Assembly (NCBI GenBank): GCA_002238825.1
Contig: MPNC01000022.1
Span: forward strand, 1-34,246
Source of the DNA: SAR202 cluster bacterium bin87
GTDB lineage: Bacteria; Chloroflexota; Dehalococcoidia; Lucifugimonadales; UBA3495
Length of the DNA stretch: 34,246 nt
Reading direction: 5' to 3'
The position numbers and the translations under genes were made by a program. Below the pieces are notes generated by a model that was not told the DNA's origin, made no database searches, and saw nothing but the letters and a program-made list of their open reading frames with translations. Shown in pieces: positions 1-34,246 of the stretch; the stretch's first letter is position 1, and each line of letters begins with the position of its first letter.

Positions 1-2
1 AG

Positions 3-359
3 AAGAAGAAGCGGATCTGCGCCTACGGCGGCTGTGGTGAACCGGTCGTTCCGCCGGCCACTATGTGCGCCGAGCACCTGCGGCAGGCCAGGGAGAGCCG
101 GGCCGGCCAGGTCCGCCAGCTTCGCGCCGAGGCGGAGGCGCTGCGCCTGGAGAACGCCGAGTTGCGCGGCCGCTATGCCGAGCTGGAGGACCGTATCGCC
201 GAGCACGCCGAGCTGATCCGGTTGCGGGCGGAGCTCGCCCAGCTGCAGCAGGACTTCGAGCACGTCAGCGAAGCGCTGCGCTGGTACGTTTGGAAGGAAC
301 AGCAGGACGATCCCCAACCGGACGGCGGTTGGGGCGGGATCCCGTTCGGGTGCGGCTGA
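3..359 (+). CDS. Zinc-cluster / coiled-coil protein, 5' partial
   Basis: The frame is open from base 3 and so begins upstream of the window. Before the first internal Met (base 63) it reads KKKRICAYGGCGEPVVPP, giving a Cys-x4-Cys ... Cys-x2-His pattern that looks like a small zinc-binding knuckle. An Arg/Glu/Leu-rich stretch of about 65 residues with leucine heptads follows and should form a coiled coil. The tail is Gly/Pro-rich and ends FGCG. The pairing suggests a small DNA- or protein-binding dimer, but I recognise no named family. The window holds several other short Cys-rich proteins (21310-21633, 24802-25023, 28453-28752). Function unknown. Confidence 0.6.
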   Translation, partial: KKKRICAYGGCGEPVVPPATMCAEHLRQARESRAGQVRQLRAEAEALRLENAELRGRYAELEDRIAEHAELIRLRAELAQLQQDFEHVSEALRWYVWKEQQDDPQPDGGWGGIPFGCG

Positions 360-1767
360 GATCGGCGACGATCCGTGCGCGAACACGGAGACATGATGGC
401 CAGGGCGCCGGTATGGTTCTGCTGGGCCGGTATGCCCCGGTGAAGGGGCATCCGGCCCGCCTTGATTCCATAACAACCGATGTACCGCATTGGCATCCCC
501 TATTCCGGGTAATCCTTTTCACTGCAGGCGACATCGGTACCGTCTGGGCTGAACGGCGGCTTCCGCCCGGCCATCTGGGGCAGTCGCGGGTATCGTCGCC
601 GATGAACAGGGAGCTTCTGAGCCCGTCATTGACACCGGCCCAAGTTGCATTCGGCTTCCCTGCTGCGAGTATAGGCAGTTGTCCTGCCGGCTTGTTTCCC
701 TTTCGATTTACTCTTGATTCCTGGCAGGATAGCCAGGTCTCACCGCCGACCGTAGAGGCGTCCCAATAGACCGGACGGTCAGTCGTTCTCCATGCTGTGT
801 TTTCGCCTGACCCATTCTTTTCCGCCGGGTCGTTCTCATTTTCTCCTGACTGCCCTCTCCCTCCGCTCATCCCACCGCTTCCTCTCCAGCCACCGGGACT
901 TGCTTCCTGCTCCACCTCCCTTGATCCTCACATTTCGAGATGACACCAGAACATAGTTGCCCGCGCCTTCCGCGGCCCGTCCCGGCGCTCCAGCGCCTCA
1001 TCCGAAACCTGTTAGCGGTATTAGCCCCCCATACGTGAGCCCAGCGCATGGAATGGCGCGCTCGCACACAATGACAAGCGAGAAAACGACGAATGCCGAG
1101 CCGTAAGTTCCATGTCCCGGGCGCGCAGTCGCATAACGACACACGGGATTTTAAGGCGCGCCTCCCGCTAATGGGTATGGCAAAAAACGACATTTGTGTC
1201 CCCGGCGCCGGGTATAGGCGCGCTTTCACATACAACTCGGCGCGTTGCTAAATTCAGGGATATCAGCCGGCGGGTGAACGACCCGGGTGGTTCAGCAACC
1301 AGCCGAGTCCACGCCTTCGCATTGGGCGTGCCCGGCCGGCAGATTGGCCAGGCACGTTGTACGCGCCGCGGTCAGCGGCCTATCGAACGGCATCGGTCTC
1401 GCGTGGATTTTCGGTCTCGCGTGGATTTTCGGTCTCGCGTGGATTTTCGATGTGCCGTTCGCAAGGGTCGTCCATGACCGGGACGTTACCGATGACAGGG
1501 GCCCGTGTCTTTTGCCCGCGCAACACCGTGAACGGTGGGGCCTTCGCCCCCACGTCAACAGGTTCATCTCCATGGGCGAACACTGGGCCAACCGGCATTT
1601 TTCGCAGTCGGCAAGCCACCAGGAGTAGATGCGCCGATGTCCGCGCAGACTCTCTCTGCGCCGCTGGTCCCATTTGCAACCGGAGTTTCCTAACAGTCGG
1701 CGTCAACATCACGACTGGCGACGCATGTATAGGTGTTTCCCCCGGATGCAACCGGGAGGCCAAAGAT
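360..1767. other. Gene-poor stretch of 1.4 kb
   Basis: I see no convincing gene here. Open frames exist on both strands, but none has a good start site or a recognisable motif. Two sequence peculiarities are present: a strongly pyrimidine-rich plus strand at about 781-930, and an exact 18-bp tandem triplication at 1394-1447. The stretch lies downstream of the partial gene at 3-359 and of the minus-strand gene ending at 1768, so it is a convergent intergenic region or the scar of decayed genes. Confidence 0.5.
1394..1447. repeat. 18-bp exact tandem repeat, three copies
   Basis: The unit CGGTCTCGCGTGGATTTT occurs at 1394-1411, 1412-1429 and 1430-1447 without mismatch. The unit is divisible by three, so any reading frame through it is preserved, but no convincing gene covers it. 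Exact copies indicate a recent or length-variable repeat. Confidence 0.9.
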
Positions 1768-3657
1768 TCACCGGGACCGCTTGGGCTCTCCGATGATGAG
1801 TTTGTGTAGCTTTTGGCGCATTGACCGTTTATGTTGCGGTTCGGGACCAACCTGTTGGCGGTCTCTGGCATCCGGCAGCGGTCCGGGTGAAGAATTGCTC
1901 GTCCGCCCGGGTTGGCGCTGCGCCGCGGGCGGGCTTGGCCGCTCCGCCGGTGGCTCTGGCTGCGCGCGGGTGGTCGCGGCAGATTGCCGGGCAGGCGGCT
2001 GCGACTGACCGGCCGTTCCCGATGATCGCGACGGGCGGGCGACAGGGACATTCCGCTTCCACACTGGGTCCCGGCCAGAGCCGCATTGGGTTGCCAATTC
2101 TGCGCAGAGTATAACGCTCATGGGCAGCGCCGAACCCGCCGCCAATACCGCCTCCTCGATTTCAGGATTGCCGGCCACGATATACACGGCGGGTGGATCC
2201 CCTTCCGTCCACGGTTTGCCAAGGTCGTAACTCGATTGGTGCACGAGTAGCCGCCTCCGGGCGCTTTCGACACTGTTCTCCGTGTCCATGTACTCCAAAG
2301 GCGCCCACTGTAGATCTCCCTGCTGAGGGACTCCGATGTACGCATCGGGAAAATGCTCATCCATATAAAGACGATTCCGTCCCAATTTGGACAGGTCCAA
2401 CCGTCGTCCCAAAGCAGTTGGTGTCCCCGCCCGTTGCAGCAGCAAGCCGATCCGGGCGACTCTGGAGGCGCGTCCCAGTTTCCTCGCCGACATGCTGCCG
2501 TCCACATTGCGGAGAAACGTGGTCCGGTTACTGGCCTGTTCCAAAGGGATGCGATCCAGGATTGCCAGCGCCCCGGTCCCAACTTCGCCCAGGTGGTAAA
2601 TGTCGTTGCTCTCTCCAATCCAGCCCCGTTCGATCAGCCCGTCGGCCACTTGCCGGATTCGGGTCCCGTTGGTCGACCCGAGGTTTTTGACAACGTCCTG
2701 ATGCTCCACGGCAAGCCAGCGATACACCACCCGGAACACCTTCATATCAAGCTCACCCAACAGATGGCGTCCTTCCCGAATGTCATCCAGCGATTCGCTC
2801 AGGTCGCCACCGACGTCTGCATCACGACTATTCACGTATGGAGGGACGTATCGTCCTATCTGCGTGCGCACCCTCATAGGACTCACCCGCTTCCCGTTGG
2901 TGTCGAATGACACAGTTGCCAGATGGCTGCCACTCTGATCCACCAGAAACGCCGAAAACGCATCCGGCACCACAGCCACCATGGTCGCCGGGTACGCGAT
3001 TTCAATAGGATCCTCCCAGGGATCAGTGGATTCAGAGATTTCCGCCTCGAACCTGAGCCCGGCGAATAGAGGCTTACCGTATGGTATCGGCCGGTGATGT
3101 GTCCCGTACTGCATCATCGGCACGATGATCTCGCCCTTTCGATCTTCGCTTCTGTATATCCCCAAGACCTGAATCGTTTCACCCCGGCACCACAGAAGGC
3201 ATTTGAGATTCATGTCGCGCAGATCTTCGGCATTCATCCTCTCACCAGCAGCCGTTCTGATGTCCACCGGCTTTTCCGGGTTGAAATTCTCGTCGTCGAT
3301 GTTGGCCCAGAACGTCGGCGCCACTGCGTAGAGCACCTCCAGAAACTCGATGTCGATAGTGTGGGTCCGTAGATCACGGTCGGAGTGTGGGTAGACTGGT
3401 GGGTCATCAAACTGCGCACGCACCGCCTCGATTCCAGACGGGAGGAGTACGTACCGCTGGACCCTGCCGAACGCGCGCCCGATCGGGGCCCCGAAAATGA
3501 GCGCCTCGTCCTGAAGGCGCCTCAGTTGTTTGCGAACGTATGCGGGCGAAAACGTGCCCACACTGGCGACATTGTTGGCGCTGGCCCACGGCATGCACCA
3601 GAGAACCGCCAGGATGAAAAGTCTCACATCGCCTTGGAAATCGTCGAAATCGATCAT
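1768..3657 (-). CDS. Large double winged-helix protein, partner of the replication-relaxation-like gene
   Basis: This 629-residue protein starts at the ATG at 3657, 9 bases after an AAGGGAG Shine-Dalgarno sequence. A longer frame reaches 3723 but lacks such a site. Residues about 10-80 form a winged-helix domain (CMPWASANNVASVGTFSPAY, then RVQRYVLLPSGIEAV). A second winged-helix-like segment lies near the middle (YRWLAVEHQDVVKNL ... DGLIERGWIGESNDIYHL). The last ~80 residues are Pro/Ser/Gln-rich and probably disordered. The start of the N-terminal domain resembles the protein at 20314-21225 (MPWAS against LPWAS), so the two look paralogous. It is the second gene of a pair with 3787-5517, separated by a spacer with a tandem repeat. 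Likely DNA-binding; exact role unknown. Confidence 0.7.
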   Translation of the reverse strand: MIDFDDFQGDVRLFILAVLWCMPWASANNVASVGTFSPAYVRKQLRRLQDEALIFGAPIGRAFGRVQRYVLLPSGIEAVRAQFDDPPVYPHSDRDLRTHTIDIEFLEVLYAVAPTFWANIDDENFNPEKPVDIRTAAGERMNAEDLRDMNLKCLLWCRGETIQVLGIYRSEDRKGEIIVPMMQYGTHHRPIPYGKPLFAGLRFEAEISESTDPWEDPIEIAYPATMVAVVPDAFSAFLVDQSGSHLATVSFDTNGKRVSPMRVRTQIGRYVPPYVNSRDADVGGDLSESLDDIREGRHLLGELDMKVFRVVYRWLAVEHQDVVKNLGSTNGTRIRQVADGLIERGWIGESNDIYHLGEVGTGALAILDRIPLEQASNRTTFLRNVDGSMSARKLGRASRVARIGLLLQRAGTPTALGRRLDLSKLGRNRLYMDEHFPDAYIGVPQQGDLQWAPLEYMDTENSVESARRRLLVHQSSYDLGKPWTEGDPPAVYIVAGNPEIEEAVLAAGSALPMSVILCAELATQCGSGRDPVWKRNVPVARPSRSSGTAGQSQPPARQSAATTRAQPEPPAERPSPPAAQRQPGRTSNSSPGPLPDARDRQQVGPEPQHKRSMRQKLHKLIIGEPKRSR

Positions 3658-3659
3658 AT

Positions 3660-3692
3660 CTGACTCCCTTCTGACTCCCTTCTGAATCCCTT
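3660..3692. repeat. 11-bp tandem repeat carrying the Shine-Dalgarno site
   Basis: On the minus strand, AAGGGATTCAG is followed by two copies of AAGGGAGTCAG, ending two bases before the start codon at 3657. Each copy carries an AAGGGA/G ribosome-binding core, so the leader holds up to three candidate ribosome-binding sites. Copy-number change would alter the leader without touching coding sequence. The spacer of the paralogous pair at 20211-20313 also contains tandem repeats. Confidence 0.85.
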
Positions 3693-3786
3693 TGAGCGCG
3701 CCGTCACCGGCGATTGCCGCCATCGTAGCGCCCTTGCCCCAGCCCCGTTTATCGCTAATGCAGGCTTCCGGATTGCCCAGCCAACG

Positions 3787-5517
3787 TCATGGCCGGCAGC
3801 GGATCCGCGTTGGTCCCGATGGAGTCCGCCAGACGCCGGGGCCGTCAATGGATCCCGACGTCGCCAGCTGCAACGTCGTCGCCGCTACCTGGTCGTGCTG
3901 ACCGATCTCGACCACCCTCGTTGCGGCGCGCTCGGTTTCGCAGACAAACAGCACGGGGACGGGTGTACCGGTGGCTGCCACCCGGCGGTAGGTTCGCAGC
4001 TTTTTGGCGATCTCCCCGGGCGAAACCGCCGATCTCTCGAATTCGACCCGATACCAACCCGAACCATAGGGACCGGCAGCGAGTTTGATCACGGCATCGG
4101 GCTGTATCTGGGTAAGGCCGGGGACATTGGTCGTTGCTCTCCACCCACCCACCAACTCGCCGCCAGCGCTGAAGAATTCTGACGCTAATGCTGCCAACCC
4201 GCGGTTGTGTGCGCGGTATTCGTCCCGTTGCTCCCGGTTCAACCACCGTCGGCACGTGTCTCGTACCACATCAACATGGATGCGGCTTACGTTGGCTACG
4301 AACTGCATGCCGGCCTCGTCTAGGTAAAAGCCGCCGCCGTCCTCGAACACCAAACGTGCACCGCATAGTGATTCGCGAACGCGCCTGAACACGTCGCCCG
4401 ACACCCTGAGGATCTTCTTGGCCTCGGCCCGATTTACCGACGGAAACGACGATATCAGCATCACCAAGCGGAACGCCGGCGCAGAATCGATGGCGGACAG
4501 GTCCCGCCTGGCGTTCAACCAACCGTGAATGGCAGTTCCCGCGTGGGGGTCGTTCCAACCGGCCTTTGCCGAAATGAAACGGTCGGTTACCATCGACCGG
4601 GACCAGCTTATTTGTATGGGCAAATTGTCCCCGTTGCCGGTCCAAAGAGTCGATGACACCACGTTGGGGCCCAGATGTTGCTGTGCCAGCTTGAACCCCC
4701 ATTCGTCCGCGGGCACGATGACGTGCAGCGATGGTTGGGGCTCGAAACCCTCGTCACTGTCATCATAGTAGTCGGGCCTCCGTTCCCCTGGAAGCCATTC
4801 ATAACGAGCCAGCCCGTCGAAGCGGCCATCGTGCTTGCCCCTAAGCACCACGCCCTTGGCGTGCGCTCCCACGTAGGTGAATCCGACCCACCAATGATCG
4901 GAGTACCGTGCAACGATATGGTAAAGGCGCCCCGAGCGCAGCCAACGTATCTCCGTGAGCCCCAGGCCCGGACCCGTGACCCATTCCGGCTGTTCAAAAG
5001 GCAGGATGAGGTGGTCCGACAGCAACAAGTTCGGCGCGATGCGGTAGACCTGCTCCGCCAGTGCTTGCCTGTAGAAAATCACGCGGATTCCCGCCACTGT
5101 AGCCGACCAGGGGGCGTGCTGATGGTCTGCCTGATCTCCAAACGGGCCGTGGGTATGCTCCCACGAAAACTGGCGTTCCAAATGTTTCACTTCAGCTTCA
5201 TGCTTTCCCGTCTGCCGTAACCGTGCGAGCCGCCGCCGATCGTCGAGTGACGGATGTGTGTGGTTGGTGTCGTATAGGAAATCTGCACCGGTGGGAGTAA
5301 TCCAGTAAACGTCCTGCTGGCGCCGGGTGTAGCTTCTGCGGGCGTGTTCCACGAATTGCGCATCTTCAAAACGCTTCAGCGTTCGTCTCGCCGCAGCTTC
5401 GTCCACTCTCCATCGAAGGGCGAAATCTGCGTTACTACCCAATGGCATCTCCCCCAGATGCCCGAGTCGTGAGAACAGGTCGTCCATAAGGCGCGCCGAC
5501 CACCTCGTCGTACTCAT
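3787..5517 (-). CDS. Replication-relaxation-like protein with PD-(D/E)XK-type C-terminus
   Basis: A 576-residue protein with an ATG at 5517 preceded by a strong AAGGAGG site. The N-terminus (about 10-85) is a winged helix (RVDEAAARRTLKRFEDAQFV, then VYWITPTGADFL), the architecture of plasmid replication-relaxation proteins. A second winged helix follows at about 350-410 (PSVNRAEAKKILRVSGDVF). The last 110 residues contain PDAVIKL (about 473) and YRVEFERSAVSPGEIAKKLR (about 489-508), then PVLFVCETERAA. A PD ... ExE ... KL..Y pattern like this marks the nuclease-like domain of that family, although a canonical ExK is not obvious (ExE-R-S instead). Upstream partner of 1768-3657. Likely nucleic-acid binding on a plasmid or integrative element; catalytic activity uncertain. 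Confidence 0.7.
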   Translation of the reverse strand: MSTTRWSARLMDDLFSRLGHLGEMPLGSNADFALRWRVDEAAARRTLKRFEDAQFVEHARRSYTRRQQDVYWITPTGADFLYDTNHTHPSLDDRRRLARLRQTGKHEAEVKHLERQFSWEHTHGPFGDQADHQHAPWSATVAGIRVIFYRQALAEQVYRIAPNLLLSDHLILPFEQPEWVTGPGLGLTEIRWLRSGRLYHIVARYSDHWWVGFTYVGAHAKGVVLRGKHDGRFDGLARYEWLPGERRPDYYDDSDEGFEPQPSLHVIVPADEWGFKLAQQHLGPNVVSSTLWTGNGDNLPIQISWSRSMVTDRFISAKAGWNDPHAGTAIHGWLNARRDLSAIDSAPAFRLVMLISSFPSVNRAEAKKILRVSGDVFRRVRESLCGARLVFEDGGGFYLDEAGMQFVANVSRIHVDVVRDTCRRWLNREQRDEYRAHNRGLAALASEFFSAGGELVGGWRATTNVPGLTQIQPDAVIKLAAGPYGSGWYRVEFERSAVSPGEIAKKLRTYRRVAATGTPVPVLFVCETERAATRVVEIGQHDQVAATTLQLATSGSIDGPGVWRTPSGPTRIRCRP

Positions 5518-6108
5518 CGTCGATCCTCCTTTTTCCAGCGTCGCCGGCCGCCATGATGTGGTGCCAAGCGGTCCGGCATCAGCCGTGCGCCTTCCACATA
5601 AAGTTGCATGACGCCAGCACCTCCGGCTCCGTATAAGGCCCGTTGGTCGGTACTCCGAGGATAATCCCGGGAGTCATATCCCTTTTATCGTTAAGCCCAA
5701 CCGCACCGGGATCGTCCGAGGACGGGTTCTTTATCGCCAGCTAAGGCTCTCCACGATCGGCATCTCCATTGCCGGAAACTCGCTGCGGAGCCTGACCGGC
5801 GAACCCTGACCGTAATCGCCGGCGGGCCGCCCTGCGGTGGAACCGGATTAGAACCCGCATCGACCGATAATCCCAGGCTGAGGTTCTCCACTACCACTCG
5901 GCCAAAAAAGCCCAGCGCTGCCGGGAATCGTGTTGGTCGCCGTCGAAGCCGCGGAAGTTTGCGCGACCGCGCCCCGATGGCGGCGGTAGGTCGCCCTGCG
6001 GCATGGCGTGGTCGACGTGGCAGTCGACTGATGTCTTCCTCTTGCCGAGGCACCGACCAGGAGTTTCGGCCACGGCCGCCGGTGGATTGCAAAGGAGTAT
6101 GTAAAACC
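5518..6108. other. Divergent intergenic region without a clear gene
   Basis: The region lies between the divergent genes at 5517 (minus) and 6109 (plus) and must hold promoters for both, but I could not assign them. Short frames cross it. One minus-strand frame contains CHVDHAMPQGD, faintly like an HNH remnant, but this is too weak to call. The Shine-Dalgarno site AAAGGAG for the plus-strand gene is at 6091-6097. Confidence 0.4.
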
Positions 6109-6825
6109 ATGAGGATGTACCCGAGAGAGTTTCCGGCAAACCGCCGTGGGAGACCGAAAAGGCGTGCGGAACGACGAGTTTATGAAGCCCTGGCTGGGAA
6201 TGACCGCCAGGGCTTTTGCTATTACGAGTGGCGCAAGGGATATGAACACATTGAGCTCGACTTCGCCGTCTGGGTGGAGGGTCTCGGCCGCTTCGCGCTG
6301 CAGGTGAAGGGCGGCAGGTACGTGCTCATCGACGGCGAGTGGCGCCTGAAGACCCGGACCGGCGTCAAGTCGGTCCGGTCCTGCCCGCTGGACGAGGCCA
6401 AGCTGTCCGCCCTGGACCTGCACGACGACATCGAGGAGCGTGCGTGCACAACCTACAACCCGTACGTGATTCCGGTGTTGATATTTCCCGACATGGAGCC
6501 TGATCCGGCCATCGAGAGCCTGGCCAAGCGCACGGGAGTGTACGTGATCTGGGGGGTCCGCAACCTGTGGGCCGACCTGGAGGAGATCGTCCGGAGCCGC
6601 CGGGTGTCGGAGGCGCTGGGGATGGACCGCATCGCCCGCGAGGTGCATGCGGTGACCGACGGGCTGATCCGCCTGGAGAATTTCGAGCAGGGCTGCGCTG
6701 CCGATGCGACGGATCAGCCGGTTCCCGTCCCAGAGCGACGGCAATGCACCGGGGCGCTTCGGCTGACGCTGGTCGGCGTCGACGTCACGATGACCCGCGC
6801 CCGCGGCGTGCGGCCGGCGGGATAA
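6109..6825 (+). CDS. NERD-type nuclease-domain protein
   Basis: A 238-residue protein. The start is the ATG at 6109, preceded by AAAGGAG; a closer ATG at 6100 is followed at once by a stop. Residues 17-80 match the NERD (nuclease-related) pattern: a Glu-containing helix (RRAERRVYEAL), Asp51 in ELDFAVWVEG, and Gln65-Val-Lys67 in GRFALQVKGG. Usually the last motif is ExK. QxK is known in the related Mrr group, so activity remains possible. After about residue 110 comes a domain with YNPYVIPVLIFPDMEPDP, shared with the protein at 9333-10052. It is followed by a UvrD-type helicase, a common neighbour of NERD proteins, which suggests DNA processing or phage defence. The nuclease role is inferred from motifs. 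Confidence 0.75.
   Translation: MRMYPREFPANRRGRPKRRAERRVYEALAGNDRQGFCYYEWRKGYEHIELDFAVWVEGLGRFALQVKGGRYVLIDGEWRLKTRTGVKSVRSCPLDEAKLSALDLHDDIEERACTTYNPYVIPVLIFPDMEPDPAIESLAKRTGVYVIWGVRNLWADLEEIVRSRRVSEALGMDRIAREVHAVTDGLIRLENFEQGCAADATDQPVPVPERRQCTGALRLTLVGVDVTMTRARGVRPAG
6186..6217 (+). terminator. Terminator-like hairpin inside the NERD coding sequence
   Basis: AGCCCTGGC (6186-6194) and GCCAGGGCT (6206-6214) are perfect 9-bp arms around an 11-base loop, and the 3' arm runs into TTTT (6214-6217). The element has the shape of an intrinsic terminator but lies about 80 bases inside an open reading frame. It could attenuate transcription or simply be a coding coincidence; the T run is short. Confidence 0.35.
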
Positions 6826-7091
6826 CCGCCCGCATCGCCGGGCAGTCCACGCCCTGGTCAACACATGGGCCCAGCTCGCCGTAGCAGTCCGGCGCTGTGG
6901 CCACATCCGTGCAGCAACGACGGCGCCGGTCGGCCGATGGCCGCCGGCGCTGGTTCATGCGCATCACGGACTCATCCGGTCCGTCCCGACCGGCAGCGTG
7001 CACGTCGTCCACGCCATTGATGCCGCCGCCGTTGCATGTCGCTGACATCCTCCGACCTCAATCCCAAACCCAATTCTGGAGTGAAGCAATT

Positions 7092-8855
7092 ATGAAGACC
7101 CTCGCGGGCGTGGCGCCCGTCATATTGTCCCTATACCCGCAGCTGGACGCTGGACAGCTGGAGCTGATCGGCAGCTTGGACGGCCCCACGCTGGGCGTGG
7201 CCGGACCCGGCGCCGGCAAGACCCTGACGCTGGCGCTGCGCGCCGCCAACATCCTGTTGCTGCGCAGCGCCGGACCCAGTGAGCTGCTGCTGTGCACGTA
7301 CAACGCCGACGCGGCGGGTGAGCTGCGCCAGCGGTTTGACGCCGTGGCCGCCGCAGCGGACTACGGCGTAAGCGCCGGCCGCGCTCGGGTCTGCACCATC
7401 CACAGCCTGTGCGGACGGCTCCTGGCCGAACACCCCGAGCGGGTGGGTCTGCGGCGCGGTTTCCACCTGCTGGACAACGATCAGCAGTTGAACCTGTTGC
7501 TGCAGCGGTTTGACGACGTTTTCGGCCCCGACCTGCGGGAGCTGGAGGGACGGGGCTGGCGACGGCCGCCGGCGGTGGTGAAGAACGCGCTGAAATACTT
7601 TGAGCGTATTTGCGACGAGGCGATCAATCCCCGGGACCTGACCCGTTCCCGCAGTGCCTTCATCGCCGCGGTGGGATGCTGCTACCGGCGCTACGAGCGG
7701 CTGCTGCTGGACGAGAACGCCGCCGACTTCGCCCACCTGCAGGCTTGGGCCGACCTGATGCTGGATGACGATGACGTTGCCGGTGAAATCTCCGGTGGCG
7801 TACGGTACTTGATGTGCGATGAGTACCAGGACACCAGCCACGTGCAGGAACGCATCCTGAGGCGGCTGTCCGAAGCGCACGGCAACCTGTGCGTGGTCGG
7901 CGACGAGGACCAGAGTTTGTACCGTTTCCGCGGCGCCACGGTGGGCAACATCCTGGGGTTTGCCCGGCGCTTCCACGACTGCCGGATGGTGGAGCTCACC
8001 GTCAACTACCGTAGCCATCCCGACATCGTGAAAGCCTATGACCGGTGGATGGGGTCGGCGGACTGGTCCAACCCCGATCCTGCCGGCGCGCCCTTCCGCC
8101 ATGCCAAGACCATCGTCCCCCACGACCCGCGCGGGTACGACGATTATCCGGCGGTGATTGTCATCGACGGCCAGGGCCCCGACGACGAGGGCGAGCAATT
8201 GGGCGCGCTGCTGCGGCTGCTGAAAAGCCGCCGGGTGATCGCGGGTTATGACCGGGCGGCATTGCTATTACACAGCGTGCAGGACGAGGTGGCCGGACCC
8301 TATCTGGACGCCCTGGATGATGCGGGCATTCCCGCCCGCTGCGTGCCGGCCGGCGCCGGTCGTGGGGAACGGGGCCGGAGGCGCGCCCGTGAAGCGGTGA
8401 CCGTGACGACCATTCACCAGTCCAAGGGGAGGCAGTGGCCGGTGGTGATCGTGGGGTCGCTGGATTTCCACCAGCCCAACGTGGATCCGGTGGGACGGTC
8501 GCTGGCGCCGTACTTTCTGCGGTCGGACGCGGAGCCCGCCCGGCGCATCGCGGCCTTCGACCACATGCGCCAGCACTACGTTGCTTTCTCCCGGGCCGAG
8601 CGGCTGCTGGTGCTGACGGCCGGCGGTCCGGTGCACCAGCGGTTTGCCGACATCTGGGATGGGGCACGCCGTTGGAGAGAGTTGTGTCCCGGGGACATTG
8701 AGGCGCTGGCCCGCCAGCGATTCGAGCCCAGGGCGAAGGGTCCCATGCGGGAGGCCGCGCCGACGGTGGGGCGGGTGACGCTGCGCCTGACGGGCGTGGG
8801 TGTGCATTTGGGACAAGCGCCGCCCGGGGGGCCCCCCGCCGGTGGCAGGGCCTGA
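7092..8855 (+). CDS. UvrD/Rep-type superfamily 1A DNA helicase
   Basis: The frame is open from 6897, but the ATG at 7092 has a GGAG site and leaves a normal N-terminus, giving 587 residues. The full motif set is visible: Walker A GPGAGKT (38-44), motif Ia LCTYNADAAGELRQR, TIHSLCGRLL, Walker B DEYQDTS, motif III GDEDQSLYRFRGA, motif IV NYRSHPDIV, motif V TIHQSKGRQWPVVIV and motif VI HYVAFSRAERLLVLT. It should be an ATP-driven 3'-5' translocase, and is shorter than UvrD because subdomains 1B/2B are small. It sits between a NERD protein and a degenerate NERD-like protein, so a joint nuclease-helicase machine is plausible. The C-terminus is Gly/Pro-rich. Confidence 0.9.
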   Translation: MKTLAGVAPVILSLYPQLDAGQLELIGSLDGPTLGVAGPGAGKTLTLALRAANILLLRSAGPSELLLCTYNADAAGELRQRFDAVAAAADYGVSAGRARVCTIHSLCGRLLAEHPERVGLRRGFHLLDNDQQLNLLLQRFDDVFGPDLRELEGRGWRRPPAVVKNALKYFERICDEAINPRDLTRSRSAFIAAVGCCYRRYERLLLDENAADFAHLQAWADLMLDDDDVAGEISGGVRYLMCDEYQDTSHVQERILRRLSEAHGNLCVVGDEDQSLYRFRGATVGNILGFARRFHDCRMVELTVNYRSHPDIVKAYDRWMGSADWSNPDPAGAPFRHAKTIVPHDPRGYDDYPAVIVIDGQGPDDEGEQLGALLRLLKSRRVIAGYDRAALLLHSVQDEVAGPYLDALDDAGIPARCVPAGAGRGERGRRRAREAVTVTTIHQSKGRQWPVVIVGSLDFHQPNVDPVGRSLAPYFLRSDAEPARRIAAFDHMRQHYVAFSRAERLLVLTAGGPVHQRFADIWDGARRWRELCPGDIEALARQRFEPRAKGPMREAAPTVGRVTLRLTGVGVHLGQAPPGGPPAGGRA

Positions 8856-9111
8856 ACACAGGCGGTGAGCCGCGGGTTCTGAACCCCAGCACCTGGGCGC
8901 AGCGTCTCTCCGTGATGCTGCGGGCCTTGGCCGTCGTCCTCGGGATGGTGGCCATCGTTCCCCCTGGCGCTCCGGTGCCGGCTGATCTCGGGTCCGGGCC
9001 ACGGACGGTTGGGTGACGTGAAAACCGGTCGTTGACGACCACGAAGCCAACTGTCGGGAAAAGGTCGCGCAGGTCCGGCCCATACCACACCACAAGGAGG
9101 TGAACATCATC

Positions 9112-9168
9112 ATGCGCCAGGAAACCGCGGGCAACGCCACGGTCCGGGGGCCGCCCTCGGGTGGCTGA
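9112..9168 (+). CDS. Possible 18-residue leader peptide
   Basis: A near-perfect Shine-Dalgarno sequence, AAGGAGGTGA (9094-9103), stands 8 bases before the ATG of an 18-codon frame, MRQETAGNATVRGPPSGG, then TGA. It lies between the helicase and the third cassette gene and is followed by a terminator-like hairpin at 9239-9274. This may be a regulatory leader peptide. It could also be the surviving start of a deleted gene. No sequence family is recognised. Confidence 0.4.
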   Translation: MRQETAGNATVRGPPSGG

Positions 9169-9238
9169 GCGAGCGTAACCCGCCGGGGGCAGACATATCC
9201 GACCCAATTCACCATACCAGCCTGGCCGTTGCTGCTGA

Positions 9239-9274
9239 GGGCCGATCCGGGACCTTCCTGGATCGGCCCGTTTT
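9239..9274 (+). terminator. Intrinsic terminator or attenuator before the pseudo-NERD gene
   Basis: GGGCCGATCC (9239-9248) pairs perfectly with GGATCGGCCC (9260-9269) around an 11-base loop, followed by GTTTT. It lies 58 bases upstream of the ATG at 9333. It could end helicase transcription or, with the small leader frame at 9112, act as an attenuator. Confidence 0.6.
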
Positions 9275-9332
9275 CGTTGCTGCGGACCGGGCGCAACCTT
9301 CCAATCACAACCGAAACAAAAGGAACCCAAGC

Positions 9333-10052
9333 ATGAAAATCGTGAAAACCGACGACAACCGCCCCATGACCCTGAAGGAGATCGAGATCTGCCAGCAGTT
9401 TGAGCAGAGCGACCGGTCCGGCCAGGCGCTGTGGTGGCCCATCGTGGCCCCCGGCGACCCCGTCCCCGGTGACCCCGCCTCCGACTGCCTGGTCCTGCTG
9501 GAGGGCAACGGCCGCTACGCCATCACCTTCCTGCACGGCCAGTGGTCCGTGCGGGACGGCGAGTGGTACCGCCACGCCGAGGACGGCGCCGTCACGCCGA
9601 TGGGCGACGTCCGGGAAGAAGCCTGGGAGGCGGCCATGTCCATCAAGGACCGGCTGTCGCAGGATCTGGACTTCGGCTGCTACGTGATCCCGGTGATGGT
9701 GTTCACCGACATGACCCCGGACCCGGACATCCTGGAGGAGATGCGGGGCAGCAGGGTACAACTGCTGTGGAGCCTGGACGACCTGGTCTCCCGGCTGGCC
9801 GACCTGCCCGACGGGGATCAGGTGCAGAAGCAGCTGGGCAAGCGGTTCATCTCCCGGGAGGTGGGGACGCTGAGCCGGCGGCCCGCGGCCGTCAGACCGG
9901 CCCAGGCGCCGAAGGCGGCGACCCTGACGGTGCGCGGCGGAGCGGTGACGGTCCGGGACGGAGACGAGGTCCACATCGATATCCACCTCCACTTCACCAT
10001 CACTGCACCCGGCGATGGCGACGACCCGTCGCTGAACGTGCGGGTTCAGTAG
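9333..10052 (+). CDS. NERD-like protein with degenerate active site
   Basis: A 239-residue protein with AAAGGAA upstream of its ATG. It aligns with the NERD protein at 6109-6825 without gaps around the active site: Asp51 is kept (SDCLVLLEG against LDFAVWVEG), but the QVKGG segment is replaced by TFLHGQ at 65-70, so Gln65 becomes Thr and Lys67 becomes Leu. Shared downstream are DGEW and YVIPVMVFTDMTPDPDI. The unique C-terminus carries VRDGDEVHIDIHLHFTITAP. Loss of both key residues indicates a non-catalytic paralogue, perhaps a regulatory or structural partner of the NERD-helicase pair. It ends just before a strong terminator hairpin. Confidence 0.7.
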   Translation: MKIVKTDDNRPMTLKEIEICQQFEQSDRSGQALWWPIVAPGDPVPGDPASDCLVLLEGNGRYAITFLHGQWSVRDGEWYRHAEDGAVTPMGDVREEAWEAAMSIKDRLSQDLDFGCYVIPVMVFTDMTPDPDILEEMRGSRVQLLWSLDDLVSRLADLPDGDQVQKQLGKRFISREVGTLSRRPAAVRPAQAPKAATLTVRGGAVTVRDGDEVHIDIHLHFTITAPGDGDDPSLNVRVQ

Positions 10053-10063
10053 CGTCCCCGCAC

Positions 10064-10099
10064 GACTGGCCGGCGCTCACCGCGCCGGCCGGTCGTTTC
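10064..10099 (+). terminator. Strong hairpin terminator after the NERD-UvrD cassette
   Basis: GACTGGCCGGCGC (10064-10076) and GCGCCGGCCGGTC (10082-10094) form a 13-bp stem with one G-U pair and the loop TCACC, followed by GTTTC. It starts 12 bases after the stop codon of the pseudo-NERD gene and probably marks the 3' end of the cassette, although the T tract is short. Confidence 0.6.
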
Positions 10100-10171
10100 G
10101 CGCGTCGACAGCTGGTACGCGTGGAACCGGCGTCGGGTCAGTCCAACGCGCCCGAGCATTCGCTGCGCGCC

Positions 10172-10204
10172 GTCCTCATCACCGTTCACGACGGTGATGA
10201 GGAC
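10172..10204. repeat. Perfect 14-bp inverted repeat
   Basis: GTCCTCATCACCGT (10172-10185) and ACGGTGATGAGGAC (10191-10204) are perfect arms around TCACG. There is no T run on either side, so it is not an ordinary terminator. It lies between the cassette terminator and brnT and could be an operator, a recombination site or a structured RNA element. Confidence 0.75.
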
Positions 10205-10358
10205 GAGGTGCCCCCGCCGATCATGGTGCAGGGCCAGTAGCCGCAAAAGGATGCCCGGGCCACCGCTTTCCACTTTGCCTGGGCGCGTGTGGCGAATCAT
10301 GCGTTCCTAAGTGTTAGAATGTAACTACAGATATGCACATACAATAAGGCGGGTTTTG

Positions 10359-10649
10359 GTGCAGTGGATTTGGGACCCGGAAAAGAACGATGAGAACTGG
10401 CGCAAACACCGCATTTCATTCGACACGGCCAGGCTGGTGTTCGACGACCGGCTGCATATATCGATTGAGGACCCCTACGAGGATGAGCCCAGGACCCGCA
10501 CCTTCGGCATGATTGGTCAGGTCCTCGTTCTGATGGTTCACACGTGGCCGGAAATCGGTTTGCGCGGAGAAGAACTGCCTGGCCGCATTATCAGCGCTCG
10601 AAAGGCCACCCAGCGCGAGAGGGAGGAGTATGAAGAACGAAGACGCTAG
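10359..10649 (+). CDS. brnT: BrnT-family ribonuclease toxin
   Basis: The expected family start (short segment, then WDPEKNDENWRKHRISFDTARLVF) places the start at the GTG at 10359, after a weak AAGGCGG site, giving 96 residues. An open frame from 10311 adds 16 unmatched residues. Family hallmarks are the KH.I.F..A..VF.D block, EDPYEDEPRTRTFGMIG, and the C-terminal RIISARKATQREREEYEERR. BrnT is a type II toxin that inhibits translation by cutting RNA. Its stop overlaps the antitoxin gene start by 20 bases, typical of co-translated brnT-brnA. Confidence 0.92.
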   Translation: MQWIWDPEKNDENWRKHRISFDTARLVFDDRLHISIEDPYEDEPRTRTFGMIGQVLVLMVHTWPEIGLRGEELPGRIISARKATQREREEYEERRR

Positions 10650-11190
10650 TCTGACCGACGAGCAGCGGGCTGAGCTGGCAGCTTTGGCCGAGCTTCCGGA
10701 AGACGAGATTGACACCACTGATATTCCCGAGGTTTTGGACTGGTCCCACGCCCGCCGCGCCGACCTCTACCGGCCGGTCAAGCAACAGATCACCCTGCGG
10801 CTGGACGCTGACATCGTGGCCTGGTTCAAGGAACGTGCTCCGAGCGGTCGTGGCTATCAGACCGATATCAACCGTGCTCTGAGGGAACACATGGACCGGG
10901 TCTCTTGGTGGGAGGCGATTCCCGCTTCGTGGAAGGCCGTGGACGCCGTCGAGTGCGTCCATGAGCAGGGCGACGCGAAGTGGGTGTTCCGTGGTACGTC
11001 GGTACCGGTGTCCACCCTATCCTTGGAACTGAAAGGGGGCGCAACGCTGGAGCGCTATCTGGCGGAGCACCCTGGTGTCGACCGGCAGAAGGCCGAGGCG
11101 ATGCTGGATTACCCGGCAGACCTCATGGGGATGCTGTTCGCGTCAGGACGGCCGGAAACCTGGCCAGCGGCGGCATGGAATAACTCCTGA
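10630..11190 (+). CDS. brnA: BrnA antitoxin fused to a DUF433-like domain
   Basis: A 186-residue protein whose ATG overlaps the end of brnT; GGGAGGAG precedes it. Residues 32-90 are a typical BrnA (IPEVLDWSHARRADLYRPVK, QITLRLDADIVAWFK, GRGYQTDINRALREHM), a ribbon-helix-helix that neutralises BrnT and represses the operon. BrnA proteins usually stop soon after. Here residues 105-170 continue with VFRGTSVPVSTLSLELKGGA, LERYLAEHPGV and QKAEAMLDYPADL, the pattern of the DUF433 helix-turn-helix domain found in other antitoxins. The result is an antitoxin with two candidate DNA-binding modules. Confidence 0.88.
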   Translation: MKNEDASLTDEQRAELAALAELPEDEIDTTDIPEVLDWSHARRADLYRPVKQQITLRLDADIVAWFKERAPSGRGYQTDINRALREHMDRVSWWEAIPASWKAVDAVECVHEQGDAKWVFRGTSVPVSTLSLELKGGATLERYLAEHPGVDRQKAEAMLDYPADLMGMLFASGRPETWPAAAWNNS

Positions 11191-11512
11191 TGATTGGCGT
11201 GTGCTCATAGTTTCCGTCGCCCAGTTTCGGTTGACCATGTCCGAACTCCGGATTCAGCGGCTTCTGGTCAGGCAAACGATGTGCTGGGTCGACCTTCCCG
11301 TTGGGGCGGAGAGGACATCTCCGTTCCGCGACCAACGCAGGTTTGCGCGCCGCGTCTGATGTTTCCAACGACAGCGATATCATCACGAGGGGGCCGCCTC
11401 GGGCTCGCCCCTGTCATCCTGGCAGGTGGTCATACCGGAAGCAGCGTCCGGGCGTTGCTTCCAGCACCAGCAGTCCGGACGTGACCATTAACGGCCCACG
11501 GCAGGACCTGGA
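11191..11512. other. Convergent intergenic spacer
   Basis: This stretch lies between brnA (plus) and the DUF2513-like gene (minus). I see no convincing gene. The sequence CGAGGGGGCCGCCTCGGG near 11385 is locally self-complementary but lacks a T run. Bidirectional termination is expected here but not demonstrated. Confidence 0.4.
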
Positions 11513-12079
11513 CTATTCGGCTGAACCGGCTGCGACGTAAGACCTGGCGGCAGTTTGTTCCGTCGGGATTAATTGCTTGGCTGCTTCCGTCACCACCTGC
11601 ATCATCACCGGCAGTCCCCATTGTTTGACAGCTTCCACGGCCTTGGCTTTGACCGAGGGATTGTTGAGGTTGTCGATGAACTCCTTACCAGCGTAGGTCA
11701 GCCTCGCGGGTCGGAGCTCGGATGAAACATTCGGGTCCTGTCCGTGGGATGGCGGTCTTCGTGCCTTGTTCAGCATTCGTGCTATTTGTTCATGCGCGAC
11801 CTCGCTGAAGCGTCGGGTCGTAACTGCGTCTTGCGGATCCGGGCTCCAGCATTCGACGAAACCGCGGTCGATGGCAAACCCGACGTGGTATCTCCAGGCA
11901 TCGACGTTGACCTCAGGCATACCGGGCAGATCCCAGGGTTCGACGTCGATCATTTTGCTGTCATCCTCGCCAGAGGTCTTGAGCCACGGCAGGATGTGAT
12001 AGCCGTCCATGGCTTCGAGGATCTGCTGGAACGTATCCAGGTCGAACTCGGTGCGGTCCACGTTGAATCCGCTTGGCAT
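11513..12079 (-). CDS. DUF2513-like protein
   Basis: A 188-residue protein; GGAGG stands before the ATG at 12079. The core WRYHVGFAIDRGFVEC, then RLTYAGKEFIDNLNNPSVKAK, and a helical end (WGLPVMMQVVTEAAKQL) fit DUF2513, a family seen in phages and mobile islands whose members carry LTxxGxxFLD followed by a helical tail. The gene starts 18 bases after the stop of the 1186-residue gene on the same strand, so the two form an operon. Function unknown; the pairing suggests a small partner or modulator. Confidence 0.6.
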   Translation of the reverse strand: MPSGFNVDRTEFDLDTFQQILEAMDGYHILPWLKTSGEDDSKMIDVEPWDLPGMPEVNVDAWRYHVGFAIDRGFVECWSPDPQDAVTTRRFSEVAHEQIARMLNKARRPPSHGQDPNVSSELRPARLTYAGKEFIDNLNNPSVKAKAVEAVKQWGLPVMMQVVTEAAKQLIPTEQTAARSYVAAGSAE

Positions 12080-12097
12080 GAAAGACCTCCGCTGGCT

Positions 12098-15000
12098 TTA
12101 CTCGTCCAGGATGGATACATCGAACTGCCCGTTGGCGAGCAGGATTTCCAGCGCGCGCTCGGCGTTTTCGTGCACTTCCGGTTCGGCGCTGGTCAGACCC
12201 GCGTTCAGGATGCGTTTCGCGGGTTCGGGAGATACGTACGCGTCGCTCTGGGATTTCTCCACCAGCTGGGCAAAGCATGCGACGGCTTTGCCGGTGTGCT
12301 CCGGGATCAATTGCGATAACGCTGCCCAGGGTTGCCGGAAGGAACCGCGGTCGATCTGGCATACGTCCAGGGCGCGTGAGTAGGCCTCCAGCCGCCATTC
12401 GGCGCTGAGGCAGTCGGCCCCCAGCCAGGCATCGAACCGCGCCAACTCGGTGGGGTCGCCCACTTCAAGGCGCCACTCGAAGAAAGCCTCATACCGGCTC
12501 TTTACGGCTTCGTCCAGTTCTCCTTCGTGGTGGCACAGGATCCGTCCCACGTTTTCGAACAGGCCCGCCCATTGCTGCCGTCGTCCAACGGTGGCCAGGT
12601 AGTAACTTTCCAGCGGACTGCCGTCTCCCAGCAGCGGAAACATTCCGCTGGCGTGATATACGAGCAGTCGCTGGCCAAGGGTGTCCAGCACCCGGGAAAG
12701 CGAGGGATCCTGTTCGGTGTGAGCCGGTATATTCTGTGCCGCGAAGGCGAAGTCGTCCTCGAAGATCCCAAAGAGTCGGCGGTGGGGGTGATGATAGTGG
12801 AGGAAAATGCCGAATGGGGCGACCCAGTTGTGCCAGACGCTCCGCGGGAAGAAGTCGGACTTACGGGCCAGGGCCCAGGATTCATCCATGGCTAGGGCAT
12901 CCAGATATCCGATGCCCAGAATAGCCCTTTCCGGAGTGGTCAGCGGATACTGAGCAGTTGGAGAGAATCGGCCCTCCAGGGTCGCCGTGATTGCCGCAAC
13001 ATCGGCCTGCGGATCATGATTCCGCAGCCACCGACCAAACTTCAACAGGTCGGCCAGCGCACGGCTTCTGGTATTGCCGATGGCTCTCCTGAACGCGTCT
13101 TCGTGTCCCGAGAACGCCCTCCGGTCCTCGTCCAAGGGCCAGTCGTGTTCGGTGCACAGCGTGCCGAGAAGAATGGACAACCTGTCTCGGGCGACCAGCG
13201 GCATGGCGAGTCCGTTTTCCAAACCCACCGAGATCACCTTGCCCAGCAGGTCGCCAACCGCCCGGCGGCAGTCGCCCCAATAGGGATTGTTCCTTGTCCG
13301 GTCGCTGGGTTCGAGGCTGGGCTGGCGCTCCCGATCTGGGTGTGAGAGCACCCATTCGCAGAATTCCAGCCATCGGTCGAGATCACTTAGATCCTGCGCT
13401 TCAACTCGAGAGTTCATTGCGCCGAGCATCTTGCGGACGTAGATGGGGCGTTCGATCCGGTGCCGGTTTCCGAGCCAGAAATGCAGGCGGTCGGGAGTTG
13501 GGATTACCGCCTGTTGGAACAGTTGCCCGAATGCGTCCGACAGCGCGTCAATGGTGACCTCCGCCAATTGGTCTTCCGCATCGTTGTGCTCCTCATCCCA
13601 GTTGTTGATGTAGGACAGCAGGTCTTCGTCTTCCAGGCCGGCCAGTTCTTCAACGGAAATGGGGCTGTGTTCGCTGATCATGCCTGCTCGCATGGGCCCA
13701 ACCGGCATGTAATCCTCATCTGAAACGGATATGCCTGCCTCTTTCTCCAGGTCCTGGAGGTAGTCCCGATACTTTCCGAAGAGTACGTTCCGGAACGGCT
13801 GCAACTGCAGCCGGTGGAAGTTGCGTCGACGTCGTTCGAACAACTCCTCGGTGTAGTGCTCGCCCATAGACCTGCGGGTTGCCTCGCGGTCCGGTCCGTC
13901 CAGGATGGCTTCAAAGATGGGAGTCAGTTCCTCCTCAGTGAGCAGGTCATGGCCCAAGGTCTCGCAGGCGGAGCGCAGCATCTGCTGGAACTCGTAGTGG
14001 TATTGACGGTGACCATGATCCTGGTGTTGGAGGATCTCCTGCCGTATCCAGGGTTTCGTCCGCTCATCGGGGTGCAGCGCGTAGAGGTGCTGGCGCAGCC
14101 GTCGGAAGATCCTCCACCGCCGGTTGCGCAGTTCCTCATCCAGTGCTGCGGCCGAGTCTGGATCTCTCTCCCACACCTGTTCACAGGCGTACGTCGTTGC
14201 GAACACGAGGGTCTCGCTTGGTTGCAGCACCGTATCCGAAGGACCGTCCAGGCGCTGATACCAAATTTGCGAATAGTCGTCATCTCCGCCCTGGTCAAGT
14301 TCATCCTGGTGAAGTGTCTGCCGGATCAATCGGTTCACGGCGGAGATGAGGAGGCGTGCGCTCTGATAGGGTTCTGCGGCGGCGAGTTGTCGAATGCCTT
14401 GTTCCATCAGCTGCATATAGTCCCATCGATCCAGGCGAGGGAAAGGTTGCAGTGCGGTCGTCCAGTCGTGCGGATTTTGCTTCCGCAAGGTCTCTTTTGC
14501 ATCCTGCTCAGGGTCCGGGGCGAAATACACGATCTTCTTGGTGAGCTCCAGCGCGGCCGCGGTTTGCCCTTCGTCGGTCCAGTGAGCCAGAAGTTCGACC
14601 AGCCGGTAGGACAGGATTGGCGTGACAGCGCGCGTACAGCGGATCACTTCAGGCAGCAGTTGCGCCGATTGTTCCCCGGGGAATTGCCGCGCGATGTCCA
14701 GTATTTCGTCGGAGATACTCGGGTTGTTGAACCTCGGCAACTGCTGCACAATCGCTATGACTTCGTCAGGGTCCAAGGCCGCCATCCTGGCCAGGTATCG
14801 CATTGGCCACCAGGAAGGTACATGGACCTGTCCATCATCCAGTTCCTGGATGCTGGGAGGATGTGCGAAATATCCTCGTTCTTTGAGAATCTCCACCCAG
14901 GACGGATCGGATGCACGGTTGAAGAAGAACGCGTAGTTTGCCCCCCGGCGGTCGATCAGCTCGAAGATGCGGTTCACGTCGGCGGTGGTTCTGCCGGCGT

Positions 15001-15658
15001 TGTCCAGGATTGACTGGATTTCCTGCTGGTCCTGGGCGGTGATGGGTGCCAGCAGGTCCAACACGGTTCTCTCCAGAGTCCCCAGACAAGCGTCAAAGGC
15101 CCCTTCATCGTCAGACTGGTGGTGTGCGAACGATTCCAGTTGTCGCCACAGGCGTACTATTGCGTCCCGTCTCCGGTCGCGCGTAGCGCTGTCCATCTGG
15201 CCAGCCAGAGGATCGACATTTGCCACTGCACCCTGGATTTGTTCACTACGGGTCGGCTGCTGGCTCAACCTGAAATACGCCGCGACCTCCCGCAGAGTCC
15301 TGGCCAGGCGGCGGTCTATCTCTTGGCCTTCCCATCCGTCAGGGTAGCGCTCCAGGTCCTTGGCGATGAGAGCGTTCAGCTCCCTGCGTTTGCCCTGGAA
15401 ATCGGTTCGGCTGCCGGCGGGCAGATTGCTTTCCCCTAGAGCCCTCGGCAATTTTTCCAAGAGCTCGCGCAGCGACTGTGCAGCTTGCGAGAACCGGTCA
15501 GGGTTGTAGGGGTTGTTGACCGCGTAGAGGGCTCCAAGGTACCACTGGCTCAACCGGTACCGGTCTGTATCGTGCCTCTGGAGTGCACCAACGACCGTCC
15601 GTTGTGACGCGGAAAGCTCAAGAGGCGTCACCGCTCTGAATTCCCGGGAATCTTCCAT
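12098..15658 (-). CDS. Very large helical protein of unknown function (1186 residues)
   Basis: One intact frame from the ATG at 15658; no strong Shine-Dalgarno site is seen. I find no Walker motifs, nuclease motif, signal peptide or membrane segment. Nearly the whole sequence is amphipathic helix rich in Leu, Arg, Glu and Trp, in a pattern suggesting HEAT/ARM-like repeats. The N-terminal 75 residues contain YRLSQWYLGALYAVNN, NPDRFSQAAQSLRELLEKLP, which resembles an N-terminal module I associate with large bacterial island proteins having AHSLREL-like motifs. It is transcribed with a DUF2513-like gene and has a decayed fragment about 100 bases upstream. Plausible roles are a scaffold or sensor in a defence system; this is inference. 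Confidence 0.75.
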   Translation of the reverse strand: MEDSREFRAVTPLELSASQRTVVGALQRHDTDRYRLSQWYLGALYAVNNPYNPDRFSQAAQSLRELLEKLPRALGESNLPAGSRTDFQGKRRELNALIAKDLERYPDGWEGQEIDRRLARTLREVAAYFRLSQQPTRSEQIQGAVANVDPLAGQMDSATRDRRRDAIVRLWRQLESFAHHQSDDEGAFDACLGTLERTVLDLLAPITAQDQQEIQSILDNAGRTTADVNRIFELIDRRGANYAFFFNRASDPSWVEILKERGYFAHPPSIQELDDGQVHVPSWWPMRYLARMAALDPDEVIAIVQQLPRFNNPSISDEILDIARQFPGEQSAQLLPEVIRCTRAVTPILSYRLVELLAHWTDEGQTAAALELTKKIVYFAPDPEQDAKETLRKQNPHDWTTALQPFPRLDRWDYMQLMEQGIRQLAAAEPYQSARLLISAVNRLIRQTLHQDELDQGGDDDYSQIWYQRLDGPSDTVLQPSETLVFATTYACEQVWERDPDSAAALDEELRNRRWRIFRRLRQHLYALHPDERTKPWIRQEILQHQDHGHRQYHYEFQQMLRSACETLGHDLLTEEELTPIFEAILDGPDREATRRSMGEHYTEELFERRRRNFHRLQLQPFRNVLFGKYRDYLQDLEKEAGISVSDEDYMPVGPMRAGMISEHSPISVEELAGLEDEDLLSYINNWDEEHNDAEDQLAEVTIDALSDAFGQLFQQAVIPTPDRLHFWLGNRHRIERPIYVRKMLGAMNSRVEAQDLSDLDRWLEFCEWVLSHPDRERQPSLEPSDRTRNNPYWGDCRRAVGDLLGKVISVGLENGLAMPLVARDRLSILLGTLCTEHDWPLDEDRRAFSGHEDAFRRAIGNTRSRALADLLKFGRWLRNHDPQADVAAITATLEGRFSPTAQYPLTTPERAILGIGYLDALAMDESWALARKSDFFPRSVWHNWVAPFGIFLHYHHPHRRLFGIFEDDFAFAAQNIPAHTEQDPSLSRVLDTLGQRLLVYHASGMFPLLGDGSPLESYYLATVGRRQQWAGLFENVGRILCHHEGELDEAVKSRYEAFFEWRLEVGDPTELARFDAWLGADCLSAEWRLEAYSRALDVCQIDRGSFRQPWAALSQLIPEHTGKAVACFAQLVEKSQSDAYVSPEPAKRILNAGLTSAEPEVHENAERALEILLANGQFDVSILDE

Positions 15659-15756
15659 GATTTTTGTATCCGTACTCTTCGGTCGTATAGGAAAAGGTTG
15701 CCTGAAAATCGGCCGGACCGCAACTTTGATTATCGCGGGTCATACGGTCTCGTAAT

Positions 15757-15964
15757 TCAGCCCGCGCGGACCATCAATGAGTTCCCGCTCTCAGCCACAA
15801 CCAGGCCGTCCCAATCCCCTTCTGGACCGAGCTGCCGCTTGGTGTTGCGATCTCCGCACCTTTGCGGTGGCCATCACGAGTTGGCGCAACAACGCCGGCA
15901 GCTGATGGCGAGCGTCGAGGGTATCCGACCAGTTGATGATCACTGACGCGTCGAAAGGATCCAT
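15757..15964 (-). pseudogene. Decayed N-terminal fragment of a large island-type protein
   Basis: Joining three frames from the ATG at 15964 restores a coherent sequence: MDPFDASVIINWSDTLDARH, QLPALLRQLVMATAK, then GAEIATPSGSSVQKG, then DWDGLVVAESGNSLMVRAG. From memory this resembles the start of large STAND-like or helicase-associated bacterial proteins (W.DTLDAR..LP.L.R.L followed by a GWDG segment). At least two frameshifts are needed, and nothing of the body of the protein remains. It abuts the promoter side of the 1186-residue gene. Confidence 0.5.
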
Positions 15965-16043
15965 GCACTCAGTTTATCAGCGACGTTGTACGCAAGCAGA
16001 ATGTTGCAACGGGTACGTCCAACCATCTGGGCAGGGGCACTCA

Positions 16044-16376
16044 CTAACGAAAACGGTTCGCCAGGGAAGATCCTGGCAAGGTGAGATTCAGTATCATGGC
16101 CCGCACATTCAGACGTACCGTGCCGCCACGTACAACCTCTCCACCGTAGAGGGTTGGGCTCATCACCAGGGCCCAAGGCCGTATCAATCCCCATTCGGTG
16201 ACATGGCCGCGGCCGTCATGGCGAGCTGGTGTGACGTAGATGCCAATCAGTCGTTGACGGATTGCGTAGTGTATGCGGGCGGGATCCACTTCCAACTCTT
16301 CCGCCAACTGGGGCACCGACCGAGGGCCATGGCGCAGGCAGCGCCCGATCTGAAGGCAGAGGTGATCATACCCCAT
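16044..16376 (-). CDS. Small helix-turn-helix protein coupled to the recombinase
   Basis: A 110-residue protein whose ATG overlaps the recombinase stop codon in TGATG, implying translational coupling. Residues about 12-60 read CLRHGPRSVPQLAEELEVDP, ARIHYAIRQRLIGIYVTPAR, a good winged helix-turn-helix. A small DNA-binding protein tied to an integrase is often an excisionase or repressor; either role is inferred. The C-terminal half is not recognised. Confidence 0.55.
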   Translation of the reverse strand: MGYDHLCLQIGRCLRHGPRSVPQLAEELEVDPARIHYAIRQRLIGIYVTPARHDGRGHVTEWGLIRPWALVMSPTLYGGEVVRGGTVRLNVRAMILNLTLPGSSLANRFR

Positions 16377-17407
16377 CAGGCTTTTCTCTTCCGCTGTCCC
16401 TTGCGGGAATACAGTTGGGCGACGACGCTGCGTCCGGCGAACTGTGCGCCGACGTAACGGGCCACCGTTTGGGATGACTTCCAGCGGCCCACGGCCTGGA
16501 GCTGGGGCATGGTGGCACCGGCTTCGGCCAGGTCGACGGCCATGCCCACGCGGCAGCTGTGGCCGCTGTAGCCCTCCCCCAGGCCGGCGGCCAGGGCGGC
16601 GGCGGCGATGCGTTCGCTGATGGTGGCCGGCTTCAGGTCGAACACCTTCTTCTCGCCATCGTCCCCATCATCCCCGGTCAGCGGCTGTTGCTTGGGCCGG
16701 ACCAAGTCCAGCGCCTTCATGGTGGGCGGTCCCAGGTAGAGCACCACGCCCTCGCCCTCCTGGTCGGTCTTGGAGGAGGGTATGGTCAACCGGCCGGAGC
16801 CGTCCGGCTCGGTGGCGATGTGTTTCCATAGGACTGCGGCGGCTTCGGAACGTCGCAGCAGGGCGTCCCGCATCACCGAGATGAGGGCGATGTCCACTCG
16901 GCCGCGGTGTTGGGCGTTGGAGAAACGTTCCCAACCGCGGTCGGTCTTGCGCTGGATGCGGGCGGTGGCTCGGATCTTCTCCAGATCCTCGGCGGTGAGA
17001 GGGCGAGCCTGTTTCTCCTGTTGGCCCGCCTTCTTGGCGCGGTTGACGAAGCCCTTGATGATCATGGCCACCCGATCGTTGCAGGGGTTTTCAAGCTTCA
17101 TGAAACGGTGCTTGGCGGCGATGCTGGAAGCGTAGCCTCTCAGAGTGTTGGGCTTCTTGCCGACAAAACCCTGTGTGAAGATGAACGTGGCCACCGTATC
17201 TGGGTCAGCGGGTAGGGACTTGGAACCCCTTGCTTGGCACCATTTCTCAAAGAAAGCCCAGTGATAGTCCTGCTGATCACGGGTGCTCTCGGCGCGGCTC
17301 TCTTTGACGACCTCGTCAATCAGGCCCTCCATCAGCTCATGTACATTCGCTATGTTGGTGGGTGTGGTGAGGACCTCGGGCTCGGCTACCGGTACGGGTA
17401 TGGTCAT
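16376..17407 (-). CDS. Tyrosine recombinase / integrase
   Basis: A 343-residue protein; AAGGAAA precedes the ATG at 17407. The N-terminal half (25-130) is the SAM-like core-binding domain. The catalytic residues are visible: Arg185/186 in ALLRRSEAA, Lys213 in SSKTDQEG, H283-x2-R286 in GHSCRVG, Trp309 replacing the second His (GRWKSSQTVARY), and nucleophile Tyr318. Trp at that place is common in active members. It should cut and rejoin DNA by a 3'-phosphotyrosyl link, either as integrase of this island or as a resolvase-like enzyme. No attachment site or adjacent tRNA was seen. A basic tail (RKGQRKRKA) closes the protein. Confidence 0.9.
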   Translation of the reverse strand: MTIPVPVAEPEVLTTPTNIANVHELMEGLIDEVVKESRAESTRDQQDYHWAFFEKWCQARGSKSLPADPDTVATFIFTQGFVGKKPNTLRGYASSIAAKHRFMKLENPCNDRVAMIIKGFVNRAKKAGQQEKQARPLTAEDLEKIRATARIQRKTDRGWERFSNAQHRGRVDIALISVMRDALLRRSEAAAVLWKHIATEPDGSGRLTIPSSKTDQEGEGVVLYLGPPTMKALDLVRPKQQPLTGDDGDDGEKKVFDLKPATISERIAAAALAAGLGEGYSGHSCRVGMAVDLAEAGATMPQLQAVGRWKSSQTVARYVGAQFAGRSVVAQLYSRKGQRKRKA

Positions 17408-17458
17408 TTTATTTTCCTTCGGGATCAGCAGTTAAAACTAGCATCATGGCCCTGCCAC

Positions 17459-17677
17459 ATGAGCCGACGCGACCCAACCCTCGCCATCAACGCCAGCCTC
17501 TGCCCCGACGAATGGCTTGCCCAGCGCGAACCCCAGCAGCCTGATGTCGTCATCCACGAGCTGGCCCACGCCATGGCCCGCAACCAACTCGCCTATCGGG
17601 CAGGCAGGCGCCAAGGCCCCCGGCGCCACGGAGTCTCGTCACCGCGACGCCAGCCATCGGAGAGCACGCCACCATGA
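17459..17677 (+). CDS. Small ORF with an HELAH motif
   Basis: A 72-residue frame from the ATG at 17459, divergent from the recombinase. Its stop overlaps the next start in ATGA (17674), a sign of a real coupled gene. It contains PDVVIHELAHAMARNQ, which has the HExxH zinc-metallopeptidase signature, but the protein is far too short for a peptidase and no third ligand is visible, so it may be a remnant. The C-terminus is basic and low-complexity. Low certainty. Confidence 0.3.
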   Translation: MSRRDPTLAINASLCPDEWLAQREPQQPDVVIHELAHAMARNQLAYRAGRRQGPRRHGVSSPRRQPSESTPP

Positions 17678-18432
17678 CCCAGACCACCCACCCTTTCTCA
17701 TTCGTCATCTTCCGGTGCGGCTGCGCCCACCGGACCATCGTAGATGCCGCCATCGCGTGTCCTGTCCACGGGAAAATTCTGGTCGAGAACCGGACGATAC
17801 GGTTCCGGAATACCGAGACCCCGGACCTGCCGGGACTCGTCATGAACCAATACTTGACCAACGTCCCCCACGTGCTCCGCAACTCGGGCTCCAACTCCCG
17901 GCGCTCGCTGGTCTCCGTCCGTGGTGTCCGAGGCCACGAATGGGAGAAGGTCGCCTCGAGCTGGCCGACCCCTGGTTCGGTGGAACACGGCGGCAAGGTG
18001 CTGGCCTTCGGGCTGTCCGGCGCCGGCAAGACCCACGCGGTCTGAGCCCTGGGCCACCGGCTGGTGGAAGGTGCCCACTCCGTACTCTTCGCACCGGCCT
18101 ACCGGCTGGTGCAGGAACTGCTGGCCGCCAAGCGCGACCTGGACCTGCCCCGCCGGCTGCGCCAGCCGGACAACTTCGACTTCCTGCTCCTGGACGACCT
18201 GGGCCACCTGCCCAGGGTAACGAGGAGTCCGAGGTACTCTTCATCCTCATCACGGAGTGCTACGAACACGCAACGCTACCAACGCAGGTCGCTGGGAATC
18301 ACGTCCAGCCTGGTCTTCTCAGAGTGTGAATGCATCTTCGCCAACCCCATGGCAGCCGCCGCGGCCAATAGACCGGGTAGTCCATCACTCCGTCATTCTG
18401 GCGTTTGACGTCCCCAGCAACCGGACTGATGC
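17674..18432 (+). pseudogene. Broken IstB/DnaC-type ATPase, with zinc-cluster N-terminus
   Basis: The frame opens at the ATG at 17674 (GGAGAG site) with FRCGCAHRTIVDAAIACPVH, a Cys/His cluster. About 100 residues later an IstB-like P-loop appears, GLSGAGKTHA, followed by Val and an in-frame TGA (18043-18045). Reading on gives ALGHRLVEGAHSVLF, LVQELLAAKRDL and DFLLLDDLGHLP (Walker B). A one-base shift then gives GNEESEVLFILITECYE, another RRSLGITSSLVFSE and FANPMAAAAA, and a further one IDRVVHHSVILAFDVPSNR. One nonsense codon and at least three frameshifts mean the ATPase is dead. Probably an IS21 istB or a DnaC-like loader. Confidence 0.7.
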
Positions 18433-18920
18433 CACCGGCGACGTGGTCAATGCTCTCTTCCGACCCGAGGAGGCCACTCGGGGCCAGCTTCTGCTGATGG
18501 CGGTATCATCTGTCCCGAGTCAACCATTCGGTATTCCTGGCCATCTGCGGTGGCTGCCAAGGTGTCCCCAGGCGCATTGACCAGCCTCGGCTTGTTCCCC
18601 CAACGGGTGACCTCAACCCGCCGCACGGCACGGCCCCATCGTCTGGCTCGGAGGCTGGCATGCCGCGCGACCGGTCGCACGGGAAATGCACGCCAGCCCA
18701 TGAATTCAGGCACGATAACCCATCTAATGTATCTTAGCCTCGCTACTGGGTAGCGTTCAGGCGGGGGATGGCCGCCCCGGCACGCGAAATTCCGCTGATC
18801 ATGGTGCTTGTAAACTTGGAAATTGCCGTGCATGCCCTCACGGGGTGGGGTCTCAGACCCTGAAACCGCCCTTTAGGGAGATAAAATGGCCGCTTGGGAC
18901 GCACGCGAAATTCCGTGTGG
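18433..18920. other. Gene-free stretch
   Basis: Nothing convincing is coded here on either strand. It separates the IstB remnant (plus) from the minus-strand gene ending at 18921. It is probably what remains of the mobile element that carried the ATPase. I could not find its terminal inverted repeat. Confidence 0.4.
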
Positions 18921-20210
18921 TTAAACCAACTGGACGAGATATCCGTCCAGGTTCCAGCAGGTATCAAACTGGTCTCCGGCCGTCACCTGGGCGTAGGTGG
19001 ACGTGATGAGTGGGAACGCAGCACCCAGCTCGCGCTGCAGATTCCGGTGTTGCTCCCGAAATATCTCTGCTGCTCTCTGGGTCTCGCAGATAAAGATCAC
19101 CGGGCAGTCGTAGCCGCGACGCGCCACACGGAAATAGGGCGTCAGCTTGTTCCGGATGGCGGCGGGAGTGATTGCCGAGCGCTCGTATTCTATATACCAA
19201 TGCATGACCGTGTAGAACGAAATGCCAAGGTCGGATCTACCGGGAGGCGCTTCTTCCAGGGTGACGGAGTGCTCCAGTACCGCCAGGACATGGAGCGCCA
19301 CGCCGTGGTCCTTGGAGATGTTTGCAGCTTCATCCCTGGCCGCCTCGACCACTGCCTCGTTCTCGCACCGGCAGGTAACGACCAGGCCGCGGAGCCGGCG
19401 CGCCTCGGGCACGTACTGTTCCAGCTGCCGCCGGATCTCCTCCCGGTCTGCTTCGCCCTTTGCGCCCTGCCGGCTCCGATTGCCCGCGCGCATGGACTCC
19501 ATGGGGAACTTGCTCAGGGATAAACGGGCGGTCAACCGGGCGTCCGGCACGAGCTGCTGCCCGCCCGGCAGATACAGAGCGCCCCGGTACCCGGCAGAGA
19601 CGCGGTATCCGTGGAGCGACATCGCCACGAGGCAGTCGTTCTGCTGGTGGGTGTGGGTCAGCTGAGGCGCGTAACCATTGTGGTCCTTGCGGATATCCTC
19701 ATATACCCGGCGGCGTATGGTGGTGAGGGAGGTCGCGTCCCGGTGCTCGATGATGATGGTGCCTTCCACGGAAAGGTAATTCATGTGAAACCGGGGCGCC
19801 GGCAGGGTCCCGTCTTCGAGCGGGGGTACCAGGGCCGCATTGGAAGTCAGTTCGCCCTTTGGTCCGGCGTACACGGGTATGCGCACCAATAGTTCGCCGC
19901 GGTTGGCCTCTCTCAGCAGAGCTCCGACGACGTTCCTGTCAGCATCCTCATCCTGTTTGGTGGCCTCGTTGAACTGGGCTACCGCGGCTGCGATCCGCTC
20001 CTCGTCCTCTCCCTGGTTGAGCTGGGCCAGAGCACCGGCGAGCCTGCTGGGCCTCTCGTTCAGCAGGCTCGCCAACTGCGGGTCGCTCAGGCCCGAATAG
20101 TGTTCGATATTTTCAAAGACCCTGTTGGGCAACACCCCGTTCAGTCGCTCCAGCCTTTTCATCTCTGCCGGCAGCTCCGGACGGAACGCGCCGCGTCCTG
20201 TGATCACCAT
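18921..20210 (-). CDS. Replication-relaxation-like protein, second copy
   Basis: A 429-residue protein; AGGAGGAG precedes the ATG at 20210. The C-terminal 92 residues match the end of the protein at 3787-5517: WYIEYERSAITPAAIRNKL, PYFRVARRGYDCPVIFICET, QRAAEIF against YRVEFERSAVSPGEIAKKL and PVLFVCETERAA. A separate LVPDARL near 221 may supply the PD part of the fold; about 115 residues lie between it and the YEYERS block, much longer than in the paralogue. The N-terminal part is helical. It follows 20314-21225 on the same strand. Presumably DNA-binding or nuclease-like; function inferred. Confidence 0.65.
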   Translation of the reverse strand: MVITGRGAFRPELPAEMKRLERLNGVLPNRVFENIEHYSGLSDPQLASLLNERPSRLAGALAQLNQGEDEERIAAAVAQFNEATKQDEDADRNVVGALLREANRGELLVRIPVYAGPKGELTSNAALVPPLEDGTLPAPRFHMNYLSVEGTIIIEHRDATSLTTIRRRVYEDIRKDHNGYAPQLTHTHQQNDCLVAMSLHGYRVSAGYRGALYLPGGQQLVPDARLTARLSLSKFPMESMRAGNRSRQGAKGEADREEIRRQLEQYVPEARRLRGLVVTCRCENEAVVEAARDEAANISKDHGVALHVLAVLEHSVTLEEAPPGRSDLGISFYTVMHWYIEYERSAITPAAIRNKLTPYFRVARRGYDCPVIFICETQRAAEIFREQHRNLQRELGAAFPLITSTYAQVTAGDQFDTCWNLDGYLVQLV

Positions 20211-20220
20211 GCCGTCTCCT

Positions 20221-20310
20221 CCTTCTCGTCAGTCGTTCTCGTCAGTCGTTCTCGTCAGTCGTTCTCGTCAGTCGTTCTCGTCAGTCGTTCTCGTCAGTCG
20301 TTCTCGTCAG
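20221..20310. repeat. 13-bp tandem repeat in the operon spacer, about seven copies
   Basis: Plus-strand unit TCGTTCTCGTCAG is repeated exactly six times from 20233 to 20310, with a truncated, slightly altered copy at 20221-20232. It fills nearly all the spacer between the stop at 20314 and the Shine-Dalgarno site of the gene starting at 20210. Since 13 is not a multiple of three, each copy shifts frame. Such perfect arrays readily gain and lose copies. Confidence 0.95.
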
Positions 20311-20313
20311 TCG

Positions 20314-21225
20314 TTATTGTGCAGGGCACAGGTCCTGCGGCAGCCGGTCTCCGAAATTGAGGATTTCGAATGCGTCGGCGACGTCGTCATGAGGGGCGGG
20401 CTCCGCCCGGCCCTCGTAGATGCGTTGACCGGGCGGCGGTCCCACGAGGTAGAGATATCCTGCGTCTCTGGACAGGACGCTGCGGGCCAGCTCGACCCCG
20501 CGGAAATCGGGCGTGGAAATGACGTAGGCCGAAGGCTTGGGGTTGTAGTCCAAGTCGGGGTCCGGCTGGTCGATCTGTGGGTCTCGCAGGCGCTCGTCCC
20601 TTTCGCCGCGGGATCGCATGACCAGCGTGTGGAGCCTGGCGTTGTCAACATCAGGGAAGCGGCTGCTCCACCGGGACTCCAGCATCCTCCCTGTGACCGA
20701 CCGGCCGATGTGGCCGAAGAAGATTCGATAGTTGTCCTCGTAGGTCGCGACGGCCTCCACGAACCTGGTGTTCCGCAGCCACCGCCAGGACAGGATCTTC
20801 CGGGGTTTGCCGTCGTGGGTCCGGTCAGCGCCCTCGCCCAGCAGCACCTCCGGAGCCGCGGGGTACCACATCTCGATCCGCTCCAGCTTCTCCCAGAGGT
20901 CGAGAGCTCCGCGATAGCCGTTGAAAAAACCGGGATGTTCATGGTCTTCCCATTCCGGGTGGAGGGGGTCATGCTCGTGACCGCCATAATCGTGCCCCAG
21001 GTGAGGATGCTGCGGAGGAAAAACCTGGATCAGCCCTCCCGTGGTGATCAACAGCCTGGCCCGCGGCCGCACCAGACGGCCACCGTGTTTGACGACGACC
21101 AGCCCGTCCCGTTTCCACTCCTCCGCCTTGCGGGACACGGTGGTCCGGTTTACATAGCGGAAGCCAGCCAGATCCTGCACCGACGCCCACGGGAGCCTGG
21201 TCAAATTTTTCAGATCCTCGTCCAT
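20314..21225 (-). CDS. Winged-helix protein, partner of the second replication-relaxation-like gene
   Basis: A 303-residue protein. The ATG at 21225 is placed by AGGAGG six bases upstream; an earlier GTG/ATG-type start at 21240 would lie on that site. Residues 5-70 form a winged helix (NLTRLPWASVQDLAGFRYVN, RTTVSRKAEEWKRDGLVVV), similar to the N-terminus at 1768-3657. A His-rich segment follows (GHDYGGHEHD). The C-terminal region contains SAYVISTPDFRGVELARSVL, comparable to AVYIVAGNPEIEEAVLA in the larger paralogue. Gene order relative to the nuclease-like partner is reversed compared with the first pair. Confidence 0.7.
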   Translation of the reverse strand: MDEDLKNLTRLPWASVQDLAGFRYVNRTTVSRKAEEWKRDGLVVVKHGGRLVRPRARLLITTGGLIQVFPPQHPHLGHDYGGHEHDPLHPEWEDHEHPGFFNGYRGALDLWEKLERIEMWYPAAPEVLLGEGADRTHDGKPRKILSWRWLRNTRFVEAVATYEDNYRIFFGHIGRSVTGRMLESRWSSRFPDVDNARLHTLVMRSRGERDERLRDPQIDQPDPDLDYNPKPSAYVISTPDFRGVELARSVLSRDAGYLYLVGPPPGQRIYEGRAEPAPHDDVADAFEILNFGDRLPQDLCPAQ

Positions 21226-21309
21226 AACTACCTCCTGCAAGCCGTCTCCTTTGCAGATTGCTCAACACCTTGTACTGAACTTTGCCCTTTCGGCGTTTTC
21301 GCAAATTAC

Positions 21310-21633
21310 TCATCCTGAGAATAGCCGTCGGAGAAAACTCCGGTCTGATTTCTCAGGCGGGTTCGGCACCGCGCAATCGACACACGGTCGCCGCTTATCG
21401 AGGTAGCACCAAAGGTCGACCTCATCCATATCTCGACAGCGGGCCCCCAGCCTGGCCAGGCAGCTGCGGCAGATGGGAATACGCAGAGGCTTGCGGCGCC
21501 CGAACCACTCGATGAGGCCTGCGGTGGCGGGTTCCCTGCAGTACCCGCAGATCCTGTCCTCACTGCGCCCTTCCCTCTGCCGATCGGTACGACGACGGCG
21601 GTCTTCCGCGCGGCGTTCCTCCGGACTCTTCAT
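21310..21633 (-). CDS. Small zinc-cluster protein
   Basis: A 107-residue protein; AGGAAA precedes the ATG at 21633. It has a very basic start (RRAEDRRRRTDRQREGR), then CGYC, CRSC, single Cys residues and CVDC, which could bind two zinc ions. It lies 84 bases upstream of the winged-helix gene on the same strand and is probably its operon leader gene. Likely DNA- or RNA-binding; no named family recognised. Confidence 0.6.
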   Translation of the reverse strand: MKSPEERRAEDRRRRTDRQREGRSEDRICGYCREPATAGLIEWFGRRKPLRIPICRSCLARLGARCRDMDEVDLWCYLDKRRPCVDCAVPNPPEKSDRSFLRRLFSG

Positions 21634-21999
21634 GGATTTCCTCCAGTTGTGGTTCGCCAGGCCCTACCCGGCGTTTTTCCGGGATTATGCCGCGACCCAG
21701 AAACAAGCCGCTCCGGGACGGATGAGTCATAATTTCGTGCGGGAGACCCTTGCTTTTCGTGCGGGGCGAATGCCGCCATCCCGGGATGAAGCCGAGGACT
21801 CTTGACAACCGGTCGTTACCATGTTCTCAACCCGCCCGGCATCGCCGGGGCGCTGAAGATCGGCGTGTGCTCAAACGCCCGGCGCCCACCACGCCGAATT
21901 GCTTCATTTGGGGTAGCGGCGCTCACTGGCGCTCAGGAGCGTCTGCCCCGCGCAATTTGACCGAGACGGAGGTATGTCGCCTGACCTGGCACCGTGCGA
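21634..21999. other. Divergent promoter region
   Basis: No gene is convincing here. The region separates the minus-strand zinc-cluster operon from the plus-strand integrase remnant and should hold the operon promoter, but I could not pick out clear -35/-10 elements. Confidence 0.35.
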
Positions 22000-22490
22000 A
22001 TGGACCAGCGGAACGTGTGGGAGATCACAGTGAGCTTGGGCAAAGACGACAAGGGAATCCGGCATTGGCGGTCCTGGACCGTTTACGGAACCAAGGCGGA
22101 AGCCCAGCAACACCTGCGCCAGTTCGTGGATGAAGTGGAGCGTAGCCGCCTGCGGCGGGGCACGGTGGCGGTCGGCGACTGGTTGAGCGTCTGGCAGCCG
22201 GTAGGATGCGGCGCCGCGCTTCAGGATCAAGACCCAGGAACGCTGCGAGGACAGCATCGAACAGGACCTGATGCCGCGCCTCGGCGAGATTCCGTTGGGG
22301 GATCTCTCGCCCCGTCACGTTGAGGACGCCTGTCGGCAACTCATGGCCGACGGCTTGAGTCCGCGCATGATTCGCCTGGTTCGAGTGTCCCGTCGGGAGC
22401 TTGCAAATACGCCATTCGCAGGGAGAGGGTGAACCGCAATGTGGCGGAACGGGTCGTACTGCCCGCCGTGACCGAAAAGAGCGCATCAGC
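22000..22490 (+). pseudogene. Phage-type tyrosine integrase, N-terminal remnant
   Basis: From the ATG at 22000 one frame gives the arm-binding domain: VWEITVSLGKDDKGIRHWRS, WTVYGTKAEAQQHLRQFVDE, VAVGDWLSVW. A shift near 22200 gives the core-binding domain: IKTQERCEDSIEQDLMPRLG, IPLGDLSPRHVEDACRQLMA, DGLSPRMIRLVR. A second shift near 22395 gives KYAIRRERVNRNVAERVVLP. The catalytic domain (R-K-H-R-Y) is missing. It is a dead integrase, separate from the intact one at 16376-17407, and shows a second integration event in this island. Confidence 0.75.
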
Positions 22491-22725
22491 TCCGTCCATC
22501 AGCGCCGTCAATGCAGTCGCCGCCCGCCGGCCCGGAGGCCGCCAGCGTCAGCATCTGGTCTACCGCGTTCGCCCGCCCCGGCGGATCGCCGAGGTCGATG
22601 TGATGGTCAACGAGTTCACGCTGGGCCAGGGTGAGCGGAAGGATCAGTCCGGCATCGGCCCAAGCGGTGATCATCGAAGGCGATTTGGATATCGAAGGCG
22701 ATTTGGATGCGGTCGGGTTGCTCAC
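22486..22725 (-). CDS. Small protein with duplicated SKSPSI segment
   Basis: A 79-residue frame from the GTG at 22725; only a weak ribosome site is seen. The N-terminus repeats SKSPSI/SKSPSM, encoded by an exact 18-bp duplication at 22673-22708. The rest, ITAWADAGLILPLTLAQREL, VDHHIDLGDPPGRANAVDQM, has protein-like composition. It lies downstream of the ATPase gene on the same strand. Not recognised; may be a real small gene or a degraded end. Confidence 0.35.
   Translation of the reverse strand: MSNPTASKSPSISKSPSMITAWADAGLILPLTLAQRELVDHHIDLGDPPGRANAVDQMLTLAASGPAGGDCIDGADGRS
22673..22708. repeat. 18-bp exact tandem duplication
   Basis: ATCGAAGGCGATTTGGAT occurs twice in direct succession (22673-22690, 22691-22708). 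In the minus-strand small ORF it adds six residues without disturbing the frame. Confidence 0.9.
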
Positions 22726-22908
22726 GTGACAACATCTATTGAGTGTTCCTCGTTTCTGATCGGTTTCCTCACTCGAAAACCATTGCCCCGGGGCACAGGG
22801 TCACCTTGGAGCACAGGACCACCTTGTCAGGCCTTCAGCGCCCCGCGACACTCACCCTGCGGTGGATTGGGGTGATTTCGCCGGCAACTACGAGATGCTC
22901 ACCGCGCG

Positions 22909-24672
22909 TCACGAGCACGCGGGCATCCGGGACATATCACCGGTGTCACTCATGTCACCTTCATCTCGAGCAGTTTCGACCTCCGCCAGGCGGAAGCGCG
23001 GCGGATGCCCTTGGGCCGCGGCCCTCCGGAGCACTTTCACCAGGATGGTCCGGTCGCCGTCCCTCACGCGAAAGACCTGGTCGGATATCCCTCTCAGGGA
23101 TTTGGCCAAATTTCCCGCCCGCCCCCTTTCGGTGGGGGCGTCGATGCCGAGCGGGTCGCTCTGGTCGGCCGGCAGCGCGAGCGACAGGAGTTCCCGCGGT
23201 ATGACCATCGCGCTCCCGCGGCAATCCCACCATGCCTGTACGAACTGGGCTGGCTCATCCACCGCGGATCTGGTCCGGTCGACGAACTCCGCCTGGTCGG
23301 CCAAAAAGCCGGGGACGCCGATGTGGTGCAGAATGGCGGCGGTCAAATCACGCCACTCCTCAAATCCCCCCAGGCCGGATATCGCCGTCGCCGGTGGGCT
23401 GCCGGCGTCCAGCCAGCTTTGGACGAGGCTGCCCACGGCCGACAGGAAAAGGCCGCGGCGCTGCAGTGCTCCGATCACAGGATCGAAGGCGAAAACCCGG
23501 TTCTGCGGATCAGGGGCATTGGTATCCAGCCTGATGCCCACGCAACGCAACGCGAGTTCGGTGCTGAGAGTAAGGTTGTTGGCGGTGCCGATCTCGGTCA
23601 GAGGGTGTCGGTTCACGATCTGTTGGCGGAAATTGGTGCCCAGCCGCCGCTGCATGTATACCTCAGCGGTCAGATAGGCCGCGAACTCCGGGTTGTCGAC
23701 ACGCCCGCTCAGATTGTCAAATAGCACAATACCGTGAGACAAACTGCCAGCGGCGCCCAGCTGCTTTGCGGTCTCGTCGTTGTCCCGGCCCAGACGGCCC
23801 AGAGTAGCCAGCGGTTGGCCGGTGTGGATGGCTGCCACGGTATGGGCCAGCAGCGTGGCTCCCGTGCGGGGCTGCGGCTTGTCCACCAGGAAAAGCGGAG
23901 TTTTGGCTACTGCCATCCCCAGCAACGGGGTGATCAGGCACGCCAGGAAGTTCGCCCAATCGGACGGGCCGGCGAAAGGAAATCCCTTGAAGTGCTCGGT
24001 CAGATGCCCCAAAGCCTGGGTTGCATCCATGCCAGTGTCAACCGCCACGTCACACCGCATGAGGACTCGCTCATGGGCGTGATAACCATCGTGGGCGCGA
24101 ACCGCCGATCGGTCAACGGCCAAAAAGGGCCGGTTGACGACACCGGCGAGTACCGGCAGCCGGTCGTCGGGCGTGTTGGGCATGGAATGCACGAGCCGGC
24201 GCGGCGGCGGCACCGGTTTTTCCGTGCCGTCCCGGGCGCGCGTCCGCCACGAGATGATGTCCGCCAGGTAGTTCTCCATCAGGTGTGGCGACACCCGTTG
24301 GATCGTCGGAGAGCCATCGTCGGCATCGTGGACGGTCACCATTACGCCGTCCCGGCGGTAGAACACCGGCGTGCCGTCCTGCCAGTTGGCCCCGATCACC
24401 GCGTCCCAGGTATCCCGACGCTGGTCGTGGTAATCGATGTATTGGCCGTGGTAGATCCGGATGCGGGGGTCCGGGACGCCATCCTGACCAGCGCCAGGAG
24501 CTGTCGGATCGTCCGGTCGCGTAACCGCCCTCGCCGGTTCGGCCGGAGCCATGGTTGGAGCAACACCAGAGGACCCTTTATCTGGATACGGTTCGGTGGC
24601 CGGGTCATCCGCCGGTGCCGTCAGGGAAGGAATCAGTTGAGTTTTTTTGGCGAGACTGAATTCGTTGGTCAT
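22909..24672 (-). CDS. Primase/helicase-type ATPase with altered Walker A
   Basis: A 587-residue protein starting at the ATG at 24672; a GTG at 24693 is possible, and neither has a good ribosome site. The first 65 residues are Pro/Asp-rich. The central domain looks like the ATPase of plasmid and phage primase-helicases (DUF927/D5-like): FLVDKPQPRTGATLLAHTV (262-280), Walker B GIVLFDNLS (314-322), and IGTANNLTLSTELALRCVGI then RLDT (361-384), the sensor/arginine-finger block of that group. In the P-loop, Ala272 takes the place of the expected Lys, so ATP use is doubtful unless another residue compensates. Upstream lies a zinc-cluster gene; the context is a mobile element. Confidence 0.65.
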   Translation of the reverse strand: MTNEFSLAKKTQLIPSLTAPADDPATEPYPDKGSSGVAPTMAPAEPARAVTRPDDPTAPGAGQDGVPDPRIRIYHGQYIDYHDQRRDTWDAVIGANWQDGTPVFYRRDGVMVTVHDADDGSPTIQRVSPHLMENYLADIISWRTRARDGTEKPVPPPRRLVHSMPNTPDDRLPVLAGVVNRPFLAVDRSAVRAHDGYHAHERVLMRCDVAVDTGMDATQALGHLTEHFKGFPFAGPSDWANFLACLITPLLGMAVAKTPLFLVDKPQPRTGATLLAHTVAAIHTGQPLATLGRLGRDNDETAKQLGAAGSLSHGIVLFDNLSGRVDNPEFAAYLTAEVYMQRRLGTNFRQQIVNRHPLTEIGTANNLTLSTELALRCVGIRLDTNAPDPQNRVFAFDPVIGALQRRGLFLSAVGSLVQSWLDAGSPPATAISGLGGFEEWRDLTAAILHHIGVPGFLADQAEFVDRTRSAVDEPAQFVQAWWDCRGSAMVIPRELLSLALPADQSDPLGIDAPTERGRAGNLAKSLRGISDQVFRVRDGDRTILVKVLRRAAAQGHPPRFRLAEVETARDEGDMSDTGDMSRMPACS

Positions 24673-24801
24673 GGCTGATAACCGTGTGGGCACGTGTACT
24701 TACCCGGCATGGTGGAGACCGCCGCGCCGATGTATGGTTTTTCGAGGAATAGCCTCGTGCAGGATGATGGCGTCCATCGTGTCATGCCTGGCGTGTCATG
24801 C

Positions 24802-25023
24802 CTAGAAGGGGCGGTCGAGGGGGGACGTCCCGTGGTTCATGGCCAAGACCGGACCGGCGCCGGCCTTGACCTCGGCGATGACACCGGCCGTCACCGCGGC
24901 CCTGATGATGTGGTGTCGGCAGTAATCCTGGCCGCCGATCCGGTACAGGGTTTTGACGTAGACGGTGTGGGGCACGCGAACGGGCGGTTCCAGCTCGGCG
25001 CCGCAGGCAATGCAGCTGGGCAT
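24802..25023 (-). CDS. Small zinc-ribbon protein
   Basis: A 73-residue protein. The ATG at 25023 follows a near-perfect CCGGAGGTGAG site, which rules out the longer frame starting at 25083. The sequence MPSCIACGAELEPP and YRIGGQDYCRHHII gives CxxC ... CxHH, a compact zinc ribbon. It lies upstream of the primase/helicase-type gene on the same strand and may be co-transcribed with it. Role unknown. Confidence 0.65.
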   Translation of the reverse strand: MPSCIACGAELEPPVRVPHTVYVKTLYRIGGQDYCRHHIIRAAVTAGVIAEVKAGAGPVLAMNHGTSPLDRPF

Positions 25024-25130
25024 GTTTCTCACCTCCGGAGGATGCGGGTCATTTGCCCGGATTGTAACGAGCTTTCCAGTCAACTCTTCCCGCTGTCCCG
25101 GGAGGCAGGTTTCAGGATGGTGAGGCGGGG

Positions 25131-25310
25131 GTGGTGAGCCAGGCTGATCCTGATGTGAGGTGCGGTGTGCCAGGATGTGGCCCAGCCCAAATCGCGCGCG
25201 GACGACCTCCAGCCACCCAGGACCGGTGTCGTCGGATCAAGGACCTCTCAACGGCGGCTGTGCCCTGGATGCGAACCGAAACGGACGCCGCGCCCGTAAC
25301 GGCACAATGA
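25131..25310 (+). CDS. Possible 59-residue Cys-containing peptide
   Basis: A short frame from the GTG at 25131 (or 25134) after a purine-rich GAGGCGGGG. It contains RCGVPGCG, then RGRPPATQDRCRR, faintly like FCS-type zinc fingers (C..C ... gRP..C...CR). It may be genuine or a remnant. Evidence is limited to the Cys pattern and start region. Confidence 0.25.
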   Translation: MVSQADPDVRCGVPGCGPAQIARGRPPATQDRCRRIKDLSTAAVPWMRTETDAAPVTAQ

Positions 25311-25563
25311 GGAATAGTGAACACGGCCTCGCCGCCGAACACGCCAGCACTACCGTCGCCCGGCTCGTGACGAAGAGCTGCTGTCGGAGTTACAACCCTC
25401 GCAGTCCCGATAACCTCCTGCGGTGCCGAGCCGGGTTTGCCGAGAGGGCGGCCGGGAACGCAGGGTCCAGCGGCGAGGATCCTGTGGCATCACGAGGACC
25501 GGCCGGCGGTGCCACTGTACCGACTACTGCGCCGCCGCCGCGACGAATCTGTCGGCTCAGGTC

Positions 25564-25755
25564 ATGCCGTCAGTCACACGAAAGGCGGGCGCCGCCGCGA
25601 GAAGGAAGGACGGGGACGAACGCAGGGAACAGATACGCGACCTGCGCCCAGATGGTTTGGACAATAAAGCCATTGCCGACCGACTGGGCGTTCACGTCAG
25701 GACCGTGCAGAGGGCGCTGGGAGGCGCCGGTAATGTGGCGACACACCAGACATGA
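25564..25755 (+). CDS. Small helix-turn-helix protein
   Basis: A 63-residue frame from the ATG at 25564. The frame is open further upstream to a GTG at 25423, where a Cys-rich stretch (RRGSCGITRTGRRCHCTDYC) is read. The core REQIRDLRPDGLDNKAIADR, LGVHVRTVQRAL is a clear homeodomain-like helix-turn-helix of the kind in transposase and regulator N-termini. No strong ribosome-binding site decides the start. It could be a regulator or the head of a lost transposase. Confidence 0.45.
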   Translation: MPSVTRKAGAAARRKDGDERREQIRDLRPDGLDNKAIADRLGVHVRTVQRALGGAGNVATHQT

Positions 25756-25876
25756 CTCGGCTACACCCGCCGCAGGGGATGCCTGCGTAAGCCAGTGCGC
25801 CCCCGTCGGTCAGCGGCGGAGTGTCGTGCGGGCGGCATCCTGGCGACAGAACACGGATGAATGTGAAAGGGACGAT

Positions 25877-26182
25877 GTGCCCTCCACGATGAAAAGCGCA
25901 GCCACGGGCGGGATGGCAGCCGACTTCTCCAGTCAGCCCGAGGCGATGAGGCGTTTCGTCGACGTCTTTCTCGCCGCCCATCACCAGAGGGTGCTGGCCG
26001 AGGAGGATCCGGCGACAACCTTGACGGCCGATCAGACCCGGGACCGCATCGATCGCGCGGAGGTGGTCATCTCCGAGTTTCTGTCCGCCCAGCCCGAACA
26101 GCTCCGGGATTTCGCGGTCCACCTACCGCTGTACAGGCCCTCTGAAGGAATGGCCGGTACCGGCGAGGCTGCGTTCAGGTAG
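25877..26182 (+). CDS. Small hypothetical protein
   Basis: A 101-residue frame. The GTG at 25877 follows AAAGGGA; an ATG at 25889 is the alternative. The body, SQPEAMRRFVDVFLAAHHQR, ATTLTADQTRDRIDRAEVVI, SEFLSAQPEQLRDF, is a regular, acidic, helical sequence with normal amino-acid use. The gene overlaps the oppositely oriented IstA/nuclease frame by 8 bases at the 3' end. No family recognised. Confidence 0.45.
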   Translation: MPSTMKSAATGGMAADFSSQPEAMRRFVDVFLAAHHQRVLAEEDPATTLTADQTRDRIDRAEVVISEFLSAQPEQLRDFAVHLPLYRPSEGMAGTGEAAFR

Positions 26183-27068
26183 TGAGGTCCGTGGATCTCC
26201 ATCCGCCGTCCCGGTAAAGCCAGGCGTGGCGTGGGCCATTCCCCAGGATGAGCACAACAGCGCCACAGCCGGCGTGCAGCACCCGCTGGGCCACGTCCAT
26301 GGGAAACTCGGTCACCGGCTTGACCTCGGCGTAAGCTTCATCCCCGCCCAACACCAGCCGGAAATCGGGGGTCCACCCGTTGAACTGTGCCGGCTCGTAT
26401 TCCCACGCAATTCCGCGCCGGTCGAAATAGGCCGCCCAACGGGCCTCCAGCTGGCTGCGGAAGGTTGTGCCGCCGTATTCGGTGATGACGGGCGTCTGCT
26501 CGGGACCCAGGGTGACCACCTTGGCATTGTCGTAGAGGCAGCGCCTGGGCACGCCGCCCAGGTACTCGAAGGCGTTGACGTGGCACTGGATGAAGGCGGC
26601 CGTGTCCGCTCGGCGCACCAGTTCCACGTAGCAGGCTCGGGAGTAACCCATGGTCATCACAAACACCCATACGCTACGCCGCTTCCCGTCCTCGCTGCGA
26701 TACGACAGGCTCCCCCAGTCCACCTGCGCCTGCTCGCCCGGCCCCGTCTCAAACCGCATCGTCGCCTCGGGCTGACGACGCCGGCGACGCGGCCTCACGT
26801 ATTCCGACAAGATCGTGTACCTGCCGTCGTACCCCAACTCCCGCAACTCCCGGAGCAACACCACGCAGTTTTCCAGCCCCTCCCCCATCCGCCGGTCGAT
26901 ATGCTCGGCGTAAGGATCCAGTTTCGACCCTCGCCGAGATCGCGCTTTGGGATGCATCGCCTCCGGTGACTTCAGATACCGCAGTACCGTGTTCCGCGCC
27001 AGACCCAGCTCACGGGCAATCTCCCGCGCCGAATGACCGGCGCCTTTCATCTCGTAAATCTGTTTCAC
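26175..27068 (-). CDS. Truncated IstA transposase fused in frame to a PD-(D/E)XK nuclease domain
   Basis: A 297-residue frame. The GTG at 27068 follows AGAGGTGGAG; a longer frame to 27152 runs into the IS end repeats. Residues 1-194 are IS21-type IstA: helix-turn-helix (GHSAREIARELGLARNTVLR), first catalytic Asp in EQAQVDWG, second in LYDNAKVV. The third DDE residue is missing. From about 195 the frame continues as ITEYGGTTFRSQLEARWAAY, FDRRGIAWEYEPAQFNGWTP, DF, then AYAEVKP: a VRR-NUC/phage-like PD-(D/E)XK module with LEA, PD and ExK all present, apparently almost complete. Most simply, the IS21 end landed in, or was deleted into, a nuclease gene. The fused frame is intact, so a chimeric protein could be made. 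Confidence 0.75.
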   Translation of the reverse strand: MKQIYEMKGAGHSAREIARELGLARNTVLRYLKSPEAMHPKARSRRGSKLDPYAEHIDRRMGEGLENCVVLLRELRELGYDGRYTILSEYVRPRRRRRQPEATMRFETGPGEQAQVDWGSLSYRSEDGKRRSVWVFVMTMGYSRACYVELVRRADTAAFIQCHVNAFEYLGGVPRRCLYDNAKVVTLGPEQTPVITEYGGTTFRSQLEARWAAYFDRRGIAWEYEPAQFNGWTPDFRLVLGGDEAYAEVKPVTEFPMDVAQRVLHAGCGAVVLILGNGPRHAWLYRDGGWRSTDLTT

Positions 27069-27190
27069 TTCTCCACCTCTTAGCAATCTTTCCAGCACCT
27101 CCGCCAAAAGTCTGGCGATGATGCCTTCGCTATCGAGGTGGCTCAATTCCAACCCGTGATTTTTGGCTCAGTTTAAACCCGTGAATGACA
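26487..27190 (-). mobile_element. IS21-family element, left end only
   Basis: The element runs from its terminal TGT (read on the minus strand from 27190) through the istA 5' part to the fusion point near 26487. The outer end carries two imperfect 21-bp direct repeats (27139-27159 and 27164-27184), each TGGCTCA-N6/7-ACCCGTGA, 25 bases apart; such repeats are transposase binding sites in IS21 elements. No istB follows and no right end is visible, so it cannot move by itself. The end cuts off the helicase gene at 27191. Confidence 0.75.
27139..27184 (-). repeat. IS21 end-binding direct repeats
   Basis: Two 21-bp copies sharing TGGCTCA and ACCCGTGA lie at 27139-27159 and 27164-27184 with a 25-base period, just inside the element end at 27190. 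Repeats of this kind are transposase binding sites in IS21. Confidence 0.7.
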
Positions 27191-28437
27191 ACTGGAAGGC
27201 ATGGCGCGGCGCCACGATGATGAACCGCCCCGGGCCGGTCCTTCCGACACGTCCGGCACGCTGCTTGACCCGCCCCACCGAGTGGGGCAGACCCAGGTTG
27301 AAGCCCACCTGCAGGTCGGGGATGTCCATGCCCATCTCCATGGCGCTGGTGCTGGCCAGCCCACGAATGTCTCCGGCCCTGAGCGCCTCCTCGATGCGTT
27401 CCCGTCGCATCAGACCGGACCGGTAGGCCATGGCGTCCCGGGACTCCACGATGATGGCGTCCTCGGTGATGCTGCGGGCCGCCTCGATGCCGGCCGCGGC
27501 GCGCTCCGCCAGCTGCCGGTCGTCGATGAAGGCGATGTACGACCGCTCGGCGTCCTCGCTGATCACCTCCCGCACCGCCGCCTGCGCAGGTCCCGCCAGC
27601 CCTCGTCGTGAGGCTCGCGGCCGACGACGTGCTGCACGGTGAGCTCGGCGTGGGGACTGCCGTTGTACCGGTCGTCCACCACCTGGAACGGCAGTCCGGT
27701 GAGGGTTTCGAGGTGCTGGGCCGGATTGTGGATCGTGGCGCTGGCGGCGATGACCCGCAGCGGCTCGAACTGGGACATCAGCTCTTTGCGCTTCTGCTGC
27801 AGGCGGTGCAGCAGGTAGAGGCAGTGGGTGCCCAGCGCCCCGTCGTAAGTGTGGGCCTCGTCCAGGACGAGGAAAGCCAGGTTGGAGATGAACCGGCGCA
27901 CGTTGTACTGGGTGTTCTGGACTTCTCTCAGGTCGTGGCGCAGCGGCCGTTTGCCGTAGAGTGGTTCCGAGTAGGCCATCAGCCACTGCTGGATCACGTC
28001 GGGGGTCATCAGGGCCAGGCGGGTGCGCTGCAGGACCTGCCTACGCTCGGTGAGGTCGCGGAGTCGCCGTCGATGCGGTTGATGCTGGCTGGATCCAGGC
28101 CGGCGACCTCGGCCATGTTCTGCCAGCGGATCACCTGGTCCCGGGCCAAGGCCTTGATGGGATAGATGGCGATGGCCGTGGCGTTGGGATTGGTGGCCAG
28201 ATGGTCCAGGGTGGGGGCCTGGAACACCAGGGACTTGCCGCTGGCGGTGCCGGTGCTGATCACCAGGTTGTGGCCCTGGCCCACCAGTTCCAGCCCCATG
28301 GCCTGGTGCAGGTAGAGTTGGCCGTCGCCCGTTTGTGCCTTCACCGCCGGCCATGCCGGACTGGCGATCAGCCAGGCGGGCGCGTCGCCGTGGCGGGCCT
28401 CCTGTCCGGTGATGGTGATCTCGTCGTGGATGTCCAT
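27191..28437 (-). pseudogene. DEAD/DEAH-box helicase of the DUF1998/MrfA type, frameshifted and truncated
   Basis: From the ATG at 28437 the first frame gives LYLHQAMGLELVGQGHN, Walker A STGTASGKSLVF and YPIKALARDQV. After a one-base loss near 28060 the next frame gives ALMTPDVIQQWLM, VRRFISNLAFLVLDEAHTYD (DEAH), and ASATIHNPAQHLETLTGLPF. After another near 27590 the third frame gives EDAERSYIAFIDDRQLAE, YRSGLMRRERIEEALRAGDI, STSAMEMGMDIPDLQVGFNL and QRAGRVGRTGPG. The order and wording fit MrfA/YprA-like helicases, some of which serve DNA repair or DISARM-type defence. The C-terminus is cut by the IS21 end at 27190. Two clean single-base losses could also be sequence errors, but the truncation is real. 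Confidence 0.8.
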
Positions 28438-28452
28438 GATTGCAGAGCCGGG

Positions 28453-28752
28453 TCAGACGCCGTGCGTATCGTTGATGCGGTCGCAGCACGCCGGCCCGCA
28501 GGCCCTGAGATCACCAGCTCGGGTGTCGAAGGCGTGGCCGGCCGGGATCCGCTCGCCGCACCAGGCGCAGATCCGCCTGAGCAGGGCGGCGCGCAGTTGG
28601 TCAGGAAATGACGCTGGGTCCAACGCGGGCCGGTGATTGCGACAGTACCAGTCGGCCAGGTCGTCGGCGATGGCCGGAATGGACTGCTCCAGTATGTCGG
28701 TCGTCAGGCCGTCCTGCCACTGGGCGAAACGGCGCGCCTGGTCATCGGTCAT
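28453..28752 (-). CDS. Small Cys-rich protein upstream of the helicase
   Basis: A 99-residue protein ending 15 bases before the helicase start, so in the same operon. The helical N-terminal half (DDQARRFAQWQDGLTTDILE) is followed by ICAWCGERIPAGHAFDTRAG, LRACGPACCDRI, a zinc-finger-like CxxC ... CxxxCC pattern. Probably a nucleic-acid-binding partner; unrecognised family. Confidence 0.6.
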   Translation of the reverse strand: MTDDQARRFAQWQDGLTTDILEQSIPAIADDLADWYCRNHRPALDPASFPDQLRAALLRRICAWCGERIPAGHAFDTRAGDLRACGPACCDRINDTHGV

Positions 28753-28887
28753 CGCGGCCTCCGTGTTATCTTCTTGAGCGCGGCCCCGCAGGCGGCGAAT
28801 ACACGCCTGAACAACACCTCAATCGGCAGCGGGGGCGCCGGAACATTTGCGCCGCCCAACGGCCCAATGTGTGAACCGGGGCTGCCA

Positions 28888-29265
28888 TCAATGATCAGCG
28901 CCGGGTGGCTTCCGCACCACGTCATCCGGGTGGTTCTCCGCATACCTCTCGAGGTTCTCCATCCCCTGCACCAGCTTGCGCGACGGCCGAATGGATGGGG
29001 TCCAGTCGATGAAGTACTCCGCCGTGAACTCCCGCGGTCCGGCTAGGGTAGCGCCCCGGACCACCCAATCGGGCGGGGGCTGGCAGAAGGCCCCGTCCAC
29101 GCACTGCACCACCTGGCCGGCCATGGAGCGTTCCCGTCGAAACAGTTCCAGGGCGTAGTTGGCCTTGCGTCGCGTGTCGTACTGCTCCTCAGCGCGCTCC
29201 ATCGACCGGATCGCGCCGTCCGGATCCCGTTTGTAGTGCCAGATGTGGAAGTGAACGTTGACCAT
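28888..29265 (-). CDS. Hypothetical protein
   Basis: A 125-residue protein when started at the ATG at 29265 (weak GGGG site); the frame is open to 29529, but that extension has no protein-like features. It begins MVNVHFHIWHYKRDPDGAIR, then RRKANYALELFRRERSM, AGQVVQCVDGAFC and FTAEYFIDW. Strand-like and helical segments alternate, suggesting a small globular domain. It is the first gene of the minus-strand run leading into the helicase remnant. Family not recognised. Confidence 0.45.
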   Translation of the reverse strand: MVNVHFHIWHYKRDPDGAIRSMERAEEQYDTRRKANYALELFRRERSMAGQVVQCVDGAFCQPPPDWVVRGATLAGPREFTAEYFIDWTPSIRPSRKLVQGMENLERYAENHPDDVVRKPPGADH

Positions 29266-30063
29266 CACAGTCCCCAGCTGCGGGTGCGGACAATTGTACG
29301 TAGCTGCGAGTATACATGGAGTTCGGGAATGGACGGAACGGTCAGCCACGGCTTCATTATCGCCCGCGACCGTGGGCTGTCCCGTCGTCAGTTCATGACC
29401 TATGGCCCCAGGCAACGTCTCTGCGCCGATGCAGCGTTGGACCTGTCTGTCGATTTGCAGGGACATTAGTCCACTCTGGGAGCGTGGCGGTTTGACCAAT
29501 ATCAGGTTGTGGTTGGGTTGGTCAATCACCTCCGTGGGCAGTCAGCAGGGTATGGTGTGGCAATGGCCGCTCCCAATAGCTGGCGCCTTCGATGACGATC
29601 TGGTTGCTGGCGTTGGCCAGCGGGGCCCAGGACCTGCTGGAGCCGTGGGCCGACCGGATCTCCCAGTGACTCACTGGTGACCGGCTGCTGATGACCGGGA
29701 CCCACGAATTGCTGCTGGCCAGTGGATGTCCGGTATTTTATCCATCACTGCGTCGCTTCATAGTGAAGCGGTACTGGCGCGAGGGCAGCAGGACCATGGT
29801 GCGGATGGCGGACACGCCGCCCGGCGAGGTGGCCGAGGCTGGTTTCGGCCAGCCGGGGATGATCAGCGAAAACCATCCGGTACGCACCCCGCCTTACCGG
29901 AAGTTCGCAGTCGCCGGGGAGGCGGTCTGCTCACTGGTTCCGCAACGTGGACCCCTCTATCATTGCAGTTGATCAACGAGCAAATCGCCATACCGCCGCG
30001 ACCAAAACCCGTTTCCTGCCGACACGGTGATCCGCAATCCTCGGCAACCCATCTGGGGAGAAC
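29266..30063. other. Gene-free stretch of 0.8 kb
   Basis: No convincing gene on either strand. A perfect 6-bp hairpin, GCTTCA-TAG-TGAAGC, lies at 29755-29769. The end (30051-30060) holds the GGGGAG ribosome site of the next gene. Divergent promoters are expected here. Confidence 0.4.
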
Positions 30064-30066
30064 ATG

Positions 30067-31140
30067 ATGCCCGACCCAAGCGAAAAGCAAAATGACCCGT
30101 TCCGCCCAATACAACGCCCGCTGGTCAACTCGTCCAACGCGCAAGCCAACCGGTTGACGTTTCTGGACGCTCTAGGTAAAGCCTCAGAGACCTGCCGCGC
30201 CGTCGCAGGATGGGCAGCCCCGCCCCAGGAATCCCGGGAATGGTCCAGCTTCGAGCGCAACCAATTCATCGAACAACTCTCCAAAGTCCTGACGAACCGC
30301 TTGAGCACCATGCGTCAGATGCTCGACGGTGCCCTGGAATGGCGGAAAAGGGGTTCTGACGGCGCCGAATATGCCAGTATCGCCACGGGGCTGGTCAATT
30401 GGGAGTACTTCCAATGGATTGCTGATTTTCAAAAGGTCCCGCCCCAGTCGGTGGGCCAAACCTGCCCGGGCTGTGGGCTCCTCAAACCGGAGGGCAGACA
30501 GCCCCAATGCCGTTCCTGCGACGAGATCGAAAGCGCGTCAAAATGGACCGCCTGCCTGCTGGGGAAGCCCCTTGAGTTGTCGGATTTCCAGCCCGGGGAC
30601 GGCCAGCCTAGGGATGCGTACGCCAGCGACTGCGCGGTGAGGGCCCTGAACGAAGCCATCGGCGGCGATGGCAACGTCTACGGCGAGATCTGGGATGCAA
30701 TCACCCAGAGCATCAGGGACGTTGGCTACGCGGTCGACGCCGATCAGGGCGCCAACTGGCTGGCTGTCCATCTGATCTACGAGAGTTATGGGTTGCGGCT
30801 TATCTACGACGACGACAAGATCAGCGATCATTTCCATCGCCGCCTGATTGACCTGAGAGAAGTCCCCGGGGTCTTGAGGCCGCTTTTTGAGGAACACAAC
30901 CAGCCGTTGATCTACACGGTGGGCACCGATGTCCATTACGTCACGGTATCCAACGGCAGGGTCCATGACCCTTGGGATAGTGCACGAATGGGTGATAGTG
31001 ACCAGCTGGGCCGGGCTGGCCGGGTCAAGTTCCTCTGGATCAAATCCGACGATGACGAACTCACCGAAATGGCTCACTCCAGGTTCAACACTTACGCGAC
31101 AGTACGCGGCTACGATAGGGCCGGGCTGCCCTGGCGGTAA
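30067..31140 (+). CDS. Zinc-ribbon protein with papain-like cysteine-protease domain
   Basis: A 357-residue protein. Two adjacent ATGs (30064, 30067) follow GGGGAG; the second has the better spacing. The N-terminal 120 residues are helical. A zinc ribbon follows: C133PGCG ... C148RSC151. The C-terminal domain has ASDCAVRALNEAIGG (Cys189), GTDVHYVTVSNGRVHDPWDS (His290, Asp301/304): the Cys-His-Asp order of papain-like or C39-like peptidases, with DCAVRAL resembling phage-encoded members. It could cleave a peptide or isopeptide bond. No signal peptide is present, so it acts in the cytoplasm. It stands alone, with an IstB scrap right behind it. Activity is inferred. Confidence 0.55.
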   Translation: MPDPSEKQNDPFRPIQRPLVNSSNAQANRLTFLDALGKASETCRAVAGWAAPPQESREWSSFERNQFIEQLSKVLTNRLSTMRQMLDGALEWRKRGSDGAEYASIATGLVNWEYFQWIADFQKVPPQSVGQTCPGCGLLKPEGRQPQCRSCDEIESASKWTACLLGKPLELSDFQPGDGQPRDAYASDCAVRALNEAIGGDGNVYGEIWDAITQSIRDVGYAVDADQGANWLAVHLIYESYGLRLIYDDDKISDHFHRRLIDLREVPGVLRPLFEEHNQPLIYTVGTDVHYVTVSNGRVHDPWDSARMGDSDQLGRAGRVKFLWIKSDDDELTEMAHSRFNTYATVRGYDRAGLPWR

Positions 31141-31142
31141 CC

Positions 31143-31393
31143 GTGGATTGCTCGAAGGAGTTTCCGGACCAGCACGAGCACGTCCTGCCGGTAGGAGCGG
31201 TTGGCATCGTCAAGAGATAGCCCAGACCCTGGGCTACTCGGCCGTCCACGCCGGCCATACTGTACGGTTCAGCCACGCCGCCGACTTCTTCAAGGTCATG
31301 GCTCAAGCCAGGACGGAAAGACGATTCGTAACCGCGCTGCCCAACGTAATGGATGTTGCGCGAACCAAAAAGGCACAGACAGGCTCAAAGTGA
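31143..31393 (+). pseudogene. IstB fragment
   Basis: Immediately after the previous stop codon one frame reads EFPDQHEHVLPVGAVGIVKR, the region before and across a P-loop. A shifted frame continues EIAQTLGYSAVHAGHTVRFS, HAADFFKVMAQAR, typical of IS21 IstB. The Walker A is damaged and nothing after it remains. It differs from the ATPase remnant at 17674-18432, so a separate element was here. Confidence 0.7.
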
Positions 31394-31581
31394 GCCCACC
31401 AGGCGTTGGTTTACAGCGGTTCTTGTCCTGGACATTTCCTCTCTCGGAATTGTCGCTTTCCTCGGGGATTCTGCGCGAGGCGGTTTGGCCAACTGCCCAC
31501 AGTCGCAAGGAACTAATCGAGCACGTTGCACCGGCCCAAACTCATTGCTCCGCAATACCTGAACGGCTCGCGAAGTTCGGA

Positions 31582-31899
31582 CTACACTGGCCCATACCAG
31601 TTGGGACCTGGGTTCGGACCGTATTCCGCTACTTCCTCGGGCGAAGCGTCGGTGGTGATTTCTACGGGCTCTTGACCTGACACCACGACCGAAACGCGCG
31701 AATAAACCAAATAATCGCCTACACCCGGCTTATGCAGCCTCTTCAGCGTTTGCGAGTCTTCAACCAACACACGGTCAGCATAAGCGATCTGAAGGGTTCC
31801 GCTCATCATCGGCGGTGGAACGTTGACGCTTCCCCGTAATTCAATATCGTTGGGAGCCTTCCATACGGGTTCCTCGGGATTGTTGGGTTGATCTTTCAT
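31582..31899 (-). CDS. Small hypothetical protein
   Basis: A 105-residue protein; a strong AGGAGGTCC precedes the ATG at 31899. It has a Pro/Asn-rich acidic start, a middle part (YADRVLVEDSQTLKRLHKPG, VGDYLVYSRVSVVVSGQE) that looks beta-stranded, and a Tyr/Pro/Asn-rich end (YGPNPGPNWYGPV). No family recognised. The strong ribosome site supports expression. Confidence 0.55.
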   Translation of the reverse strand: MKDQPNNPEEPVWKAPNDIELRGSVNVPPPMMSGTLQIAYADRVLVEDSQTLKRLHKPGVGDYLVYSRVSVVVSGQEPVEITTDASPEEVAEYGPNPGPNWYGPV

Positions 31900-32050
31900 C
31901 GTGGACCTCCTAACTGGCAGGTTGGGGGCGGATCAGCCTATATGAGGTCGGCAAAGCCTTGAACGAAACGAACAATATTGTCACACTCGGGCCCTTTGGT
32001 GCGAAGGAAGAACACTCTGCCGTGTTCCTCGGTTATGCTTCTCAACACAT

Positions 32051-32440
32051 TCACGCCGGAGGCAACGGCCGGACGTGCTCTGACAGCCAGGCCGCCAGTT
32101 CTGCGAAACGGAAGGAGTTGGTGTCAAACAGCTTCATGAAGAAGGCGTAAGCTGCGAGGTTGTCACAATCGATGAAGCGCCCATTGTCGCGAAGAAAAGC
32201 GTCGGTAACGAAAAAAGCGACGCGTTTGTTGCCGTCCACGAAAGGATGATTCATCGCCAAGCTTTCCATCATCGCGGCGGCTTCTTCGATGATCCCGTCG
32301 TAATAGCCCATTTGAGGACGCAGGACGGCCGATTCCAAAGCCCCCCTGTCACGCAGACCGCCAGAACCACCCAACTCATCGATAAGTACGTCATGAAGCG
32401 CTATCACTTCCTCGGGAGACGGAAAGACGTCGGCCGTCAT
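32051..32440 (-). CDS. doc: Doc/Fic-type toxin (death-on-curing family)
   Basis: A 129-residue protein starting in an ATGA overlap with the antitoxin gene. The signature NHPFVDGNKRVAFFVTDAFL contains the Fic motif HPFxDGNKR; the N-terminal part (VIALHDVLIDELGGSGGLRD, GALESAVLRPQ) is typical of Doc. Doc phosphorylates elongation factor Tu and stops translation; other members AMPylate. Length is as expected. The key His, Asp, Asn and Arg residues are all present. Confidence 0.92.
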   Translation of the reverse strand: MTADVFPSPEEVIALHDVLIDELGGSGGLRDRGALESAVLRPQMGYYDGIIEEAAAMMESLAMNHPFVDGNKRVAFFVTDAFLRDNGRFIDCDNLAAYAFFMKLFDTNSFRFAELAAWLSEHVRPLPPA

Positions 32441-32664
32441 TGCGCAAGGAGTTCTCCGAGGCGACGATTACGTTCGAGGCTGGCGCGAAAATGGGCCATG
32501 AATTGGGGGCGCACATTCCCGGATTTCTTTGTCTCGATATAATCGATCATGGCCTCCTCTAGCACTGCTTGAAGCTGTCGTCCCTCCCTGCGCGCAATTT
32601 CACGCATTTCGGACAACACCTCAGGACTTGCCTGGCTGGAGAATTTCTCGCGTTGGGCGACCAT
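32437..32664 (-). CDS. Antitoxin of the Doc pair, ribbon-helix-helix-like
   Basis: A 75-residue protein; GGGAGG precedes the ATG at 32664. It reads KFSSQASPEVLSEMREIARR, EGRQLQAVLEEAMIDYIE, a strand-helix-helix pattern like a ribbon-helix-helix DNA-binding domain, followed by a tail that would bind the toxin. This differs from the classical Phd partner. Its stop overlaps the toxin start by four bases. An IS5-type element ends only 30 bases upstream, inside the promoter region. Confidence 0.8.
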   Translation of the reverse strand: MVAQREKFSSQASPEVLSEMREIARREGRQLQAVLEEAMIDYIETKKSGNVRPQFMAHFRASLERNRRLGELLAQ

Positions 32665-32694
32665 TGTCGCAAACCTCCCTGGGAGAGTACATTA

Positions 32695-32710
32695 AGAACC
32701 CCTAACAAAA
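32695..32710 (+). repeat. IS5 element left terminal inverted repeat
   Basis: AGAACCCCTAACAAAA, a perfect complement of the right end at 33611-33626; preceded by TA. Confidence 0.9.
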
Positions 32711-32808
32711 TGGGTTGCTAATCCATAATCAGGCGGCTAATCTCGTGGCAAGTCCGTTCCGTTGTGGTGCGTTGGCGCCATATCTACGGAAAGGGGAGGC
32801 CGTACCCG

Positions 32809-33619
32809 ATGGCGAAACCTTTGGTAAGCGACGAACTGTGGGAGATCGTACAACCGCTGCTGCCCAGCCCCAAACCGCGGCGGTTCCGCAATCCGGGACG
32901 CAAGCCCCTGGACGACCGCAAAGCCCTGACCGGCATTCTGTTCGTATTGAAGAGCGGCATTCCTTGGGAAATGCTGCCCCAGGAGATGGGATGCGGCTCG
33001 GGGATGACCTGCTGGCGCCGGCTGCGGGATTGGCAGCAAGCGGGAGTGTGGGCAAAGCTCCATGAAACGCTGTTGTCCCGATTGCACGGCGCGGACTGCC
33101 TGGACTGGTCGCGGGCTTGCGTGGACAGCGCGTCGGTGCGAGCCGTGGGCGGTGGGGAAAAAGACGGGTCCCAATCCTACGGACCGAGGCAAGCCGGGGA
33201 GCAAGCATCACGTGCTCACCGAGGCCCAGGGAACGCCGCTGTCGGCCATCCTGACCGGCGCCAATCGCCACGACGTAACCCAGTTGCTGCCCCTGGTGGA
33301 TGCCGTGCCGCCGGTGCGGGGTCAACGGGGCCGTCCCCGCCGCCGGCCCAAGCGGCTGTACGCCGACCGGGCCTATGACTCGCGACAGCATCGCCAGGAA
33401 CTGCGGGCGCGCCACATTGCGCCGGCGTTGGCTCGGCGGGGCACAGCACATGGCAGCGGGCTCGGAGTGTACCGCTGGGTGGTGGAGCGGACCCTGGGGT
33501 GGCTGCACCAGTTCCGCCGCCTGCGGGTGCGCTACGAGCGCCGCGCTGACATCCATGAAGCTTTCCTGTCCCTGGGCTGTTCAATTATCTGCTTCCGACG
33601 ACTATCATCTTTTTGTTAG
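32809..33619 (+). CDS. IS5-family DDE transposase in two overlapping frames
   Basis: The start is the ATG at 32809 after AAGGGGAGG. The first frame gives the N-terminal domain (LVSDELWEIVQPLLP, RKALTGILFVLKSGIPWEML) and the first catalytic Asp in CVDSASVRA; it runs on to 33378 without homology. The rest is in another frame: TGPNPTDRGKPGSKHHVL, second Asp in RLYADRAYDS, and Glu in YRWVVERTLGWLHQF. The switch falls at GGTGGGGAAAAAGACGGG (33151-33168); a +1 (or -2) shift on the GGGG-AAAAA run joins the halves correctly. Such shifts are programmed in IS427 relatives, usually -1, so a disabling one-base insertion is the other reading. Confidence 0.85.
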
Positions 33620-33626
33620 GGGTTCT
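33611..33626 (-). repeat. IS5 element right terminal inverted repeat
   Basis: TTTTGTTAGGGGTTCT on the plus strand, perfect complement of the left end at 32695-32710; followed by TA. Confidence 0.9.
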
Positions 33627-33739
33627 TAGGCTAAGGCATCGCGGATTGCCGTGTCAATATTCATCTTGACAAAAGATGATCACCGCACCAGTTCCAGGTT
33701 CAACTCTTCGATGATACGCTGCAATTCGGATCGATTCCG

Positions 33740-34007
33740 CTAAGGGGCAGAATCGTACGCTAACCCTGCCAAGTCCGCTATCTGCGCTTTGCCCACCGGT
33801 GTTCGCCGGTGAGCAGGATGTGGGCCCACCCAAGGGGTGAATCGAAAGGCGTAAAGCTGAAGCGCGAACCCCAGCCGGTCATGCCCTCGCTCGGATATCC
33901 TCGATGTCGACGAACAGCGTGTAATGGCGCAGCAGGGTGGCTTCGTCCGTGGGCAGGTCGAGCAGGGCCTCGCGCTGGCGCGCGCTCCAGATGTTTCGTC
34001 TCGGCGT
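33740..34007 (-). pseudogene. tnpA: Tn3-type transposase (TnpA) N-terminal remnant
   Basis: The frame from about 34007 reads TPRRNIWSARQREALLDLPT, DEATLLRHYTLFVDIEDIR, the usual start of Tn3 TnpA (DUF4158 region). After a shift near 33890 it continues GHDRLGFALQLYAFRF, then an unrelated tail to the TAG at 33740-33742. The rest of the roughly 1000-residue protein is absent. GGGGCAGAATCGTACGCTAA at 33744-33763 resembles the inner part of a Tn3 terminal repeat, suggesting an internal deletion; that match is from memory. Confidence 0.7.
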
Positions 34008-34183
34008 GTTCCAACTCTCCGTTAGCCGTTTATACCGGCAGGCGCGGCGCTGTCCGCAAGGGGACCGTCCAGCGTACGGCCCAGCCCGCCGCCACAACCC
34101 CCGCCAGACCGGCACCAGGAGCGTCTCATATGAATGGTACGGAGACAATTGCGCGGGCGGGACCCTATTCGTACACTTCCCCC

Positions 34184-34246
34184 ATGACCGCAACCCTCAT
34201 GACCGCAACCCTCATCGGATACGCGCGTTGTTCCACCGACCAGCAG
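34184..34246 (+). CDS. tnpR: Serine recombinase / resolvase, 3' partial
   Basis: The window ends 21 codons into the gene: MTATLMTATLIGYARCSTDQ, then Q. GYARCSTDQQ is the start of the serine resolvase catalytic domain with the nucleophile Ser. The first 15 bases (ATGACCGCAACCCTC) are exactly duplicated, so two ATGs (34184, 34199) are possible. It is divergent from the tnpA remnant, the usual Tn3 arrangement, with the 34008-34183 gap in the place of a res site. There, GTCTC and GAGAC arms and two GTAC-containing motifs are seen, but no site could be defined. Confidence 0.8.
   Translation, partial: MTATLMTATLIGYARCSTDQQ

Follow-up and report, generated by a model that had tools for sequence, protein, structure and literature searches.

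A window of 34,246 nucleotides, comprising the contig analyzed here from SAR202 cluster bacterium bin87, raises the question of what two related nuclease-like proteins, one with an active site and one without, are doing on either side of a helicase. The first-pass annotation had described three genes in a row on one strand, and three intact plus-strand open reading frames were indeed found between positions 6109 and 10052 (Table 1), with 266 bases separating genes 1 and 2 and 477 bases separating genes 2 and 3. The reading that we favor, with a probability of roughly 0.55, is that the cassette is a mobile nuclease-helicase system, probably directed against phages or plasmids, that carries a dead twin of its nuclease as a regulator.

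The helicase was the most readily classified of the three proteins. Gene 2 starts at an ATG within a reading frame that is open from position 6897, and its product matched the Pfam UvrD-helicase family (PF00580) with an E value of 4e-53. Its nearest solved relatives in the PDB are UvrD and PcrA, and the sequences AGPGAGKT (Walker A), DEYQD, GDEDQ, NYRSH, TIHQSKG, and YVAFSRA are all conserved in the family. The Pfam match and motifs I to VI place the protein in the SF1A UvrD/Rep group, in agreement with the full SF1A motif set reported earlier.

Table 1. Features of the cassette and its surroundings, in window coordinates
Feature	Position	Strand	Basis or remark
Replic_Relax-family protein, mobile-element type, divergent neighbor outside the cassette	3787..5517	-	PF13814, E value 2e-11
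Gene 1, active-type NERD-like PD-(D/E)xK nuclease (predicted), 238 aa	6109..6825	+	Intact ORF, homologs, predicted fold
Gene 1, putative catalytic codons	E40 6226-6228; D51 6259-6261; QVK65-67 6301-6309	+	
Gene 2, UvrD/PcrA-type SF1A helicase, 587 aa	7092..8855	+	Pfam, PDB relatives, motifs
Gene 2, motifs	Walker A 7200-7223; DEYQD 7818-7832	+	
Terminator- or attenuator-like hairpin before gene 3, followed by GTTTTCGTT	9239..9269	+	Kept at all gene-3 loci
Gene 3, NERD-like protein without catalytic residues (putative pseudo-nuclease), 239 aa	9333..10052	+	Homology to gene 1, fold
Terminator-like hairpin after gene 3, 15 bp	10062..10096	+	z -4.6
Possible second gene-3 C-terminus remnant (LITVHDGDEDEVPPPIMVQGQ)	10121..10240	+	tblastn with the L037 gene-3 protein

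Gene 1 contains the E, D, (E/Q)xK active-site pattern of NERD and PD-(D/E)xK nucleases. In an alignment of 10 homologs, residues E40, D51, Q65, V66, K67, G68, and G69 were invariant, which upholds the QxK active site proposed for this protein; one subgroup, consisting of L025 and a second cassette at L027, has ExK instead. We infer that gene 1 encodes a DNase. The NERD label itself stood by way of intermediates and not by direct detection, as the plain Pfam NERD model (PF08378) gave no match to gene 1 or gene 3 up to an E value of 5. That model matched 1 of 18 family members (E value, 2e-4); G005:C69, a member of the gene-1 family, lies above the Pfam cutoff. The gene-1 profile also retrieved fused NERD-helicases, several of which pass the cutoff themselves. 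The assignment of genes 1 and 3 to NERD is therefore transitive, through the passing family member and the fused proteins. No PADLOC model matched either gene up to an E value of 1, Pfam, PADLOC, and NCBIfam together yielded no convincing name for either at useful scores, and a sequence search of solved structures with the gene-1 profile returned no match.

Genes 1 and 3 are homologous, as judged by a blastp match (30% identity over 133 amino acids; E value, 4e-17) and a profile-profile match (E value, 1.4e-30). The active-site pattern of gene 1 is not present in gene 3. Across four gene-3 copies, the position of E40 is occupied by W, R, or N, that of D51 by D or S, that of Q65 by T or S, and that of K67 by L. 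Only D51 survives among the catalytic residues, in three of the four copies, and the earlier description of a second NERD-like protein devoid of key residues was thus accurate for E40, Q65, and K67 in every copy.

Structure prediction gave both proteins a PD-(D/E)xK alpha-beta core whose strands and helices follow one another in the same sequence, the core of gene 3 being confidently predicted and the C-terminal tails of both falling below a pLDDT of 50. When each model was compared with solved structures (VIA-align), largely the same PD-(D/E)xK proteins were matched, in line with the expectation that the two would have the same fold. The common matches were the Can2/Cdn1/Card1 CRISPR ancillary nucleases, VC1899, an EndoMS/NucS-type repair endonuclease, and a Schlafen linker region. 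The best match had a Z score of 10.5 for gene 1 (134 residues; rmsd, 3.4) and 8.7 for gene 3 (138 residues; rmsd, 3.9). The predicted nuclease fold of the cassette is close to EndoMS/NucS and Hjc; MUS81-EME1 and R.BspD6I-type enzymes rank low. The top matches of gene 3 are Schlafen regions that adjoin a helicase domain, a likeness that is only suggestive, rows within one Z unit being tied. Foldseek searches with the two models gave no match at an E value below 0.001, and rows for HIV integrase were discarded for their rmsd of 15 to 20. A paired amyloid-like signaling motif considered for the C-terminal tails of the nuclease and helicase was also set aside, as it was significant only for the closely related pair of the window and L023 and not within other cassettes.

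The full trio occurs at three loci, so that the same gene order does recur elsewhere: the window, L023 on a different contig of the source genome, and L027 in a related species. Identities to the window are 82%, 87%, and 97% for genes 1, 2, and 3 at L023, and 59%, 56%, and 39% at L027. Two-gene NERD-helicase cassettes, some of them decayed, are found at L025, L029, L030, L031, L032, and L034 and as the second cassette at L027. Among 50 genomes of the family, all 11 cassette helicases detected at an E value below 1e-100 adjoin a NERD-like gene, a count that leaves out one weaker helicase match on contig C19. The three-gene unit first proposed is therefore real in that the trio recurs, but the basic unit is the NERD-helicase pair, with the inactive partner downstream, upstream, or absent. 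As most two-gene cassettes lack it, gene 3 is non-essential.

Decay takes several forms. The helicases of L032 and of the second L027 cassette contain in-frame stops, and at L033 the helicase beside the NERD-like gene is a distant one (22% identity) that likewise contains an in-frame stop. L024 has kept gene 1 with a helicase cut short and no gene 3. At L037, gene 3 is intact, gene 1 is gone, and an IS110-type transposase is joined to the helicase. Inactive NERD-like partners also appear in other positions, upstream of gene 1 at L032, with remnants of the same at L031 and L029, and directly after gene 1 at L074, where there is no helicase. In the tree, gene 3 forms one clade (support, 100/100), the L032 and L036 partners form another (100/99), and L074 stands apart. 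Inactive partners in at least two well-supported clades, with different gene orders, indicate that the active/inactive pairing is recurrent and, judged from the tree, came about or was retained in at least two arrangements.

A strong hairpin had been reported to close the cassette, and it does, with a folding energy of -48.4 kcal/mol for the stretch (Table 1); gene 3 of L023 is also trailed by a hairpin, an imperfect one. A second hairpin, overlooked at first, lies between the helicase and gene 3, approximately 60 nt upstream of the latter. All four gene-3 loci have this T-tailed hairpin with compensatory changes: 4 of 12 aligned stem pairs show a two-sided, pair-keeping change, in a comparison of four sequences of which two are close to each other. 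The region before gene 3 gave folding z scores of -5.8 at L023, -3.5 at L027, and -2.5 at L037. Rfam had no match within the window. On the basis of the conserved hairpin, gene 3 is probably a separately controlled unit or else has an attenuated leader. Because a terminator-like hairpin sets it off, gene 3 is unlikely to be a subunit made in constant ratio from a simple operon, and this separate control disfavors a fixed three-subunit enzyme.

Gene 3 might instead have no role at all, being a duplicate of the nuclease gene that persists by chance and is decaying. Its catalytic residues are lost, several cassettes are decayed, and a further gene-3 remnant may lie 3' of it, though that match is weak (tblastn, 39% over 44 amino acids; E value, 0.003). 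We consider such an origin improbable, as gene 3 is full-length and of nearly equal length at four loci, has a confidently predicted core fold, and is preceded by the conserved hairpin. Furthermore, between the two copies in the source genome, its dN/dS is 0.26, next to 0.38 for gene 1 and 0.30 for gene 2. Its dS in that comparison is 0.065 versus 0.23 to 0.32 for genes 1 and 2, and so few changes imply either a recent exchange or a bin that mixes strains; contamination of the source bin is 4.8%.

The same hairpin bears on a different proposal, that the NERD-helicase pair is self-damaging (abortive or addictive) and gene 3 is an immunity-type inhibitor, made from its own hairpin-controlled message, that binds the nuclease and keeps it silent until infection. 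Such an inhibitor could well reside in a separately controlled unit and be homologous to the enzyme to be blocked. It could also evolve quickly, and between species gene 3 has diverged more rapidly than the other two (39% identity, versus 57 to 62% for genes 1 and 2). However, L025, L029, L030, L031, and L034 have the NERD gene and helicase without gene 3, and L024 retains gene 1 without it. Gene 3 is thus unlikely to serve as an obligatory antidote there, and we regard the inhibitor proposal as a whole as doubtful.

The distribution of the cassette was then considered. Of 50 genomes from the same family, 10 carried relatives of gene 1 (E value below 1e-5), some of these relatives being distant fused forms. 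At an E value below 1e-8, an even draw of 294 from the class yielded the source genome only, and an even draw of 400 from the phylum yielded 3, the source genome and two with fused forms. Across 84,980 species, a scan relying on short peptide patterns that miss distant relatives found Chloroflexota (Dehalococcoidia) MAGs only. No relatives were found in viral contigs or in phage and plasmid collections. The cassette is narrow in range, patchy, and uncatalogued in the libraries searched.

Enrichment near defense genes had been put forward as a check, and it obtained moderate support. Of the 92 proteins within 10 kb of 14 loci, 10 matched defense families at E values below 1e-40, compared with no more than 3 among 96 proteins taken from arbitrary stretches of the same genomes (one-sided P = 0.034). 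Counted per locus, defense genes lay near 7 of 14 cassettes and in no more than 3 of 20 control stretches (P = 0.035). These are small numbers, the threshold was chosen once the first defense matches had come up, and the loci cannot be treated as independent, L023 and L024 having the same divergent SoFic neighbor. The ten neighbor matches were SoFic (two), PDC-S26 (two), HmaC, a type II methyltransferase, QatA, a DpdF-like helicase, ZacA, and ZacB; the three control matches were to a UvrD helicase and candidate (PDC) models. The neighbors within the window itself weigh against a defense role, being no more than a Replic_Relax-type pair, a BrnT/BrnA toxin-antitoxin pair, a phage-type integrase, and a large protein with a weak match to a pPIWI-associated nuclease. 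A divergent Replic_Relax pair adjoins the L031 cassette too, and its presence at both loci suggests that the cassette is carried on mobile elements.

Mobile carriage is equally a feature of a further explanation, a DNA repair or recombination module that processes ends in the manner of AddAB/RecBCD or NucS and has no part in defense. The kinship of gene 2 to UvrD and PcrA, the predicted nuclease fold near EndoMS/NucS and Hjc, and the Replic_Relax neighbors would all suit it. A cassette that is confined to 10 of 50 family genomes and rare beyond, frequently decayed, and situated near defense genes is less what such a module would lead one to expect, and we judge it unlikely.

Of the established systems, Nhi is a single-gene nuclease-helicase (PMC12904381), and a NERD domain has been reported for Nhi-like proteins (PMC10952713). 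Like the cassette, these combine a nuclease with a helicase acting on DNA, but in Nhi both reside in one polypeptide, whereas the cassette has separate genes and a dead nuclease paralog. No Nhi family match to the gene products was found among the PADLOC matches listed, and membership was rejected because every cassette locus examined encodes its nuclease and helicase separately. Hachiman is likewise a two-gene pairing of a nuclease effector with a helicase sensor, in which HamB restrains HamA until DNA damage is encountered (PMC12278908). The cassette differs in its SF1A UvrD-type helicase and extra gene 3, and as neither gene 1 nor gene 3 gave a HamA-type match, membership was rejected here as well. 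In Gabija (GajAB), too, a UvrD-type helicase adjoins a nuclease gene. That assignment was rejected since genes 1 and 3 lack a match to GajA, the OLD/TOPRIM protein, and what the GajB models recognize in gene 2 is chiefly the part common to helicases. The fused NERD-helicases retrieved by the gene-1 profile (about 565 to 610 amino acids; e.g., L038, L039, L076, and L077) are single chains with a much more distant helicase part and no inactive partner. As far as anatomy shows, the cassette would work like Hachiman, Gabija, and Nhi, and it is probably an uncatalogued relative of the known nuclease-helicase defense systems.

From this anatomy we infer complex formation, regulation, and a role in defense. 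In the proposed mechanism, gene 1 would supply a metal-dependent NERD-like PD-(D/E)xK DNase, and gene 2 a UvrD-type 3'-5' translocase that locates and unwinds DNA ends, gaps, or forks of foreign or replicating DNA. Engagement of DNA by the helicase would license the nuclease. Gene 3, a catalytically dead paralog of gene 1 with the fold retained, most likely would partner gene 1 or the helicase, taking the place of a second nuclease subunit and regulating cutting, and its upstream hairpin would set its dose independently of genes 1 and 2. A more specific version is tentative: a heteromeric defense nuclease with one active and one inactive NERD subunit, licensed by a UvrD helicase, in which the dead subunit originated or was recruited on more than one occasion and the conserved hairpin determines how much of it is made.

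Regulation of an active enzyme by an inactive twin is familiar from kinases and from MUS81-EME1-type nucleases. In MUS81-EME1 and R.BspD6I-type heterodimers, the nuclease fold works as non-identical subunits; their likeness to the cassette is one of arrangement, with no sequence kinship. Our literature search found no paper on a defense nuclease-helicase with a dedicated dead nuclease paralog.

With the cassette, the nuclease-helicase group gains a NERD-UvrD arrangement split between genes, found in Dehalococcoidia MAGs, a host lineage whose defense genes have been little studied. If the proposed function is correct, the cassette would be a bacterial immune system with a pseudo-nuclease dedicated to its regulation, and it would offer a compact, three-protein case for how a helicase and a pseudo-nuclease may keep a DNase off the host chromosome.

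The gene 3 copies in the two cassettes of the genome (window 9333-10052 and L023:6927-7646, the latter on another contig carrying the full trio) are 97% identical, with a dS of 0.065, whereas the nuclease and helicase genes, genes 1 and 2, differ by 10 to 15% between the same two places, with dS values of 0.23 to 0.32. The closeness of the gene 3 copies reflects either a recent exchange of gene 3 or a bin that is a mixture of strains. In both of these cassettes, the C-terminal tails of the nuclease (window 6742-6825) and the helicase (window 8770-8855) resemble each other (LRLT..GVDV); in the other cassettes, likeness between the two tails was without significance. Separately, in a decayed cassette (L037:10744-11517), the N terminus of an IS110-type transposase runs on in frame into the C-terminal portion of the helicase.

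A Replic_Relax protein, together with another protein that has no name, forms a pair divergent from the adjoining cassette. The pair lies at 1768-5517 in the window and at 6606-10162 in L031, where it adjoins a two-gene NERD-helicase cassette; between the two places its proteins are 32% and 24% identical. The presence of this pair at both places points to mobile-element carriage in common.

Other genes of the window
Feature	Position	Remarks
BrnT toxin/BrnA antitoxin pair	10311-11190	Directly 3' of cassette
Overlapping ORFs in succession	27168-28437	Resemble fragments of one DEAD-box helicase
1186-aa protein	12098-15658	Weak matches: pP_pnuc_1 (E 7e-4), Dsr1 (E 6e-5)

The BrnA-type protein has an additional DUF433 domain. 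The overlapping ORFs are probably a broken DEAD-box helicase gene, and the ORF at 27168-27575 is kin to a large DpdF-like protein (L033:2-3763, a locus with a NERD-like gene beside a distant helicase). The 1186-aa protein is possibly a further unnamed defence gene.

The predicted models of gene 1 (window 6109-6825) and gene 3 both match the same region of Schlafen, residues 402-555, which sits ahead of Schlafen's own helicase part. Judged from these models, Schlafen is an animal parallel to the combination of a NERD-like fold with a helicase.
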